A stretch of 64,000 nt of DNA, from NCBI RefSeq assembly GCF_009911795.1, contig NZ_CP047898.1, positions 930,001-994,000 on the forward strand, written 5' to 3'. The stretch comes from Pseudarthrobacter psychrotolerans (GTDB lineage: Bacteria > Actinomycetota > Actinomycetes > Actinomycetales > Micrococcaceae). The notes beneath the pieces are model-generated. The model ran no database searches. It was not told the origin of the DNA and saw nothing but the letters and a program-made list of their open reading frames with translations. This document shows, one piece after another, positions 1 through 64,000 of this stretch (position 1 is its first letter; every line of letters begins with the position of its first letter). Made by a program: the position numbers and the translations under genes.

Positions 1-1837
1 CCTGGAGGGCTTCGCGGGCCTGGACGGCCAGCTGGACCTCGGAGCCGGTGCCGATCAGGATCACGTCGGCCGGCACGGTGGCGCCGTCCTTGGATGCTTC
101 AGCCAGAACGTAGCCGCCCTTGGCGACGCCGGAAACTGAACCGAACGTATCGCCGTCGGCTTCGTTTTCTCCACGGGCGTAGGTGGGGATGTTCTGGCGG
201 GTCAGCACAATGCCGGCCGGGTTTTCGTGGTTCTCCAGCATGGTCTTCCATGCCACGGCGACCTCGTTGGCGTCGCCGGGGCGGACCACGTCAAGGCCCA
301 CGATGGCGCGCAGGGTAGCGAGCTGTTCCACCGGCTGGTGGGTGGGGCCGTCCTCGCCGAGTCCGATGGAGTCGTGCGTCCAGACATACAAGGACGGAAC
401 ACCCATCAGGGCGCCGAGCCGGATGGCCGGCCGCTGGTAGTCGCTGAAGATCAGGAACGTGCCGGAGAATGCGCGGGTCCGGCCGTGCAGCGAGATGCCG
501 TTCACGATCGAGGCCGCGGCGTGTTCACGGATGCCGAAGTGCAGGACCCGGCCGTAGGGGTTGCCGGACCAGGTATCGGTCTGCTTGGAGGCGGGCACAA
601 ACGACGGCGAGCCTTCGATGGTGGTGTTGTTGGACTCGGCGAGGTCGGCGGAGCCGCCCCAGAGTTCCGGCATGACCGGTCCGAGTGCGTTCAGGACCTT
701 ACCGGAGGCCGCGCGGGTGGAGACGTCCTTGCCGGCCGGGAAGACCGGAAGTGCGGCGTCCAGGCCTTCGGGCAGTTCGCGGGCCTCGATGCGCTGCAGG
801 AGTGCTGCGCCTTCGGGGTTGGCGGCCTGCCAGGCGTTGAAGGACTCTTCCCATTCCTTCTTGGCAGCGGCACCGCGGTCCACTACCGAGCGGGCGTGGG
901 CGAGGACTTCCTGGTCAACGTCGAAGGACTTGGCCGGATCGAAGCCCAGGACCTCCTTGAGGCCTGCCACTTCCTCGGCACCGAGTGCGGAACCGTGGAT
1001 CTTGCCGGTGTTCTGCTTCTTGGGTGCCGGGTAGCCGATGATGGTGCGCAGCGAAATGATGGAGGGCTTGGACGTCTCGGCCTTGGCGGCGAGCAGTGCG
1101 GAGTAAAGTTCCTGCACGTCCTCTTTGTATTCGCCGGTCTTGGTCCAGTCGACGCGCTGGGTGTGCCAGCCGTAGGCCTCGTAGCGCTTGAGGACATCCT
1201 CGGTGAAGGAGATGTCGGTGTCGTCCTCGATGGAGATGTGGTTCTCATCGTAGACAACTACAAGGTTGCCCAGTTCCTGGTGCCCGGCCAGCGAGGAAGC
1301 CTCGGACGTGACGCCTTCCTGGAGGTCGCCATCGGAGGCGATGACCCAGATGGTGTGGTCGAAGGGGCTTTCGCCGGCCGGAGCATCGGCGTCGAACAGG
1401 CCGCGCATGCGGCGCTGGGAGTAAGCGAACCCGACCGACGAAGCCAGGCCCTGGCCCAGCGGCCCGGTGGTGATCTCCACACCGGCAGTGTGCTTGTACT
1501 CCGGGTGGCCCGGCGTCAGGGAATCCCAGGTGCGGAGCGCCTCAAGGTCCTTCAGTTCCAGGCCGTAGCCGGACAGGAACAGCTGGATGTAAAGGGTCAG
1601 CGACGTGTGGCCGGGGGACAGGATGAAACGGTCCCGTCCCAGCCAGTCCGGGTTGCGCGGGTCGTGGCGCATCAGCTTCTGGAAGAGAAGGTATGCGGCG
1701 GGCGCCAGGCTCATGGCCGTGCCGGGGTGGCCGTTACCGACCTTTTCCACGGCGTCCGCAGCCAGAACGCGGACGGTGTCCACCGCGCGCTGGTCCAAGC
1801 TGGTCCATGACAGTTCTTGCTCTTCCAAATGTGGCAC
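1..1837 (-). CDS. tkt: Transketolase, N-terminal part (runs off the left edge)
   Basis: Thiamine-diphosphate enzyme of the non-oxidative pentose phosphate pathway, moving two-carbon units between sugar phosphates in the cytosol. The reverse strand reads continuously for about 612 codons. Family landmarks are visible: GNGHPGTAMS near the N-terminus, SPGHTS, GPLGQGLASSVG, the ThDP-binding GDGDLQEG-like stretch (here ASDGDLQEGV), and later FGIREHAA and DGPTHQPVEQ from the pyrimidine domain. Only the C-terminal domain is missing. I place the start at a GTG (MPHLEEQELSW...), preceded by a purine-rich GAGAGGGG about 12 nt upstream; a TTG three codons in is the alternative. It is divergent from ctaB, as in mycobacteria. 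Confidence 0.96.
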   Translation of the reverse strand, partial: MPHLEEQELSWTSLDQRAVDTVRVLAADAVEKVGNGHPGTAMSLAPAAYLLFQKLMRHDPRNPDWLGRDRFILSPGHTSLTLYIQLFLSGYGLELKDLEALRTWDSLTPGHPEYKHTAGVEITTGPLGQGLASSVGFAYSQRRMRGLFDADAPAGESPFDHTIWVIASDGDLQEGVTSEASSLAGHQELGNLVVVYDENHISIEDDTDISFTEDVLKRYEAYGWHTQRVDWTKTGEYKEDVQELYSALLAAKAETSKPSIISLRTIIGYPAPKKQNTGKIHGSALGAEEVAGLKEVLGFDPAKSFDVDQEVLAHARSVVDRGAAAKKEWEESFNAWQAANPEGAALLQRIEARELPEGLDAALPVFPAGKDVSTRAASGKVLNALGPVMPELWGGSADLAESNNTTIEGSPSFVPASKQTDTWSGNPYGRVLHFGIREHAAASIVNGISLHGRTRAFSGTFLIFSDYQRPAIRLGALMGVPSLYVWTHDSIGLGEDGPTHQPVEQLATLRAIVGLDVVRPGDANEVAVAWKTMLENHENPAGIVLTRQNIPTYARGENEADGDTFGSVSGVAKGGYVLAEASKDGATVPADVILIGTGSEVQLAVQAREALQ

Positions 1838-2339
1838 GAAAACCGGGCCCCTCTCTGTGCTGATGGTGGGCGGTACACGGGATCCGTTCCGGGGCACGCT
1901 ATGGTGCCCGCTGCGGTATGTACCAGCCGTTCACCATCGAAACGTTGATCTATCATTCAGCAGGGCTGTGGGAACGCGTTTTCCAACGCTTTTTCTGCCG
2001 CGTGCTGATCTGGTGACAGCTTAGCTCCATTCCACTCTCCGGTCAGCGCAAATCTCACCTTTTGGACGCAATTTCCCCTTATGTGAATCGTCATTTCGTG
2101 AGGTTGAGTTAATCTGCTCGAATCACCCTGCGCGCAATCATCAGGGCCTAATCAGGGGCATCTGTTACAAATGCGCACGGTATGATATTTGGAGGCCGAC
2201 GCCGGTAGCCGAGCCGCATTAGGGCGGCGGCAGAACCGGCGCGTTGCCGGGACCTTCTTCTGATGACCATTGGCGGGCTGCCCGGCGAACGGCCGCTAGA
2301 CACAGCTGCACCGCCAGACAGAACTGCCAACCAGAACGG
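1838..2339. promoter_or_regulatory. Divergent intergenic region between tkt and ctaB
   Basis: About 500 bases with no supportable gene separate the two divergent genes, so it should carry both promoters. A TATGAT hexamer at 2181-2186 is a candidate -10 for ctaB, with no convincing -35 at 17 nt. The 2040-2180 stretch is noticeably more AT-rich than the surrounding coding DNA. No riboswitch fold was recognised. Confidence 0.4.
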
Positions 2340-3299
2340 GTGACTGCCACCGTGAGCACAACAGATACGCCGCTTAATGCTTCCCGCACCAGAGGGGGAG
2401 CCGGGTTCGCCCGTAAGGCCAAGGCGTATTTCGCCCTCACCAAGCCGCGTGTCATTGAGTTGCTGCTGGTAAGCACACTGCCCACCATGATCTACGCCGA
2501 GCGCGGCTTCCCGCCCATCGGGCTGATCCTGGCCACCTTGGTAGGCGGAGCCTTTGCTGCCGGCAGTGCCGGTGCCTTTAACTGCTACCTCGACCGCGAC
2601 ATCGACAAACTGATGCACCGGACCGAGAACCGTCCGCTCGTCACCGGCGAGGTGACGCCTCATGAGGCGCTGGTTTTCTCCTGGCTGCTTGGGGCGGCCG
2701 CCATTGTCATTCTGTGGTTCGGGGCCAACCCGCTGGCCGCGTGGCTCGGGCTGGGCGCCATCTTCTTCTATGTGGTCATCTACACCATCATCCTTAAGCG
2801 CCGCACTGCACAGAACATTGTGTGGGGCGGAGCGGCGGGCTGCTTCCCGGTGCTGATTGCCTGGGCCGCTGTGACCAACACCGTCGAGTGGCCGGCAGTC
2901 ATCCTGTTTATGGTCATCTTCCTCTGGACGCCGCCGCACTACTGGCCGCTTTCCATGCGTTACGGCGAGGACTACCGCAACGCCAACGTGCCCATGCTCG
3001 GGGCCATTGCCGGCGCCAAAGTGGTTTCAGTCCAGGTAGTCCTCTACGCCTGGGCCATGGTGGCCTGCTCGCTGCTGATGGTCCCGGCCGGCGGCGCCGG
3101 CTGGGTTTACACCGCCACCGCAGTCCTGGCCGGTGCCTGGTTCCTGTACGAGTCGCACTCCCTGTACAACCGGGCGCAGCGCGAGGACATCTCGGACAAG
3201 CGCGCCATGAAGGTCTTCCACGGTTCCATCAGCTACCTGACGCTGCTGTTCATTGCACTGGCAGTGGATCCGTTCGTCGGATCAGCGATCATCGGTTAA
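2340..3299 (+). CDS. ctaB: Protoheme IX farnesyltransferase (haem O synthase)
   Basis: Transfers a farnesyl group to haem B to make haem O for the aa3-type cytochrome oxidase; integral membrane UbiA-superfamily enzyme. The protein is about 319 residues with alternating hydrophobic segments. It carries the two Asp-rich prenyl-diphosphate motifs: NCYLDRDID in the first third and a later [26 protein letters not shown] at the start is typical of CtaB. Two in-frame GTG codons (2340 and 2352) are possible starts and neither has a strong ribosome site; I take the first. Together with ctaA, on the other side of the repeat block, it forms the haem O to haem A pathway. Confidence 0.95.
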
Positions 3300-3307
3300 C
3301 ACTCCCC

Positions 3308-3326
3308 AACGCTCTCTCACTTAATG
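3308..3326. repeat. Inverted copy of the GTGAGAGAGCGT repeat core
   Basis: AACGCTCTCTCACTTAATG just after the ctaB stop is the reverse complement of the core of the 32-bp tandem repeats about 150 bases downstream (CATTAAGTGAGAGAGCGT). The two could pair across the intervening terminator hairpin. Confidence 0.75.
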
Positions 3327-3369
3327 TGGGTTTTTTACCGACCCTCTATCAGTACGTGCAGCTTTCTTG

Positions 3370-3404
3370 GCGACCCTCTCTCACCACCCGTGAAGGAGGG
3401 TCGC
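3370..3404 (+). terminator. Probable rho-independent terminator of ctaB
   Basis: GCGACCCTC (3370-3378) pairs with GAGGGTCGC (3396-3404), followed by TTCTTTG. The loop contains CTCTCAC, so it also resembles the neighbouring repeat family. Confidence 0.6.
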
Positions 3405-3440
3405 TTCTTTGTTCCAGGACGTAGGGAAGATCCTGCGAAA

Positions 3441-3560
3441 CACTGCAGGCAGTGAGAGACGGTCTGCCGATCCCTGCATTAAGTGAGAGAGCGTCTGCCC
3501 AATCCCTGCATTAAGTGAGAGAGCGTCTGCCCAATCCCCGCATTAAGTGAGAGAGCGTCC
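3441..3560. repeat. Tandem 32-bp repeat array, about 3.5 copies
   Basis: Units at 3472-3503 and 3504-3535 are near-identical, 3536-3560 is a partial third, and 3441-3471 is a diverged copy. Each contains GCATTAAGTGAGAGAGCG. The units abut with no spacers. An inverted copy of the core lies at 3308-3326. The block sits between the 3' ends of convergent ctaB and ctaA. Confidence 0.85.
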
Positions 3561-3567
3561 TTAAACG

Positions 3568-3604
3568 CGGAGTGCCACGGTTCGTTGGGAACCGTGGCAC
3601 TCCG
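3568..3604. terminator. Bidirectional hairpin between ctaB and ctaA
   Basis: A perfect 15-bp stem, CGGAGTGCCACGGTT (3568-3582) with its complement at 3590-3604 and a 7-nt loop. It lies 21 nt beyond the ctaA stop codon, so it most likely ends the minus-strand transcript. Confidence 0.75.
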
Positions 3605-3625
3605 TCGGGCCCAGGCTGTGGAGGG

Positions 3626-4570
3626 CTACGTGACCGGGCTGGTGCGGGCGAGGTCGGCGGTGTTGGTTGCCGCGCTCATCAGCAGCGCGGCGCCGAGCAT
3701 GTGGGCGCCCACCAGCAACGCGGGGATGCCGTTGTAGTACTGGGTGAAGCCGATGACGGCCTGCAGCAGGGTCACGGCCAGAAGAAACAGTACGGAGGTC
3801 CGGAACGGGCCCTGGATCCGGCGGACAACCACCAGCACCAGGGCGAACAGTGTTCCGGCCGTGATTACGTACGCCGGAACGGCATGGATGTGGGAGAAGA
3901 GGTCCCAGTCGAGGCCGTTGCGCGGAGCATCGGCATCGCCGGCGTGGGGGCCGGAGCCGGTCACCACTACGCCGAGCATCACGGCGAGAGCGGAGAAAAG
4001 CACGACGGCGGCAGCCACCGGACGCAGGACGCCCGGCAACGCGGGGAGCTTGGCGGTGGCGTGGCGGCCAGTCCTGCCGTACGCCCGGTTGACAAGCAGC
4101 GTGGCGATCACGACGAGGGCCATGGACACGAGGAAGTGCAGGCCCACCACCCACGGATTGAGGTTGGTCAGCACGGTGATGCCGCCGATCACCGCCTGCG
4201 CCGGAATGCTGGCGAGCAGGCCAAGCGCCAGCAGGAACAGGTCCCGGCGCTCCTTGCGAAGGTTCCACAAGTACACAAGCATGGCAACCGCAACCGCTGC
4301 CAGCGCAAACGTCAGGAGCCGGTTGCCGAACTCAATGAAGCCGTGGATCCCCATTTCGGCCGTGTTGACCAAGGAGGTGTCCGTGCAGCGCGGCCAGGTG
4401 GGGCAGCCAAGGCCGGACGCGGTCAGCCGCACCGCACCGCCGGTCACCACCAGCAGGGTCTGGCCAACGAGGGACGCTACCGCGAGGCGGCGGACGCTGG
4501 CGTCCACGGTACGGGGCAGCCTCGCGACGAGGCGGCCGGCGATCTGGGGGAGGCGTGAAGCCGTGCTCAC
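3626..4570 (-). CDS. ctaA: Haem A synthase, COX15/CtaA family
   Basis: Oxidises the C8 methyl of haem O to a formyl group, giving haem A; polytopic membrane protein. The 314-residue product has eight or so hydrophobic segments. It shows the expected features: VTGGAVRLTASGLGCPTWPRC in the first extracellular loop, then conserved histidines in EMGIHGFIEFGNR, VVGLHFLVSM, HIHAVPAY and VGAHMLG, which fit the haem ligands. I take GTG at 4570 (VSTASRLPQ), 8 nt after the permease stop, so translation is probably coupled. It is the last gene of a minus-strand operon after an ABC exporter, as in Mycobacterium tuberculosis (Rv1456c-Rv1458c, from memory). Confidence 0.94.
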   Translation of the reverse strand: MSTASRLPQIAGRLVARLPRTVDASVRRLAVASLVGQTLLVVTGGAVRLTASGLGCPTWPRCTDTSLVNTAEMGIHGFIEFGNRLLTFALAAVAVAMLVYLWNLRKERRDLFLLALGLLASIPAQAVIGGITVLTNLNPWVVGLHFLVSMALVVIATLLVNRAYGRTGRHATAKLPALPGVLRPVAAAVVLFSALAVMLGVVVTGSGPHAGDADAPRNGLDWDLFSHIHAVPAYVITAGTLFALVLVVVRRIQGPFRTSVLFLLAVTLLQAVIGFTQYYNGIPALLVGAHMLGAALLMSAATNTADLARTSPVT

Positions 4571-4577
4571 GGATATC

Positions 4578-5348
4578 TCAATTCCACTTGAACCAACGGA
4601 TGGCTGCTGCTCCGCCAAGAACAGTCCAGAGCAGCAGGATAAGCGCGGCGCCGCCGTTCAGCGAGCCGTGCAGGAAAGCTTCGCGCATGGCCCCGCCGAG
4701 TGCGCCGGAGGGCAGGTACTGGACCACTCCCTGCGCAAGTGCGGGCAGCCGTTCCGCGGGAATAACTATCCCGCCCAGGGCGCCCAGCAGAATCCACAGC
4801 AGGTTGGTGATAGCCAGTGTTGCCTCGGGCCGGACGGTGCCGGCCACCAGGAGCCCAAGCGCGGTGAACGCGACGGCGCCCAGGGCCAGCAGCGACAACC
4901 CGGGGAGCCAGCCGGTGGCGGGCGGCTGCCAGCCCAACGGGAGCGCCACCAGTGTCACCACTGCCACCTGGATGCAGAGCACCGCCAGGACCGCCAGGAC
5001 TTTACCCGCGATGAGGCCTTCCCGGCCCAGGGGTGTGGTGGACAGGAACCGGAGAACCCCGTACCGCCGATCGAAACCGGTGGCGATTCCCTGCCCGGTA
5101 AAGGCCGTGGACATTGCGCACAACGCCAGGATGCCGGGAACAGCCACATTGATGCGGCTGGCTCCGAAGCCGTCAAGGAAGGGTGTGACAGTGAGCCCCA
5201 CCAGCGCAAGCAGCGGCAGGACAACGGCGAGGATCAGCTGCTCGCCGTTCCTGAGCATGGTCAGTGATTCATACCTGCCCTGCAACAGGATGCGGCGCAG
5301 CAGTGTGGCCGGCGCTCCCCGGGTGGCGGTGGCTGCGGGAGCCGTCAT
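4578..5348 (-). CDS. ABC transporter permease, ABC-2 type
   Basis: Membrane component of a two-gene exporter of unknown substrate. The 256 residues begin with a short polar N-terminus (TLLRRILLQGRYESLTMLRN) followed by six hydrophobic segments, the ABC-2 layout. Its ATG overlaps the stop of the upstream ATPase gene (ATGA), and it ends 8 nt before ctaA. The conserved neighbourhood with ctaA/ctaB suggests a role linked to haem or cytochrome oxidase biogenesis, but that is inference from context; the sequence itself does not reveal the substrate. Confidence 0.85.
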   Translation of the reverse strand: MTAPAATATRGAPATLLRRILLQGRYESLTMLRNGEQLILAVVLPLLALVGLTVTPFLDGFGASRINVAVPGILALCAMSTAFTGQGIATGFDRRYGVLRFLSTTPLGREGLIAGKVLAVLAVLCIQVAVVTLVALPLGWQPPATGWLPGLSLLALGAVAFTALGLLVAGTVRPEATLAITNLLWILLGALGGIVIPAERLPALAQGVVQYLPSGALGGAMREAFLHGSLNGGAALILLLWTVLGGAAAIRWFKWN

Positions 5349-6312
5349 CGGATGTCCTTTCCCGAGATGTCGAGGAAGACATCTTCCAGGCTTCTAGCCG
5401 CCAGGCTCATGGAACCGGGCATAACGTCGTGGGCAGCCCACCAGGCGGTCAACGACGCGAGATCGTGGGGTGTCAATGCACCCGAGGCAATGTAGCTTCC
5501 GGCCCGAGTTTCAGAGACGGCGATGGCATCCGGCAGCACGCCGGTGAAATCCAGTCCTGCGGGCGCCTCGAACACCAGGGTGCGGACATGGTCCGTGCCG
5601 GCCTCCACAGCCGGGTCCCGCTGCAGCAGCTGGGAAACCGTTCCTTCGGCGACGTTCCTGCCGGCGTCGATGATGTACACGTAGTCCGCCAACCGCTGGG
5701 CGTCGTCCATCAGGTGCGTTGTGAGGATGATGCCCATCCCGGTTGCGCGCAGTTCCGAGATCAACTCGAAGACCAGCTGCCGGGACTGGGGATCCAGGCC
5801 GGCACTGGGCTCATCCAGGAAAAGGACTTCCGGATTTCCGATCAGGGCCGCGGCGAGTGCCAGACGTTGCTTCTGCCCCCGGAGAGCCTGCGGACGGTGG
5901 TCCTGGCGAAGGTATCAATACCGAGCCGTTCCACCAGTTCGTCAACGGAGCGGGGCCTCGCGTACATTCCGGCGATGTGCCGCAGCAGCGGGATCGGACG
6001 GGCCGACGGCGGGAGGCCGCCGTCCTGAAGCATCACACCCACGCGGGACCGCAGTTCAGCGCCCGATCGGCCCGGATCCTGGCCAAGCAGCGAGATGCTT
6101 CCGCCGCTGCGCTTCTGCAGGCCCTGGGCGCACTCAATGGTGGTGGTTTTTCCGGCTCCATTGGCGCCCAGGAGGGCGGTGACCTGGCCGCGTTCGGCCA
6201 TAAGGGATACGCCGTTGACCACCCGGAGCATTTTTCCGTCCAGGCTGGCCAGCGGACCAACATCCTTAATTAACCCGCTGATGGACAGAACCGGGGATTC
6301 GGGGGATCGCAC
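5345..6312 (-). pseudogene. ABC transporter ATP-binding protein, frameshifted
   Basis: ATPase partner of the downstream permease. The first frame (from GTG 6312) has the Walker A motif GANGAGKTTT and reaches the signature LSGG. The frame then breaks: the next residues should be QKQRLALAAALIGNPEVLF followed by LDEPSAGLD, and exactly these are encoded in the next frame, which runs to 5345 and includes the switch H of ILTTHLMDD. The break is in the run CCCCC at 5876-5880; one extra C would restore a 323-residue protein. No other damage is seen, so I suspect a sequencing error or a recent one-base deletion. Its stop overlaps the permease start. Confidence 0.85.
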
Positions 6313-6402
6313 CCCAGCATTCTACGCGATGTAGTACTGGCGGGCCCGCAGGGTACCCCGGCCGAAGGTCAGCCTGACCTTACTAGTACGGGGGAGTAAA
6401 TT

Positions 6403-6420
6403 ACGACATGATTGTGTTGT
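6403..6420. promoter_or_regulatory. Candidate SufR operator
   Basis: ACGACA-N6-TGTTGT is an imperfect inverted repeat (one mismatch) ending 7 nt before the preferred sufR start. SufR proteins of other bacteria autoregulate by binding an inverted repeat upstream of their operon; assignment here rests only on position and symmetry. Confidence 0.4.
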
Positions 6421-6427
6421 GTATTCC

Positions 6428-7261
6428 ATGACCAATGCTGTTGCTGTGCCGTTTGCCGGGCACGCAGCGCCGCGTACCGCCGCTGACCGCGGCCACGTGG
6501 CCGCTGTGCCGGTGGCGGACTCTGACGAGCGTACCCGGGACCGGGTTCTTGGTGCCGTGCTTGAGCATGGCCCCATCAGCGCGGCGGAACTCGGTGACAT
6601 GCTCGGTTTCACGCCTGCCGCGGTCCGGAGGCATCTTGATCATCTGGCCCGCAGCGGGGTTATTGAGGTCAAGCGCGTGGCCAAGGCCGGTGCCGGCGCG
6701 GGGCGTCCCGCCCGCCGCTATGTCCTGAGCTCGCAGGGCCAGTCCACGCTTGGCAACGATTACCTCGACATCGCCGCCCTCGCGCTCGAGCAGCTCCAGG
6801 CAGTGGCGGGCGAACAGGCAGTCCGGGCGTTCGCCGTCGAACGTTTTGCCGACATGGAACGCCGGTACGCACCCGAGGTCGAACAGGCCGGACCGGACAT
6901 CACCGCCAAGGCGCAGGCACTGTCCGCGGCACTGAGCCGGGATGGCTTCGTAGCGTCGGCCGCGTCGATCGAGGCCAAGGCCCCGTTGCCGGCCGCGCTG
7001 TCCAGCGTCCAGCTGTGCCAGGGGCATTGCCCCATCCAGCAGCTCGCCGCCAAATTCCCCGTCTTCTGCGACGTGGAGACCGAAGTGTTCTCCCGTCTCG
7101 TTGGCGTTGACGTGCGCCGCCTGTCCACGCTGGCCCGCGGCGGGCACGTCTGCACCACCCACATACCCACAGGCCGGCTGGCTGCCCGGGGACCTCAGGT
7201 CCCGCAGGCAGCCCCCGCCAGCCTGGATGAAGTAACCAACCATCAGCAAGAAAGGCCGTGA
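6428..7261 (+). CDS. sufR: SufR-type Fe-S sensing transcriptional regulator
   Basis: Probable repressor of the suf operon. Residues about 30-80 form a winged helix-turn-helix ([21 protein letters not shown], then a GRPARRY wing). The C-terminal half has cysteines at about 197, 201, 214 and 242 (LCQGHC, VFCDVE, GHVCTT), fitting an Fe-S cluster site, although the spacing differs somewhat from cyanobacterial SufR. I choose ATG 6428 rather than GTG 6419 because the latter lies inside the inverted repeat. The stop overlaps the sufB start by one base (TGATG), so the two are translationally coupled. Confidence 0.9.
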
Positions 7262-8724
7262 TGACGGACCAACTATCAGAGAAAGCGGTAGCCGAAGACA
7301 CTGTGATCTCGGAGATTCTGGAAAAGAATCCCGAGCTCCACGGCATCGGCACGTACGAGTACGGCTGGTCTGACAAGAACGACGCCGGTGCCAACGCCCG
7401 CCGCGGTATCAATGAAGAAGTCGTTCGTGACATCTCGGCCAAGAAGAGCGAGCCCCAATGGATGCTTGATCTCCGGCTCAAGGGCCTGAAGTACTTCGAC
7501 CGCAAGCCCATGCCTACCTGGGGTGCAGACCTCTCCGGCATCGACTTCGACAACATCAAGTACTTCGTGCGGTCCACCGAGAAGCAGGCCACCAGCTGGG
7601 AGGACCTGCCAGATGACATTAAGAACACGTACGACAAGCTCGGCATCCCCGAGGCCGAAAAGCAGCGCCTGGTTTCCGGCGTCGCCGCCCAGTACGAGTC
7701 CGAGGTTGTCTACCACCAGCTGCGTGAGGACCTTGAAAAGCAGGGCGTCATCTTCCTGGACACGGACACCGCGCTGCGCGAACACCCGGAAATCTTCCAG
7801 GAATACTTCGGCACCATCATTCCCGTGGGCGACAACAAGTTCGCGTCGCTGAACACGGCCGTCTGGTCCGGCGGATCCTTCGTGTACGTCCCCAAGGGCG
7901 TCCACGTGGACATCCCGCTGCAGGCATACTTCCGCATCAACACGGAAAATATGGGCCAGTTCGAGCGGACCCTGATCATCGCCGACGAGGACTCCTACGT
8001 CCACTACATCGAAGGCTGCACGGCGCCGATCTACACCTCGGACTCGCTGCACTCCGCCGTGGTGGAAATCATCGTGAAGAAGGGCGCCCGCGTCCGCTAC
8101 ACCACCATCCAGAACTGGTCCACCAACGTGTACAACCTGGTGACCAAGCGTGCCATCTGCGAAGAAGGCGCCACCATGGAGTGGGTTGATGGCAACATCG
8201 GCTCCAAGGTCACCATGAAGTACCCGGCCGTTTACCTGGTAGGCGAGCACGCCAAGGGCGAGACCCTGTCCATCGCCTTCGCCGGCGCCGGACAGCACCA
8301 GGACACCGGCTCGAAGATGGTGCACATCGCGCCGAACACCAAGAGCTCCATCATTTCCAAGTCCGTGGCCCGCGGCGGCGGGCGTGCTGCCTACCGCGGC
8401 CTGGTCCAGGTCCGTGAAGGTGCCAAGCACTCGGCTAACACCGTCCGTTGCGACGCGCTGCTGGTGGATACCATCAGCCGTTCGGACACTTACCCGTACA
8501 TCGACATCCGTGAGGATGACGTGGTGATGGGCCATGAAGCAACTGTTTCCCGGGTCAGCGAAGAGCAGCTCTTCTACCTGATGTCCCGCGGCATGCGCGA
8601 AGACGAAGCCATGGCGATGATCGTCCGTGGCTTCATCGAGCCCATCGCCCGCGAACTCCCGATGGAGTACGCACTTGAGCTGAACCGCCTGATTGAACTG
8701 CAGATGGAAGGGTCCGTCGGATAA
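7261..8724 (+). CDS. sufB: Fe-S cluster assembly scaffold protein SufB
   Basis: Core of the cytosolic SufBC2D scaffold on which Fe-S clusters are assembled. The 487 residues match family length. Recognisable stretches include [39 protein letters not shown] (with a conserved cysteine), and near the C-terminus the conserved [11 protein letters not shown] (a cysteine often proposed as the assembly site), the [12 protein letters not shown] segment and the [20 protein letters not shown] signature shared with SufD. ATG 7261 has AAGAAAGG upstream; GTG 7258 is an alternative one codon earlier. First structural gene of the operon. Confidence 0.98.
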
Positions 8725-8726
8725 CG

Positions 8727-10013
8727 ATGACTGAAATCACTACTGAAAAGGCCCGCATCGGCGCGCCCTCGGCCCAGCCGTTTATTAACGGTTTCACGGA
8801 AGAGGGCGAAAGCCTGTCTCCGATCAACGCGAACGCTTCCAAGGCCCCGCTGGCCGGCGAAGCGGTCAAGCGCCACTCGCACGGCGGCGGCGTCGGTATC
8901 CCGGACAGCTCACGCGCCGGCCGGCTGACCTCGTACAACCTCGCGGACTTCAAGCCGCTCACCGGGCTTGAGGAAGACTGGCGCTTCACCCCGCTCAAGC
9001 GCCTGCGCGGCCTGCATAGCGAGGTCCTGGCGGGAGCGGCTCCGACCGTCACCGTCAGCGGCCCGGACCAGGTCACGGTTGAGACCGTGGCACGCGGCGA
9101 TAAGCGCATCGGTTCGGCCGGCATCCCGGAGGACCGCGTGTCCGCCAACGCCTGGGAGAACTTCAGCGAAGCCACCGTCCTCACCATCCCGGCCGAATTT
9201 GAAGCCGACACCGAGGTCACCGTCGTGATCGAAGGCGCCTCCACGGAGGCAGCTGCCCAGCACCTGGTGATCGTGGCGGAGAAGTTCTCCAAGGCCGTAG
9301 TGGTCCTGAACCACCAGGGCTCGGCTGTGGTGTCCGAAAACATCGAAATCGTTGTCGAAGACGGCGCCAACCTCACGGTGGTCTCGCTCCAGGAATGGAA
9401 CGACGACGCCGTCCACGCCTCCTCCCAGCAGGCAAAAATCGGCCGCGACGCCAAGTTCAAGCACGTCGTGGTCAGCCTCGGCGGGGACTTGGTGCGTGTT
9501 ACGCCGTCGGCGCGTTTTACCGCCCCCGGCGGCGAAGTGGAAATGTTCGGCCTGTACTTCGCCGACGCCGGCCAGCACCTGGAGCAGCGGCTCTTTGTTG
9601 ACCACGCGGTGGCGAACTGCACCTCCAACGTGCTCTACAAGGGCGCTTTGCAGGGCCGCAACGCCCACGCTGTGTGGGTAGGCGACGTCCTGATCCGCAA
9701 GGAAGCCGAAGGCACCGACAGCTACGAGGCCAACCGCAACCTGCTGCTCACGGACGGCGCCCGCGCCGACTCCGTGCCGAACCTCGAGATCGAAACCGGC
9801 CTGATCAAGGGAGCCGGCCACGCCAGCGCCACAGGCCGGCTGGACGACGAGCACCTGTTCTACCTCATGGCCCGCGGCATCCCCGAGGATGTTGCCCGCC
9901 GTCTGGTGGTCCGTGGCTTCCTGCACGAGATCATCCAGCAGATCAAGGTGCCGGCCCTCGAAGAGCGGCTCACCGAGGCTGTTGAGCGCGAACTCGCCGT
10001 GACGAACAACTAG
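8727..10013 (+). CDS. sufD: Fe-S cluster assembly protein SufD
   Basis: Paralogue of SufB and its partner in the SufBC2D complex. It starts two bases after the sufB stop. The 428-residue protein is divergent in its first half, as usual for SufD. It has the common beta-helix core and C-terminal signature: FVDHAVANCTSNVLYKG, then DSVPNLEIETGLIKGAGHAS and a FYLMARGIPEDVARRLVVRG stretch parallel to that of SufB. Conserved His in the GAGHAS segment fits the functional histidine of the family. Confidence 0.97.
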   Translation: MTEITTEKARIGAPSAQPFINGFTEEGESLSPINANASKAPLAGEAVKRHSHGGGVGIPDSSRAGRLTSYNLADFKPLTGLEEDWRFTPLKRLRGLHSEVLAGAAPTVTVSGPDQVTVETVARGDKRIGSAGIPEDRVSANAWENFSEATVLTIPAEFEADTEVTVVIEGASTEAAAQHLVIVAEKFSKAVVVLNHQGSAVVSENIEIVVEDGANLTVVSLQEWNDDAVHASSQQAKIGRDAKFKHVVVSLGGDLVRVTPSARFTAPGGEVEMFGLYFADAGQHLEQRLFVDHAVANCTSNVLYKGALQGRNAHAVWVGDVLIRKEAEGTDSYEANRNLLLTDGARADSVPNLEIETGLIKGAGHASATGRLDDEHLFYLMARGIPEDVARRLVVRGFLHEIIQQIKVPALEERLTEAVERELAVTNN

Positions 10014-10029
10014 ACGGCGCGGAAAACAC

Positions 10030-10389
10030 ATGACTGATCAGCCAAAGGGCGAATTTGTCTGCAAGACGGATGAAATCCAGCTCAAGCAGGCGCTCCGGAT
10101 CCTGATCGATGACTACCCCGTAGCCATCGTGAAGGACTCCATGGGAGACATCCACGCCATCGGGGACACGTGCTCGCACGCGGACATCTCACTGTCCGAG
10201 GGCGAAGTGGAAGGCTGCATGATCGAATGCTGGGGCCACGGCTCCCAGTTCGACCTGCGCAGCGGTGAGCCGCTCCAGCTGCCGGCCTACGATCCCGTCC
10301 CGGTGTTCGCCGTCGAGATTGTTGGCGACGAGGTCTACGTGGACTTCACGAACGTGCTCAACGGAGCGGAAGCCCCCAACTTCAGCTAG
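10030..10389 (+). CDS. Rieske-type [2Fe-2S] ferredoxin, non-haem iron family
   Basis: Small soluble 119-residue electron carrier. It has the Rieske ligand set C48-x-H50 (DTCSHADIS) and C67-x2-H70 (ECWGHGSQFD), with an LRSGEPLQLPAYDPVPVFAVEI tail typical of the NirD/bacterial ferredoxin-like subgroup. It is embedded between sufD and sufC, 16 nt after sufD, so it is very likely part of the Suf machinery, perhaps supplying electrons for cluster assembly; that role is inference. The gene after it is 113 nt away, leaving room for an internal promoter. Confidence 0.92.
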   Translation: MTDQPKGEFVCKTDEIQLKQALRILIDDYPVAIVKDSMGDIHAIGDTCSHADISLSEGEVEGCMIECWGHGSQFDLRSGEPLQLPAYDPVPVFAVEIVGDEVYVDFTNVLNGAEAPNFS

Positions 10390-10502
10390 CAGCATCAGCC
10401 GGACAGTTCAGCCGCCAGCAGCAACACCAAGCAACAGAACCAAACTTCCAGATACAGACCGCACCACCGCCGGAGGGCGCGGTGCAGAGGAGAACAAGAC
10501 CT

Positions 10503-11288
10503 ATGTCTACTCTTGAGATCAAGGACCTGCACGTCAGCATTGACACGGAGCAGGGCACCAAGGAGATCCTGAAGGGCGTCAGCCTGACCATCAAGACCGG
10601 TCAGACCCACGCCATCATGGGCCCCAACGGTTCAGGCAAGTCCACCCTGGCATCCACCATTGCCGGTCACCCGCGCTACAAGGTCACCAACGGAACCATC
10701 ACGCTCGACGGCGAAGATGTCCTCGCCATGAGCGTTGACCAGCGTGCCCGCGCCGGTGTCTTCCTGGCCATGCAGTACCCCGTGGAGGTCCCCGGTGTGA
10801 GCATGACCAACTTCCTGCGCACCGCCAAGACCGCTATCGACGGCGAAGCGCCCAAGCTGCGTACCTGGACCAAGGACGTCAAGGCGGCCATGGCCCAGCT
10901 GCGCATCGATGCAGACTTCGCCGAGCGCAACGTCAACGAAGGCTTCTCCGGCGGCGAGAAGAAGCGAGTTGAGATCCTCCAGCTGGAGCTTTTCAAGCCG
11001 AAGTTCGCCATCCTTGACGAGACCGACTCAGGGCTGGACGTTGACGCCCTGAAGGTTGTCTCCGAAGGCGTTAACCGCGCACACGAGGCGGGCAACATGG
11101 GCACCCTGCTCATCACGCACTACACCCGCATCCTGCGCTACATCAAGCCTGACTTCGTCCACGTATTCGTCGACGGCCAGGTTGTCGAAGAGGGCGGCCC
11201 GGAACTGGCCGACCGCCTCGAAGACGAAGGCTACGACCGTTACGCCACGGGCGCCGGCGCAGCCACCATCGCCGCTGCTCAGGCCTAG
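10503..11288 (+). CDS. sufC: Fe-S cluster assembly ATPase SufC
   Basis: ABC-type ATPase subunit of the SufBC2D scaffold. The sequence shows Walker A (GPNGSGKST), the SufC-type signature (FSGGEKKR), Walker B with D-loop (FAILDETDSGLD) and switch histidine (LLITHYTRIL). The 261 residues match the family. A strong ribosome site (AGAGGAGAA) lies upstream of ATG 10503, which decides the start against an earlier in-frame codon. An Ala/Gly-rich tail follows the ATPase core. Confidence 0.98.
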   Translation: MSTLEIKDLHVSIDTEQGTKEILKGVSLTIKTGQTHAIMGPNGSGKSTLASTIAGHPRYKVTNGTITLDGEDVLAMSVDQRARAGVFLAMQYPVEVPGVSMTNFLRTAKTAIDGEAPKLRTWTKDVKAAMAQLRIDADFAERNVNEGFSGGEKKRVEILQLELFKPKFAILDETDSGLDVDALKVVSEGVNRAHEAGNMGTLLITHYTRILRYIKPDFVHVFVDGQVVEEGGPELADRLEDEGYDRYATGAGAATIAAAQA

Positions 11289-11300
11289 TTAGGACTTGCC

Positions 11301-11633
11301 ATGACCGAAATCAATGTGGCCCGCACGGGCCTCGAGGATGTCGAAGAGGCACTCAAGGACGTCATCGACCCGGAACTCGGTGTGAACATCGTGGACCTCG
11401 GGCTGCTGTATGGCCTGAAGTACTCCGACGACGACGGCGCGCTGCTGATCGACATGACGCTCACCACGGCCGCCTGCCCGCTCACCGATGTCATCGAGGA
11501 GCAGGTCGGCAAGTCCCTGGACGGTGTCGTCGATGACTGGCGCCTGAACTGGGTGTGGATGCCGCCTTGGGGTCCGGAGCGGATCACCGATGACGGCAAG
11601 GATCAGATGCGGGCCCTCGGCTTCAACATCTAA
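11301..11633 (+). CDS. sufT: SufT-like metal-sulfur cluster assembly factor (MIP18/DUF59 family)
   Basis: Auxiliary Fe-S maturation factor of 110 residues, last gene of the suf operon. The DUF59 core is clear: DPELGVNIVDLGLLY near residue 25 and the motif TLTTAACPLTD with its conserved cysteine. The C-terminal WMPPWGPERIT is typical of actinobacterial SufT. In M. tuberculosis the equivalent gene (Rv1466) follows sufS and sufU, which are absent here. Confidence 0.93.
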   Translation: MTEINVARTGLEDVEEALKDVIDPELGVNIVDLGLLYGLKYSDDDGALLIDMTLTTAACPLTDVIEEQVGKSLDGVVDDWRLNWVWMPPWGPERITDDGKDQMRALGFNI

Positions 11634-11657
11634 TCCCCACCGCCTCCCTTATTAGCA

Positions 11658-11704
11658 CGACGACGGCCGGTTACCTTCCCAACGGAGGTAACCGGCCGTC
11701 GTCG
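11658..11704 (+). terminator. Strong terminator of the suf operon
   Basis: A perfect 18-bp stem (CGACGACGGCCGGTTACC at 11658-11675 with 11687-11704) and an 11-nt loop, 25 nt after the sufT stop. The T-tract is short, as usual in actinobacteria; it may serve both strands. Confidence 0.8.
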
Positions 11705-11766
11705 TTCCCCACCGGCCCCCTAGCCTCGCGAGCTCGGGCAGGGAACCCTGCCGGTGTGGGCCCACT

Positions 11767-12648
11767 TTACAGGCTAGGCGCCGAGAAGGTGTCGCACTGG
11801 TTGATGTCGCCGGTGGTGTATCCGGTCTGGAACCATTTCTGCCGCTGTTCGCTGGAGCCGTGCGTCCAGGCCTCGGGCGAGACGCGGCCGGTGGCGGCTT
11901 CCTGGATCCGGTCGTCGCCCACGGCCGAAGCTGCGGACAGGGCGTCGTTCAGGTCCTGCTGGGTGATCGGTTCGAGGAACGGCTGGCCGTCAGGTCCAGG
12001 CTGGGTTGAGGCGTGCTTCACCCAGAGGCCGGCATAGCAGTCGGCCTGCAGTTCCGTTCTGACGGCGCCGGACTCCGGCCCCTGCGGATCCTGCTGTGCA
12101 CGGTCGAGGTATCCCAGCACATTCTGGATGTGATGGCCGAATTCGTGAGCCACCACGTACTCCTGCGCCAATGGACCTCCCGAGGATCCGAAGCGGTCCA
12201 CGAGTTCCTGGAAGAAACCGGGATCGAAATAGGCCGTGCTGTCATTGGGGCAGTAGAACGGACCCACCGCGCTGGAAGCCGTCCCGCAACCAGTGCTGAC
12301 GGCTTCCGCGAAGATCACTGTCTCCGGCTGGGGGTACTTGACGTTGTAGTCCTGGAGATAGGCCGGCCAGAACGCGTTCAGGCTGTTCACCGTGCCGGTG
12401 ATCCGGCAGTCCAGCCGCGCGTCGGCGTCGGCCCCCGTGGTGCAGGCCGGCGACGTGCCCTGGTTCTGTTCAGCCGTGCCCGCGCCGCCGGTCAGGCCTT
12501 CGAGCAAGGCAGGGTTGACGCCAAGGAGGACTGCAATGAGCAGGATGATCCCGCCCCCGATCCCGCCGCCGACCTTGGCGCCGCGGCCCATACCCCGCCG
12601 GTCCTGGACCTGGGAAGGGTCCAGTTGGACGTTGTCATTGAAGCTCAT
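11767..12648 (-). CDS. Neutral zinc metallopeptidase, YpfJ family, membrane-anchored
   Basis: Predicted secreted or membrane-tethered metalloprotease, 293 residues. After a polar N-terminus (MSFNDNVQLD) comes one Gly-rich transmembrane helix (about residues 28-48), then the extracellular domain with FYCPNDSTAYFDP, the zinc motif HEFGHH and a downstream ELQADCYAG that supplies the third ligand. Two Cys pairs could form disulfides outside the membrane. ATG 12648 is chosen because the longer upstream reading frame would run into the divergent ligase gene. Substrate unknown. Confidence 0.88.
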   Translation of the reverse strand: MSFNDNVQLDPSQVQDRRGMGRGAKVGGGIGGGIILLIAVLLGVNPALLEGLTGGAGTAEQNQGTSPACTTGADADARLDCRITGTVNSLNAFWPAYLQDYNVKYPQPETVIFAEAVSTGCGTASSAVGPFYCPNDSTAYFDPGFFQELVDRFGSSGGPLAQEYVVAHEFGHHIQNVLGYLDRAQQDPQGPESGAVRTELQADCYAGLWVKHASTQPGPDGQPFLEPITQQDLNDALSAASAVGDDRIQEAATGRVSPEAWTHGSSEQRQKWFQTGYTTGDINQCDTFSAPSL

Positions 12649-12709
12649 GAAGTCACAATAGCCCTTACCGGCACCATCGCAGCGGAGTCGGGCAGGTAAA
12701 GTTGAGAGG

Positions 12710-14116
12710 ATGCCTTTTCTCGACAAAATCCAGCGCTGGGCCGAAGAACGCCCCCATGACACCGCCGTCGTGGTGGCGGGCCGGCGGCTGCGCTGGGCGG
12801 AGCTCAAGGACGCCGCCGCGGCCGCTCTTCCAGAGACAGCAGCCGTCACAGTCCTTGCGGAGGCCAACTCCGTTGACTTCGCCGTGAGGTTCGCCGCAGC
12901 CGTTGCCGGCGGGCGGCAATGTGCCGTACTGGATCCGACCTGGCCGACGTCCCTGCACGAGGAGATCGTTCAACGGCTGGCGGAATCAGCCAAACCGGGC
13001 ACAGTTTCGGCAGCGGATGCCTTGGCGGACGGGCCGCCGGACTCGACGTTCCTGATCGGACTCACGTCCGGCACCACCACCGTGCCCAAGGCATTTACCC
13101 GGTCAAGGCAGTCCTGGCGGCAGTCCTTCGACGCGTCCATCGAGTTCTTCGGCCTCGCCCAGGACGATGTCACGCTCGCGCCCGGGCCCCTGGCCGCCAG
13201 CCTTAATCTCTACGCCCTCGCCGAGTGCCTCTACGCAGGCTCGGAATTCCAGACGCTGGAGAGGTTCGACGTCGGTGGTGTCCACGCCGCCATCACGCAC
13301 GACGGCGTGACCCGGCTGATCCTCGTGCCCACCATGCTGCGGCTGCTGAGTGAGCGCGGCCTGACCGGCTGCGTCGATGCGGCCGGCATCCGGACCATCA
13401 TCTGCGCCGGCTCAAAGCTGGACGCACGCACCCTTGAAGCAGCACGGCGCTGGGCGCCGAACGCCACGATCTACGAGTACTACGGCGCCTCCGAACTGAG
13501 CTTTGTATCCGGTGCCGGGTTGGCGGCGGGGGAGCTGCTGGACGCCGGAGGAACAGGAATCGGACACCCGTTCCCGGGCGTGGACGTCAGGATCCTCGAC
13601 GACGACGGTTCCGAACTTCAGGACGGCGAAGCCGGCAATATCTGCGTCCGCAGTGGCATGGTCAGCAACGGCTACCTGTGGGGTGACGACGGCCAGGCGC
13701 TGCGATCCTTCAACGGCTGGTTCACGGTGGGGGACCAGGGCTACCTCGTCGCCGGCGAACTGCACATCCTGGGCCGGCGCGCCGACATGATCCTGACCTC
13801 GGGAAAGAACGTCTATCCACACGAAGTGGAACTTGCCCTGGCGGCCGTGCCGGGCGTGGCTGCTGCGGTGGCCGCCGGAATACCCGATGACCTCCGCGGC
13901 CAACGGGTGGTTGCCGGCGTGATTCCGTCCCACGGCGGGGTCACGGCCATGCAGCTCAAGGCAGGACTCGAAAACATCCTGCCGCGGGACAAGCGGCCCC
14001 ACCAGTATTTCGCGCTTTCCGAACTTCCCACCACGGACCGTGGCAAGGTCAGCCGGCGCATCCTGCTGGACTGGATCGGCTCCCACGACCCCAGGGCGCG
14101 GCACCTTGACCGCTGA
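12710..14116 (+). CDS. Acyl-CoA ligase of the AMP-forming (ANL) superfamily, YhfT-like
   Basis: Activates a carboxylic acid to its CoA thioester through an acyl-adenylate. The 468-residue protein has the P-loop LTSGTTTVPK, an EYYGASELSF motif (A5), GDQGYL (A7) and LGRRADMILTSGKNVYPHEV hinge (A8), and the C-terminal catalytic lysine in DRGKVSRRIL. It is shorter than FadD enzymes and closer in size to MenE and Bacillus YhfT. The gene overlaps the following thiolase, and the pair converges on the BioNMY operon. A role linked to biotin or pimelate-type acids is inference from this context; the substrate cannot be read from the sequence. Confidence 0.85.
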   Translation: MPFLDKIQRWAEERPHDTAVVVAGRRLRWAELKDAAAAALPETAAVTVLAEANSVDFAVRFAAAVAGGRQCAVLDPTWPTSLHEEIVQRLAESAKPGTVSAADALADGPPDSTFLIGLTSGTTTVPKAFTRSRQSWRQSFDASIEFFGLAQDDVTLAPGPLAASLNLYALAECLYAGSEFQTLERFDVGGVHAAITHDGVTRLILVPTMLRLLSERGLTGCVDAAGIRTIICAGSKLDARTLEAARRWAPNATIYEYYGASELSFVSGAGLAAGELLDAGGTGIGHPFPGVDVRILDDDGSELQDGEAGNICVRSGMVSNGYLWGDDGQALRSFNGWFTVGDQGYLVAGELHILGRRADMILTSGKNVYPHEVELALAAVPGVAAAVAAGIPDDLRGQRVVAGVIPSHGGVTAMQLKAGLENILPRDKRPHQYFALSELPTTDRGKVSRRILLDWIGSHDPRARHLDR

Positions 14117-15305
14117 TCTGTTGCCCGCCGACCGGCAGCCCGTGATCATCGCGGCGCGGCGTACCGCGATCCGGCGCGCCAACGGTGCGCTGAAGGAACT
14201 GCGTGCTCACCAGCTTCTGGCGCCGGTCCTGGTCAACCTCCTGGCAGACACCCAGGTGCCGGCCGAAGCGGTCACGGATGTGGTGATCGGCAACGCCGTG
14301 GGCGGCGGCGGCAACGTGGCCCGCCTGGCCCTTCTTGAGGCAGGGCTGCCGGTCAGCGTGCCGGGACTGACCGTTGACCGCCAGTGCGGGTCAGGCCTCG
14401 ACGCGATTGTCCTGGCCGCCCGGTTGGTGGCCGCAGGCGGAACCCCCGTGTATCTCGCCGGGGGAGTGGAGAGCATCAGCACGGCTCCGCTGCGGGCGTA
14501 CCGGGACAACGACGGCGAGCCCGCCTTTTTTGCCCGTGCCCAGTTTGTGCCGCGCAGTTTCGGCGACCCGGATATGGGCGTGGCGGCCGAGAACGTTGCT
14601 GCCCGGCTCGAGGTCAGCCGGGAACGGCAGGATGCCTCGGCGCTGCGCAGCCACCAGCGGGCGCTGGCCGCCGCTAGGGCAGGCTGTTTCGCCGCCGAAA
14701 TCACTACGCTGGAAACGCCTGCCGGACCCATCAGTGCCGACGACGGCCCCCGAGCTGGCCTGACTGCCGCCGTCCTGAAGCGGTTCCCGCCCGCTTTTGT
14801 GCCAGGGGGGACTGTCACCGCCGGGAACTCATGCTTCGACGCGGACGCCGCGTCCGCCGTCGTCATCACTTCCTTGCAGCGGGCCCGGGAACTGGGAGCC
14901 AAAGACGGGCTCCTGGTGCTGGGCTCGGACACTGCCGGCGTAGACCCCGACGTGCTGGGGATCGGCGCAGCGATTGCCGGGCAGCGGCTCCTGCTGGCGA
15001 GGGGACTGTCCGCGGACAGTGTTGACCTGGTGGAGTTCAACGAAGCCTTCGCGTCCCAGACCCTGGCCTGCCTGGACCAGCTGGGCATTGATCCGGAGCG
15101 GGCCAACCTTGACGGCGGGGCGCTGGCATTGGGCCACGCCTACGGGGCGTCCGGGGCGGTACTCGTGACCCGGCTTCTCGCGCAGGCCCGGCGTGCCGGG
15201 AACCATGGATCCCTGGCGCTGGCCCTGATCAGTATTGCCGGCGGCATGGGAACGGCGGCGCTGCTGCGCTACGAGTTGCTGGCCGGCGGGCAACAGGTCC
15301 CCTAA
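14106..15305 (+). CDS. Thiolase-family acyltransferase lacking the second active-site cysteine
   Basis: Thiolase fold, about 399 residues. The nucleophile Cys is present in VDRQCGSGLDAI, the NEAF motif is present (VEFNEAFASQ), and the catalytic His lies in GHAYGASGA. The C-terminal motif, normally CxGGG-like, reads ISIAGGMG, so the acid/base cysteine is replaced by Ser. Together with Ala-Tyr in place of Pro-x after the His, this suggests altered chemistry. The start is uncertain: TTG 14106 overlaps the ligase stop and GTG 14142 is the alternative. It probably acts on the product of the ligase. Confidence 0.85.
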   Translation: MTADLLPADRQPVIIAARRTAIRRANGALKELRAHQLLAPVLVNLLADTQVPAEAVTDVVIGNAVGGGGNVARLALLEAGLPVSVPGLTVDRQCGSGLDAIVLAARLVAAGGTPVYLAGGVESISTAPLRAYRDNDGEPAFFARAQFVPRSFGDPDMGVAAENVAARLEVSRERQDASALRSHQRALAAARAGCFAAEITTLETPAGPISADDGPRAGLTAAVLKRFPPAFVPGGTVTAGNSCFDADAASAVVITSLQRARELGAKDGLLVLGSDTAGVDPDVLGIGAAIAGQRLLLARGLSADSVDLVEFNEAFASQTLACLDQLGIDPERANLDGGALALGHAYGASGAVLVTRLLAQARRAGNHGSLALALISIAGGMGTAALLRYELLAGGQQVP

Positions 15306-15331
15306 GCCGCACGGGAAGGCCCAACGGCCGT

Positions 15332-15955
15332 TCAGTCTTCTGCATCGCCCAGCCCGCGGGCAGCCAGCGCTTCGCCGGTCTGGCGGGCGAAGGCCACGGT
15401 GGTGATGAAGACGGGCAGGACGAGGGCACGCGGGTTGCGCTCAAGCCCGCGGGCCCGCGCGGAATCCCTGACGTCTGCAAAGGCGCCGGCGATGTAGGGG
15501 ATGCTGCGGAGCATGATGGCGATGGTCAGCGCAAAACGCTCGGGGTCCGCGCCGAAGCGGCGGAACGGCGTGGCCAGCGATACAACGCCGTCCAGGATCC
15601 GCTGCATGGGCGTGGTAACCGTCAGCAGGGACGCCGCCACCACGCAGACCATGATGTTAAGGACAATCCGGGCAGCTGTGGGTCCGCCCAGCTGCCACCA
15701 CTGGAACAGGCCGATGACCACCAGCACCAGGGCAACTGGACGGACAGCACTGAGCAGCCGGCGGGCTCCGGCGCCGCTCAGGAGAAACAGGACGCCGAGC
15801 GCGGCCAGCACCGCGGCGGAGACCAGCCAGTCGACCACCATGAAAGACACCAGGCCGCAGCCCACCACCAGCAGGAACTTCACGGCCAGCGGCGTCCGGT
15901 GGATGATCGAATTCCCCGGGACGTAGTTGGCCAGCAGGAAGCCGTGCCCTCTCAT
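15332..15955 (-). CDS. bioN: Biotin ECF transporter, transmembrane coupling protein (EcfT/BioN)
   Basis: Energy-coupling transmembrane subunit for biotin uptake, 207 residues. Hydrophobic segments fill the first half. The coupling helices carry the two Ala-Arg-Gly signatures (ARARGLERN and AARGLGD) that contact the ATPase. Its ATG overlaps the bioM stop by four bases. Third gene of bioY-bioM-bioN on the minus strand; it ends 27 nt from the convergent thiolase. Confidence 0.9.
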   Translation of the reverse strand: MRGHGFLLANYVPGNSIIHRTPLAVKFLLVVGCGLVSFMVVDWLVSAAVLAALGVLFLLSGAGARRLLSAVRPVALVLVVIGLFQWWQLGGPTAARIVLNIMVCVVAASLLTVTTPMQRILDGVVSLATPFRRFGADPERFALTIAIMLRSIPYIAGAFADVRDSARARGLERNPRALVLPVFITTVAFARQTGEALAARGLGDAED

Positions 15956-16668
15956 GGCGCAGCCAGGCCGTTGGTGACCAGCGCCCGGTACGCGTCGACG
16001 GCCGCGGCAGGGCCGCCGTCGAACATTATGCGCCCCGCCTCCACCACCAGCACGCGGTCCATCTCCAGGGCGAGGTCGAGGTCGTGTGTGGACATCACGA
16101 TCTGCTGGTCGAGACCGGACAGGGTGCGGCGCAGGAGTTCCCGGTTCCGGAGGTCCAGGAGCGTGGACGGCTCATCCAGCACCAGGACAGCGGGGTTCAC
16201 GGCCAGTACCGCAGCGAGGGCCATCAACTGGCGTTCACCGCCGGACAGTTCGTAGATGCTCTGGTCCGCGAGCGGCAGCAGGCCGAGGCGCTCCAGGGCC
16301 GCTTCCGCCAGCCTGTGCCGCTCCGCACCGTTGCGGACCGGGCGGCGCAGCGAAAGCTCCACGTCCTCGCGGCCTGTCGGCATCACCAGCTGCGACAAGG
16401 GATCCGTGAAGACGAACCCCACCTGCCGCCGGACTGCCCGCACCGCCCGGACAGTATCCGCGCCGTCCACGGACACGCTGCCGGAACTTGGCTGGACCAG
16501 GCCGTTAATCAGCCGCAGCAGCGTGGACTTGCCGGACCCGTTGGCCCCGATCACGCCAACGCGCTGTTCGGTCAGCTCAAGCGTGACGTCCTGGAGCAGG
16601 GTCTTCGGTTCCGGGCTGGTGTCAACGGCAACGGCCACAATGGCCTGCCGGAAAGAAATGGTTGCCAT
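15952..16668 (-). CDS. bioM: Biotin ECF transporter, ATP-binding protein (BioM)
   Basis: ATPase of the biotin energy-coupling factor transporter, 238 residues. Walker A is GANGSGKSTL, the Q-loop region reads VGFVFTDPLSQL, the signature is LSGGERQLMALAAV, Walker B VLVLDEPSTLLD, and the switch His is in STHDLDL. Only one ATPase gene is present, so it should act as a homodimer, as known for BioM. It starts 7 nt after the bioY stop. Confidence 0.92.
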   Translation of the reverse strand: MATISFRQAIVAVAVDTSPEPKTLLQDVTLELTEQRVGVIGANGSGKSTLLRLINGLVQPSSGSVSVDGADTVRAVRAVRRQVGFVFTDPLSQLVMPTGREDVELSLRRPVRNGAERHRLAEAALERLGLLPLADQSIYELSGGERQLMALAAVLAVNPAVLVLDEPSTLLDLRNRELLRRTLSGLDQQIVMSTHDLDLALEMDRVLVVEAGRIMFDGGPAAAVDAYRALVTNGLAAP

Positions 16669-16675
16669 GGCGGGG

Positions 16676-17305
16676 CTAGTTGTTGATCCGCTTCACCCGG
16701 CGGACCAGGACGTCGGGAAATGCCCGGTGCAGTGCCACGGCGATGACCGCGGCGAGGATGTTCTTAATCACGTCACCGGGGTAGAAGACCAGGTCTGCAA
16801 GGAAGGCTTCCCCCAGTGTGGCTTTGGTGTTCAGGGCAATCCCGGCAACTCCGAGCAGGTGCACGACGGCGATGCTGGTGACCATCGACGAGGCGAAGAA
16901 CCAAAGCTCCCGGGCACGTGTTGTCCGCCGGATCACCACGGTGGCCAGCCAGCCTACAACAGCTGCTGCGATGGGGAAAGCAATGATGTAACCGGCCGAC
17001 GGTCCGGCCAGGATGCCCAGGCCGCTGCGGCCCTGGCTGAAGATGGGGAGGCCGGCCAGGCCCAGGAGGGTGTACAGTCCGACGGCGGCGAAACCCCGGC
17101 CGGGGCCCAGCATCAGTCCGGTGAGCATCACCGCAAGGGTCTGGAAAGTGATGGGGATGCCGAACACGTTTGCCGCGATGCCAGGCACCAGGGCGGAGCC
17201 GGCAACCAGCGCGGCGAAGACGGCGATCAGGCCCAGGTCGGTGGCGTTCCACCGGCTCCGGAGGCGGGAAGCGGTGCCGGAGACGGCGCTGTCAGTCTGG
17301 CTCAT
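16676..17305 (-). CDS. bioY: Biotin-binding S-component BioY
   Basis: Substrate-capture membrane protein of the biotin transporter, 209 residues with about six hydrophobic segments. The sequence shows the BioY hallmarks: PITFQTLAVMLTGLMLGPGRG, the GLPIFSQGRSGLGILAGPSAGY segment and a late DLVFYPGDVIKNILAA. First gene of the bioYMN operon. No biotin biosynthesis gene lies in the window, so the cell may depend on uptake or encode synthesis elsewhere. Confidence 0.95.
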   Translation of the reverse strand: MSQTDSAVSGTASRLRSRWNATDLGLIAVFAALVAGSALVPGIAANVFGIPITFQTLAVMLTGLMLGPGRGFAAVGLYTLLGLAGLPIFSQGRSGLGILAGPSAGYIIAFPIAAAVVGWLATVVIRRTTRARELWFFASSMVTSIAVVHLLGVAGIALNTKATLGEAFLADLVFYPGDVIKNILAAVIAVALHRAFPDVLVRRVKRINN

Positions 17306-17432
17306 GGGGTGTTCCTGTCGTGGTTGTACAAGCGAAGCATGGGGATGATCATGACGTTACCGGCCGCCGTCGGGCGCCATTTTGTAGGGGACCTACTAAG
17401 CGGGATGCCCGGGATTGACGTCACGGTACAAA

Positions 17433-17445
17433 CGTTGAGTCAACG
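17433..17445. promoter_or_regulatory. Candidate operator upstream of bioY and the ABC-F gene
   Basis: CGTTGA-G-TCAACG is a perfect 13-bp palindrome in the 283-bp intergenic region between divergent bioY and the ABC-F gene. It lies about 130 nt from each start. It could bind a biotin regulator, but it does not match any consensus I can recall with certainty. Confidence 0.3.
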
Positions 17446-17588
17446 CACAACGGCGGTGCACCGGTTATGGGGTCAAGCTGGGGCCGGTAGACTTGGAAAG
17501 GCCGTTCTGTCGGCCATTCTGCCCGGCTGCTTCCAGACGTCATCAGATGAGCTGCGGCGTTTCCCTGTTGTGAAAGGCCTTACCTGCT

Positions 17589-19187
17589 GTGATTACTGTC
17601 CAGGATCTTGAACTGCGCGCCGGCGCCCGGCTCCTCATGGACCAGGTGAGCTTCCGCATCGACAAGGGCGACAAGATCGGCCTCGTCGGCCGTAACGGCG
17701 CAGGCAAGACTACCCTGACCCGGGTGCTCGCGGGCGAGGGCCAGCCTGCCGGCGGCAAGGTTACCCGCAGCGGCGAGATCGGCTACCTGCCGCAGGATCC
17801 CCGTACCCCGGACATGGAACAGCTGGCCCGCGACCGCATCCTCTCCGCCCGCGGCCTGGACATCGCCGTCAACAAGCTCAAGCAGACCCATGAGGATATG
17901 GCCAGCGAGGACACCGAGATCCAGCGCAAGGCGATGAACCGCTATGACCGGCTGGAATCCGAGTTCCTGGCCGCCGGGGGATACGCGGCCGAGGCCGAGG
18001 CCGCCGCGATCTGCGCCAACCTGGCCCTCCCGGACCGGCTGCTGAACCAGCCGCTCAAGACCCTGTCCGGCGGCCAGCGCCGTCGTGTGGAACTGGCCCG
18101 GATCCTGTACTCGGACGCCGAAACGATGCTCCTCGATGAGCCCACCAACCACCTCGACGCGGATTCCATCACCTGGCTCCGCGAGTTCCTGAAGAACCAC
18201 CAGGGCGGCCTGATCGTGATCAGCCACGACACCGAGCTGCTCGAAGCCACCGTCAACAAAGTGTTCCTGCTGGATCCCAACCGCGCCAAGGTCGACTTCT
18301 ACAATATGAACTGGAAGCGCTACCTGCTCCAGCGCGAAACGGATGAGCGCGCCCGCAAGCGTGAGCGCGCCAACGCGGAGAAGAAAGCCCAGGTCCTCAT
18401 CGACCAGGCCAACAAGATGCGAGCCAAGGCCACCAAGGCCGTGGCAGCGCAGAACATGGCCAAGCGGGCCGAACGTCTCCTGGGCGGCCTCGAAGCCGTC
18501 CGCGCGACCGACCGCGTGGCAGCCCTGCGCTTCCCGGATCCGTCACCCTGCGGCAAGACCCCGCTCACCGCGGATGGACTGAGCAAGTCCTACGGCTCGC
18601 TGGAGATCTTCACCGACGTGGACCTGGCCATCGACCGCGGCTCCAAGGTGGTCATCCTGGGCCTCAACGGCGCCGGCAAGACCACCCTCCTGCGGATGCT
18701 CGCCGGCGTCGACAAGCCGGACACCGGCGAGGTCGTGGCGGGCCACGGCCTGAAGGTGGGCTACTACGCCCAGGAGCACGAGACGCTCGACGTGGACCGC
18801 ACCGTCCTGCAGAACATGCGCTCCTCCGCCCCTGACATGAACGACGCGGAGGTCCGCAACATCCTGGGCTCGTTCCTGTTCTCCGGCGACGACGTCGACA
18901 AGCCCGCCGGCGTGCTCTCCGGCGGCGAGAAGACCCGGCTGGCCCTGGCCACCATCGTGGCCTCAAGCGCGAACGTGCTTCTCCTTGACGAGCCCACTAA
19001 CAACCTCGACCCCGCCAGCCGCGCCGAAATCCTAGGCGCCCTGAGCAACTACACCGGCGCCGTCGTCCTCGTGAGCCACGATGAAGGTGCCGTCGCAGCC
19101 CTGAACCCCGAGCGCGTTGTGCTGCTGCCTGACGGTATCGAGGACCACTGGAACGAAGACTACCTGGACCTGATTACGCTCGCTTAG
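17589..19187 (+). CDS. ABC-F family ATPase, ribosome-associated
   Basis: Soluble protein with two ABC domains and no membrane segment, 532 residues. Domain 1: Walker A GRNGAGKTTL, signature LSGGQRRRVELA, Walker B LLDEPTNHLD. A charged helical linker at about residues 240-300 (ERARKRERANAEKKAQ) corresponds to the P-site tRNA interaction motif. Domain 2: GLNGAGKTTL, LSGGEKTRLALA, LLDEPTNNLD. The start is a GTG (VITVQDLEL). ABC-F proteins act at the ribosomal E site as translation factors or as antibiotic-resistance proteins; nothing here separates the two. An insertion sequence lies immediately behind the stop codon. Confidence 0.93.
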   Translation: MITVQDLELRAGARLLMDQVSFRIDKGDKIGLVGRNGAGKTTLTRVLAGEGQPAGGKVTRSGEIGYLPQDPRTPDMEQLARDRILSARGLDIAVNKLKQTHEDMASEDTEIQRKAMNRYDRLESEFLAAGGYAAEAEAAAICANLALPDRLLNQPLKTLSGGQRRRVELARILYSDAETMLLDEPTNHLDADSITWLREFLKNHQGGLIVISHDTELLEATVNKVFLLDPNRAKVDFYNMNWKRYLLQRETDERARKRERANAEKKAQVLIDQANKMRAKATKAVAAQNMAKRAERLLGGLEAVRATDRVAALRFPDPSPCGKTPLTADGLSKSYGSLEIFTDVDLAIDRGSKVVILGLNGAGKTTLLRMLAGVDKPDTGEVVAGHGLKVGYYAQEHETLDVDRTVLQNMRSSAPDMNDAEVRNILGSFLFSGDDVDKPAGVLSGGEKTRLALATIVASSANVLLLDEPTNNLDPASRAEILGALSNYTGAVVLVSHDEGAVAALNPERVVLLPDGIEDHWNEDYLDLITLA

Positions 19188-19206
19188 CCTCGATCCACCG
19201 GTCGGG
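19188..19206. repeat. Left terminal inverted repeat of the IS
   Basis: 19 bp, identical to the reverse complement of 20822-20840. Matching continues weakly inward (TTG-rich positions). Confidence 0.95.
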
Positions 19207-19325
19207 GTTTGATTGGGTGGGGTCGTTCTGATCTTGGTCCGGTTTGGTCGATGGGCATGAGGGGGTTGCCGGCCTTGCTGCCGGTGGTGTTCCGTGGTCC
19301 TGGTTGCGCCGGATCGGCTGGGTGG

Positions 19326-20720
19326 TCAGATGGTGGCAGTACGTGGTGGCCCGCAGGCCGCTTCGAAGAGGCGTGACCAGCTGGTTTCCCAGGGCCAGTG
19401 AGCGGGCAGGTGCAGGACGATTTTCCGTGCCGAGGTCGCGATCCTGGCGGGGACGGTGATGAGTTTTCGGCGGATGGTTCCGCTGCGTGCTTTGCCCAGG
19501 TCAGGGCCGGCAAGAGTGCCGATGGCGCGCGAGAGGTTGAATGCGATGCTCGCCAGGACCAGCCAGGCTGCGTTGGCGGTGAACTTTCCCGAGGGCAGGT
19601 GCGCCAGGGCACTGTCTTTGAGGTCCGCGTTAATCTGCTCGATGATGGCGTGCTGGCGGTGGGTTTTGTCTGCGGTGACGGTGTCCAGGGCGCTGGTGGT
19701 GAAGAAGGCGTGGAAGCGGTGGGTGTCGAACAGGGTCTGTTGCCCTGCGCCTGCTTTGGCGTTCAGTTCCGGGATCCGCCGCACGACCAGGCGCCCGTGG
19801 ATGCGTTCGGCTTTCTTCCGGCCCACGAAGGCGGTGAAGGCGGTTTCGGCGACTTCCGCCGAGGAAATCCAGGCCCCGGTGGTTTCATCGCGGACCGCGT
19901 CGGTGTACTCGATGGTGGTCCAGGCGTGCTCGTTGATGGTGGCGATGGCGCGTTTGACGGCCGGGTCCATCCGGGCGGTAATGGACACTTTCGCGCCTGC
20001 GCGGTGGGCAGCGGCGACGACCGGGTGGCCGTAGAAGGCACTGTCGGCACGCAGCAGCACCAGCCCGGTGGCATCCTTGCCGCGCAGCCGTTTGACGGTG
20101 GCAAGGATGTCAGCGATGAACTTCCCCGCCCCGCGCGGGGAGCCGGAGCTTCCCTTGCGCAGCCTCGCGCCGATGATGACCGGCGCCGCGGTCGCGGTCG
20201 AGAGGATCCCGATCAGCGCGTTCAATCCCCGGACCCCGGAGTAACCGTAGCCGGAACCCTGTTTCCGGTAGCCGTGGACTTCCTTGATGGTGTCGTCGAT
20301 ATCGACCAGAGCGTAATCATCGATACCGGAGGTGATCGGGGCCACGGCGGCCACGTTCACCAGCCACCGTGCGGCGAGGGCGTCGAGCTGGCGGACATGG
20401 CCGAAGGTGAACGAGCGCAGGAACGATCCCAAAGTCGACGGGGCATATGCACCGGCGAAAAGTTTCTTCATCCCGCCGTGACGCAACAAGGCCATGTCAT
20501 CGATGGAATCGGCCCCAGCGACCATGCCCGCGACCAGCGCGGTGACCTTCAACCCCGCATTCGCGCCGAAGTATCCGGGCAGCGTCAGCCACTGATCAGC
20601 GAGTTCGCCAAGGCAGGTTTTCACCGCCAGCGCCATCGCCGGGACCAGACCTGCGGCCGACACGAGGTTGGAATCATCGAACGCGGCTGACACGCGCGTG
20701 GATCTATGGAAAAGTTGCAC
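19326..20720 (-). CDS. IS1380-family DDE transposase
   Basis: 464-residue transposase. The N-terminus VQLFHRSTRVSAAFDDSNLV is characteristic of IS1380/IS1676-type enzymes. Catalytic acidic residues fit the DDE pattern: DIDDT (about 145), RADSAFYG (about 225) and a Glu in IIEQINADLKD (about 375). The start is a GTG at 20720. No frameshift or truncation is seen, in contrast to several host genes nearby. Confidence 0.95.
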   Translation of the reverse strand: MQLFHRSTRVSAAFDDSNLVSAAGLVPAMALAVKTCLGELADQWLTLPGYFGANAGLKVTALVAGMVAGADSIDDMALLRHGGMKKLFAGAYAPSTLGSFLRSFTFGHVRQLDALAARWLVNVAAVAPITSGIDDYALVDIDDTIKEVHGYRKQGSGYGYSGVRGLNALIGILSTATAAPVIIGARLRKGSSGSPRGAGKFIADILATVKRLRGKDATGLVLLRADSAFYGHPVVAAAHRAGAKVSITARMDPAVKRAIATINEHAWTTIEYTDAVRDETTGAWISSAEVAETAFTAFVGRKKAERIHGRLVVRRIPELNAKAGAGQQTLFDTHRFHAFFTTSALDTVTADKTHRQHAIIEQINADLKDSALAHLPSGKFTANAAWLVLASIAFNLSRAIGTLAGPDLGKARSGTIRRKLITVPARIATSARKIVLHLPAHWPWETSWSRLFEAACGPPRTATI

Positions 20721-20821
20721 TTACGAGATGCCTCTCGGATTGGCCAAACGGAGTTCTAGACAAACCCCATTTTTCCCGATCCGACAGGCATTCTCCGTTT
20801 AAACCGCCGCTACAACCTCAA

Positions 20822-20840
20822 CCCGACCGGTGGATCGAGG
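20822..20840. repeat. Right terminal inverted repeat of the IS
   Basis: CCCGACCGGTGGATCGAGG, perfect complement of the left end; followed directly by the duplicated CTTAG. Confidence 0.95.
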
Positions 20841-20845
20841 CTTAG

Positions 20846-21319
20846 TCCCCAACTGCAATGCCTGCGTTCGTTGCGCGACGCCGGTGATTTCCCGCGTGCT
20901 GGCTCGTTCCGTGGTCGGGCACGCTCCGCAGCGCGCGTGATTTCCCGCTTGCTGGCTCGTTCCTCGCCTCTGACGCAAGCTACATAAATCACCCGTACTC
21001 CTGCGCTCGTGCGACTGTCACCTTCCAGCTTTGGTTCAGTCGTCAGCGGACCGTCAGTTCTTGGAACGTGCGGGACCGGCAACGCTCGGATCTTCTTTGC
21101 GTTGCCTATGGGGCCACTCCGCCTACTTCCTGGCCTGTGTGTTGCAGAACGAAGGTGGCCGTGGCCCGGCGGATCATTCCTGTTCCCAGCCGTGCCGCCA
21201 CGAGTCGGCGAGCTGCTGGTGACGGCAGCGGCGTCGTCCTCTATGCACCTTGCGCACTCACCCGCGTTGCGCAGCGAACGCAACCGACAAGGCGAACGCA
21301 ACTGAACGGACAGAACGTG
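20846..21319. other. Non-coding stretch between the IS and SURF1
   Basis: About 470 bases with no gene I can support; short open frames here lack family features and good starts. The only visible structure is the 27-bp direct repeat described separately. This was the original downstream region of the ABC-F gene before the IS arrived. Confidence 0.6.
20884..20963. repeat. Direct repeat of 27 bp, period 53
   Basis: GTGATTTCCCGCGTGCTGGC... at 20884-20910 recurs at 20937-20963 with one mismatch (G to T). The intervening 26 bases are GC-rich. No coding function is evident. Confidence 0.75.
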
Positions 21320-22213
21320 TCAGTAACCCTGCGCGTCCAGGAGGGCGTCTTCCTCTTCTTCAGCGGTCGCCTTCTTGCGCTTGCGGGCAACGGGCGGACG
21401 ACGGCGGGCGGCGGCAGCCGCTGAGTGGACCGTACTGCCCGAATCCGTCAAGCCGTCTTCGCCTTCGGCGACGTCCTCGGCGTCGATCGCGGCATTCCTG
21501 GCCTGCTGCCGGGCGGCGTACCCGAAGCCCACGAACATCAGCACGCCGAAGGCGAACCACTGCAACGAGTAGGACAGGTGCGTGCCTTCTTCGGTGGCCG
21601 GCTTCGGGAACGGGAACGGCATGTCAGCGGGGGCGGGAGATTCAGACGCCAGCTGTCCGTATGCCCCGGTGAGCACCGGATATCCCAGCTGGTCCGCGTA
21701 AGTGGGGAGGTCGATGGAGGCAAGCTGACCGTTGGGGGCGCCGCGGTCCAGTTGTGGCTCGCCGTGCTTGAGGCGGACCACGGCGGTCACGGGGCCGGCG
21801 GGAGGCACCGGGACGGAATCGGGGCTGCCCGGGTTCTTGTTGCCGATGGGCAGCCAGCCGCGGTCGATCACCACGGTTTCGCCGGACTGCAGCCTGAACG
21901 GCACAACCACCTCATACCCTGGCTGCCCGTTCAGCGGACGGTTACGGACAATCCGCTGGCCGTCGGGGTCGTAAGTGCCCTTGAGTTCCACTTGGGTCCA
22001 CTCCTTCGCCGGGTCCAGGGTGGAGAACTCGTCCCGTGCCTGGTCGAAGGAGATGGGTGTGGCCGAATAGTTGGTGACCACGCGGTTGATCTCCGCCAGG
22101 GTCTCAGCGCGGCGGTCCATCTGCCAGCGGCCAAGGAAGACGCAGGCAGCGGCAAAGATGGCGGCCAGCAGGAGGTATCCCAGCCACTTGCTGGAAAAGA
22201 GGAAGCGGTACAT
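21320..22213 (-). CDS. SURF1 family cytochrome oxidase assembly protein
   Basis: Membrane protein involved in maturation of haem-copper oxidase. The 297 residues have an N-terminal transmembrane helix (about 9-26), GRWQMDRR just after it, the periplasmic domain with VRNRPLNGQPGYEVVVPF and VIDRGWLP, and a second helix near 215-235 (HLSYSLQWFAFGVLM). The tail is a long charged, probably disordered extension ending in Arg/Lys and Glu runs. It directly abuts the upstream gene and fits functionally with ctaA/ctaB at the left of the window. Confidence 0.92.
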   Translation of the reverse strand: MYRFLFSSKWLGYLLLAAIFAAACVFLGRWQMDRRAETLAEINRVVTNYSATPISFDQARDEFSTLDPAKEWTQVELKGTYDPDGQRIVRNRPLNGQPGYEVVVPFRLQSGETVVIDRGWLPIGNKNPGSPDSVPVPPAGPVTAVVRLKHGEPQLDRGAPNGQLASIDLPTYADQLGYPVLTGAYGQLASESPAPADMPFPFPKPATEEGTHLSYSLQWFAFGVLMFVGFGYAARQQARNAAIDAEDVAEGEDGLTDSGSTVHSAAAAARRRPPVARKRKKATAEEEEDALLDAQGY

Positions 22214-22489
22214 TCAGCCGTCCTGCCCTACCGGCGCCTGGCGGGTGTCCTGCCCCGCAACCAGGACCAGGGTTTCCTTCCAGAGCCCGCGGGTCTGGAG
22301 GTAGTCTTCCAGCCAGTCACGGTGGTCGTCGCAGGCAAGCCAGGTCTTGCGGCGTTCCGGCGTATGGATTTTGGGGTTGTTCCAGAGCAGTTGCCAGGAC
22401 GCTTCCGCGCGGCAGGCCTTGCGGGAGCACATGGCAGCCATGGCCGGCGGGGGACCAGCGGTCCCTGCAGCCAGGTCAAAAATATTCAT
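22214..22489 (-). CDS. Small cysteine-containing protein of unknown function
   Basis: A 91-residue protein I cannot assign to a characterised function. It has MAAMCSRKACRAEASWQLLW followed by HTPERRKTWLACDDHRDWLEDYL, so three Cys and two His could bind a metal; acidic-aromatic patches follow. It is wedged between DUF3099 (ATGA overlap at the start) and SURF1 (the stop touches the SURF1 start codon), so all three are co-translated. Position suggests a part in cytochrome oxidase assembly or membrane metal handling; this is inference. Confidence 0.75.
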   Translation of the reverse strand: MNIFDLAAGTAGPPPAMAAMCSRKACRAEASWQLLWNNPKIHTPERRKTWLACDDHRDWLEDYLQTRGLWKETLVLVAGQDTRQAPVGQDG

Positions 22490-22941
22490 GAGGCGCGCCG
22501 TTCCTGTTCTTGCGTGGGTTCGTCGTCGTCATCAATGAGCTCGCCCTCGATGACCGCGGACGTGGAGACGTCCTCCTCCGGCGGCCCGGACGGGCTTTCC
22601 AGCTCGGCAATCGGGGCAGAGTCCAGCAGCGAGTCGCTGTGGAGCTCCGCCTGGTCGCCGCCGTTCGCGATCACCACCGCGATCCACGGGAGGAAGACGG
22701 CCCCGGCGACCATAACGAGCTTGAACCAACCGTCCACCACAAAAATGAGGATGAGGCAGACCATACGGATTCCCATGGCCACCGCGTACTTGATCATGCG
22801 CTGTCGCATGTCCTCCGAGTGGGCGGCTGCAGCGTCCGTGATGCTGTGGACCCCGGAATCCCCGGAGAACCTTTCGGGGTCTCCGGGCACGGAATGTCCA
22901 GCATGGTTTTCAAGGGTCACGGCTGATTGATCACGCTCCAA
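22486..22941 (-). CDS. DUF3099 family membrane protein
   Basis: Actinobacterial membrane protein of unknown function, 151 residues. The family signature HSITDAAAAHSEDMRQRMIKY precedes two hydrophobic helices (about 55-75 and 80-97) and an acidic tail with DDDDEP. The first codon is a TTG with GAGG six bases upstream; GTG at 22920 is a possible later start. First gene of the DUF3099-small protein-SURF1 operon. Confidence 0.82.
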   Translation of the reverse strand: MERDQSAVTLENHAGHSVPGDPERFSGDSGVHSITDAAAAHSEDMRQRMIKYAVAMGIRMVCLILIFVVDGWFKLVMVAGAVFLPWIAVVIANGGDQAELHSDSLLDSAPIAELESPSGPPEEDVSTSAVIEGELIDDDDEPTQEQERRAS

Positions 22942-23063
22942 AGGCTTGCCTCAATTCTCTCACCATCGGCAGTGGTGCCCAAACGCGGGCTAAGATCGGA
23001 GGCAGCAAAATCACACCCCCGTACTACCGCGGCTGCACCTGCCGCAGAATCCCGGAGCTTTTA

Positions 23064-23789
23064 ATGTCTGAAGCAGCTACAGCGGCCCGCAGCGTCCTGA
23101 TCACCGGCGGTAACCGCGGCATCGGCCTGGCCATCGCGCTTGCCTTCCTGGCCAACGGTGACAAGGTGGCCGTGACCTACCGGAGCGCGTCGGAGCTGCC
23201 GGCCGGGATTCTGGGCGTAAAAGCCGATGTGACTGACGAAGCCTCTGTGGATGCCGCCTTCACCGAGGTGGAAGCTGCGCACGGTCCCGTTGAGGTTTTG
23301 GTGGCAAACGCGGGAATCACCAAGGACACGCTCCTGATGCGCATGAGTGAGGATGACTTCACGTCCGTGATCGACACCAACCTCAACGGCGCATTCCGCG
23401 TCATCAAGCGCGCCTCAAAGGGCATGATCCGGATGCGCAAGGGCCGCGTGGTCCTCATTTCCTCGGTCTCCGGCCTCTATGGCGCGCCGGGCCAGATCAA
23501 CTACTCGGCCTCCAAGGCCGGCCTTGTGGGCATTGCCCGGTCCCTGACCCGGGAGCTGGGTTCACGCGGGATCACCGCAAACGTTGTGGCCCCCGGTTTC
23601 ATTAACACGGACATGACGGCCGAACTGCCCGAGGCCACCCAGAAAAATTACCTCTCCAGCATTCCTGCCGGCCGGTTTGCCGAGGCTTCGGAAGTGGCGG
23701 ACGTGGTCCGTTGGATTTCCAGCGACGAGGCTGCCTACATTTCCGGCGCTGTCATCCCCGTTGACGGCGGACTTGGCATGGGCCACTGA
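23064..23789 (+). CDS. fabG: 3-oxoacyl-[ACP] reductase-type short-chain dehydrogenase
   Basis: NAD(P)H-dependent reductase of 241 residues. The Rossmann motif is TGGNRGIG (about 15-22). NAG is in VANAGITKD, the catalytic Ser in ISSVSGLYG, and YSASK supplies the Tyr-Lys pair. The C-terminal VIPVDGGLGMGH matches FabG proteins of the MabA/FabG1 branch. A CGGAG ribosome site precedes ATG 23064. It is monocistronic or co-transcribed with the next SDR 220 bases downstream. Whether it serves fatty acid elongation or another oxoacyl pathway is not decidable here. Confidence 0.88.
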   Translation: MSEAATAARSVLITGGNRGIGLAIALAFLANGDKVAVTYRSASELPAGILGVKADVTDEASVDAAFTEVEAAHGPVEVLVANAGITKDTLLMRMSEDDFTSVIDTNLNGAFRVIKRASKGMIRMRKGRVVLISSVSGLYGAPGQINYSASKAGLVGIARSLTRELGSRGITANVVAPGFINTDMTAELPEATQKNYLSSIPAGRFAEASEVADVVRWISSDEAAYISGAVIPVDGGLGMGH

Positions 23790-24011
23790 CCACCGGAGCC
23801 TGACCCCGGTTTCAGATGCCGGTTTCAGGTGCCGGCGCGGATTGCAGTCGTACGCGAAGCCGCGCCGGTTCCGGAACGCGAGCGGGAGGCGTGGCAGAAC
23901 TAGCCTGGCAGGGCTTCTTTGTGGGGGTCACACAAGCCAACGCAGGGCAGGCGCTGGCATGATGGACTGCAGACCTCAAGCGATTTAGACGCTTCGAACA
24001 AAGGAGCCCAT

Positions 24012-24764
24012 ATGGGACTGCTGGACAACAAAACCGCCATCGTGACCGGATCCTCACGGGGAATCGGCGCCGAAGTGGCCAAGAACCTCGCTGCCGAGGG
24101 CGCGGCCGTCGTCGTTAACTACCGCCAGAAGGCGCCGCGCGCCAACAAGGTGGTCGCAGGAATCGAAGCTGCCGGCGGCCGCGCCACCGCCGTGGGGGCA
24201 GACCTCACCACCCAGGAAGGCGTGCAGGCCCTGGCCAGCGCAGCCATGGAAAACTTCGGTTCGCTGGACGTCCTGGTGCTCAACGCTTCAGGCGGTATGG
24301 AGTCCGGCATGGCAGACGACTACGCCCTCAAGCTCAACCGCGATGCGCAGGTCAACATGCTCAACGCCGCCGTGCCCTTGATGAAGGAAGGCTCACGCGT
24401 GGTCTTCGTGACCAGCCACCAGGCCCACTTCATCAACTCCGTTGCCACCATGCCCGAATACGAGCCCGTGGCCCGCAGCAAGCGTGCGGGCGAGGACGCC
24501 CTGCGTGAGCTCCTCCCGAACCTGGCCGAAAAGGGCATTTCGCTGGTGGTTGTGTCCGGCGACATGATCGAAGGCACCGTCACCGCGACGCTGCTGGACC
24601 GGTCGAACCCGGGCGCCATCGAGGCCCGCCGCGCCGAGGCCGGCAAGCTCTACTCTGTGGAGGAGTTCGCTGAAGTGGTGGCCAGCATGGCAACGGCCGA
24701 CGTCGAATCCGGCCACACCGAATACGCCGGCGGCTCCGACTACTTCGGCAAGGGCGCCGAGTAG
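24012..24764 (+). CDS. SDR family protein without the catalytic tyrosine
   Basis: Classical short-chain dehydrogenase fold, 250 residues, with TGSSRGIG and LNASGG for cofactor binding and a Ser in VTSHQAHFI. Where the YxxxK motif should be, the sequence is PVARSKRAGE, so the Lys is kept but the Tyr is Val. A Tyr lies three residues earlier (EYEPV) and might substitute. AAGGAG five bases before ATG 24012 decides the start. Substrate unknown. The first and last thirds look well conserved, so the change is not general decay. Confidence 0.85.
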   Translation: MGLLDNKTAIVTGSSRGIGAEVAKNLAAEGAAVVVNYRQKAPRANKVVAGIEAAGGRATAVGADLTTQEGVQALASAAMENFGSLDVLVLNASGGMESGMADDYALKLNRDAQVNMLNAAVPLMKEGSRVVFVTSHQAHFINSVATMPEYEPVARSKRAGEDALRELLPNLAEKGISLVVVSGDMIEGTVTATLLDRSNPGAIEARRAEAGKLYSVEEFAEVVASMATADVESGHTEYAGGSDYFGKGAE

Positions 24765-24825
24765 CGCTTCCGGACATCCCCTAGAGGGCCGCAATTTCCC
24801 ACGCGGCAAACCCCATCACCACGAC

Positions 24826-24856
24826 GAGCCCCGGGCAGTACTCCAGCCCGGGGCTC
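24826..24856 (+). terminator. Terminator after the SDR gene
   Basis: GAGCCCCGGG (24826-24835) pairs with CCCGGGGCTC (24847-24856), followed by TGTCTGTTGT. Confidence 0.65.
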
Positions 24857-24958
24857 TGTCTGTTGTGAAGCTCTGTCTGTCGTGAAGCCTTGCCTGCCTG
24901 TCCGGCCTGCCGGTCGAGGGCGTTGTCTATGGGGGCCGGGCCGCCTAGGGTCTTATGC

Positions 24959-25804
24959 ATGGCACAGCACGGAGAGGCGACCGGCCGCAGCTATCCGGCA
25001 GGTGTTCCCTGCTGGGTGGACTCCCAGCAGCCCGACGTGGAAGCCGCCATGCACTTCTACGGCGGACTCTTCGGGTGGGAGTTCGAGGACACCGCCCCGT
25101 CCGGCGGCACCGGCAGATACGTCATAGCCACCCTTGACGGCCAGGAGGTGGGCGCCATCACCGGCCCCGGAACCGGTGTCGCCGCGTGGAACACGTACGT
25201 CTCCGTCGACGACGCGGATGCTGCCGTGCGCCACCTGCTCTCCGTCGGCGCAACACTGAAATCGGCGCCTGCCCATGCGGGTTCAGGAGGCGTGCAGGCG
25301 GTGCTGGCGGATCCCGAAGGCGCCGAGTTCCGGATCTGGCAGGCCCGCGGCCGGCCTGGCGCCCAGGCGGTCAACCTTCCCGGCTGCTGGAATTTCAGTG
25401 ACCTCCGCACAACAGATCCTGAGGCGGCCGTCGCCTTCTACACCAAGGCATTCGACTGGCAGTTCGACAACCTCGGCTTCGGAACGATGATCCGCCGCCC
25501 CGGATACGGCGATCACCTCGAGGCAACCGTCGACCCCAACATCAGGGTTCGCCAGTCGGGCGACCTCGTGCCCCGCGGCTTCGAGGACGCCGTTGCCTGG
25601 CTTGCCTCCGCGGCACCCGGTGGACGGCCGCAGTGGCACGTGACGTTTACGGTCGCAGACCGGGACCGGACGGCCAGGGATGCGGAGCGGCTCGGCGCCG
25701 TCATCCTGGGGCAGGACGATACTGAGTGGACGCGCACCGTCCTGATCCGGGATCCCGGCGGAGCCGTTTTCACCGCAAGCCAGTTCACGCCGCCGTCGGG
25801 CTGA
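24959..25804 (+). CDS. VOC family protein with two glyoxalase-like domains
   Basis: 281-residue protein of two tandem vicinal-oxygen-chelate modules. Module 1 begins PCWVDSQQPDVEAAMHFYGG and ends GAEFRIWQ. Module 2 begins CWNFSDLRTTDPEAAVAFYT and ends PGGAVFTASQF. Such actinobacterial proteins are often annotated as hydroxylases or glyoxalases. The Glu/His metal ligands are only partly obvious, so the activity is uncertain. The start is ATG 24959. It stands alone between a terminator and convergent serB. Confidence 0.85.
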   Translation: MAQHGEATGRSYPAGVPCWVDSQQPDVEAAMHFYGGLFGWEFEDTAPSGGTGRYVIATLDGQEVGAITGPGTGVAAWNTYVSVDDADAAVRHLLSVGATLKSAPAHAGSGGVQAVLADPEGAEFRIWQARGRPGAQAVNLPGCWNFSDLRTTDPEAAVAFYTKAFDWQFDNLGFGTMIRRPGYGDHLEATVDPNIRVRQSGDLVPRGFEDAVAWLASAAPGGRPQWHVTFTVADRDRTARDAERLGAVILGQDDTEWTRTVLIRDPGGAVFTASQFTPPSG

Positions 25805-25863
25805 GCGGACCCGGCTCAGCGGACCCGGCTGATTAGACCCGGGGGGACGGAGTCGGCGGAGCT

Positions 25864-26757
25864 TCAGACCCCGGCGATATGGCGCACTGCGTCGAGGTAC
25901 GGCATGTTGATCGCGGAGTCGGCAACGGCCCGGACCGCAGGCTTGGCGTTGAACGCCACTCCGATCCCGGCGGCCCCGAGCATGTCCAGGTCGTTGGCAC
26001 CGTCGCCCACGGCAATGGTGTGTTCCATCGCGATGCCTTCGGCGGCCGCCCACTCGCGCAGGTACTTTTCCTTCGCCGCACGGTCGATGACGGCACCAAG
26101 CACCTTACCGGTCAGGGCGCCGTCCACAATTTCAAGTTCGTTCGCCAGCCAGTAGTCCAGGCCCAGATCCTCCGCGATGGGACGCAGGATCTGGTTGAAG
26201 CCACCGGACACCACGGCCACCACGTGGCCGGCCGCTTTGAATGCCGCAACCAGCTCAGCGGCACCTTCGCTCAGCTTCACTTCCGCCCGGACGGAATCAA
26301 CGACGGCGGCCGGAAGCCCTGCGAGCACGGCCACCCGCGCGTGGAGGCTCTGGGCAAAGTCCAGTTCTCCGCGCATCGCGGCTTCGGTGACCGCCGCGAC
26401 TTCCTCCCGCTTGCCCGCATAGGCCGCCAGGAGCTCAATGACTTCCTGCTGGATCAGCGTCGAATCAACGTCCATGATCAGCAGCTTCCGCGGAGCCGCC
26501 CGCAAACTTGCGGGAACAATGGCGGTGTCCAGGCCATCCTGCGCCGTCTGGGCCAGCGCCCTGCGGAGAGCGGAAATACCGGCGTCCGTGCCGTCTGCGA
26601 TGGCGAGCTCGGCCGTGTGGACCTCAAACCTGCGGTCCCCGCCCCTTGATTCGGATTGGAGCGTGGCACCTCCGCCCGTCAGGGCGGCCCGCAGCTTGTC
26701 GAGCCCCGAGGCAGTCAATTTTGGGCCATAGCTGACCGCAGTCACGTTCGAAGTCAT
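25864..26757 (-). CDS. serB: Phosphoserine phosphatase
   Basis: Last step of serine biosynthesis, hydrolysing phosphoserine in the cytosol. The 297-residue protein has an N-terminal ACT-like regulatory domain (about 1-85) and a HAD phosphatase domain: motif I DVDSTLIQQEV, motif II VVSGGFNQ, the conserved Lys (AAKEKYLREW) and motif IV GDGANDLDML. The ACT domain suggests feedback control by an amino acid. Monocistronic, convergent with the VOC gene. Confidence 0.95.
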   Translation of the reverse strand: MTSNVTAVSYGPKLTASGLDKLRAALTGGGATLQSESRGGDRRFEVHTAELAIADGTDAGISALRRALAQTAQDGLDTAIVPASLRAAPRKLLIMDVDSTLIQQEVIELLAAYAGKREEVAAVTEAAMRGELDFAQSLHARVAVLAGLPAAVVDSVRAEVKLSEGAAELVAAFKAAGHVVAVVSGGFNQILRPIAEDLGLDYWLANELEIVDGALTGKVLGAVIDRAAKEKYLREWAAAEGIAMEHTIAVGDGANDLDMLGAAGIGVAFNAKPAVRAVADSAINMPYLDAVRHIAGV

Positions 26758-26927
26758 GGCTGCAATCTTAGTCAGCGGGGGAGCACCACCCGAATTGATT
26801 GCGCCAGGTTGATGCCGGACCCCGCGGGCCAGCCGGCAGACGGGGGCGAAGACGGTGGCTGTGACGAGTGTCGCTGTCCAAGTTTCAGTTATCAGTCCGC
26901 CCCTGTTTTGTCCTAGTGTCTATTCCT

Positions 26928-27713
26928 ATGAGTGATGTTCTTGAATTGGCCGCCGTCAGCGTTGTCCGTGGGGCTAAAACGCTCCTGAACAAGGTGGATT
27001 GGCAGGTCAAGGAGGGCGAACGCTGGGTCATCCTCGGACCCAACGGCGCAGGCAAGACCACTCTCCTGCAGATTGCTGCCGCCCGTCTTCACCCGACCAG
27101 CGGCATGGCCGGCATCCTGGAGGAAATTCTCGGCTCCGTGGACGTGTTTGAACTCCGTCCGCGCATCGGTTTGTCTTCCGCCGCGCTGGCCAACCAGATA
27201 CCCGGGGATGAGACAGTCCTGAACGTAGTTGTCACCGCGGCGTACGGCGTCACGGGGCGCTGGCGTGAGGGCTATGAGAGGGCTGACGAACGCCGGGCCT
27301 TCAGACTGCTTAATGACTGGGGCATGGGGCCGTTCCTGAACCGGGCGTTCGCGTCCCTGTCGGAGGGTGAACGCAAGCGGGTGCAGATTGCCCGTGCCCT
27401 GATGACGGATCCGGAACTCCTCCTCCTGGACGAGCCGGGCGCTGGCCTGGACCTGGGTGGGCGCGAGGACCTGGTGCACCGCCTCAGCGAGCTGGCCCGT
27501 GATGAGGCGGCTCCCGCCATTGTGTTGGTCACCCACCACCTCGAAGAAGTGCCGCCAGGATTCACCCACGCGATGTTGCTCCGTGACTCCAACGTGGTGT
27601 CATCCGGGCCCATCGACGGCGTGCTGACGGCGGAGAACCTCAGCAAGACCTTTGGGGTGGAGCTCGACGTCAGCGTCAACGCTGGCCGCTACACCGCCAC
27701 CGCCCGCCGCTAG
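26928..27713 (+). CDS. Stand-alone ABC transporter ATP-binding protein (YlmA-like)
   Basis: Single ABC ATPase domain, 261 residues: Walker A GPNGAGKTTL, signature LSEGERKRVQIARAL (an SEGE variant of LSGGQ), Walker B LLLLDEPGAGLD, and switch His in VTHHLEE. No permease or binding protein is adjacent, so its partner is unknown. The start ATG 26928 is preceded by an AT-rich stretch. The gene downstream is a TauE-like permease that normally works without an ATPase. Confidence 0.85.
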   Translation: MSDVLELAAVSVVRGAKTLLNKVDWQVKEGERWVILGPNGAGKTTLLQIAAARLHPTSGMAGILEEILGSVDVFELRPRIGLSSAALANQIPGDETVLNVVVTAAYGVTGRWREGYERADERRAFRLLNDWGMGPFLNRAFASLSEGERKRVQIARALMTDPELLLLDEPGAGLDLGGREDLVHRLSELARDEAAPAIVLVTHHLEEVPPGFTHAMLLRDSNVVSSGPIDGVLTAENLSKTFGVELDVSVNAGRYTATARR

Positions 27714-27733
27714 GCCGCGGCGCCGCCCACACC

Positions 27734-28518
27734 GTGGATCTCTTCAGCAGCATCTTTGTGTTTTTTGCCGGCCTGTGGGCCGGCACCATCAACGCCGTTG
27801 TAGGCTCCGGCACCCTTGTCACCTTCCCGGTCCTGATCGCCCTCGGCATTGCGCCGGTGACAGCGTCCATCAGCAATGCCATGGGGCTGGTGGCAGGCAA
27901 TGCCGCCGGCGCGTGGGGGTACCGGAAGGAACTCAAAGGCCGGGGCCAGCAGCTGCTCAGGCTGCTTCCTGCCTCCCTGTTGGGGGTATCAGCGGTGCTT
28001 GGCTGCTGCTGCACCTTCCGGAAAAGGTGTTCCACTACGCCGCTCCGGCCTTGATTGTGCTGGCACTGCTGATGGTGGTCTTCCAACCCCGGCTCCAACA
28101 GTGGGTGCGGACCAGGGAGGAAAACCCCGAGCACGCCATCAGGGACAAACGCCATGGCCTGCTTCTGGTGGTGCTGGTGTACTTGGCCGGCGTCTACGGC
28201 GGCTACTTCGTGGCCGCCCAGGGGATCCTCCTGGTGGGCATCCTGGGTGTGTTCCTCACGGGCACCATCCAGAACGCCAACGCCATGAAGAACATCCTGG
28301 TCCTGGGCGTGAACATCGTGGCGGCGGCCTCCTATCTACTGTTCGCCTTCGGCCGCATCAACTGGGCTGTGGTGGCCATCATCGCTGTCAGCTCCCTCAT
28401 CGGCGGCGTCGTCGGCTCCAAAGTGGGGCGCCGGCTTTCCCCGGCGGTCCTTCGCGGCGTGATCTTTGCCCTCGGACTCGTGGCGCTGGGCTTTATGATC
28501 GCCAACCTGCTGAAATAA
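27734..28518 (+). pseudogene. TauE/SafE family anion permease, frameshifted
   Basis: Predicted sulfite/organosulfonate exporter-type membrane protein. The first frame (GTG 27734) encodes the repeat signature FFAGLWAGTINAVVGSGTLV up to LLPASLLG. The continuation GISGAWLLLHLPEKVF and the second half (FVAAQGILLVGILGVF, the second inverted repeat) are in the next frame to 28518. The shift falls in GGGGG at 27982-27986; a sixth G restores a protein of about 261 residues. No other lesion is visible, so a sequencing or slippage indel is likelier than decay. Confidence 0.85.
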
Positions 28519-28525
28519 TCAGCCG

Positions 28526-29350
28526 GTGACAATCCACTATCTTGAATCCGCAGGGGACCCCCGCGTCTCCGACTACACGCAGCTGACGGACGTGCACCTG
28601 CGAAAGCTCCGTGAACCGGCTGAAGGAATGTACATCGCCGAATCCTCGCGGGTCCTCCGCCGGGCATTGGCGGCCGGCCACCGGCCAAGGTCGTTCTTCC
28701 TGGCGGAGAAATGGCTGGCTGACCTGCAGGATGTCCTCAGCGACTATCCGGACGTTCCCGCATTCATTGGAAGCGCCGCCCTTCTCGAAGACATCACCGG
28801 ATTCCACCTCCACCGCGGCGCCATGGCAGCCATGCAGCGGCCGGAACCGGTGCCCCTCCGCGAGCTGCTGGCCGGCGCGCGCCGGGTCGCGGTCCTGGAG
28901 GACATTGTGGACCACACGAACGTGGGCGCCATTTTCCGGTCGGCCGCGGCCCTGGACATCGACGCGGTCCTGATTTCGCCGCGTTGCGGCGACCCGCTCT
29001 ACCGCCGTAGCGTCCGGGTCAGCATGGGAACGGTCTTCCAGGTGCCCTGGGCGCGGCTGGAGTCCTGGCCGCAGGACCTGTCCCTGCTCAAGGACGCCGG
29101 CTTCACCGTGGCCGCGCTGGAACTCACCGAGGACGCCGTGGACGTGGATACGCTGGCCGCACGCAATCCGGACCGTCTGGCCCTGGTGCTCGGCACCGAA
29201 GGCGCCGGCATGAGCGCTGAGACGCTCGCCGCCGTCGACCTCGCCGTGAAGATCCCGATGCGCCCCGGCGTGGACTCCCTCAACGTGGCGGCGGCCTCCG
29301 CTGTGGCGTTCTGGGAACTCCGGCCCCGGGGTTCGCAGGGTCCGCGCTGA
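28526..29350 (+). CDS. SPOUT (TrmH/SpoU) family RNA 2'-O-methyltransferase
   Basis: SAM-dependent methyltransferase of rRNA or tRNA, 274 residues. The N-terminal half is the substrate-binding domain. The SPOUT knot shows motif 1 DIVDHTNVGAIFRSAAAL (catalytic Arg and Asn), motif 2 ALVLGTEGAGMS and motif 3 IPMRPGVDSLNVAAASAVAF. The exact target nucleotide cannot be inferred. The start is a GTG 8 nt after the preceding stop, so it may be co-transcribed with the permease. Confidence 0.9.
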   Translation: MTIHYLESAGDPRVSDYTQLTDVHLRKLREPAEGMYIAESSRVLRRALAAGHRPRSFFLAEKWLADLQDVLSDYPDVPAFIGSAALLEDITGFHLHRGAMAAMQRPEPVPLRELLAGARRVAVLEDIVDHTNVGAIFRSAAALDIDAVLISPRCGDPLYRRSVRVSMGTVFQVPWARLESWPQDLSLLKDAGFTVAALELTEDAVDVDTLAARNPDRLALVLGTEGAGMSAETLAAVDLAVKIPMRPGVDSLNVAAASAVAFWELRPRGSQGPR

Positions 29351-29472
29351 TCCGCTATTATTAACAGCTGGCTGTCCTGCGCCTTCTGCCTTGCGGCAGG
29401 GAAGCAGGCACCAGCCATCCCATTCATACCTGGCAGCTGGCAAAATCCAGTTGTGCGAACAAAGGCCCCATT

Positions 29473-29730
29473 ATGAAGTCTGATATCCACCCGAAGTACG
29501 AAGCTGTTGTTTTCAACGACCTGGCTTCCGGCGTCAGTTTCCTGACCAAGTCCACCGTGTCTTCCAAGAAGACCATTGAGTGGGAAGACGGAAACACCTA
29601 CCCGGTTATCGACGTCGAAATCTCCTCCGAGTCCCACCCGTTCTACACGGGCAAGCAGCGCGTCATGGACTCTGCGGGCCGCGTCGAGCGCTTCAACTCT
29701 CGCTTCAAGGGCTTCGGCGGCAAGAAGTAA
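29473..29730 (+). CDS. rpmE2: 50S ribosomal protein L31 type B
   Basis: 85-residue ribosomal protein, [16 protein letters not shown] onwards, with the type-B insertion [11 protein letters not shown]. It lacks the zinc-binding cysteines of the type-A paralogue, so it is the zinc-free form. In other actinobacteria such copies are repressed by Zur; no clear Zur palindrome was seen in the 122 bases upstream. TATTAT near 29356 is a candidate -10. Confidence 0.96.
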
Positions 29731-29757
29731 TTCACTTCACCCCCAAGGTTCTTTGAC

Positions 29758-29787
29758 AAAGCCCGCACCGGCAACGGTGCGGGCTTT
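29758..29787 (+). terminator. Rho-independent terminator of rpmE2
   Basis: AAAGCCCGCACCG (29758-29770), loop GCAA, complement at 29775-29787, then TTG. Canonical hairpin with a GNRA loop and flanking A/T runs. Confidence 0.9.
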
Positions 29788-29834
29788 TTGCGTCCGGGCT
29801 TTGTCGTTTCGGGGAGCCCTGATCGTGGGGCAGG

Positions 29835-30934
29835 ATGGATGGCATGACTGCCTCGCCATTTGCCGCTGAAGACCGCCCCGCAGCCACCACGGCGAGTACA
29901 AAGTTCCGGGCGGAAAACTTGTGGTGGTGGACTTCGACGTCGTGGACGGCCTCCTCGCCGACGTCTCCCTCAGCGGCGATTTCTTCCTGGAACCCGATGA
30001 GGCACTGCCCGCCATCAACCGGGCGCTCACCGGTCTGCCGGAAAGCGCGACGGCGGCAGAGCTGTCCGCGGCAGTCACCGGTTCGCTGCCGCCCGGCGCT
30101 GTCCTGTTCGGCTTTTCGGCCGATGCCGTGGCCGTAACCGTTCGCCGCGCGTTGGCGAAGGCAACGTCCTGGACAGACCACCACTGGAACATCATCGCCC
30201 CCACAGTGCTGCCGACGCATATCAACGTCGCCCTGGACGAAGTGCTGACCGAGGAGGTGGGCGCAGGCCGTCGCAACCCCACCCTGCGGTTCTGGGACTG
30301 GGAGGAACCATCCGTGGTGATCGGCAGTTTCCAGTCCTTCCGCAACGAGCTGGATCCCGACGGCGTGGCCCGGAACGGCATCACTGTGGTCCGCCGGATC
30401 AGCGGCGGCGGAGCGATGTTCATGGAGGCCGGTAACTGCATCACCTACTCCCTGTACCTGCCGCAGACGCTGGTCGACGGGATCAGCTTCGCGGACTCCT
30501 ACGCGTTCCTGGACGCCTGGGTGATGGCTGCCCTCGAGAAGATCGGGGTGACGGCCTTCTACGTACCGCTGAACGACATCGCCACGGACCAGGGCAAGAT
30601 CGGCGGTGCTGCGCAGAAGCGCCTCGGCAACGGGGGCATGCTGCACCACGTCACCATGAGCTACGACATCGATGCCGACAAGATGGTCGAGGTGCTGCGC
30701 ATCGGCAAGGAGAAGCTCTCGGACAAGGGGACGCGCAGCGCCAAGAAGCGGGTTGATCCGCTGCGCCGGCAGACCGGGCTGGCCCGCACGGAGATCATCG
30801 CCGCCATGATGGAAGTGTTCAGCGAAAGGTACGCCGCCACCCTCTCCGAACTCACTGCCGCCGAGCTCAGTGCCGCCCGGGACCGGGTGACCACTAAGTT
30901 TGGCGCCGAGGATTGGCTGCACCGGGTTCCCTAG
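29835..30934 (+). pseudogene. Lipoate-protein ligase family protein, probably frameshifted near its start
   Basis: Member of the LplA/BirA ligase fold. The main frame encodes KVPGGKLVVVDFDVVDG, then WDWEEPSVVIGSFQ, the ligase signature VVRRISGGGAMFMEAGNCIT and DIATDQGKIGGAAQKR with the catalytic Lys, ending at 30934. Upstream of the HGEYKVPGG segment this frame has no start codon before a stop. The plausible start (MTASPFAAEDRPAA, ATG 29835/29844) is one frame off. One extra base between 29874 and 29884 (a CCCC run or the following CC) would join them. Alternatively translation starts at an internal GTG near 29921, giving about 337 residues. The catalytic domain is intact in either case. Confidence 0.75.
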
Positions 30935-30985
30935 AACCTTCATCGACTGCTCCGTAGACGCCGTTTTCACGGGTCAAAAGGGCCC

Positions 30986-33622
30986 TCACGGAGCAATCGA
31001 TGGTGAGGCCACTGCCTGTGCGGTGAGCGCCCGGAGCAGGTGGCTCCGCTGCTCCACAATGATCCGGCGAAGCGCCCGGGGCGCGTCAGTGTTGGCCGTC
31101 AGCCAGGCATCCGTGCGGAGCGTCACGGGGTGGTCCGCTGGCAGGGTCCCCGCCGGCAGATCCTGCGCCATGGGATACAGTCCCCGGACGATCCGGCTGG
31201 CGATTTCGATGCTCCGCTGGTCCCAGACACCGCGGAGGCACTCAAAGTAGGGCTCCACATAAGGGTCCAGCAGGGCAGCGGGAGCCGTGGCGAAGCCGAC
31301 GATGGTGGCGCTGAGGAGCTGGTTCGACAGCTCCGTCCCCTCCACGGCCTCCTGCCAGGCGGCGGCCTTCACGTCAGGCTCCGGACGGGCGGCCAGTGCG
31401 GTGGCGTGGCCCGCCCCGCCCGAGGCAGTAGTGTCCCGATCGAGTTCTGCATCCAGCTCTTCGGAGGTGGCCTGCCCGTTGGCCGCCAGGGCGTGCCAGA
31501 GGCTCCAGCGCAGCTCGGCGTCAACGGCCAGGCCATCCACCACCGCTGTACCGTCCATGAGGCCCCTGAGCCGGGGGAGGAGGGCAACGTCGTGGCGGCT
31601 GACGGCGGCGAGCGTCCGCGCCCAGGCCAGCTGGTGGTCCGAGCCTGGGGCTGCCTGACGAAGCTGGGCGTCAGCCGCCGCCAGGAAGGAGCCACGCACC
31701 GCGCCGCGTTGGGCGAGGGGGGTGTAGCGTTCGACGGCGGTGGAGGCGTTCTCGAGGATGTTCAGCAGCACGCCGACTCCCGTTTCGGACGGTCCGAATG
31801 CCGTTACGGCCTCCACATAGCGGGAGGCCGGGCTTTCGCCGTCGCGGGCGGAGTTCCACAGCGCAGTCCAGCAGAGGGCGCGGGCCATGGGGTCGGTGAT
31901 CCGGTCCAGCGAGGCCAGGACTGTCGCCTCGGACACCGGGTCCAACCGCACTTTGGCGTAGGTGAGGTCATCATCGTTGACGAGGAGGAGGGCAGGCCGC
32001 GGCTGCCCGGCCAGTTCCGGGACCTCCGTCCGCGCTCCGGCAACGTCCGTTTCGATACTCCCGGTGCGGACCAGGGCGCCGTCGGCGTCGAAGTTGTACG
32101 AGCCCACGCGCAGCCGGTGCGGACGCAGTTCCTCCCGTCCGGTAACGGGGTCCACCGCATCCTGGACGATTGTCACTGCGCCGGGGACGCCGTCGTGCGT
32201 GTCTGATTCCAGCGACAGCGTGGAGATGCCGCAGGTCTGCAGCCAGGCGGCAGCCCAGCCGCCCAGGTCGCGGCCGGAAGAAGCGCTGAGGGCTTTCAGG
32301 AGGTCCGCCAGGGTGGTGTTCCCGTAGGCATGGTCGCGGAAGTACTGCCGTGAGCCGGCGATGAACGCGTCAAACCCCACGTATGCCACCAGCTGCTTGA
32401 GCACGGACGCGCCCTTGGCGTATGTGATGCCGTCGAAGTTCTGCTTGGCGGCCTCGAGGTCCGGGATGTCGGCAACAATCGGATGGGTGGTGGGCAACTG
32501 GTCCTGGACATAGGCCCATGCCTTGCGCTTGTTGGCGAAGTTCACCCACGCGGTGTCCCAGTCGGTGGCGCGGTCCACGCCGAGGGTGCCCATGTAGTCG
32601 GCAAAGGACTCCTTCAGCCAGAGATCGTCCCACCACTGCATTGTGACCAGGTCACCGAACCACATATGTGCCATTTCGTGCATCAGCGTGTTCGCGCGGG
32701 CCTGGTACTGCGCGTCGGTGGCTCGTGACGTGAACACGTAGCTTTCGGTGAAGGTCACCAAGCCCGGGTTTTCCATCGCGCCCAGGTTGTACTCGGGCAC
32801 AAAGGCCTGATCGTATTTCCCCCAGGGGTACGGGTAGTCGAACAGCCGGTTGAAGAAGTCCAGCCCGTTTTTGGTCAGGCGGAAGAGCTCCGCGGCATCG
32901 AAGGATTCCGCCATGGAGGCCCGGCAGTACAGGGCCAAGGGCACCTCCAGCGGCGTGCCGTCGTCGAGCGTGGCGCTCCAGTGGTCCTGGGCCTTGAAGT
33001 AGGGCCCGGCAAGGACTGTGGTGATGTAGGTGGACATGGGGCGTGTGGCGGCGAAGTCCCAGCGGCTGGTGTCCGGATCGCTGGTCAGCTGTATGCGGGC
33101 AGCTTCCACGCCGTTGGAGGCCACCTCCCAGCCGGACGGGGCCATGATGTGGAACGTGTACTGGGCCTTGAGGTCGGGCTGTTCAAAGTTGGCGAACACG
33201 CGCCGGGCGTCGGCGGGCTCGTACTGCGTGTAGAGGTAGCACTGGCCGTCCGCCGGATCCACAAAGCGGTGCATGCCCTCACCGGACCGGCTGTACAGGG
33301 CGGTGCCGGTGATAGTGACCTGGTTTTCTGCCTGCAGGTTGTCCAGTCGGATCCGGGAACCGTCCACAACGTCGGCCACGGGCAGCCATTTGCCGTTGAG
33401 GAACACGCTGTGGACCTCGCCGGCGATGAAATCCAGGAATGTAGACGCTGCCTGCCCGTGGCCCGGCACGGCTGCGGAGAAGTTGATGACGCTGCGGCTG
33501 GTGTAGCCCGCCACGTCCGGGTCCGCTGCCTGCCGCACATCCAGGGAGACGTCGTAACTGTGGGTGCTGATCAGGGCTGACCGGTGAGCGGCTTCATTGC
33601 GCTTCAGATTCTCATGTGACAC
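30986..33622 (-). CDS. pepN: Aminopeptidase N (M1 family)
   Basis: Cytosolic zinc aminopeptidase of 878 residues, removing N-terminal amino acids from peptides. The exopeptidase motif is LGAMENPGLVTF. The zinc site HEMAHMWFGD is followed by the third-ligand Glu in WLKESFADYMG. The C-terminal ERAP1-like helical domain is complete. The start is GTG 33622 (VSHENLKRNEA). Monocistronic, convergent with the lipoate-ligase gene. Confidence 0.96.
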   Translation of the reverse strand: MSHENLKRNEAAHRSALISTHSYDVSLDVRQAADPDVAGYTSRSVINFSAAVPGHGQAASTFLDFIAGEVHSVFLNGKWLPVADVVDGSRIRLDNLQAENQVTITGTALYSRSGEGMHRFVDPADGQCYLYTQYEPADARRVFANFEQPDLKAQYTFHIMAPSGWEVASNGVEAARIQLTSDPDTSRWDFAATRPMSTYITTVLAGPYFKAQDHWSATLDDGTPLEVPLALYCRASMAESFDAAELFRLTKNGLDFFNRLFDYPYPWGKYDQAFVPEYNLGAMENPGLVTFTESYVFTSRATDAQYQARANTLMHEMAHMWFGDLVTMQWWDDLWLKESFADYMGTLGVDRATDWDTAWVNFANKRKAWAYVQDQLPTTHPIVADIPDLEAAKQNFDGITYAKGASVLKQLVAYVGFDAFIAGSRQYFRDHAYGNTTLADLLKALSASSGRDLGGWAAAWLQTCGISTLSLESDTHDGVPGAVTIVQDAVDPVTGREELRPHRLRVGSYNFDADGALVRTGSIETDVAGARTEVPELAGQPRPALLLVNDDDLTYAKVRLDPVSEATVLASLDRITDPMARALCWTALWNSARDGESPASRYVEAVTAFGPSETGVGVLLNILENASTAVERYTPLAQRGAVRGSFLAAADAQLRQAAPGSDHQLAWARTLAAVSRHDVALLPRLRGLMDGTAVVDGLAVDAELRWSLWHALAANGQATSEELDAELDRDTTASGGAGHATALAARPEPDVKAAAWQEAVEGTELSNQLLSATIVGFATAPAALLDPYVEPYFECLRGVWDQRSIEIASRIVRGLYPMAQDLPAGTLPADHPVTLRTDAWLTANTDAPRALRRIIVEQRSHLLRALTAQAVASPSIAP

Positions 33623-33675
33623 TCAGCTATCTAATCACGGGATCCGGGCCTGCAGGTGACCAGACGGCTGCCGGC

Positions 33676-34755
33676 CTAGGCGGTCATCAGCAGGGCCGCT
33701 GCCAGGCCCAGCAGCGCGATCAGCAGCCATGCTGCCAGCGCGGCGAGCAGCGCCCTCGCTCCGGTGTGCAGCAGCGTGCGGATCCGCACGGCGGACCCGA
33801 GCCCGAACAGCGCCGCCCCCAGGAGAATGTCCTGCAGCCCGGCACCGGCGTCGAGCCAGCCGTGGGAGAGCCATCCGGTGGACCGCAGCCCCACCATGGC
33901 CACAAACCCCACCACGAACAGGGGCACCAGCGGCGGCAGCGCGTGTTGGCCCGAAGTGCTCATTCGGTGGTGCAGGCCCGCCACAGCAACCACGGGTGCC
34001 AGGAGCAGCACGCGTGTGAGTTTGACGACGACGGCGATGCCCAGTGCCGCAGTCCCGGCAGTTTGCGCCGTGGCCACCACCTGGCCGACGTCGTGCACCG
34101 ACGCACCCGTCCATGCGCCGAAGGCGAGCGGGCTCAATTGCAGGGGATGCATCAGCAGCGGCAGGAGGCCGATCGCGAGCGTGCCGCACAGTGTCACCAG
34201 TGCCACCGGCAGGACGGTATCCGCATGCCGGATCCGGCGCACCGCCGCCATGGCTCCGATGGCGGACGCCCCGCAAATCGAAAAGCCGGTTGCCACCAGC
34301 AGGGCCGTCTCGCGCGGCAGCCGGAAAAGCCGTACCAGCAGGTATGTGCCGCCGAAACTCAGCAGCACCACGCAGCTGATGAGGAGCATGGCCTGCCAGC
34401 CCAGGCCCAGGATGTCCATGATGCTCACTTTGAGGCCCAGCAGGACGATGCCGCCCCGCATCAGGTGCTTGCCCGCGAAGTCCAGGCCCGGACGCGCCCG
34501 GCCTCCGATCCAGACGGCCGTGCCGGGCAGGTTTGCGGCGAGCAGGCCCAGCGCAACTGCAATGGTCATGGCCGGCAGCGCCGGCACCATGGCATGGACG
34601 GCGAAGGCAACTGCCAGGGCGGGGACGGCCGTCACGAGGCCGGGAAGGAGCCTGCCGGAACGTATCTTCAGTCCACGGAGCCTGGCGCGCAGCGCGCTGC
34701 GGCGGCCCCTGTTCCCGCCGTCTCCGAAGCTTCCGGGAATACTTGTCTCTGGCAC
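33676..34755 (-). CDS. YeiH/UPF0324 family putative sulfate exporter
   Basis: Polytopic membrane protein, 359 residues, with about ten hydrophobic segments. Family landmarks: LGLLAANL, HLMRGGIVLLGLKVSI, TGFSICGASAIGAMAAV and GAWTGASVHDVGQVVATAQ. Function in the family is only predicted. The N-terminus before the first helix is basic and Arg-rich. It is separated from pepN by 53 bases and divergent from the ATP-grasp operon. Confidence 0.88.
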   Translation of the reverse strand: MPETSIPGSFGDGGNRGRRSALRARLRGLKIRSGRLLPGLVTAVPALAVAFAVHAMVPALPAMTIAVALGLLAANLPGTAVWIGGRARPGLDFAGKHLMRGGIVLLGLKVSIMDILGLGWQAMLLISCVVLLSFGGTYLLVRLFRLPRETALLVATGFSICGASAIGAMAAVRRIRHADTVLPVALVTLCGTLAIGLLPLLMHPLQLSPLAFGAWTGASVHDVGQVVATAQTAGTAALGIAVVVKLTRVLLLAPVVAVAGLHHRMSTSGQHALPPLVPLFVVGFVAMVGLRSTGWLSHGWLDAGAGLQDILLGAALFGLGSAVRIRTLLHTGARALLAALAAWLLIALLGLAAALLMTA

Positions 34756-34870
34756 CCACTAACCTTGCCGGATAGGACACGGATTCAACGAACCGCTGTT
34801 GCCTCCCTACAACACGCCACAATGGATGGCGGTAATGATTTCGAAACAAAAGGATGGTTGGCTAAAGGAC

Positions 34871-36427
34871 ATGTCAGACCTATTCCAGGATTACTCCGAG
34901 GCCGCCGGGCGCACCGGCGCCTACGACGAGATGTTCGCCCCCGGCCAGGAGGCCCGCGATTCGTATGCGGAGGTGGCGGATGCGCTCCGCAAGCTCTCGC
35001 TCGCCGACGTCAGCGCCCGGGCGGACTCCATGGCACGGACCTTCCTGGACCGCGGTGTGACCTTTGACTTCGCGGGGGAGGAGCGGCCGTTTCCGCTCGA
35101 CATCGTCCCCCGCGTTATCCCCGCTGATGAGTGGACCGTGCTGGAAAAGGGCGTGGCGCAGCGCGTCCGGGCCCTGGAAGCCTTCCTCAACGATGTCTAC
35201 GACAAAATGAACGTGGTGGCCGACGGCGTCATCCCGCGCCAGCTCGTCACCACCAGCGCCCACTTCCACCGCCAGGTGCACGGCTTCGAGCCGGCCGGCG
35301 GAGTCCGCGTCCACATCTCCGGCATCGATGTGGTGCGCGACGCAGCGGGCACGTTCCGCGTCCTGGAAGACAATGTGCGGGTGCCGTCCGGCGTCAGCTA
35401 CGTCCTGGAAAACCGGCGGGCCATGGCCAAGGGCCTGCCCGAAGCATTTGGCCAGCAACTCATCCGGCCGGTCGAAGAGTACCCCCGCCGGCTGCTGTCC
35501 GCCCTGCGCAAAACGGCGCCCGCCGGCGTCGACGATCCCACGGTAGTGGTGCTGACCCCCGGTGTCTTTAACAGCGCCTACTTTGAACACACCCTGCTGG
35601 CCGGCCTGATGGGCGTGGAGCTTGTCGAAGGACGCGACCTTATCTGCCGCGGCAATCGCGTCTATATGCGCACAACGGCCGGTGAGCAGCGCGTGGACGT
35701 GATCTACAAACGCATCGACGACGAGTTCCTGGACCCGCTGCAATTCCGCTCGGATTCCATGCTCGGCTGCCCGGGACTGGTCAACGCCGCCAGGGCCGGC
35801 GGCGTGACCATCGCCAACGCCGTGGGCAACGGTGTGGCCGACGACAAACTTGTCTACAGCTACGTTCCGGACCTCATCCGTTACTACCTCAGCGAGGAGC
35901 CTGTCATCGCGAACGTGGACACGTTCCGGCTGGAGGAGAAGGAATCCCGGGAATATGTCCTGGACAACCTGGCCGAGCTGGTGGTGAAGCCCGTGGACGG
36001 CTCCGGCGGCAAGGGCCTGGTCATCGGGCCGGACGCCTCCAATGATGAACTCGAGGCCCTGCGCAAGCGGGTCATCGCTGACCCGCGCGGCTGGATTGCA
36101 CAGCCGGTCCTGCAGCTTTCCACAGTGCCCACCCTCGGCGGGGACAAGTTCGGCCCGCGGCACGTGGACCTTCGCCCCTTTGCCGTCAACGACGGCGACG
36201 ACGTCTGGGTGCTGCCCGGCGGACTCACCAGAGTGGCACTCAAGGAAGGCTCCCTCATTGTGAACTCCAGCCAGGGCGGCGGCTCCAAGGACACCTGGGT
36301 GCTGGCAGACTCACCCCAGGTGCCGGTGGAAACAGTTCCGCGGCCCACCATTTCCGTCCGTGAGCGGGTATCCGTCTGGCCAGTGGAGAGCAACTGGCGC
36401 GACCGCCAGTCGGAGCAGCAGCAGTGA
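34871..36427 (+). CDS. Circularly permuted type 2 ATP-grasp protein
   Basis: About 518 residues of the DUF404/DUF407-type ATP-grasp family, predicted to catalyse ATP-dependent peptide or amide bond formation. Landmarks: GSGGKGLVIGP for nucleotide binding, VDVIYKRIDDEFLDPL, RHVDLRPFAVN and a VALKEGSLIVNSSQGGG metal-binding Asn/Glu segment. ATG 34871 (MSDLFQDYSEAAG) is my choice; in-frame ATGs up to 24 codons earlier are possible. First gene of an operon with alpha-E and transglutaminase genes, a conserved three-gene module. The substrate peptide is unknown. Confidence 0.9.
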   Translation: MSDLFQDYSEAAGRTGAYDEMFAPGQEARDSYAEVADALRKLSLADVSARADSMARTFLDRGVTFDFAGEERPFPLDIVPRVIPADEWTVLEKGVAQRVRALEAFLNDVYDKMNVVADGVIPRQLVTTSAHFHRQVHGFEPAGGVRVHISGIDVVRDAAGTFRVLEDNVRVPSGVSYVLENRRAMAKGLPEAFGQQLIRPVEEYPRRLLSALRKTAPAGVDDPTVVVLTPGVFNSAYFEHTLLAGLMGVELVEGRDLICRGNRVYMRTTAGEQRVDVIYKRIDDEFLDPLQFRSDSMLGCPGLVNAARAGGVTIANAVGNGVADDKLVYSYVPDLIRYYLSEEPVIANVDTFRLEEKESREYVLDNLAELVVKPVDGSGGKGLVIGPDASNDELEALRKRVIADPRGWIAQPVLQLSTVPTLGGDKFGPRHVDLRPFAVNDGDDVWVLPGGLTRVALKEGSLIVNSSQGGGSKDTWVLADSPQVPVETVPRPTISVRERVSVWPVESNWRDRQSEQQQ

Positions 36428-36502
36428 GCCGGGCCATCGAACCGGCACAATTGTTCACGGGTTCATCCCCACAGATTTCGGACGCGCAGGAGGTCACCGC
36501 GA

Positions 36503-37429
36503 ATGCTTAGCCGTATTGCTGAGTCCCTATTTTGGATCGGACGCTATGTGGAGCGGGCCGACGGCACCGCCCGCATCCTGGACGTGCACCTGGAACGCCT
36601 GAACCACCTCCCCATGGACGAGCGCCGCAGGGTTGCCCAGGAGTTGCTCGCAGTGATGGGCGCCCGGCCGCAGAGCGAGGATTTCGGCCTGCCTGAACTC
36701 CTCCACGCCCTGGCGTACGACAAAACCAGCGCAACGTCCATTGCCGGGTCGCTGGGCGCTGCCCGCGAAAATGCACGGCGTGCACGCGAGACCGTGTCCT
36801 CGGGCCTGTGGGAAAGCCTCAACACCACCTACTACGGGCTGAGCCAGCACCGCAAGGACGTGGTGGGGACGTACCGCTTCTGCAACTGGACGCTGGAACG
36901 GACGGCCATGGTCAGCGGCCTGGCCGACACCACCGTGAGCCATGATGAAAGCTGGCTGTTCCTGGTGTTGGGCCGTTCCCTGGAGCGGGCCGACATGACC
37001 GCGCGGATGCTTTCCACCCGGGATGTCCTCTCCGCAGGTATGTCCTGGGTCAACATGCTGCGGTGCGCGGGGGCCTATGAGTCGTTCCTGCGGACACGCC
37101 GGGCCGCGTTCGGGGACCAGCACGCCGCCGAGTTCCTCCTGCTTGACCGGCTGTTCCCGCGGTCCATCGTCTACGCCCTGCGGGACGCCGATGAGTGCCT
37201 CGCCAAACTGGACCCTTCGGCACAGCGCGTGGGCTTCATCAACGACGCCCGCCGGATCGTGGGCCAGGCCCGTACGTTCCTCGAGTTCCACCGGACGGAC
37301 GATCTGATGTCCGAACTGCCCGAGCACATGGAACGCGTGCAGAAGGCCGTTGCCCAGGCCTCGGACGCCATTTCCCGTAAATACTTCAATCAGGCAGACG
37401 AACTGGCCTGGGTGGGAGAAGTTTCATGA
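36503..37429 (+). CDS. Alpha-E domain protein (DUF403)
   Basis: All-helical 308-residue protein. The family signature MLSRIAESLFWIGRYVERA opens it and is echoed in the second half by FLVLGRSLERADMTARML, showing the internal duplication. It is the standard partner of circularly permuted ATP-grasp proteins, but its biochemical role is unknown. It starts 75 nt after the ATP-grasp stop and overlaps the transglutaminase start by four bases. Confidence 0.92.
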   Translation: MLSRIAESLFWIGRYVERADGTARILDVHLERLNHLPMDERRRVAQELLAVMGARPQSEDFGLPELLHALAYDKTSATSIAGSLGAARENARRARETVSSGLWESLNTTYYGLSQHRKDVVGTYRFCNWTLERTAMVSGLADTTVSHDESWLFLVLGRSLERADMTARMLSTRDVLSAGMSWVNMLRCAGAYESFLRTRRAAFGDQHAAEFLLLDRLFPRSIVYALRDADECLAKLDPSAQRVGFINDARRIVGQARTFLEFHRTDDLMSELPEHMERVQKAVAQASDAISRKYFNQADELAWVGEVS

Positions 37430-38277
37430 CCCGGCTGAGCATCATCCACACCACGGCCTACAAGTACAACAAGCGCGTCACGCTCTCCTACAACGAGGCC
37501 CGCATGACGCCCCTGACCGATCCCCAGCAGGTGGTTCTTGAATCCGTGCTCAAGGTCTCGCCGTCGCAGGCGGCCGTGAGCAACTACCGGGACTACTGGG
37601 GCACCCGGGTCACGGCCTTCGACATGCAGATGCCGCACGACCACCTTGAAGTCGTTTCCAACATCACTGTCGAAGTTCACCGGGCCGAAAGAATCCCCGC
37701 GGACGCTGACATCGCCGGTTGGGACGTCCTGGCGTCGGAGGAGTCCTCGAACACCTTCAGCGACTGGCTGCCGCAGTCCCAGCTGAGCGGTCCCGGCGCC
37801 GAGGTGCTCGGCATCATTCCAGGTGTTGTGGAAGGCAAAAACCCGCACGAGGCGGCGATGGCCATCTTTGAATGGATGCGCGGCGAGATGACCTACATGT
37901 CCGGTTCCACCGCGGTCACCACCAACGCCGAGGAGGCCTGGGGGCAGCGGCAGGGCGTCTGCCAGGACCTCGCGCACCTCGCCATCGGCGCGCTGCGCAG
38001 CTGCGGCATTCCCGCCCGGTACGTCTCCGGTTACCTGCACCCGCGGTCGACGGCGGCCATCGGCGAGACGGTCGCCGGCCAGTCGCATGCGTGGCTGGAG
38101 TTCTGGGACGGGGACTGGCGCAGCTGGGATCCCACGAACCACAAGCCGGCAGGCGATTACCACGTCACCGTGGCCAGGGGCCGTGACTACCGGGATGTAC
38201 CGCCGCTGAAGGGCATCCTGTCCGGCGGCGGCGGTTCGGCGCTGAGCGTGAGCGTGGAAATCACGCGCCTCGCCTAG
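37426..38277 (+). CDS. Transglutaminase-like cysteine peptidase
   Basis: 283 residues: an N-terminal beta-rich domain (TRLSIIHTTAYKYNKRVTLS) and the transglutaminase core with its Cys-His-Asp triad, Cys in RQGVCQDLAHL, His in GQSHAWLEFW and Asp in SWDPTNHK. Probably cleaves or transfers a peptide made or tagged by the ATP-grasp partner. Start and stop overlaps show tight coupling to the alpha-E gene. Confidence 0.92.
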   Translation: MTRLSIIHTTAYKYNKRVTLSYNEARMTPLTDPQQVVLESVLKVSPSQAAVSNYRDYWGTRVTAFDMQMPHDHLEVVSNITVEVHRAERIPADADIAGWDVLASEESSNTFSDWLPQSQLSGPGAEVLGIIPGVVEGKNPHEAAMAIFEWMRGEMTYMSGSTAVTTNAEEAWGQRQGVCQDLAHLAIGALRSCGIPARYVSGYLHPRSTAAIGETVAGQSHAWLEFWDGDWRSWDPTNHKPAGDYHVTVARGRDYRDVPPLKGILSGGGGSALSVSVEITRLA

Positions 38278-38309
38278 CGTGAGGGGATGGTAGGTCGTCC
38301 GGCCCGGGG

Positions 38310-38837
38310 CTACTCGGGGGCTGCTTTGGCTGCTCCGCTGAGCTGGGTCCACCAGGTCATGGGCGCGGTGACTTTGAATCGGCGCCCGGTCACAGTTCCC
38401 GGGCTCACCCGGACAAACGTGTCCTTCTTCCCGGCCTGCCATGGGAAGAGGTACAGGGCCGCGGAATCCAGGATACCCTCGGTTCCTGCAATGGCCTTCG
38501 CCGGTCCCTTGACCACCACGCTCCAGGCCAGACCATTGACGGCATCCACGCCGTCGGCCTCCAAGGCCACAGCGGCACCCCCTGAGGCGGCGGCCAGCTT
38601 GGTTCCTGCGCCGGTGCGGAACACCAAGCTTCCGCCATCCACCGTGTAGTTGATGGGGAAGATATCAGGCTGGCCATCCACCAGGACGGCCAGCCTGCCC
38701 ACGGAGACCGTCCGCAACAGGGCCCAGCATTCGTGGTGTTCCAGGTTCTGGACCTGGGACGTTGACGCGCTGGAGTTGGACTCGCCGGAGTTGGACTGGC
38801 TGGACAATGGATCGCTGGACGTTGCTTCGCTGCTCAT
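38310..38837 (-). CDS. Pyridoxamine 5'-phosphate oxidase-like flavin/F420-binding protein
   Basis: 175-residue protein with a split-barrel fold. A low-complexity Ser/Asn-rich N-terminus (residues 1-25) precedes ECWALLRTVSVGRLAVLVDG, PDIFPINYTVDGGSLVFRT and VWSVVVKGPA-like strands. Such actinobacterial proteins bind FMN or F420; the substrate is unknown. The PDIFPINY motif is typical of nitroreductase-like members. Confidence 0.85.
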   Translation of the reverse strand: MSSEATSSDPLSSQSNSGESNSSASTSQVQNLEHHECWALLRTVSVGRLAVLVDGQPDIFPINYTVDGGSLVFRTGAGTKLAAASGGAAVALEADGVDAVNGLAWSVVVKGPAKAIAGTEGILDSAALYLFPWQAGKKDTFVRVSPGTVTGRRFKVTAPMTWWTQLSGAAKAAPE

Positions 38838-38881
38838 GCCGCCGAGCCTACGCCCTACGCCCGGGCGAGGACAGTGTCCTT

Positions 38882-40333
38882 CTACCAGGGGCTGGGCTTG
38901 TAGTCCTTAAGGAAGACCCCGTACTGGTCCTCGCCGTTTTCGCCCATCACTATCGGATCGTAGACGCGGGCGGCACCGTCCACCAGGTCCAGGGGCGCGT
39001 GGAAGCCCTCTTCCATGAGGCGGACCTTGGTGAAGTGCGGGCGTTCGTCGGTGATCCAGCCGGTGTCCACCGCGGTCATCAGGATCCCGTCAGCGTCCAG
39101 CATTTCCTGTGCACTGGTCCGGGTCATCATGTTCAGGGCTGCCTTGGCCATGTTGGTGTGCGGATGTCCGGGGCCCTTGTAGGCCCGCGAGAACTGGCCT
39201 TCCATGGCGGAGACGTTGACAATGTACTTCCGGTGCGCCGTGGAGCGTTTCATGGCATCCCGGAGCCTGCTGACGAGCAGGAACGGGGCCGTGACGTTGC
39301 AGAGTTGGACTTCGAGCATTTCCAAGGGGTCAACCTCGTCCACCACCTGGGTCCAGCTGTTGATGCCGGCCAGGTCCGGGACGAGCCCGCCGGCGTCGAT
39401 TGCTGTACCGGCGGCGATCCGCTCCAGCGACGCCGACCCGGTGGAGAGCGCCAGTGAGGTGATGGCGTCGCCGGCCAGCACCGGGTGATCGGTGACACTG
39501 CTCGCCAGGGCGAGGGGGTGTTTGTCGTGCGCGTGGCCGAACGTCACCAGTTCCGGTCCGCCGTTGGCCGGCTCCAGCGCGACGGGCAACGGCTCGTCCT
39601 CGGCGTCCACCAGGGGCTTGTAGGCGTTGCCGGACCGGCGCACGGTCTGGGCGGCGTTGTTGATGATGATGTCCAGGGGGCCCGCGGCGTTGAGCGAATC
39701 CGTCAGGGCCATCACCTGTGACGGGTCGCGCAGGTCGATGCCCACAATCCGGAGCCGGTGCAGCCAGTCGCCGCTGTCCTCCATTGCCGCGAACCGTCGG
39801 GCCGCGTCTTTGGGGAACCGGGTGGTGATGGTGGTGTGGGCACCGTCCCGGAGCAGGCGCAGCGCGATGTACATGCCGATTTTGGCGCGCCCGCCGGTGA
39901 GCAGCGCACGCCTGCCTGTCAGGTCGGTGCGGGCATCCCGTTTGCTGTGGCTGAAGGCGGCACATTCCGGGCAGAGCTGATGATAAAAAGCGTCCACTTG
40001 CGTGTAGTGCTTCTTGCAGATGTAGCAGGGCCGGGAACGGATCAGGTGTCCGGCCACCTTGCCCGTCGCCGAGGTCTCCAGCTTGTTGCCGCGGGTCTCG
40101 TCGTCGATCCGGTCCGGTGCTGCCGTAGCCGTCTGGGCAATGACGGCCCGGTCGGCTTCGGAGATCAGGTTCCGCTTGGTCACGCGGCGGTGACGCTTCA
40201 CGGCTTTGAACATCTTCCCGGTGGCACGGCGCACCGAGACATAGTCAGGGTGTTCCTCGTCGTAGACGTGGATGGTGTTCAAAACCTTGAGGCAGGCCTG
40301 GATTTCCTCAGGCGTCAGATCGGGGGAGCTCAT
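38882..40333 (-). CDS. Large SDR-domain protein with an N-terminal zinc ribbon
   Basis: 483 residues. An N-terminal helical segment (about 1-95) is followed by a four-cysteine module, CYICKKHYTQ...CPECA (about 103-125), and then an SDR domain from about residue 140 with LTGGRAKIG and IINNAAQT. A Ser is present in NVSAMEG, but the YxxxK motif is replaced by HTNMAKAAL, so the Tyr is missing. A long insertion (about 245-320) carries Ala/Gly-rich sequence. The combination is unusual and its function is unknown to me. Confidence 0.85.
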   Translation of the reverse strand: MSSPDLTPEEIQACLKVLNTIHVYDEEHPDYVSVRRATGKMFKAVKRHRRVTKRNLISEADRAVIAQTATAAPDRIDDETRGNKLETSATGKVAGHLIRSRPCYICKKHYTQVDAFYHQLCPECAAFSHSKRDARTDLTGRRALLTGGRAKIGMYIALRLLRDGAHTTITTRFPKDAARRFAAMEDSGDWLHRLRIVGIDLRDPSQVMALTDSLNAAGPLDIIINNAAQTVRRSGNAYKPLVDAEDEPLPVALEPANGGPELVTFGHAHDKHPLALASSVTDHPVLAGDAITSLALSTGSASLERIAAGTAIDAGGLVPDLAGINSWTQVVDEVDPLEMLEVQLCNVTAPFLLVSRLRDAMKRSTAHRKYIVNVSAMEGQFSRAYKGPGHPHTNMAKAALNMMTRTSAQEMLDADGILMTAVDTGWITDERPHFTKVRLMEEGFHAPLDLVDGAARVYDPIVMGENGEDQYGVFLKDYKPSPW

Positions 40334-40417
40334 TGTACCGATTTTACAGCCTTGCGAAGATCCGGCCTGACCGGAGTCCAGCGGTTCGCTGTCCGGCCAG
40401 GCCTACCCGCACTTCGC

Positions 40418-41827
40418 CTAGCCGCGGCGGCCGCCCGCGGCGTTCTGCCCGTTCGTGGACGCGTGGACCGCAGCAACCTGTTCGACTGATTCGCGGAGTT
40501 CGGGGTAGTTGGCCGTGGCCGCCTTGACGGCATCCGGTACCAGGTGGAGGTTCTTAGCGGCCAGCGCACGTTCCGCGTCCCCAGGCTCCGGCACCTGCTG
40601 GCCTTTGGCGAGCACGGTGATGCCGGATTCGGTCACCTTGAAACCGCGGGCGCGGTCCAGGTCGTGGTCCAGGCCGATCGCGGCGCCGGCCGGGACCTTC
40701 ACATTCTTGTCCAGGATGGCCCGGTTGACCACGGCGCCTTCGCCGATGTTCACCTTGTCCATCAGGACCGAATCGATGACCCTGCTGCCGTTCCCCACAT
40801 AGACGTCGTTGGACAGGACGGATCCCTCCACCACGCCGCCGGAGATGACCACGCCGCTGGACACGATGGAGTCCAGGGCGGTGCCCACGGTGTCGTTTTG
40901 CCCGCGGACGAACTTGGCCGGCGGGGAAATGCTCTGGCGCGTGTAAATGGGCCATTCAGAGTTATAGAGGTTGAACACTGGCAACGGCGAGATGAGGTCA
41001 ATGTGGGCGTCGTAGAACGAATCAATGGTGCCGACGTCGCGCCAGTACGTCCGGTCGCGTTCCGTGGACCCGGGGATGTCGTTGAGGGTGAAGTCGTAGA
41101 CTCCGGCCTCACCCTGGCTGACGAAGTAGGGAATGATGTCCCCGCCCATGTCGTGCTTGGTGTCGAGCCGTTCGGCGTCGACGTGGAGGGCATCCACCAA
41201 CGCGTCGGCATCGAAAACGTAATTGCCCATGGAAGCCAGGAACTGGGTGGGATCAGCGGCCAGGCCAGGAGTTGTGGCGGGCTTCTCCACAAATGCGGCG
41301 ATCTTCTGCGGGTCCTCCTGGTCCACCTCGATCACACCGAACTGGTTGGCCATGTTCAACGGTTGGCGCACGGCGGCCACAGTTGCCTTGGCGCCGCTGA
41401 GAACGTGCTGCTCCACCATCTGGGCGAAGTCCATGCGGTACACGTGGTCGGCGCCAACCACAACGACGATGTCGGGGTTGGCGTCATGGATCAGGTTCAG
41501 GGACTGGTAGATGGCGTTGGCGCTGCCGAGGAACCAGCTCTTGCCGACGCGCTGCTGCGCCGGCACGGAGGCCACATAATTGCCCAGCTGGGTGGACATC
41601 CGCCAGGTCTCGGAAATATGGCGGTCAAGGCTGTGGGACTTGTACTGGGTCAGCACCACAATCTGCAGGTAGCGTGAATTCACCAGGTTGGACAGCGCAA
41701 AGTCGATCAGCCGGTAACTGCCGGCAAAGGGCACGGCAGGTTTCGCCCGGTCTGCCGTCAGTGGCATCAGCCGGTTTCCCTCGCCGCCCGCGAGGACAAT
41801 GGCCAGGACTCTTTTGTTCAACGGCAT
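40418..41827 (-). CDS. glgC: Glucose-1-phosphate adenylyltransferase
   Basis: Makes ADP-glucose for alpha-glucan synthesis. The 469-residue enzyme has the nucleotidyltransferase motif [44 protein letters not shown], the [14 protein letters not shown] segment and a C-terminal left-handed beta-helix. A linker tail rich in Ala/Asn/Gly (about 445-469) extends beyond other family members. ATG 41827 ([11 protein letters not shown]) is chosen over an earlier in-frame codon. Divergent from the glycogen synthase gene, 101 bases away, as in M. tuberculosis. Confidence 0.96.
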
Positions 41828-41928
41828 GGTGGTCGCTCCTGTACGCCTTCGTAACTCCCCAAACAGTCCGGCATGCCCGGACTCCTTCACACTAGAACAG
41901 ATAGTGCGGAACGACTACCTTGGGTAAC

Positions 41929-43137
41929 GTGCGAATAGACATTGTGACTAAAGAGTTCCCGCCCGAGATCTACGGAGGCGCCGGAGTCCACGTGGCCGAA
42001 CTGAGCAGGGTGCTTAGCAAGCACGTTGACCTGCAGGTTCGTGCCTTCGGAGCGCCCCGCGACGCCGATTACCACGGTGCCGGGGTGACCTCCTATTCCG
42101 TTCCCGAAGACCTGGGCTCGGCCAACGCCGCCGTCCAGACGCTCGGCGTGGACCTGCGCATCGTGCCGGACGTGGCCGGCGCCGATCTGGTTCATTCGCA
42201 CACCTGGTATGCGAACATGGCCGGCCATCTGGCGTCGCTGCTCCACGGCATCCCGCACGTCTTGAGCGCCCATAGCCTGGAGCCCTTGAGGCCGTGGAAG
42301 GCTGAGCAGCTTGGCGGCGGCTACGCGTTGTCCTCCTGGGTGGAGAAAACTGCGTACGAGGCGGCAGCGGCAATCATCGCCGTTTCCGAAGGCATGCGCC
42401 AGGACATCCTCCGCAGCTACCCCGATGTTGACCCTGCCAAAGTCCGGGTGGTCCACAACGGCATCGACGTCGAACTCTGGCAGCGCGACGAAAACCAGGA
42501 TGTCGTCCGCGCCCTGGGCATTGACCCGGACAAGCCCAGCGTGGTGTTTGTCGGACGCAACACGCGCCAGAAGGGTGTGCCGTACCTGCTGCGCGCCGCC
42601 GCCAAGCTTCCGGCCGACGTGCAGCTCGTGCTGTGCCTTGGGGCGGCGGATACCCCCGAGCTCGCCGCAGACACTGCACGCCTGATCGAGGAGCTGCAGA
42701 GCCAGCGGACCGGCGTCGTCCTGATTGAACGGATGCTGCCGCGGAACGAACTCATCCAGGTCCTCAGCCACGCCACGGCGTTCGCCTGCCCGTCGATCTA
42801 CGAACCGCTGGGCATCGTCAACCTCGAGGCAATGGCCTGCGGTGCCGCTGTTGTGGCCAGCGCTACGGGCGGCATTCCTGAGGTGGTCCAGCACGGCCAG
42901 ACGGGGCTCTTGGTGGATCTTGAGCAGGTCACCGACGGCACCGGCACACCGCTTGATCCGGAGAAGTTCGTGACGGAATTTGCCGCCGCACTGACGGAGG
43001 TCGTGTCCGATCCCGAACGGGCACGTGCCATGGGCCAGGCCGGCCGCCGCCGCGCGGAGGAGCACTTCTCCTGGGAATCCATCACGGAGACCACCCTTGA
43101 GGTCTACCGCTCAGTGCTTCCTGGCGGACAGCAGTAA
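41929..43137 (+). CDS. glgA: GT4 glycogen synthase, probably alpha-maltose-1-phosphate synthase (GlgM)
   Basis: Glucosyltransferase using ADP-glucose, 402 residues. The start GTG 41929 opens with VRIDIVTKEFPPEIYGGAGV. The GT-B fold shows VHSHTWYANMAGHLA, HSLEPLRPWK and the acceptor region EPLGIVNLEAMACG near the C-terminus. In actinobacteria the GT4 enzyme next to glgC makes alpha-maltose 1-phosphate (GlgM) rather than elongating glycogen. That assignment follows family knowledge, and glgE is not in the window. Confidence 0.9.
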   Translation: MRIDIVTKEFPPEIYGGAGVHVAELSRVLSKHVDLQVRAFGAPRDADYHGAGVTSYSVPEDLGSANAAVQTLGVDLRIVPDVAGADLVHSHTWYANMAGHLASLLHGIPHVLSAHSLEPLRPWKAEQLGGGYALSSWVEKTAYEAAAAIIAVSEGMRQDILRSYPDVDPAKVRVVHNGIDVELWQRDENQDVVRALGIDPDKPSVVFVGRNTRQKGVPYLLRAAAKLPADVQLVLCLGAADTPELAADTARLIEELQSQRTGVVLIERMLPRNELIQVLSHATAFACPSIYEPLGIVNLEAMACGAAVVASATGGIPEVVQHGQTGLLVDLEQVTDGTGTPLDPEKFVTEFAAALTEVVSDPERARAMGQAGRRRAEEHFSWESITETTLEVYRSVLPGGQQ

Positions 43138-43160
43138 CAACAGCACTACTGACCAAACAG

Positions 43161-43208
43161 CGCACGACGGCGCCGCTCCCCATCAAGGGGGAGCGGCGCC
43201 GTCGTGCG
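43161..43208. terminator. Terminator between glgA and the acyl-CoA oxidase gene
   Basis: A perfect 20-bp stem (CGCACGACGGCGCCGCTCCC at 43161-43180 with 43189-43208) and an 8-nt loop between convergent genes, so probably bidirectional. Confidence 0.85.
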
Positions 43209-43238
43209 TTACCCGCGAATGCAACGCGGAGCGGGCAT

Positions 43239-45356
43239 TCAGTTCCGCTGGCTGCGGCCACCGGCTGAGGTGCGCGCCAGCAGCACCTTTTCGTCGACGG
43301 GGGCGTTGCCGCTGGCCCGCTGTGCCGTGACGTATGCGCGGGCCTCGTCCTGCCGGGTCTTCTCCGCGCCGGTAGCGATCGATGCGCGCACGTGCTCGTC
43401 GCCGTAACCGAAGGCGTCCACAAGGTCCAGGGCGTGCGGCCTGATCTTGACCAGGAGCCGGTTAATGTAATCACCCACAGTGCGCGCCCGTTGCATGGAG
43501 AGCCGGCCGTTCATGAGGTACCACGACAGGTTCTTTTCGATCAGCGACAGGCCGAAAAGGTCGCGCAGCCATGTCAGGACCCGCTTGGTGCCGGGGTCCG
43601 TGGCATCTTCCAGCGCCTCCGTGAACGCCTCCCATTGCAGGAGCTCGGCGTGCGCCTGGGCGGCGTCGATCAGCTCGTTCTGGTGCTGGTTGAAGAGTGC
43701 GGCTCCCTTTTCGACGGGCAGTTTGTTGGCGCCCTTCAGGGCAGCCCCCACGTCGGCCACCATGGTCTGGATACGGTCCGTCAGGAGGGCGCGTTGGCCT
43801 TCCTCGTCCCGGAGCGCGATTGCAGCCTTCTGGACGGATCCGGTATCGGCGACAAACTGCGCCACCTGCCGCAGGCCGGTGCGGTGGATCGCCACGCCCG
43901 TTGCCTGGGCCACCACGTAGCGTGCCAGGACGCCGAAATCGACATTCCTGAACTCCTTGGCATAGTCGGCCAGGAGGCGCTTGGCCACAAGCTGGAGAAG
44001 GACGGTGTTGTCGCCCTCAAAGGTGACGTAGACGTCCAGGTCGGCCCGAAGGGAGGCGAAACGGTTTTCGATCAGGAAGCCGGCGCCGCCGCACGCCTCA
44101 CGGCATTCCTGCAGCGTGTCCAGGGCATGCCACGTGCTCAGCGGCTTCAGGGCCGCGGCGAGGGTCTCCAGGTCCTGCCGGTCCTCATCGGTATCGTGGG
44201 CGCCGGAAAAGACGTCGTCGAACTTCTGGAGGAGCTGCTCGTGCGCGAAGCCCGCGGCATACGTCGTGGCCAGCCGGGTAAACAAGCGCCGCTGGTGGCG
44301 CTGGTAGTCCAGGAGGACCTCTTCGTCGGTGTGGGACGACGCGTTGAACTGGCGGCGTTCGGTGGCGTAGCGGATGGCTGCGGTCAGGGCGACCTTCGAC
44401 GCCGCCACGGCCGCGCCGTCCAGGGACACGCGGCCCTGGACGAGCGTTCCCAGCATGGTGAAAAAGCGGCGGCCGGGGCTGGCAATGGACGACGTATAGG
44501 TCCCGTCGGGTGCCACATCGCCGTAGCGGTTCAGGAGGTTCGTGCGGGGGATGCGGACGTTGTCGAAATGCAGCCGGCCGTTGTCGATCCCGTTGAGGCC
44601 GCCCTTGACGCCGTCGTCCTCGCCACCGATTCCGGGCAGGAACTCCTTTGTTTCGGGATCCCGGAGGTTAAGGTAGAAGGCGTGCACACCATGGTTGACG
44701 CCCTGGGTCACGAGCTGGGCGAACACAACCGCGGCGAGGCCGTCGATGGCTGCGTTGCCGATGTAGTCCTTCCACGCAGCACGGAACGGCGTGTGGACCA
44801 CAAATTCCTGGGTTTCGGCGTTGTACGTCGCCGTGGTGGCGATGCTGGCCACATCGGAACCGTGGCCGGTTTCAGTCATGGCGAAGCAGCCGGGGATCTC
44901 CAGGCTCATGATGCCCGGCAGCCATTTGTTGTGGTGCTCCTGCGTGCCGAGGTGCATCACAGCCGAGCCAAAGAGGCCCCACTGGACACCGGCCTTGATC
45001 TGCAGGGACGGGTCGGCGGTGACCAGTTCCTCGAATCTGGCCACATTGCCGCCGTGATCATCCGCACCGCCCAGTGCCGCCGGGAAGGCCCGCTGCACGG
45101 CGTTGTTGTCCACCAGGTACTTCAACTGGCCGAAGGCCCGCGTCCGGTGTTCGGTGTGCGTCAGTCCTTCGATCTTGTGCAATGCAGGGTCGCCGGCCAA
45201 TGTGCGCGATTGCCGGCGGGATTCCGCCCATTTGCCCAGGAGCTGCTCGCCGAGGGCGGCAACGTCGACGGCGGGCTGTGCCGCCGTTCCGTGGCCGGCT
45301 GTGGGGCTGGTTACGGCGGCCTCCGGGCCGGTGGGGCGGTCCACTACTTCGGTCAT
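43239..45356 (-). CDS. Acyl-CoA oxidase/dehydrogenase family enzyme
   Basis: FAD enzyme for the first beta-oxidation step, 705 residues. Features of the acyl-CoA oxidase branch are visible: GCFAMTETGHGSDVASIATT, VHTPFRAAWKDYIGNAA, GRVSLDGAAVAASKVAL, CREACGGAGFLIENRFASLR and TFEGDNTVLLQL. The size fits oxidases better than 380-residue dehydrogenases. ATG 45356 (MTEVVDRPTG) is chosen. It lies directly downstream of a TetR regulator and faces away from a thiolase/reductase/hydratase operon, so it probably belongs to the same fatty-acyl regulon. Confidence 0.93.
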   Translation of the reverse strand: MTEVVDRPTGPEAAVTSPTAGHGTAAQPAVDVAALGEQLLGKWAESRRQSRTLAGDPALHKIEGLTHTEHRTRAFGQLKYLVDNNAVQRAFPAALGGADDHGGNVARFEELVTADPSLQIKAGVQWGLFGSAVMHLGTQEHHNKWLPGIMSLEIPGCFAMTETGHGSDVASIATTATYNAETQEFVVHTPFRAAWKDYIGNAAIDGLAAVVFAQLVTQGVNHGVHAFYLNLRDPETKEFLPGIGGEDDGVKGGLNGIDNGRLHFDNVRIPRTNLLNRYGDVAPDGTYTSSIASPGRRFFTMLGTLVQGRVSLDGAAVAASKVALTAAIRYATERRQFNASSHTDEEVLLDYQRHQRRLFTRLATTYAAGFAHEQLLQKFDDVFSGAHDTDEDRQDLETLAAALKPLSTWHALDTLQECREACGGAGFLIENRFASLRADLDVYVTFEGDNTVLLQLVAKRLLADYAKEFRNVDFGVLARYVVAQATGVAIHRTGLRQVAQFVADTGSVQKAAIALRDEEGQRALLTDRIQTMVADVGAALKGANKLPVEKGAALFNQHQNELIDAAQAHAELLQWEAFTEALEDATDPGTKRVLTWLRDLFGLSLIEKNLSWYLMNGRLSMQRARTVGDYINRLLVKIRPHALDLVDAFGYGDEHVRASIATGAEKTRQDEARAYVTAQRASGNAPVDEKVLLARTSAGGRSQRN

Positions 45357-45409
45357 GTCAATGTCCTTCGTTGGTTCTGACAGGAGGGTATGAGGTTCTT
45401 GTGGCGGAA

Positions 45410-46101
45410 TCATGTCGCGCCCGCAGGGTTAAGCTCGGGGGCGATTCCCACGCACAACCAGGCCGTGATCTGGCGGGCCATGGCTTCCTGGTCCGGCTTC
45501 GCCGCCGAATCAGGTTTGCTGAGCCATTGCTCGCCGGCATTCCGGACCAGGCCGATCGCCGCCGTGGGCCAGTAGCCGATCACCGCTTCCTTGCCATCGC
45601 CGAGGTGGGTCCGCATCGGTGCGGCGATCATCTCCGCGATGGAATCAAAGAAATGGCCCAAGGCTCCTGAAATGGCCGCCGATCCGTGGGGTCCGTCCGC
45701 GTCCACCGGTGCATAGCGGGTGACAAAGCTGTAGACGTTGGGGCTGGTTTCCGCCATCTGGAGATAGGCCGAGATCATGGCCAACAGCCCCTCGCGGGGG
45801 TCTGTGCGCCCTGGGCCGCTTCGCGGATCTTCCGTTGCATCTGGCTCAGGACAACTTCCCCGACGGCCTGCTGCAGGCCGGCTTTGTCGCCGAAATAGCG
45901 GTAGAAGACTGACTTCGATGTTCCGGCGGCCGCAGCAATCTCCTCCATGGAGGCGTCACTTCCCAGCGCGTGGACAGCCCGCCGTGCGGACTTGATGAGT
46001 TCCCGGCGTCGCTCCTCCCGGTGGGTCTGCCAGCGGGCCGAGCGGCCGTCGGCATTTCCGCCGGCAGCCGGCGTCGGGACTTCTGAGTGGAGGTTGTTCA
46101 C
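45410..46101 (-). pseudogene. TetR family regulator of acyl-CoA metabolism, frameshifted
   Basis: The N-terminal HTH is intact (GSDASMEEIAAAAGTSKSVFYRYFGDKAGL), but the frame ends soon after EAAQGAQTPA. The ligand-binding domain (AMISAYLQMAETSPN to ELNPAGAT) is in the next frame. The break lies in GGGGG at 45796-45800; one more base restores TPREGLLAMISAYLQ and a protein of about 231 residues. GTG 46101 is the likely start and overlaps the edge of its own presumptive operator. Domain sequence is otherwise good, so an assembly error is plausible. Confidence 0.85.
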
Positions 46102-46133
46102 GATACTCAGCGTATCAGGTACGCTGGGTATCG
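46101..46133. promoter_or_regulatory. TetR-type operator between divergent regulator and thiolase genes
   Basis: CGATACTCAGCGT-N7-ACGCTGGGTATCG is a 13-bp inverted repeat with one mismatch. It is placed where it can control both the TetR gene and the fadA operon, which starts 30 nt downstream. Symmetry and position fit a TetR dimer site. Confidence 0.8.
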
Positions 46134-46162
46134 GAAACTGTCGCAGATCAGAGGAGTCACCC

Positions 46163-47530
46163 ATGTCCGTCAATGGACAGTCCGGCACCGGACCCCACGA
46201 ATTCGCCAGCCCCACGACGTCCGGCGCGGCGCGCCCAGTCCGCCGGGCCGTAATTGTGGGTGGTAACCGGATCCCGTTTGCCCGGTCCGGCGGGGCCTAC
46301 ACGAAGTCTTCCAACCAGGACATGCTCACCGCCGCGCTGGACGGACTTATTGCCAGGTTTGGCCTCCAGGATGAGCGGATCGGCGAGGTTGCGGCCGGGG
46401 CCGTGCTCAAGCACTCCCGGGATTTCAACCTCACCCGCGAGGCAGTCCTGGGTTCAGCGTTGTCGGCGGAGACCCCCGCCTACGATCTGCAGCAAGCATG
46501 CGCCACCGGCCTCGAAACGGTTCTAGGCCTGGCCAACAAGATCAAACTGGGCCAGATCGATTCCGGCATCGCCGGAGGTGTGGACTCGGCGTCGGATGCG
46601 CCCATTGCTGTCAGTGAAGGCCTCCGCGAGGTGCTCCTGGACCTCAACCGCGCCAAGACCTTTTCCCAGCGCCTGCAGGTGCTCAGCCGGCTGCGGCCCA
46701 AGGACCTGGCCCCCGATGCTCCGAGCACGGGGGAGCCACGCACCGGCCTGTCCATGGGTGAACACCAGGCGCTGACCACCGCGCAGTGGAACATTTCGCG
46801 CGAGGCGCAGGATGAGCTGGCTTTCAACAGCCACCGCAACCTTTCCGCCGCGTATGACGCGGGTTTCTTTGATGACCTCCTGACGCCCTACCGCGGCCTC
46901 GCCAAAGACTCCAATCTGAGGGCGGACACCACCCTGGAGAAGTTGTCTACCCTCAAGCCCGTCTTCGGAAAGAACCTGGGTGCCGAGGCCACCATGACGG
47001 CGGGAAACTCCACGCCGCTGACCGACGGGGCCTCCACGGTCCTGCTCGCATCCGAAGACTGGGCCGATGCCCATGACTTGCCGAAGCTCGCCGCCGTAGT
47101 TGATGGAGAAGCTGCTGCTGTGGACTTCGTCCACGGCAAGGACGGCCTGCTCATGGCCCCCGCGTTCGCGGTCCCGAGGCTGCTGGCCCGCAACGGACTG
47201 ACGCTGGACGACTTCGACTTCTTTGAGATCCATGAAGCGTTTGCCGGGACCGTCCTGAGTACACTGGCCGCCTGGGAAGATGAGGAGTTCGGCCGCACCC
47301 GGCTGGGACTTGCGAGTGCCTTCGGCAGCATCGACCGCACCAAGCTGAACGTCAACGGCTCCTCCCTGGCCGCGGGCCACCCGTTCGCAGCCACCGGCGG
47401 ACGTATCGTGGCCTCGCTGGCCAAGATGCTGGAGGCCAAAGGCACCGTCGACGGAAGGCCTGCGCGCGGACTTATTTCCATCTGCGCCGCCGGCGGCCAG
47501 GGCGTCGTCGCAATTCTCGAAGCACTCTAG
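46163..47530 (+). CDS. Acetyl-CoA C-acetyltransferase (FadA2/FadI-like thiolase)
   Basis: Thiolase for beta-oxidation, 455 residues. Cys nucleophile in QQACATGLET, EAFAG motif in FEIHEAFAGTV, catalytic His in AAGHPFAATGGR and the second Cys in ISICAAGGQG are all present. GAGGAG precedes ATG 46163. First gene of an operon with a FabG4-like reductase and a MaoC hydratase, matching M. tuberculosis Rv0243-Rv0241c in content (from memory). Confidence 0.95.
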   Translation: MSVNGQSGTGPHEFASPTTSGAARPVRRAVIVGGNRIPFARSGGAYTKSSNQDMLTAALDGLIARFGLQDERIGEVAAGAVLKHSRDFNLTREAVLGSALSAETPAYDLQQACATGLETVLGLANKIKLGQIDSGIAGGVDSASDAPIAVSEGLREVLLDLNRAKTFSQRLQVLSRLRPKDLAPDAPSTGEPRTGLSMGEHQALTTAQWNISREAQDELAFNSHRNLSAAYDAGFFDDLLTPYRGLAKDSNLRADTTLEKLSTLKPVFGKNLGAEATMTAGNSTPLTDGASTVLLASEDWADAHDLPKLAAVVDGEAAAVDFVHGKDGLLMAPAFAVPRLLARNGLTLDDFDFFEIHEAFAGTVLSTLAAWEDEEFGRTRLGLASAFGSIDRTKLNVNGSSLAAGHPFAATGGRIVASLAKMLEAKGTVDGRPARGLISICAAGGQGVVAILEAL

Positions 47531-47539
47531 GGGCACCGG

Positions 47540-48880
47540 ATGACGGATAAATACACCACCCTGGTCAACCAGGTCGTAGGAAAGAACATCGCCAAGCGGC
47601 TGGGTCTGCCCCGGCCTGCGCTGCTGCGCCGCTACACGCCGGGCCAGCCCCTGGCCACCGGCCCCGTCCTGGTCCAGGGCAACACCTCCGGAGCCGACGA
47701 ACTGGCCGCCACGCTCCTTTCCTGGGACCTGGACGTCCGGCGCCACGCGGTACCCCGCGAAAAACTTGGTGCGATCATTCTGGTCCTGGATGAGTTGAAC
47801 CGGCCGGAGGATCTTGAAAAGCCTGTGCTGTCCGCTGCAGCCTCACTGCGTGATCTCGGCGCCAGCGCCCGCGTCATCACTGTCTCCCGGCCAGCCACTG
47901 AAAGTGCGTCCCCGGCACAGTCGGCCGCCCGGCAAGGCGTGGACGGCTTCCTGCGGTCCCTGGCCAAGGAACTCCGGGCCGGCGCAACAGCGAACGGCAT
48001 CGTCCTGGCCGAGAGTGTCCAGAGCACCAGCCCGAGCGCCCTTGCCGCCCTGCGGTTCTTCCTGTCCGGCCGGTCGGCATTCGTGGACGGCCAGTTCCTG
48101 ACGGTCGCAACCGAACAAGGTCAGCTGCCCCCGGATTTCGAGAAGCCGCTTGCCGGCAAGGTTGCTGTGGTCACGGGCGCCGCCCGCGGCATCGGTGCGG
48201 CTATTGCCCGGACCCTCCACCGGGACGGGGCGACCTTGGTCCTGGTTGACATCCCTTCAGCCGGGGACCACCTGGCTGCTGTCGCCAACGAAGTCCGCGG
48301 CACGACCCTTCAACTGGATATCAGCAGCGCAGATGCCGGCCAGCGGATCATCGACCACGCCGTGCAGCGTCACGGCCACCTGGACATCGTCATCCACAAC
48401 GCCGGGATTACCCGGGACAAGCTGCTCGCCAATATGGACCACGGCCGCTGGAACTCCGTCCTGAACATCAACATCGCCGCCCAGCTCAGAATCAACGAGG
48501 CGCTCCTGGCCTCTGAACACTTCCGGAATTCACCACGGATTGTTTCGGTTGCATCCACCAGCGGTATAGCGGGCAACCGCGGTCAGACCAACTACGCTGC
48601 CTCCAAGGGCGGGGTGATGGGTATGGTGCGCGCGTCTGCGCCCCTTTTGGCGGCGAACGGCGGGAGCATCAACGCGGTGGCACCCGGCTTCATCGAAACA
48701 GACATGACAGCGCGGATCCCGTTTGCTGTCCGGGAAGTGGGCAGGCGGCTGAATTCCCTGCAGCAGGGAGGCCAACCGGCTGACGTGGCGGAGGCCATAG
48801 CCTTCCTGGCGAGCGACGCTGCCGGTGGAATAAACGGCGACGTACTGCGGGTCTGCGGACAGAACCTGGTGGGGGCATGA
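47540..48880 (+). CDS. FabG4-like 3-oxoacyl reductase
   Basis: 446 residues, about twice a normal FabG. The N-terminal half (1-205) is a degenerate Rossmann-like domain without a proper cofactor motif. The C-terminal half is a full SDR: TGAARGIG, VIHNAGITRDKL, VASTSGIAG, YAASK. High-molecular-weight FabG4 proteins of mycobacteria have this layout and use NADH with acyl-CoA substrates. It follows the thiolase by 9 nt and overlaps the MaoC gene by four bases. Confidence 0.93.
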   Translation: MTDKYTTLVNQVVGKNIAKRLGLPRPALLRRYTPGQPLATGPVLVQGNTSGADELAATLLSWDLDVRRHAVPREKLGAIILVLDELNRPEDLEKPVLSAAASLRDLGASARVITVSRPATESASPAQSAARQGVDGFLRSLAKELRAGATANGIVLAESVQSTSPSALAALRFFLSGRSAFVDGQFLTVATEQGQLPPDFEKPLAGKVAVVTGAARGIGAAIARTLHRDGATLVLVDIPSAGDHLAAVANEVRGTTLQLDISSADAGQRIIDHAVQRHGHLDIVIHNAGITRDKLLANMDHGRWNSVLNINIAAQLRINEALLASEHFRNSPRIVSVASTSGIAGNRGQTNYAASKGGVMGMVRASAPLLAANGGSINAVAPGFIETDMTARIPFAVREVGRRLNSLQQGGQPADVAEAIAFLASDAAGGINGDVLRVCGQNLVGA

Positions 48881-49788
48881 GTACGGTCCAGCCGGTCATC
48901 CTGGGGGAGATGCCGTCCCTGTCCAAGCTGTACGTCAATGCCGCCGCTCAGGCGGCGCGGCGCCGCGTGCTGGGCACGCACAATGAATCAAGCCTGCCTG
49001 CCACCGGCCACGAAGTGCGAGGGGTAAGGGCCGACGTCGGCAACCTCACCGCGTACCAGCACCTCATCGGGCTGACCGCCAGGGACACCCTGCCGGCCGG
49101 CTATCTCCACGCACTGGCATTCCCGCTGGCCATGAGTGTGATGAACCGCGACGACTTCCCGCTGCCGCTTCTGGGCATGATCCACCTCAGCAACTATGTG
49201 GAACAGAGGTCGCCGGTGCTCTTTACCGAAGCCCTGGATATCCAGGCCAGGGTCGAGAACCTGCGGGGCCACCGGGCCGGCACACAACTAGACGTGGTAG
49301 CCGAGATCCGTAGCGCCGGTACGCCGGACATCAAATGGACAGGGCGTTCCTCCTACCTCGCCAAGGGCGTCTTCCTCCCCGGCATAGATAAACCAACCCC
49401 TCACAATGGCCAAACCGAATTCACGCCGTCGGACCCCACCGCGCTTTGGCATTTGGGGGTCGATACGGGAAGGGCGTACGCCGCCGTTTCAGGTGACTTC
49501 AACCCGATCCACTTGAGCGTGCTCTCGGCCAAAGCCTTGGGCATGCGGCGCTCCATCGCACACGGCATGTACCTGGCCTCGAGGGCCCTCGCGGACGTTG
49601 GGCCGGCCAAGGGCGAAACGTTCACGTGGGATGTCACGTTCGAGGCGCCGGTGTTCCTGCCGGCCCGCGTTGCGCTGGACATCACCACCGGGCAGACGCC
49701 TGGCGAAGGTTGGCGGCGGTCCGAATTTGTGGCGTGGAATCCACGCTCGGGCCGCAGGCACTTCAGCGGCTCCGTGGCACCCCTCTAG
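48877..49788 (+). CDS. MaoC-like (R)-3-hydroxyacyl hydratase, HtdX-like
   Basis: 303 residues with a double hot-dog architecture. The N-terminal half is degenerate (YQHLIGLTARDTLPAGYLH). The C-terminal half has the hydratase signature YAAVSGDFNPIHLS with catalytic Asp and His, followed by IAHGMYLASRAL. Completes the thiolase-reductase-hydratase operon. The stop overlaps the convergent FUSC stop (CTAG). Confidence 0.92.
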   Translation: MSTVQPVILGEMPSLSKLYVNAAAQAARRRVLGTHNESSLPATGHEVRGVRADVGNLTAYQHLIGLTARDTLPAGYLHALAFPLAMSVMNRDDFPLPLLGMIHLSNYVEQRSPVLFTEALDIQARVENLRGHRAGTQLDVVAEIRSAGTPDIKWTGRSSYLAKGVFLPGIDKPTPHNGQTEFTPSDPTALWHLGVDTGRAYAAVSGDFNPIHLSVLSAKALGMRRSIAHGMYLASRALADVGPAKGETFTWDVTFEAPVFLPARVALDITTGQTPGEGWRRSEFVAWNPRSGRRHFSGSVAPL

Positions 49789-50903
49789 GACGCCGGCCGC
49801 ACAGCCCGAAGTATCCGGTGGAGGCTCAGCAGGATGGACTCGGACGCTGTCACGGCCGAATCTGCCTCTGCCCGCTCCGCAACCGCGGCCATGCCAACCT
49901 CCATCGCTGACTTCGCGGCAGCGAACAGCCGCCGCTGTTCTACCTCATCCTCGCCGTCGAACGAGGCCAGGAGTTCACCGGTGGCAGTCATGGCTGCTGC
50001 CAGCGGTGCACTGTCCGTGAACGGCACCGTGTATGGTGCGTCGTCCCTCCAGATGACGTCGGACAGGACTTCTGTCATGTCTTGGATGTGGAACGTCACC
50101 CGCTCAAGCTCACGCAGGTTGCGGTAGTCGAGATCCACATCGCGAGGATGGAGTCGGCGGCGCGGATTGGCACGTCGGCTCGCGTCAGCCTCCTGGACGA
50201 GATGCCGGACCGTGCTTGCCGCTTCGGCCAGCTCGGCGGACCGCCGGGACCAGTCCTCATGCTCGGGAGGCCACTCTTCAGTCAGGGCAGCTCCCATGTG
50301 GGTCAGTTGCCGCCCGAGGGCCAGCCGGAGTTTGCCCAGGCTGGTGGCTGCCGCGTCGAAGTGCAGGGGAGGAAACACCAGGAAGTTGACGGCGATGCCC
50401 ACCGCGACGCCGACGCCCATCTGGATGAGGTAGCCAAAGGAAAAGTCGTCCCGGTTGCTTCCGCCCACGAGGAGAACCAGCAGCGCCGCCGTCGGAATCC
50501 AATCGCTGCCGGAGCCGATCCGGGGGAGGCCGCCGAGCAGCACCCCGATTCCCATAAAGACCGCGACAGTCAGCGGTGACGGATCACCGATACTGACCAG
50601 CGCAAAGGCGAGCCCAATACCCAAGGCGAGGCCCACCAGCGCCTGGAGGCCCTGCCGGAAGGATCCCGCCACGTTGCGGTACATCGACACCAGTGCCCCG
50701 AGCGGCGCGTAGTACGGATACTCGGCAGCGGATCCCGGCATCAGGGGAGCAATCGCGAAAGCAAGGCCGGCCGCCAGAGCTGCTTTCGCTGCCAACTGCA
50801 GGCGCTGTCCCGTGAACGCGGACGAGAGACCGGCCACCGAATTCCTCAGGAGTCGGGATCCAGCGGCGGGCCGGCGCTGCGGCTGCGCTTGAGTGTCACC
50901 CAT
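49785..50903 (-). CDS. FUSC/aromatic acid exporter-type membrane protein
   Basis: 372 residues. An N-terminal membrane domain of about six helices (residues 30-190) has LAAKAALAAGLAFAIAPLMP, and the C-terminal cytoplasmic helical domain carries RRRLHPRDVDLDYRNLRELE. Members of the family export aromatic acids or are uncharacterised. Convergent with the MaoC gene, sharing a 4-bp overlap. Confidence 0.85.
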   Translation of the reverse strand: MGDTQAQPQRRPAAGSRLLRNSVAGLSSAFTGQRLQLAAKAALAAGLAFAIAPLMPGSAAEYPYYAPLGALVSMYRNVAGSFRQGLQALVGLALGIGLAFALVSIGDPSPLTVAVFMGIGVLLGGLPRIGSGSDWIPTAALLVLLVGGSNRDDFSFGYLIQMGVGVAVGIAVNFLVFPPLHFDAAATSLGKLRLALGRQLTHMGAALTEEWPPEHEDWSRRSAELAEAASTVRHLVQEADASRRANPRRRLHPRDVDLDYRNLRELERVTFHIQDMTEVLSDVIWRDDAPYTVPFTDSAPLAAAMTATGELLASFDGEDEVEQRRLFAAAKSAMEVGMAAVAERAEADSAVTASESILLSLHRILRAVRPAS

Positions 50904-50929
50904 CGCCCCAGATTAGGTGCAGCTGCCTG

Positions 50930-52040
50930 CTACGACAAGGCCGACGCCGACCGCCGGACCTCCGCGGCCAGCCGGTGCGCTTTGCCCTGCGTGCGTCCGT
51001 CCTCCGCCCGCTGCGGGATGTATCCGAAACCGAGACCGTACGCGGGATCGGCGAACCCCAGCGCAGCGTTTGCTCCTTCGTGGCCGAAGGCCCGGTGGCT
51101 GCCGAAATTCCGCGACACGTGCGGCTTCATAAAGACCACGGCAAAGGCGTTGTCCAGTCCGGACATGCGGTCCAGGCCCCACACCTGCTCCTGGGACATC
51201 ACTCTGACTGTCTCAGGGGGTCAACAAGGGGGTGCTGCCGTCGACACCTGTTAGGGCCGCCGCGTAGAGCCTGGCCAGGCCCTCCGCAGTACCCACGCCG
51301 CCGGCGGAACTCATCCCGGTAGCGCGCACGGTCCGTTGATTGGGAAGTTCCATGATCGAGCTGACCGCCGCGTTGCTGTTCAGCCCGTCCAGGCTCAGCG
51401 GATCCAGCCACGGCTGAAGGGGATCGACGTCGTAGAGAACGTCACGGTAGCGCGGTTCCAGCTCCTCCGGCAGTCCCAGGAAGAAGTCGATGCCGTAGGC
51501 CGTGCGGATGCGGTGGTCGTAGAGGCTCTGCAGGCTGGATCCCGCAACCCGCCGGCAGAGTTCCTCCATGATGATGCCGATGGTGAGGGCGTGGTAACCG
51601 AAGCAACTGCCTGGACGCCATGCAGGCCTCTCCCCGGCCAGCCGTTCCGCGGCCCCGGAAGTGGTGAATTCGTCCAGGGCAAATCCGCCTTCGACGCCCA
51701 ACAGGCCGGCCTGATGGGACAGTGATTCACGCACCAGCAACCCGTCCTTGCCGTGGACACCGAACTCGGGCCAGTAGTGCGCCACCGTCCGGTCAAGGTC
51801 AAGCAGCCCATCCTGGACGAGTACGGAAATCACCAGGGCCGCCACGCCCTTGGACACTGAGTACGCCCCGGTGATGGAGTCGGCCGTAATGTGGGGCCCG
51901 CCAACCAGGTCCAGTACCTTCACGCCGTCCCGGTAGGCGGCCAGTTGGGCGCTGTATTGCGGATCGGCCGCAAGGAGTCCCTCAAACAGAGCCAAAACGC
52001 CCTCGTAGCCGGGCGCCGCAAAGCCATGTGATTTCTGCAT
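50930..52040 (-). pseudogene. Serine hydrolase (class C beta-lactamase/esterase family), frameshifted
   Basis: Penicillin-binding-protein-like esterase. Catalytic Ser-x-x-Lys is SVSKGVAAL, and the Tyr motif lies in the FGYHALTIG region. The first frame stops at 51213 after DGSTPLLTP. The remaining C-terminus (ETVRVMSQEQVWGLDR, then FGHEGANAALGFADP with the His-x-Gly-like motif) is in another frame to 50930. The fault is GGGGG at 51216-51220; removing one G gives a protein of about 370 residues. No other damage seen. Confidence 0.85.
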
Positions 52041-52057
52041 GCGCCTAGCCTAACCGG

Positions 52058-53183
52058 TTAGAAAGCGCTTTCTTGGCTGGGGGCCGCTCCGTGGCCGGGG
52101 GAGACTTCCTCGCCGGCACGCACCGGTCCCGGGGGAGTGCCGTCGCCGAATGGCCGGCCGCCCAGCGCTTCCCTGCCATGAGGCTCCAGCCAGCCGGACG
52201 GATCGGGGCCCTGCGGCACCATCCGGGTGGGATTGATGTCCTCGTGGACGATGTAATAGTGCTGCTTGATCTGGACAAAATCGATGGTGTCGCCGAAACC
52301 GGGAGTCTGGAAAAGATCGCGTAGCCCCACAGGGCAGGCAGTTCGGCCAGCTTCTGCCGGTTGCACTTGAAGTGCCCGTGGTAGACGGCATCGAACCTGG
52401 CCAAGGTGGTGAACAGGCGGACGTCGGCCTCCGTGATGGTGTCACCCACGAGGTACCGCTGTCCGGTGAGGCGTTCCTCGAGCCAGTCCAGGGCGGTCCA
52501 CAGCCGGGAATAGGCCGAGTTGTAGGCCTCCTGGGAGCCTGCAAAGCCGCAGCGGTAGACGCCGTTGTTGACCTCGGTGAACACGCGCCTGTTGACGGCG
52601 TCAATTTCGGTGCGGAGGTGTTCCGGGTAGAGGTCGGGCGCTCCCGCCCGATGGAACCGGGTCCATTCGGTGGCAAAGTCCAGGGTGATCTGCGGGAAAT
52701 TGTTGGTCACCACCGTGCCGCTGGCAATATCCACGATCGCCGGGACTGTGATGCCGCGCGGGTAATCCGGGAAGCGCCGGAAATAGGCGCTCTGGATGCG
52801 CTCGATGCCGAGGACCGGGTCCACCCCACCCGGATCCAGGTCAAAGGTCCACGACCGCACATCGTGGGTGGGGCCCGCTGGCCCAGGGAGATGGCGTCCT
52901 CCAGCCCGAGGAGCCTCCGCACAATCACCGTCCTGTTCGCCCACGGGCATGCCCTCGCAGCAATCAGCCGGTACCGGCCGGCCTCTACAGGCCACCCTGG
53001 CTCGCCGTTGACGCCCGGGCGGTCGTCGTGGGTGATCCGGTCTTCAATGTAGTTCGTGTCCCGGTTGAACTCCGCCCCGCCGGTCACATAGGCGCCCCGG
53101 GTGCTGTGTTCGGGGCTGGTGTCCGTGCTGTTGGCTGCGGTGGCGGTCACGGCCTGTGGCCCACTCGAAGTTTCCTGGCTCAT
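52058..53183 (-). pseudogene. Glutathionyl-hydroquinone reductase (Xi-class GST) with two frameshifts
   Basis: The N-terminus MSQETSSGP and the catalytic CPWANRTVIVRRLLGLED are in frame one. PTHDVRSWTFDLDPGGVDPV through to LAELPALWGY is in frame two after a one-base loss near 52878-52884. DLFQTPGFGDTIDFVQIKQH to the end is in frame three after a further loss (one or four bases of a GC tract) near 52320-52325. Repaired, it would be about 375 residues. In mycothiol-using actinobacteria the homologues probably use mycothiol. Two lesions make a true pseudogene possible, though other genes here suggest indel errors. Confidence 0.85.
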
Positions 53184-53193
53184 GCCCTCCAGC

Positions 53194-53937
53194 CTAGGCT
53201 CCGCTGGCCAGGATTGCCGAGATGGGCTGCCAGGCAACCAACCAGGAACCGGCAATAACGGCGACGAAGAGCGCGATCCAGATACCGGACGGTATGGACG
53301 TTGCCCGGTAAAGCAGATAGGCGTCGGAACTGGATAGTCTGTCACGGCGCCGCAGGTGCACATTGGTCAGCTTGGCGAGGTCCCGGACGGCGGCCACCAG
53401 CAGGGCCAAGCCAAGAACGATTGCAATATGGCCGGTGAAGTTGCTGGGCACAACGAGGACCAGCACCCCGCCTCCTGCGACGGCAAGGCCGGTGATCAGC
53501 AGCCCCGCGGCGTTCCTGATGAACACGAGCGAAGCCAGGAGGATCAGGGTTCCTGTGGCCAAGGCGGCCGGACCCCAGCCGGCAAAACCGGAGGTGACAA
53601 GGGCTGCGCCGGTCAGGGCAGGAACAGGATAGCCCCAGAATCCCGACCAGACGGCGGCGGCCCGGCCGCGGCTGTAACTGGTGGTTGTGCCTGAGTGGTC
53701 CAAGCGGAGCCGGATCCCGCCCAATCGTTGGCCGCTCATGACGGCGGCGAAAGCATGGCCTAGTTCGTGGGTGGCGGTGGCCAGAAGGCCAAAGTACTTC
53801 CAGGTGGCCCGGGGGATGGACAGTGCCGTCGCCAGGGCCAGCACCACTGCCAGTTCGGCCACCGTGACCTGGGGGATGGCGGCACGGCTGAAGGCTTCAA
53901 TGATCCGGTGCCACAATTGCTCGGGAATCAAGGTCAT
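53194..53937 (-). CDS. M50B-like membrane metallopeptidase family protein
   Basis: 247 residues with about six hydrophobic segments. HELGHAFAA at about residue 57 is the zinc motif, and a Gly-rich GYPVPALTGAA loop follows. Belongs to the peptidase_M50B-like family common in actinobacteria; substrate unknown. It starts 118 bases from the divergent YqeY-like gene. Confidence 0.82.
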   Translation of the reverse strand: MTLIPEQLWHRIIEAFSRAAIPQVTVAELAVVLALATALSIPRATWKYFGLLATATHELGHAFAAVMSGQRLGGIRLRLDHSGTTTSYSRGRAAAVWSGFWGYPVPALTGAALVTSGFAGWGPAALATGTLILLASLVFIRNAAGLLITGLAVAGGGVLVLVVPSNFTGHIAIVLGLALLVAAVRDLAKLTNVHLRRRDRLSSSDAYLLYRATSIPSGIWIALFVAVIAGSWLVAWQPISAILASGA

Positions 53938-54055
53938 TCTCCGCCAGACGGGGAGTAGTGATTGTCAGCCATAGCCCTCTACGGTACTAGAGGGATGGTT
54001 CAGAGCTGTCCTGCTGCCCTGCGGGCTTGGGGCGGTCAACGAATCGAGGAATGCT

Positions 54056-54520
54056 GTGACCACTTTGAAGGAACGCCTGCACGCTGATGTTGTGGTGCAC
54101 ATGAAGGAGCGGAACAAAACCGCGCTGACAACGGTGCGCAATGTCCTGGGCGAGATCGAAACACGGGAGAAGTCGGGAAAGACGCCCATTGTCCTGGACG
54201 ACGCCCAGGTGACCTCGCTGTTGCAGAAAGAGGCTGCAAAGAGACGTGACACGGCCAGGATCTACACTGACGCCGGCGAACCCGAGCGGGCGGCGGCTGA
54301 GATCGCCGAGGCAGAAATCATTGAGGCCTACCTGCCGCAGCCGTTGACAGCCGCTGAAGTTGAGGCGATTGTTGACGAGACCATCGCCGGGCTGAGGAAT
54401 GAAGGCGTGGAGCCCGGGATGCGTCAGCTGGGTGCCGTGATGAAACCTGTCACAGCCAAGGTCGCGGGACGCTTCGACGGCAAGACGGTCAGCGAGATCG
54501 TCCGCAGCCGTCTCGCCTGA
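54056..54520 (+). CDS. GatB/YqeY domain protein
   Basis: 154-residue YqeY family protein, helical, with TTLKERLHADVVVHMKERN at the start and KPVTAKVAGRFDGKTVSEIV at the end, a region related to the tRNA-binding tail of GatB. Function is uncertain; suggested links to tRNA metabolism. The start is a GTG at 54056. Confidence 0.92.
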   Translation: MTTLKERLHADVVVHMKERNKTALTTVRNVLGEIETREKSGKTPIVLDDAQVTSLLQKEAAKRRDTARIYTDAGEPERAAAEIAEAEIIEAYLPQPLTAAEVEAIVDETIAGLRNEGVEPGMRQLGAVMKPVTAKVAGRFDGKTVSEIVRSRLA

Positions 54521-54547
54521 GCAGCCAGCCCGAGCATGTTAACAGGA

Positions 54548-54578
54548 AAGGCACGCCTACGGATCGTGGGCGTGCCTT
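54548..54578. terminator. Bidirectional terminator after the YqeY gene
   Basis: AAGGCACGCC (54548-54557) pairs with GGCGTGCCTT (54569-54578), extended by AACAGGAA/TTCCTGTT outside. Lies between convergent YqeY and DUF4193 genes. Confidence 0.8.
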
Positions 54579-54632
54579 AACTTCCTGTTGGCGGAACTCT
54601 GCCGCCAGGGAATGCTGTCCGGTGTTCTTGAA

Positions 54633-54935
54633 TCAGCCTTCGCAGTCAGTGCAGTAGCTGTGTCCGTCTTTCTGCCGCGCAATCTGGGAGCGGTGCCGGA
54701 CCAGGAAGCAGGAGTAGCACGTGAACTCGTCCTCAGCCTGCGGGATAACCTGCACGACCAGTTCCTCGGCAACGAACTCGCCCCCGGGAACCCCGGCGCC
54801 ATCCAGCCCGTCGGCCTCATCGAGCTCGAGGACGACGCTGCGGGCGTCCGGTGCATTGGCGGACTGCAGTGCCTCGAGTGAGTTGTCCTGCGACTCCTTG
54901 ACGTCGGAGCGAAGTTCGTCGTAATCGGTTGCCAC
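54633..54935 (-). CDS. DUF4193 zinc-finger-like protein
   Basis: 100-residue actinobacterial protein of unknown function. A long acidic N-terminal half (DYDELRSDVKESQDNSLEAL, ELDEADG) precedes a C-terminal zinc finger with CYSC and CTDC (about residues 73-98). GTG 54935 is the start (VATDYDELRS). The upstream 100 bases look like a promoter region, with an AT-rich AAGAAAAGAGAT just before the start. Confidence 0.9.
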   Translation of the reverse strand: MATDYDELRSDVKESQDNSLEALQSANAPDARSVVLELDEADGLDGAGVPGGEFVAEELVVQVIPQAEDEFTCYSCFLVRHRSQIARQKDGHSYCTDCEG

Positions 54936-55566
54936 TTAGGTGTATCTCTTTTCTTTGGTTCGTCTGTCGCGTATGCAACGTACAGCATCCGGTGGGTATT
55001 CCCCAATAGCTTGGCAAGAAAATTTCTCTGTGGAGCCCATATTTCTGTGCGGACACCTGCTGGGATCGGCGTCGGGTGACATTGGGCACTCTGGTGCACA
55101 GGATTGAAAAGACCAGCACACAGCCGTCACGCGCAGCCCGGCGGCAGCCACCCGAACACGTAGCCCGGCAGGGGTGACCTGCCTGTCGGGGATCGAAGCA
55201 GCGTTCGGGGGTGTTTGGACCTGCCGGTGCTCAGGGGTACTTGCGCTCAGCGTCCAGTCACCACTATCTTCGCTGCCGCCGTTCTCCCAGGCCGCGTCGA
55301 ACAGTTCAAGCTCCTCGATCCGGGCCGGTTCACTGCCCGCCAGGACGTTTAGGGTCGCAAGACCCAGGGCCTTGGCTCCTTCATCTGCATCCAAGGCGCG
55401 GTCCAGGGCCCACTGGGTGCGGCGCCACCACTCCGCCCGGCTGTCCGCCTCGGTCTTCTGCCGCCGGTCCTGCTCGTCGGCCGCACGCTTCTGGCCAAGC
55501 GCTGTCTTATCCGCCGACGTTCGCTGGGCCAGGGTGCGCCGGTTGATGTAGAAGGCCAGCAGGCGT
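54936..55566 (-). other. Possible gene remnant between DUF4193 and tRNA-Leu
   Basis: An open minus-strand frame encodes a coherent charged helical stretch (LLAFYINRRTLAQRTSADKT, then DSRAEWWRRTQWALDRALDA and ELELFDAAWENGG) that looks like genuine protein. There is no credible start codon before the tRNA terminator, and the frame runs on into the DUF4193 promoter. I read it as the 3' part of a gene cut short next to the tRNA, or an intact small gene with a non-standard start. Not recognised. Confidence 0.4.
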
Positions 55567-55580
55567 GGATGGAAACAGAA

Positions 55581-55614
55581 AAAACCCCTGAAATCCGTGG
55601 ATTTCAGGGGTTTT
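55581..55614 (-). terminator. Terminator downstream of tRNA-Leu
   Basis: AAAACCCCTGAAATC (55581-55595) pairs with GATTTCAGGGGTTTT (55600-55614). A 15-bp stem with A and T runs at either side, just beyond the 3' end of the tRNA. Confidence 0.85.
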
Positions 55615-55622
55615 CCCATTTG

Positions 55623-55704
55623 TGCGCGGAGGGGGACTTGAACCCCCACCCCTTTCGAGGACTAGCACCTCAAGCTAGCGCGTCTGCCATTCCGCCACCC
55701 GCGC
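55623..55704 (-). tRNA. tRNA-Leu (anticodon GAG)
   Basis: The reverse strand folds as a cloverleaf: acceptor GCGCGGG/TCCGCGC, D-arm GGCGGAATGGCAGACGC, anticodon loop TTGAGGT within stem CTAGC/GCTAG giving GAG, a short variable arm (CTCGAAAGGG type), T-arm GGGGGTTCAAGTCCCCC, discriminator A at 55623. The encoded 3' end continues CA on the genome, so CCA is probably added after transcription. Confidence 0.95.
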
Positions 55705-55876
55705 AGGTGGTAATTCGGACAACGTCTACGCCTTTCAGCGTTTCGCTTTTCTCCGAAGCAGCGAGAAAAACTCTAACACGAACTTTCCGGAAACATGGAA
55801 TCGGGGCGGATGGGTAGGCTGAAGGCACACGAGAACGCAGGTTGTTTGCAGCCTTCCCACTGCCCAAGGAGTTTCT

Positions 55877-57181
55877 ATGTCTAACATCCGTGCCGAGGAT
55901 GAAGTTGTCCGGATCTGCCAGGAACTCATCCGGATAGATACCTCGAACTACGGTGACGGTTCCGGGCCGGGGGAGCGGGTGGCCGCCGAATACACGGCCG
56001 GGCTGATCGAGGAAGTGGGCCTGTCTGCCGAGATCTTCGAATCGGCGCCCGGCCGGGCAAGTGTTGTCACCCGGATGACCGGTGAAGATCCGTCCGCCAG
56101 TGCCTTGGTGGTGCACGGGCACCTTGATGTTGTTCCCGCCCTGCGCGAACAGTGGTCGGTGGATCCTTTTGGTGCCGAACTCAAAGACGGACTCATCTGG
56201 GGCCGCGGAGCCGTGGACATGAAGGACATGGACGCCATGATCCTTGCCGTGATGCGGGATCTGGCGAGATCCGGGCGGAAGCCCAAACGCGACATTATCT
56301 TTGCCTTCTTCGCCGACGAGGAAGCCGGCGGTGAGTACGGTGCCCGCTATGCCGTCGACAAGCGTCCCGAGCTCTTCGAGGGCGCAACGGAAGCCATCTC
56401 GGAAGTAGGCGGCTTCTCGGCAACCATCGGCGGGCAGCGCACGTACCTCCTCCAGACCGCCGAGAAGGGCATCTCCTGGCTCCGCCTTGTGGCGCACGGC
56501 CGGGCAGGCCACGGTTCCCAGATCAACACGGACAACGCCGTCACCCGGTTGGCTGCCGCGGTCACCCGGATTGGCGAGTACAAGTGGCCGATTGAGCTGA
56601 CGCCCACCACTCGGCAGTTCCTGGACGGCGTGACCGAACTCACGGGGGTGGAATTCGATCCCGCCAATCCGGACCGCCTGCTGGACCGGCTCGGCACCGT
56701 GGCGCGCTTTGTGGGGGCAACCCTGCAGAACACCACCAACCCCACGCTGCTCAAGGGCGGGTATAAGCACAACGTCATCCCCGAATCCGCTGAGGCGCTG
56801 GTGGACTGCCGGACGCTCCCGGGCCAGCAGGACCACGTGCTGGAGATCGTGCGGGAGCTTGCCGGATCCGGTGTCGAAGTCAGCTACGTGCACAACGACG
56901 TCTCGCTCGAGGTCCCGTTCGCCGGCAACCTGGTGGATTCCATGATTGACGCATTGCATACCGAGGACCCTGGGGCGAAAGTACTTCCCTATACGCTCTC
57001 CGGCGGCACGGACAACAAATCGTTGAGCAGGCTTGGTATCACCGGCTACGGCTTCGCTCCCCTCCAGCTGCCCGACGACCTCGACTTCACCGGGATGTTC
57101 CACGGCGTGGACGAGCGGGTCCCGGTGGACTCGCTTAAGTTCGGCGCCCGGGTGCTCAACACGCTCCTCACGAACTACTGA
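55877..57181 (+). CDS. M20 family metallopeptidase
   Basis: 434-residue zinc aminoacylase/dipeptidase. Metal ligands are seen in VVHGHLDVVP and GRGAVDMKDMDA, the catalytic Glu pair in FFADEEAGGEYG, and a late His in FHGVDERVPV. The dimerisation domain sits in the middle with GRAGHGSQINTDN. Often annotated as a peptidase of the M20/ArgE/DapE group; the substrate is not evident. It starts 173 bases after the tRNA and may be co-transcribed with the acyl-CoA dehydrogenase 13 nt downstream. Confidence 0.93.
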   Translation: MSNIRAEDEVVRICQELIRIDTSNYGDGSGPGERVAAEYTAGLIEEVGLSAEIFESAPGRASVVTRMTGEDPSASALVVHGHLDVVPALREQWSVDPFGAELKDGLIWGRGAVDMKDMDAMILAVMRDLARSGRKPKRDIIFAFFADEEAGGEYGARYAVDKRPELFEGATEAISEVGGFSATIGGQRTYLLQTAEKGISWLRLVAHGRAGHGSQINTDNAVTRLAAAVTRIGEYKWPIELTPTTRQFLDGVTELTGVEFDPANPDRLLDRLGTVARFVGATLQNTTNPTLLKGGYKHNVIPESAEALVDCRTLPGQQDHVLEIVRELAGSGVEVSYVHNDVSLEVPFAGNLVDSMIDALHTEDPGAKVLPYTLSGGTDNKSLSRLGITGYGFAPLQLPDDLDFTGMFHGVDERVPVDSLKFGARVLNTLLTNY

Positions 57182-57193
57182 GCCGGCCTGGAC

Positions 57194-58353
57194 ATGACTC
57201 CCGAGGAAGTCCTGCCGGAGCCATTGCTCGAGGCCATCCGCGGCCGTGCTGAGGGCTATGACCGGGACAACACCTTCTTCTTTGAGGACCTCGAGGAGCT
57301 GACCGCCGCCGGCTACCTCAAGCTCTTTGTGCCGGCGTCCGACGGCGGCCTGGGGCTTGGGCTCGAGGCGGCAGCGCAGTGCCAGCGGCGGCTGGCAACG
57401 GCGGCCCCGGCCACCGCCTTGGCCATCAACATGCATCTGGTCTGGACCGGCGTCGCCCACGTTCTTGCCGCAAGGGGGACCATTCCCTCGACTTCGTCCT
57501 GCAGGAGACTGCCCGCGGCGAGATCTTTGCCTTCGGCAATTCCGAAGCCGGCAATGACTCCGTCCTCTTTGATTCAAAAACGGCAGCCGCGCCTTTGCCG
57601 GGCGGCGGGTACAGCTTCACGGGTACCAAGATCTTCACCAGCCTGTCGCCTGCCTGGACGCGCCTGGGTATCTTCGGCAAGGACACACTCGCCAGGGAAG
57701 GCGAAGGCGAGCTGGTGCACGGATTCATCGAGCGCGGCGCAGCGGGCTACTCCGTCCTGGATGACTGGAACACACTGGGTATGCGGGCCAGCCAGTCAAA
57801 CACCACCGTCCTGGACGGCGTCGAGGTCCGCCCGGACCGGATCTTCCGCAAACTCCCGGTGGGACCAAACGCCGATCCGCTCGTTTTCGCCATCTTCGCC
57901 TGCTTCGAGTCGTTGCTGGCTGCCGTGTACACCGGCATCGGCGAGCGTGCCCTGAACCTGGGTGTTGAGGCTGTCAAGCGCCGGACGTCGTTCAAGAATG
58001 CAGGCCGAAGTTATGCGCAGGATCCGGACATCCGGTGGAAGATCGCGGAGGCTGCCATGGCCATGGATAACCTCTACCCCCAACTGCTGGCCGTAACCCG
58101 CGACGTTGATGCGCTCATTGAACACGGATCGCAGTGGTTCCCTAAACTTGTGGGGCTGAAGGTCAACGCAACAGAAACGGCCCGCCGCGTTGTGGACCTG
58201 GCCATCAGGGTGAGTGGCGGCTCCAGCTACTTTCGTGGGTCCGAACTTGAACGCCTGTACCGGGACGTGCTTGCGGGGATTTTCCACCCGTCGGACGATG
58301 AGTCGGCGCACAACACCGTGGCTAACGCCTGGCTGGGTCCGTTGGCGACCTGA
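57194..58353 (+). pseudogene. Acyl-CoA dehydrogenase, frameshifted
   Basis: The first frame covers the helical N-terminus (NTFFFEDLEELTAAGYLKLF to WTGVAHVLAARG). The rest (DHSLDFVLQETARGEIFAFG, then SFTGTKIFTSLSPAWTRLGIF and AIRVSGGSSYFRGSELERLY) is in the next frame to 58353. The break is GGGGG at 57474-57478; a sixth G restores about 386 residues, normal for the family. Both parts are well conserved, so this looks like a one-base indel artefact or a very recent mutation. Confidence 0.87.
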
Positions 58354-58382
58354 GCGGGCGCCCGCCGGTGGCCGGTGAATCC

Positions 58383-58616
58383 CTACACGGTCCGCTGGAC
58401 CTGCATCACCCGGCGGCGGAGCCAGAAGCGCCTGCCGCCGCCCAAATACAGCTTGCTGCGTTCCAGCTCCCACTTGCCGTACTCGGAGTGCTCCACAAGC
58501 CGGCGCCTGGCATCAGGCAGCGAATCGTCAGGGCTAACCGTCAGAACGAGGTACTCGTACTGCCTCAGAATGTCCCGTTCGCGCTGGACCGAGCTGGTGA
58601 GAAAATGTTCCTTCAT
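58383..58616 (-). CDS. DUF5703 family small protein
   Basis: 77 residues, actinobacterial family of unknown function: MKEHFLTSSVQRERDILRQY, then the DSLPDARRRLVEHSEYGKWE segment and an Arg-rich end (FWLRRRVMQVQR). ATG 58616 gives the family length; the longer upstream frame would overlap the divergent acidic protein. Confidence 0.8.
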   Translation of the reverse strand: MKEHFLTSSVQRERDILRQYEYLVLTVSPDDSLPDARRRLVEHSEYGKWELERSKLYLGGGRRFWLRRRVMQVQRTV

Positions 58617-58655
58617 TGCTCTCCATTCTCGTCCTTTTCCGGCTAACGTGAAGTC

Positions 58656-58922
58656 ATGAGCATCGATCCGCGTGTCGCGCTTCAGTCCTTGACAACCGCC
58701 TTGGAAGAACACCTTGTAGCAGCATCCAACCGGCGTGGCGACGGCGATCCCGCGGTCGAAGCCTCTTTTTTTGCGGTCGCGGACGCTTTCGAGGTTTATG
58801 AAGACGCACTCTACGAGGCTTACAGCGAAGTTACGCCCCTTCAGGTCTTCGATGATGAAGAAGATGAGGACGATGAAGCCGGCATCGACGATGACGAGGA
58901 CCTGGAAATCCTCGAGGACTGA
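58656..58922 (+). CDS. Small acidic protein of unknown function
   Basis: 88 residues. A helical first part (SLTTALEEHLVAASNRRGDG, FEVYEDALYEAYSEV) is followed by a run of Asp/Glu (DDEEDEDDEAGIDDDEDLEI). Such proteins sit beside DUF5703 in related genomes, as far as I recall. Divergent start 39 bases from DUF5703. No catalytic motif. Confidence 0.7.
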   Translation: MSIDPRVALQSLTTALEEHLVAASNRRGDGDPAVEASFFAVADAFEVYEDALYEAYSEVTPLQVFDDEEDEDDEAGIDDDEDLEILED

Positions 58923-58976
58923 GAACCTCACGCCAACGCCGGGGAACGCCGTAACACGGCGGCCCTGAGTGGCGTG

Positions 58977-59912
58977 TCAGCCGGGAAGGGAAACATCCTC
59001 GAGCGCGCGGGCAATTTCGGGCGGCAACCGGGTCAGTTGGGCAGCCATGATTTCTTTGGCCTGCACCGGAGTCCTTGGCCCGATGATGGCAGTGGCCACG
59101 CCATGCTGGGACAACAGCCAGCTCAGCGACACATCCAGCGGTGTCCGGCCCAGGCCCTTGGCAGCCATCGCCACGGCTTCCACAACGCTGGACGGCTGCG
59201 CCCCCAGGTACGGCTCCACGTACAGTGCTGAGTCTGTGCCTGCCGCCCTGGAATCGGCGGGGATGGCGCCGCGGTACTTGCCGGTCAGGACGCCGCGTCC
59301 CAGCGGCGCCCAGGCCATCAGCCCCAGGCCGGCATCCTCGACGGCGGGCACCAGTTCCAGTTCCGCCTTGCGCTGCACCAGTGAATATTCAGCCTGCGCG
59401 GCTACGAGCGGAAACCCGGCCACTGCCGCTGCTTTGGCGCTCTGCCAGCCGTTGAAGTTGGAGATGCCCGCATAGCGGGCACGGCCGCTCCGGAGTGCAA
59501 ATTCAAGGGCCGACAGGGTCTCCTCCAGGGGGACGTTGCCATCCCATGCCTGGGCAAACCAGATATCTACATAATCAGTGCCCAGCCTCGCCAGGCTGGC
59601 GTCCAGGCCGGAGAGCATCGCATTGCGGGACGTGTCCACGGTGCGCCGGCCGTCCGACGTCGACATCCCCGCTTTGGTGGAAATGCAGACTTCAGTGCGG
59701 GCGACAACGTCGCCCAGGAGGGACCCGATCATCGCCTCTGCGCGGCCGTCGGCATATGACGCCGCGGTATCTATGAGTTTTCCGCCACCATCGATAAAGG
59801 CCCGCAAAATCTCCGAGGCGTCCTGTTCGTCGGTTTCTCCGGACCAGGACATGGTGCCGAGGGAAAGGGCGGAGACTCGCAATCCACTGTTGCCGACGTA
59901 ACGCTGCTGCAT
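58977..59912 (-). CDS. Aldo/keto reductase with an altered catalytic tetrad
   Basis: TIM-barrel oxidoreductase, 311 residues (MQQRYVGNSGLRVSAL...). Tetrad Asp and Tyr are in LIDTAASYADGR and Lys in ISTKAGM. The usual His of the DxxxxH(R/A)WD motif is Gln (DIWFAQAWDG). The cofactor region GVATAIIGPRTPVQ is normal. Gln at this place should weaken carbonyl reduction, as in some SDR/AKR relatives with other roles. Monocistronic, 50 bases from uppP, divergent. Confidence 0.9.
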   Translation of the reverse strand: MQQRYVGNSGLRVSALSLGTMSWSGETDEQDASEILRAFIDGGGKLIDTAASYADGRAEAMIGSLLGDVVARTEVCISTKAGMSTSDGRRTVDTSRNAMLSGLDASLARLGTDYVDIWFAQAWDGNVPLEETLSALEFALRSGRARYAGISNFNGWQSAKAAAVAGFPLVAAQAEYSLVQRKAELELVPAVEDAGLGLMAWAPLGRGVLTGKYRGAIPADSRAAGTDSALYVEPYLGAQPSSVVEAVAMAAKGLGRTPLDVSLSWLLSQHGVATAIIGPRTPVQAKEIMAAQLTRLPPEIARALEDVSLPG

Positions 59913-59962
59913 AGCTGCAAGCTTACGGGGAATCAACAGGGTCCATGACGTAGGGTCTTAGC

Positions 59963-60796
59963 GTGAACTGGTTTGAGGCGGCCCTGCTGGGCCTTGTGCA
60001 GGGACTGACCGAATTTCTACCGATTTCATCAAGCGCGCACCTGCGGATTGTGGGGCAGTTCCTGCCCAACGCATCCGATCCCGGGGCGGCGTTTACTGCC
60101 ATCACGCAGCTTGGTACCGAAACGGCGGTGGTGATCTACTTCTGGCGCGACATCGTGCGGATTGTCAGGGCGTGGGCGGGATCGCTTAGGGGGAAGGTCT
60201 CCCCGCAGGACCCGGATGCCCGTATGGGCTGGCTGGTGATCCTGGGCAGCCTCCCCATCATCGTGCTGGGCCTGCTGTTCCAGGACCAGATTGAGTCGGT
60301 GCTGCGGAGCCTGTGGCTCGTAGCCACCATGCTGATCGTCTTTGGGCTCTTTCTGGCCGTGGCCGACGCCGTCGGAAAGCAGGACCGGGACCTCACCCAG
60401 CTCACCTACAAGCACGGTATTTTGTACGGCTTCGCGCAGGCGCTGGCTCTTATTCCCGGAGTGTCGCGATCCGGCGGCACCATCACCGCGGGTCTCCTTA
60501 TGGGCTACACACGCGAAGCCGCCGCCCGGTATTCGTTCCTCCTGGCTATCCCGGCGGTGTTCGGCAGCGGCCTTTACCAGCTGTACAAAGTGGTCTCCAA
60601 GGACGGCATCACCGGCCCGTACGGCCTTCCGGAGACGGCGCTGGCCACCGTCATCGCCCTTGTGGTGGGTTACGTGATCATCGGATGGTTCCTCAAGTTC
60701 ATTTCCACCCGAAGCTACCGGCTCTTCGTCTGGTACCGGATTTTCCTGGGCCTGGCCCTGTACCTTTTGCTCGGTTTCAATGTCATCGATGCCTAG
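59963..60796 (+). CDS. uppP: Undecaprenyl-diphosphatase
   Basis: Recycles the C55 lipid carrier for cell-wall synthesis; 277-residue membrane enzyme (BacA/UppP). Motifs: [15 protein letters not shown] near the N-terminus and [18 protein letters not shown] with catalytic Arg and His-equivalents; the matching Glu is in [13 protein letters not shown] 59963 start. Followed 16 nt later by mshC. Raised expression in relatives gives bacitracin tolerance. Confidence 0.96.
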
Positions 60797-60811
60797 CCGT
60801 AGGCTTAGGCT

Positions 60812-62086
60812 GTGAAATCCTGGATCTCCCGCCCTGTCCCTGTGCTGCCCGGCGCCATGCCTGACATCCGCCTGTTCGACACCGCAAAGGGCAGTGAAGT
60901 CACGCTCCGGGCCGGGGGCGAGCAGTCCATGTACGTCTGCGGGATCACCCCCTATGACGCGACCCACATGGGCCATGCGGCCAGCTACGTGGCGTTTGAC
61001 CTCCTCAACAGGGCCTGGCGTGACGCCGGCCAGCAGGTTTCCTACGTCCAGAACGTCACCGACGTCGACGACCCCCTGCTGGAGCGCGCGACTGCCACCG
61101 GCGTGGACTGGCGGGACCTCGCAGCGAGCCAGATTGAACTCTTCCAGACCGACATGGAGGCGCTGAACGTCCTGGCGCCGGACCACTATGTGGGTGCCGT
61201 CGAGTCAGTTGACATCATTGTTCCTGCCATCGAACGGCTGGTCCGCCTGGGGCTGGCCTACCGAGTGCCTGGTACTGCGGGGGAGCCCGACGGCGACGTC
61301 TACTACGACGTCGAAGCTGCCGGTAAGCGGACGGTTGCCCCTGACGCCTGGACGCTGGGCTCCATCTCCCGCCTCGGTGAAGCCGAAATGCTTGAACTGT
61401 TCGCCGAACGCGGCGGCGACCCCGGCCGGGCCGGCAAGCGGCAGGCCCTGGATCCCCTGCTCTGGCGGGTTGCCCGCGACGGTGAGCCCAGCTGGCCGGG
61501 CGGCGAACTGGGCCAGGGCAGGCCGGGCTGGCACATCGAGTGCACGGTCATCGCCCAGCGGTACCTGCCGGCTCCCTTCACTGTCCAGGGCGGCGGCTCG
61601 GACCTCATCTTCCCCCACCACGAGATGGGCGCCGGTCACGCATATTCCCTCACCGAAGTGCCGCTGGCGCATCACTATGCCCACGCCGGCATGGTGGGGC
61701 TGGACGGCGAAAAGATGAGCAAGTCCAAGGGCAACCTGGTCCTGGTGTCGAAACTTCGGGCCGCGGGAGAGGATCCGGCCGCCATCCGCCTGGCCATCCT
61801 GGCCCACCATTACCGTTCAGACTGGTCCTGGACCGCGGAAGGGTTTGCGGCCGCAAAGGACCGGCTGGCTGCGTGGCGCCGCGCACTCGCCACCGCGCCG
61901 GAAGGATCGGCGTCCGGCCTGATCACGGAAATGCGGACCGCCCTGGCAGCTGACCTGAACGCGCCCGCCGCCGTGGACGCTATTGACCGCTGGGCCGCCT
62001 CGGCAGACGCCGCGGCAGCGGGCAGCCAGCATGATCAGGCACTGGTCAGTGACGCGCTGGACGCCTTGCTCGGCGTCGTGCCTTAG
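60812..62086 (+). CDS. mshC: Cysteine:1D-myo-inosityl GlcN ligase, mycothiol synthesis
   Basis: ATP-dependent ligase of mycothiol biosynthesis, 424 residues, a CysRS paralogue. Features: zinc/HIGH-like region [18 protein letters not shown], the [14 protein letters not shown] segment with Zn-binding His, and [12 protein letters not shown] (KMSKS loop). GTG 60812 start. Marks the organism as a mycothiol producer. Its stop overlaps the stop of the convergent PAC2 gene by three bases. Confidence 0.96.
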
Positions 62087-62988
62087 GGTTTGTCCCGGCC
62101 GCGACGCTTGAGGTAGCGCTCAAACTCCCGTGCGATCGACTCCCCGCTCGCCTCCGGGAGGTCGGCAGTGTCCTTGGCCTCTTCCAGTTGCCGGACGTAC
62201 GCGGCGATCTCCGGGTCCTCGGTAGCCAGCTCATCAACGCCGCGCTCCCACGCGGCGGCCTCTTCGGCCAGTTCGTGGGTGTCCAGCGGGACCTGGATCA
62301 GCTCCTCCACCCGGTGCAGCAGAGCCAGCTGCGCCTTGGGCGACGGGGCCTGGGCCACGTAATGCGGGACTGCGGCCCAGAGGGACACCGTGGGAAGGCC
62401 TGCCAGGAGGGACACTTCGGACAGGACACCCACGATGCCGACGGGACCTTCATACTGGGAGGCTTCAAGGTTGAGGCGCTCCCGCAACACGGCGTCGTCC
62501 GAGGATGTGCTGACCGGAATCGGCCTACTGTGCGGAACGTCTGCAAGAAGTGCCCCCACCAGGACCACATAGTCCACTTTCAGGGCTTCTGCGTGGACCA
62601 GTAGCTCCGCCGTATAGGCGCGCCACTTGTAGGACGGCTCAATGCCCTGCACGAAGATGACGTCCACATTCGAATCCGGCGCACTGGCCTTGTAGATCCG
62701 CGTGGATGGCCACTTGATCTTGCGTTCCCCCGAGGCGTTCCTGCGGACCGTGGGACGGGTGAATTGGAAATCGTAGTATTCGTCCGCGTCAATGGACGCG
62801 ACCTTCTTGCCGCCCCAGACCCTGTTCAGATAGCGCAACGAGTCACTTGCGGCTTCGCCGGCATCGTTCCAGCCTTCAAATGCGGCCAGCATCACAGTGA
62901 TGCGCTCCCCGTCCGCCACTGGCAGCAGGAACTGCTCCGGTTCAGGTGCGGCACCCGGTTCCGTGGTGTCTCCGTCGAAGCTATTCAT
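62083..62988 (-). CDS. PAC2 family protein
   Basis: 301 residues resembling the proteasome assembly chaperone 2 fold: [40 protein letters not shown], and a [20 protein letters not shown] segment, followed by a helical tail. Often encoded close to mshC in actinobacteria. Its molecular function is not known; the link to proteasomes is by fold and by the locus expected to the right. Confidence 0.92.
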
Positions 62989-63138
62989 CCCATCACCCTA
63001 CGTCCAAGAACCGACGGGACGCATTGCATGAAGGGCCAAAAAGTGCGCCGGGGCACGCGGGCGCGCGAAGGCAATGCTGATATTCGCCGAGGGCGTATCC
63101 CACGGCCTGCGTTCAGGTGCGCCCCGTAGACTGAAACC

Positions 63139-63876
63139 ATGCAATCCTCACCCCCCGTTTCCCCGCTCAGAGCCGTTCTTTGGGATATGGACGGCACCAT
63201 TGTGGACACGGAACGCTATTGGATTGCCGCGGAGCACGCCCTTGTGGAAGCCCATGGCGGCACCTGGTCCCAAGGGCAGGCCATGCAGCTCGTGGGTCAG
63301 TCACTGACCTATTCGGCCGGAATCCTGCAGGCGTCCGGCGTCCGGCTGGAGCGCCGGGAGATCATCGACACCCTGACCGCCGAGGTCATCAGGAACGTCC
63401 GGCGCGCTGTTCCCTGGCGTCCCGGGGCGAGGGAACTCCTGGATGACCTGCACCGCGCCGGTGTGCGGTGTGCGCTGGTGACCATGTCAGAGGAGCCGTT
63501 GGCCCGCGAAATTGTGGATAGCCTGCCCAAGCCCTACTTCGAATTCCTGGTCACCGGGGACACCGTCACCCAAGGAAAGCCGCATCCGGAAGCATACCTG
63601 AAGGCAGTGGAGCTGCTTCAGGAGGCGGACCCGGAACTGACCGTGGATCACTGCGTCGCACTGGAGGATTCAGCACCCGGAGTGGCTGCCGCTGTTGCAT
63701 CCGGCGTCGCCACTGTGGCCATTCCGCACATTGTCCCGATCCCTGAAGATCCGAGGCACACCATCTGGGAATCCCTGGCCGGCCGCACCGTTGCTGAGCT
63801 GGAGGCTATTGCGGCGGGCAGCCTGGCTGCCACGGCGGCAGGACCGGCCGCACTCGTACCCGGGAGTCCGTCATGA
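63139..63876 (+). CDS. HAD superfamily phosphatase
   Basis: 245 residues with HAD motif I DMDGTIVDTERYW, motif II VTMSEEP, Lys in TQGKPHPEAY and motif IV ALEDSAPGVAAA. Cap C1-type; probably acts on a small phosphorylated metabolite. Its stop overlaps the ATG of the site-2 protease gene (ATGA), so the two are co-translated. Confidence 0.9.
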   Translation: MQSSPPVSPLRAVLWDMDGTIVDTERYWIAAEHALVEAHGGTWSQGQAMQLVGQSLTYSAGILQASGVRLERREIIDTLTAEVIRNVRRAVPWRPGARELLDDLHRAGVRCALVTMSEEPLAREIVDSLPKPYFEFLVTGDTVTQGKPHPEAYLKAVELLQEADPELTVDHCVALEDSAPGVAAAVASGVATVAIPHIVPIPEDPRHTIWESLAGRTVAELEAIAAGSLAATAAGPAALVPGSPS

Positions 63877-64000
63877 GTACTGCGCCGGCCCCCGCCCGCC
63901 GGGAAGGAATCCCGCTCGGCCGGATCGCCGGAATCCCGGTCATTCTGGCGTACTCGTGGTTTGTGATTGCCGCCTTTACCGTCATTGTCTACGGGCCCCT
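63873..64000 (+). CDS. Site-2 protease family protein, 5' end (runs off the right edge)
   Basis: Only 42 codons are present: a short Pro/Ala-rich start (MSTAPAPARREG), IPLGRIAGIPV, then the first hydrophobic helix (LAYSWFVIAAFTVIVYG). This matches the N-terminus of Rip-like M50 proteases encoded next to the proteasome locus in actinobacteria. The zinc motif lies beyond the edge. Confidence 0.75.
   Translation, partial: MSTAPAPARREGIPLGRIAGIPVILAYSWFVIAAFTVIVYGP

Follow-up and report, generated by a model that had tools for sequence, protein, structure and literature searches.

In Bacillota, available excerpts of three papers describe the repression by BirA of both bioY and the yhfS-yhfT pair (PMC11089781, PMC6391492, PMC7235819), and S. 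aureus reporter assays ascribe the repression of yhfS-yhfT to BirA with biotin (PMC6391492); the link between yhfST and bioY is already known in this group, and the same excerpts give both genes no function. For S. meliloti, an excerpt reports genes for an AMP-binding protein and a thiolase directly downstream of the BioY gene (bioB(BioY)-SMc00965-SMc00966), the three being lowered together by NolR (PMC12445080). Two further proteins, likewise known to us from excerpts, invite comparison: BioZ, which condenses glutaryl-CoA with malonyl-ACP (PMC7645780), and the mycobacterial TLP1, which has a thiolase fold without the CxG cysteine, the base cysteine of thiolases (PMC3406046). Our literature search returned no paper joining bioY, an acyl-CoA ligase, a thiolase and biotin, and earlier reports may exist. 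Shown here are the set in actinobacteria and alphaproteobacteria, a catalytic site altered across the sampled clade, and extra partner enzymes.

The window, a stretch of 64,000 nucleotides from the soil bacterium Pseudarthrobacter psychrotolerans, carries the same three functions as the Bacillota yhfU(bioY)-yhfT-yhfS set and S. aureus yhfS-yhfT. The ligase gene (12710..14116, + strand; 468 aa, Pfam PF00501 and PF13193) is followed by the gene of a thiolase-fold protein (14106..15305, + strand, start uncertain; PF00108 and PF02803), with which bioN is convergent (15332..15955, - strand; ECF T component of the CbiQ family, PF02361), next to bioM (15952..16668, - strand; ECF-type ATPase, Pfam ABC_tran and NCBIfam) and bioY (16676..17305, - strand; biotin S component, PF02632). 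Lying side by side on the same strand, the S (BioY), T (CbiQ-type) and A (ABC-type) components make up a BioYMN biotin ECF importer, and NCBIfam ECF models match them below cut-off. Open frames and Pfam matches bear out the original prediction on the layout: the five genes lie where it placed them, all intact, and a coupled ligase/thiolase pair converges on bioY-bioM-bioN, whereas the Bacillota pair lies within the bioY operon. The ligase stop (14114-14116) falls inside the thiolase open frame, so that the two genes are translationally close; the candidate thiolase starts are GTG 14040, TTG 14106, TTG 14121 and GTG 14142, and the residue numbers of the thiolase-fold protein given below count from 14112.

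The regulation of the pair may differ from that of the Bacillota set. The Bacillus genes had been cited as a biotin-regulated set, which agrees with the printed reports of BirA repression. In the window, a palindrome with the bioY-strand sequence TTAGTAGG-N3-CCTACAAA lies at 17381..17399, 76 nt before bioY; it is found 71 to 76 nt upstream of most bioY genes, and a similar one precedes a biotin-carboxylase/BCCP gene elsewhere in the genome. At 11 or more of its 14 positions the palindrome is present in 80 of 115 bioY regions, from some of which the pattern was drawn, and in none of 98 ligase start regions. No operator common to bioY and the ligase was thus found, unlike in the BirA-regulated set, and the suggested response of the pair to biotin is not supported in these bacteria. 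No BioR box (TTATNNATAA) was found in the 13 loci scanned (L227-L239), and Rfam at gathering scores found only a tRNA within the window, hence no riboswitch of a known family.

The ligase had been called YhfT-sized, a description that holds, and its best match among all NCBIfam models is NF005797/PRK07638 (235.4 bits, next model 184.2, cut-off 518). We take this to be the YhfT model and NF005212/PRK06690 that of YhfS; the window enzymes lean to these two models and fall under both cut-offs. The P-loop SGTT (Ser120-Gly121-Thr122), Arg356 and Lys446, the last two being the A8 arginine and the A10 lysine, are intact, as in an ANL acid:CoA ligase. The ligase belongs to a clade of 30, with actinobacterial and alphaproteobacterial members, of which Trp136 (13115-13117) is typical: it is found in 28/28 BioY-linked ligases vs 0/22 readable others, and Tyr or Phe at position 257 in 28/28 linked vs 1/23 others; these residues suggest a changed pocket. 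The structures nearest to the AlphaFold model of the ligase (pLDDT 89.5) include MenE, MatB, oxalate-CoA ligase and amide synthetases, which are weak evidence since the identity is about 25%; the predicted structures of both enzymes confirm the fold only.

With the general NCBIfam model TIGR01930 the thiolase-fold protein reaches 350.8 bits, its top score, against a cut-off of 240.55. Of the equivalog-type models, NF005212/PRK06690 scores it highest (338.6 bits, under the cut-off of 498; next 260.6). The AlphaFold model of the protein (pLDDT 90.9) meets solved thiolases at TM ~0.87, and it shares with the Zoogloea-type biosynthetic thiolase the fold (TM ~0.87) and the active-site Cys, Asn and His, here the nucleophile Cys92 (Zoogloea Cys89), Asn310 and His342. 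The base cysteine of the CxG motif, Zoogloea Cys378, corresponds to Ser374 (15231-15233) in the alignment to PDB 4n44/4n45. In an unrooted tree with a small outgroup, 40 sequences including the Bacillus-type ones form a clade (support 100/100) outside which stand 17 ordinary thiolases. The base cysteine is replaced by Ser, Gly or Ala in 40/40 clade members and is Cys in the 16 readable ordinary thiolases of the 17 sampled; the nucleophile Cys92 and the GHP His342 are kept in 40/40, and the NEAF Asn310 is kept in 32/40 and replaced in 8/40. The new observation is that this thiolase-fold clade retains the nucleophile cysteine and the GHP histidine and lacks the CxG base cysteine; TLP1, in contrast, lacks all three. 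Ordinary thiolytic cleavage is doubtful because the base cysteine is absent throughout the sampled clade, and the cleavage of an acid imagined in the original prediction is not upheld in that form. Caution is called for when members of this clade are annotated as acetyl-CoA acetyltransferases.

The Bacillus-type thiolases, 13 of which were found with a bait and fall in the clade of the window protein, likewise lack the CxG cysteine: the position is Gly in 120/120 Bacillus-type hits among the matches listed, and Ser in the window protein. These hits, known here from their sequences, are probably YhfS. In S. meliloti strain Ak57, taken as the counterpart of the published cluster, this position holds Gly, and the pair has genes for a thioesterase and an oxidoreductase as neighbours. 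Replacing Ser374 by Cys in silico raises the TIGR01930 score by 5.4 bits; NF005212 does not favour Cys at this position, as its scores are nearly equal with Cys (338.8), Ser (338.9) and Ala (338.8). Six further ordinary thiolases were chosen by hand, and Staphylococcus, second Deinococcus and other hits were omitted; an omitted S. aureus plasmid hit, with 48% identity, may belong to the clade. A Niallia plasmid thiolase with the usual Cys and ordinary beta-oxidation neighbours was used as an ordinary control.

Co-occurrence of the pair with bioY in related genomes was looked for and found. Among 197 genomes of the family of the window, Micrococcaceae, BioY is present in 195 and the ligase (E <= 1e-60) in 47; by hand tally, the ligase lies within ~7 kb of BioY in 34/47 carriers and away from it in seven (G009, G037, G084, G113, G120, G121, G135), bioM and bioN being still adjacent in G084 and G121, and the other six (G019, G029, G047, G053, G091, G114) are not placeable owing to a contig end or a missing BioY position. 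The thiolase follows the ligase in 80/80 named Micrococcaceae loci kept, 72 of which also hold bioN, bioM and bioY. The arrangement of the pair beside BioY is not due to chance, and the link is real and old. In G084 a different zinc-type dehydrogenase adjoins bioM, to which we give little weight.

The set recurs beside BioY across phyla, as had been proposed: the three functions occur together in a second actinobacterial class and in Alphaproteobacteria, with the Bacillota counterpart in print, and each enzyme forms one clade among the sequences sampled. Same-strand clusters are found in the second actinobacterial class and in Nonomuraea, Streptantibioticus, Azospirillum, Sinorhizobium and Microvirga. 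Ligase and thiolase stand between bioY and bioM in G392, G632, G676 and Nonomuraea (in G487, of the same family as the first three, the stretch is cut before bioY), and the order bioM-bioN-bioY-ligase-thiolase is found in Azospirillum (two loci), S. meliloti, Shinella, Microvirga and Streptantibioticus, as well as in Sinorhizobium K101, where bioN was not matched. G459 has bioY-ligase-bioM-bioN without the thiolase, and the ligase-clade loci of G338 and G751 show no BioY within the stretch read. Of 396 genomes searched across the phylum, 57 gave a ligase match at 1e-50 or better. Beyond the family, the matches of G338, G392, G459 and G487 alone are distinct, with 1e-74 or better, and the remaining ones, at 4e-60 or weaker, look generic. 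Two further enzymes, a thioesterase of the 4HBT family and an oxidoreductase of the medium-chain type, are encoded next to the pair in 7/10 plasmid loci (L230-L239). Azospirillum, Microvirga, L227-L229 and Nonomuraea lack both at this place, and in the family of the window neither was found there. The nearest NCBIfam model of the oxidoreductases is the PIG3 quinone oxidoreductase, below cut-off, and the best PDB hits of the S. meliloti enzyme are 3gms, a putative quinone reductase (7e-34), then the human mitochondrial enoyl reductase (1e-22).

One suggested role of the pair lies in biotin synthesis, where it would make or activate a pimelate-type precursor, for example from glutarate and a C2 unit. 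BioZ performs such chemistry from glutaryl-CoA (excerpt of PMC7645780), and the window genome has bioB over cut-off beside bioA-like and bioF-like aminotransferase frames. However, bioB is absent in 24/47 ligase carriers vs 69/150 non-carriers (Fisher p = 0.62): carriage of the pair is independent of bioB, which makes a pimelate supply very unlikely, and we reject it as a general role. The tie of the genes is moreover with an importer, and R. etli CFN42 retains ligase, thiolase, thioesterase and oxidoreductase, although it is reported to grow fully only when given biotin or extra genes for its synthesis (excerpt of PMC8914248). Breakdown of biotin may also be envisaged. Beta-oxidation is a classical route from biotin to bisnorbiotin, and a ligase and a thiolase would be the first and last steps of such an attack on the valeryl side chain; this is nevertheless improbable, given the loss of the base cysteine in the whole sampled clade, the fact that six annotated plasmid neighbourhoods have no annotated acyl-CoA dehydrogenase or enoyl-CoA hydratase, and the repression of the S. 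aureus genes by biotin (reported in excerpt), of the wrong sign for breakdown.

That same repression by BirA with biotin (excerpt of PMC6391492), which means that yhfS-yhfT is on at low biotin, suits a biotin-sparing lipid metabolism, in which acetyl-CoA carboxylase would fall and the pair would scavenge or elongate other acids for membrane lipids, and the thioesterase and oxidoreductase partners come from lipid-type families. We regard this as unlikely: besides the window enzymes the host genome has 13 further ligase-like matches, along with 10 thiolase matches that pass the cut-off, it is BioY that is conserved as a neighbour, and MenE, MatB and oxalate-CoA ligase figure, weakly at ~25% identity, among the structural neighbours of the ligase. 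The ligase could instead make biotinyl-CoA and so hold imported biotin, the thiolase-like partner passing on or releasing the biotinyl group as an acyltransferase. Biotin-CoA ligase (EC 6.2.1.11) is an activity not known to have an assigned gene, and the locus offers a candidate gene for the activation of biotin or of its vitamers. The position of the ligase gene inside the bioY cluster, in G459 without the thiolase, the retention of Cys92 with loss of the base for carbon-carbon chemistry, which suits acyl transfer, and the changed pocket suggested by Trp136 and Tyr/Phe257 favour such a trap, but it has no known acceptor and leaves the oxidoreductase and thioesterase partners unexplained, so that we find it somewhat unlikely.

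The reading we tentatively prefer, possible rather than probable, is that the pair carries out a CoA-dependent remodelling or repair of the side chain, serving biotin acquisition by importing cells; that carriers need not make biotin (24/47 without bioB) counts for such salvage. The ligase would convert an acid arriving with, or instead of, biotin into its CoA thioester, the likeliest acid being bisnorbiotin or another biotin vitamer whose side chain is altered, on the assumption that BioY imports shortened vitamers. The thiolase-like partner would load the acyl group onto Cys92 and, the CxG base cysteine being missing, would not perform ordinary thiolysis; more likely, working in the direction of repair, it would add a C2 unit by a ketosynthase-like decarboxylative reaction, or transfer the acyl group. 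BioZ chemistry may serve as a precedent for the C2 addition and, should that reading hold, the two would have in common a CoA primer on an active-site cysteine and a place in biotin metabolism; BioZ is a FabH homologue for de novo synthesis, whereas the window protein is homologous to thiolases and has its ties with uptake. Where the set is fuller, an enoyl thioester would be reduced by the enoyl-reductase-like oxidoreductase and the 4HBT thioesterase would release the acid, whereby the valeryl side chain would be repaired. Against this explanation we count the replacement of Asn310 in 8/40 members, which a ketosynthase-like mechanism would not predict, G459 without thiolase, the absence of the extra enzymes at several loci, the PIG3 affinity, and the ligase without palindrome. 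In its widest form, a widespread CoA-dependent pathway beside the biotin importer of three phyla, rebuilding the side chain by means of a thiolase-fold decarboxylating ketosynthase that has lost its base cysteine, the idea is rather unlikely. The set as found, with its altered site and partner enzymes, raises a testable question, how biotin-importing cells get usable biotin. The ketoreductase and dehydratase steps would be supplied by other enzymes, and in two Rhizobium loci an SDR oxidoreductase, possibly a ketoreductase, is annotated a few kb past the thiolase.

The ligase-thiolase pair is genuinely and widely associated with BioY, a link known before only in part. In the window, open frames and Pfam domains bear out the genes that the original prediction placed there: the AMP-forming ligase (12710..14116, plus strand), the thiolase-fold protein (about 14106..15305, plus strand), bioN (15332..15955), bioM (15952..16668) and bioY (16676..17305), the last three on the minus strand. 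The frames of the pair overlap or nearly so, the candidate start codons leaving the thiolase start ambiguous within 14040-14142, and the pair faces bioN-bioM-bioY convergently in a genome of 5.17 Mb from the Arthrobacter/Pseudarthrobacter group; a ligase with 95% identity to the window's carries the name Pseudarthrobacter. After bioY come an ABC-F-like gene and, just past it, a DDE transposase gene (PF13701; 19326-20720).

When 17 aligned ligases were used to search named genomes, the relatives found were named Arthrobacter, Pseudarthrobacter and Paenarthrobacter; of 218 confirmed loci the best 80 were kept. Within these best 80, the thiolase follows the ligase in every locus and 72 show all of bioN, bioM and bioY, so that the predicted co-occurrence of the pair with bioY in related genomes was found. 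One short contig (L088) shows bioN alone among the importer genes, and seven loci show none, two of them (L101 and L149) being contigs of 4,089 and 3,338 bases. Among 197 genomes of the family, BioY is present in 195 and the ligase, at 1e-60 or better, in 47; by hand count, ligase and BioY lie within about 7 kb in 34 of these carriers and apart in 7, the BioY position not being given or the contig ending in the other 6. In two genomes (G084:C5, L163; G121:C3, L164) the pair adjoins bioM and bioN, and a different contig holds the sole BioY match; in G084, bioM is preceded by a gene for a zinc-type dehydrogenase.

The recurrence claimed for distant groups was seen in actinobacterial and alphaproteobacterial loci. 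Four genomes (G338, G392, G459, G487) stand apart as ligase carriers in a phylum search of 396 genomes, and searching 249 genomes of the class around G392 gave 6 matches, adding G632, G676 and G751. The cluster bioY-ligase-thiolase-bioM-bioN lies on one strand in G392 and G632, and Nonomuraea has this gene order; G487 reads ligase-thiolase-bioM-bioN and G676 bioY-ligase-thiolase-bioM, each up to the contig end, and no BioY occurs within the stretch read in G338 and G751. The G459 cluster (C291, L217), bioY-ligase-bioM-bioN, is devoid of the thiolase, and judging from it the ligase may work alone. At a threshold of 1e-30, 127 plasmid records match the ligase, and 112 of them are from Rhizobium. 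Ten plasmid loci (L230-L239), taken from this search and a thiolase search, were read. The order is bioM-bioN-bioY-ligase-thiolase in Azospirillum lipoferum and A. thermophilum; both enzymes accompany bioM, bioN and bioY in S. meliloti Ak57, Shinella, Streptantibioticus and Microvirga, and bioM and bioY in Sinorhizobium K101, where bioN is unmatched. Three Rhizobium loci hold an oxidoreductase, a thioesterase, the ligase and the thiolase, bioMNY being absent from the stretch. Since the Ak57 ligase is matched over part only and no CDS is listed across the match, this copy may be unlisted or damaged. A passage of PMC12445080 reports that NolR of S. meliloti lowers the BioY gene and two downstream genes (AMP-binding, thiolase) together. 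For Bacillota, the neighbourhood evidence comes from print, where passages of PMC11089781, PMC6391492 and PMC7235819 link the pair to BioY, and the sequences from a context-free bait search.

The pair in the window represents a variant of YhfT/YhfS, the ligase and thiolase of Bacillota. In an unrooted tree, a branch with 100/100 support separates 40 thiolases, BioY-linked or Bacillus-type, from a small outgroup of 17 ordinary ones, to which the window's own genome contributed 10 and a Niallia plasmid one, the other 6 being hand-picked (PcaF included). Among the 40, the pair lies away from BioY in two Rhizobium rows and in G037 and G120 of the window's family. Likewise, 30 ligases, including G338 and G751, which are without the BioY link, separate from 23 others (100/100). 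Trp136 occurs in 28/28 linked ligases versus 0/22 readable others, Gly159 in 28/28 versus 2/23 and Tyr or Phe257 in 28/28 versus 1/23; Lys446 and Arg356 are kept in all 28.

The present study adds an altered catalytic site and partner enzymes. The roles of the nucleophilic Cys, GHP His, NEAF Asn and CxG Cys are set out in part of PMC3406046. Cys92 and His342 are kept in 40/40 clade rows, and Asn310 in 32, the other 8 having Thr, Met or Val. At the CxG position (Ser374 in the window), where all 16 readable ordinary thiolases of the 17 have Cys, 13 rows of the window's family carry Ser; Gly occupies it in 21 rows, of which 8 are alphaproteobacterial or Streptantibioticus and 13 Bacillus-type, and Ala in the remaining 6. 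Among listed database matches, Ser stands there in 119 of 120 for the window thiolase (one unread) and Gly in 120 of 120 for the Bacillus-type bait, whose named matches are mostly from Bacillota, with one Microbacteriaceae. The best PDB match, 4n45, aligns a Ser with Ser374 and 4n44 has Cys there; C378S mutant crystals of this Clostridium thiolase are described in a section of PMC4595758. The AlphaFold model has a good thiolase fold (pLDDT 90.9), and solved thiolases are its nearest structures. Another thiolase of the window (46253-47521) has HEAF in place of NEAF and keeps the usual CxG Cys.

Seven of the ten plasmid loci read have genes for two further enzymes next to the set, a medium-chain oxidoreductase and a thioesterase of 4HBT/YbgC-like type; both are absent from the two Azospirillum loci, Microvirga (a weak distant match apart), loci L227-L229 and Nonomuraea. 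The S. meliloti oxidoreductase contains an ADH_N domain, and its best PDB match, the putative quinone reductase 3gms, is followed by human mitochondrial 2-enoyl thioester reductase; with two relatives, it is closest in NCBIfam to the PIG3 quinone oxidoreductase model, under cut-off. The sole cut-off reached among the partners is TIGR00051, by one thioesterase (69.7 against 68.7). We infer that these enzymes would be the enoyl reductase and thioesterase of one pathway.

In the model we propose, the ligase, whose intact motifs make this likely, would activate an acid to its CoA thioester. The thiolase-like protein retains the nucleophile, most members also retain the oxyanion residues, and the base is missing. 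Within the thiolase superfamily, neither decarboxylative condensation nor acyl transfer is known to need a CxG-type base, and one of these may be the second step. No acyl-CoA dehydrogenase or enoyl-CoA hydratase is annotated in six annotated plasmid neighbourhoods; with this, and with the enoyl-reductase-related oxidoreductase and the thioesterase adjoining in many loci, the most economical reading would be that an imported acid is elongated or remodelled. As the pair is tied to BioY, this acid would most likely be a biotin vitamer. The pimelate-type precursor suggested originally is argued against by the distribution of bioB and by R. etli CFN42. Found at 1e-40 or better in 104 of the 197 family genomes, bioB occurs in 23/47 ligase-positive and 81/150 ligase-negative genomes (Fisher p = 0.62), and the pair is therefore independent of de novo synthesis. 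The pair is also retained in R. etli CFN42, whose full growth, according to part of PMC8914248, depends on a supply of biotin or on added synthesis genes.

The bioB genes of the window's own genome (G000) have neighbours of their own. Around the one at C1:679348 (C1:674000-686000, L221), two cytochrome P450 frames, which may provide pimelate in the manner of BioI, flank aminotransferase frames of class III and class I/II that look like bioA and bioF by eye. A second bioB-like gene (C1:1025391-1026253, L182) is split in two, the first piece containing a stop, and its region also holds a chalcone-synthase-type gene.

The pattern TTNGTAGG-N3-CCTACNAA is matched at at least 11 of 14 positions in 80 of 115 bioY upstream regions, which count some genomes twice and from part of which the pattern was drawn, and in 0 of 98 ligase start regions. 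Across 41 genomes of the genus, 40 sites with at most one mismatch occur in 35 genomes; the reversed control pattern gives 20. Among 29 loci newly fetched from this search, the site precedes bioY in 17, a biotin-carboxylase/BCCP gene beside maf in 11, neither in 1 and the ligase in none. Thus the importer carries this presumed operator and the pair, in the 98 regions and 29 loci, does not. The palindrome TTTGTAGG-N3-CCTACAAA lies at 17381-17399 of the window and at C1:4870464-4870482 of the same genome (L186, L220). Unlike the BioQ site TGAAC-N3-GTTCA predicted in a portion of PMC3398298, it looks like the operator of a biotin regulator still to be named. In many genomes of the genus it is found some 73 nt upstream of bioY and some 91 nt upstream of the carboxylase gene, whose product has biotin carboxylase and biotin attachment domains.
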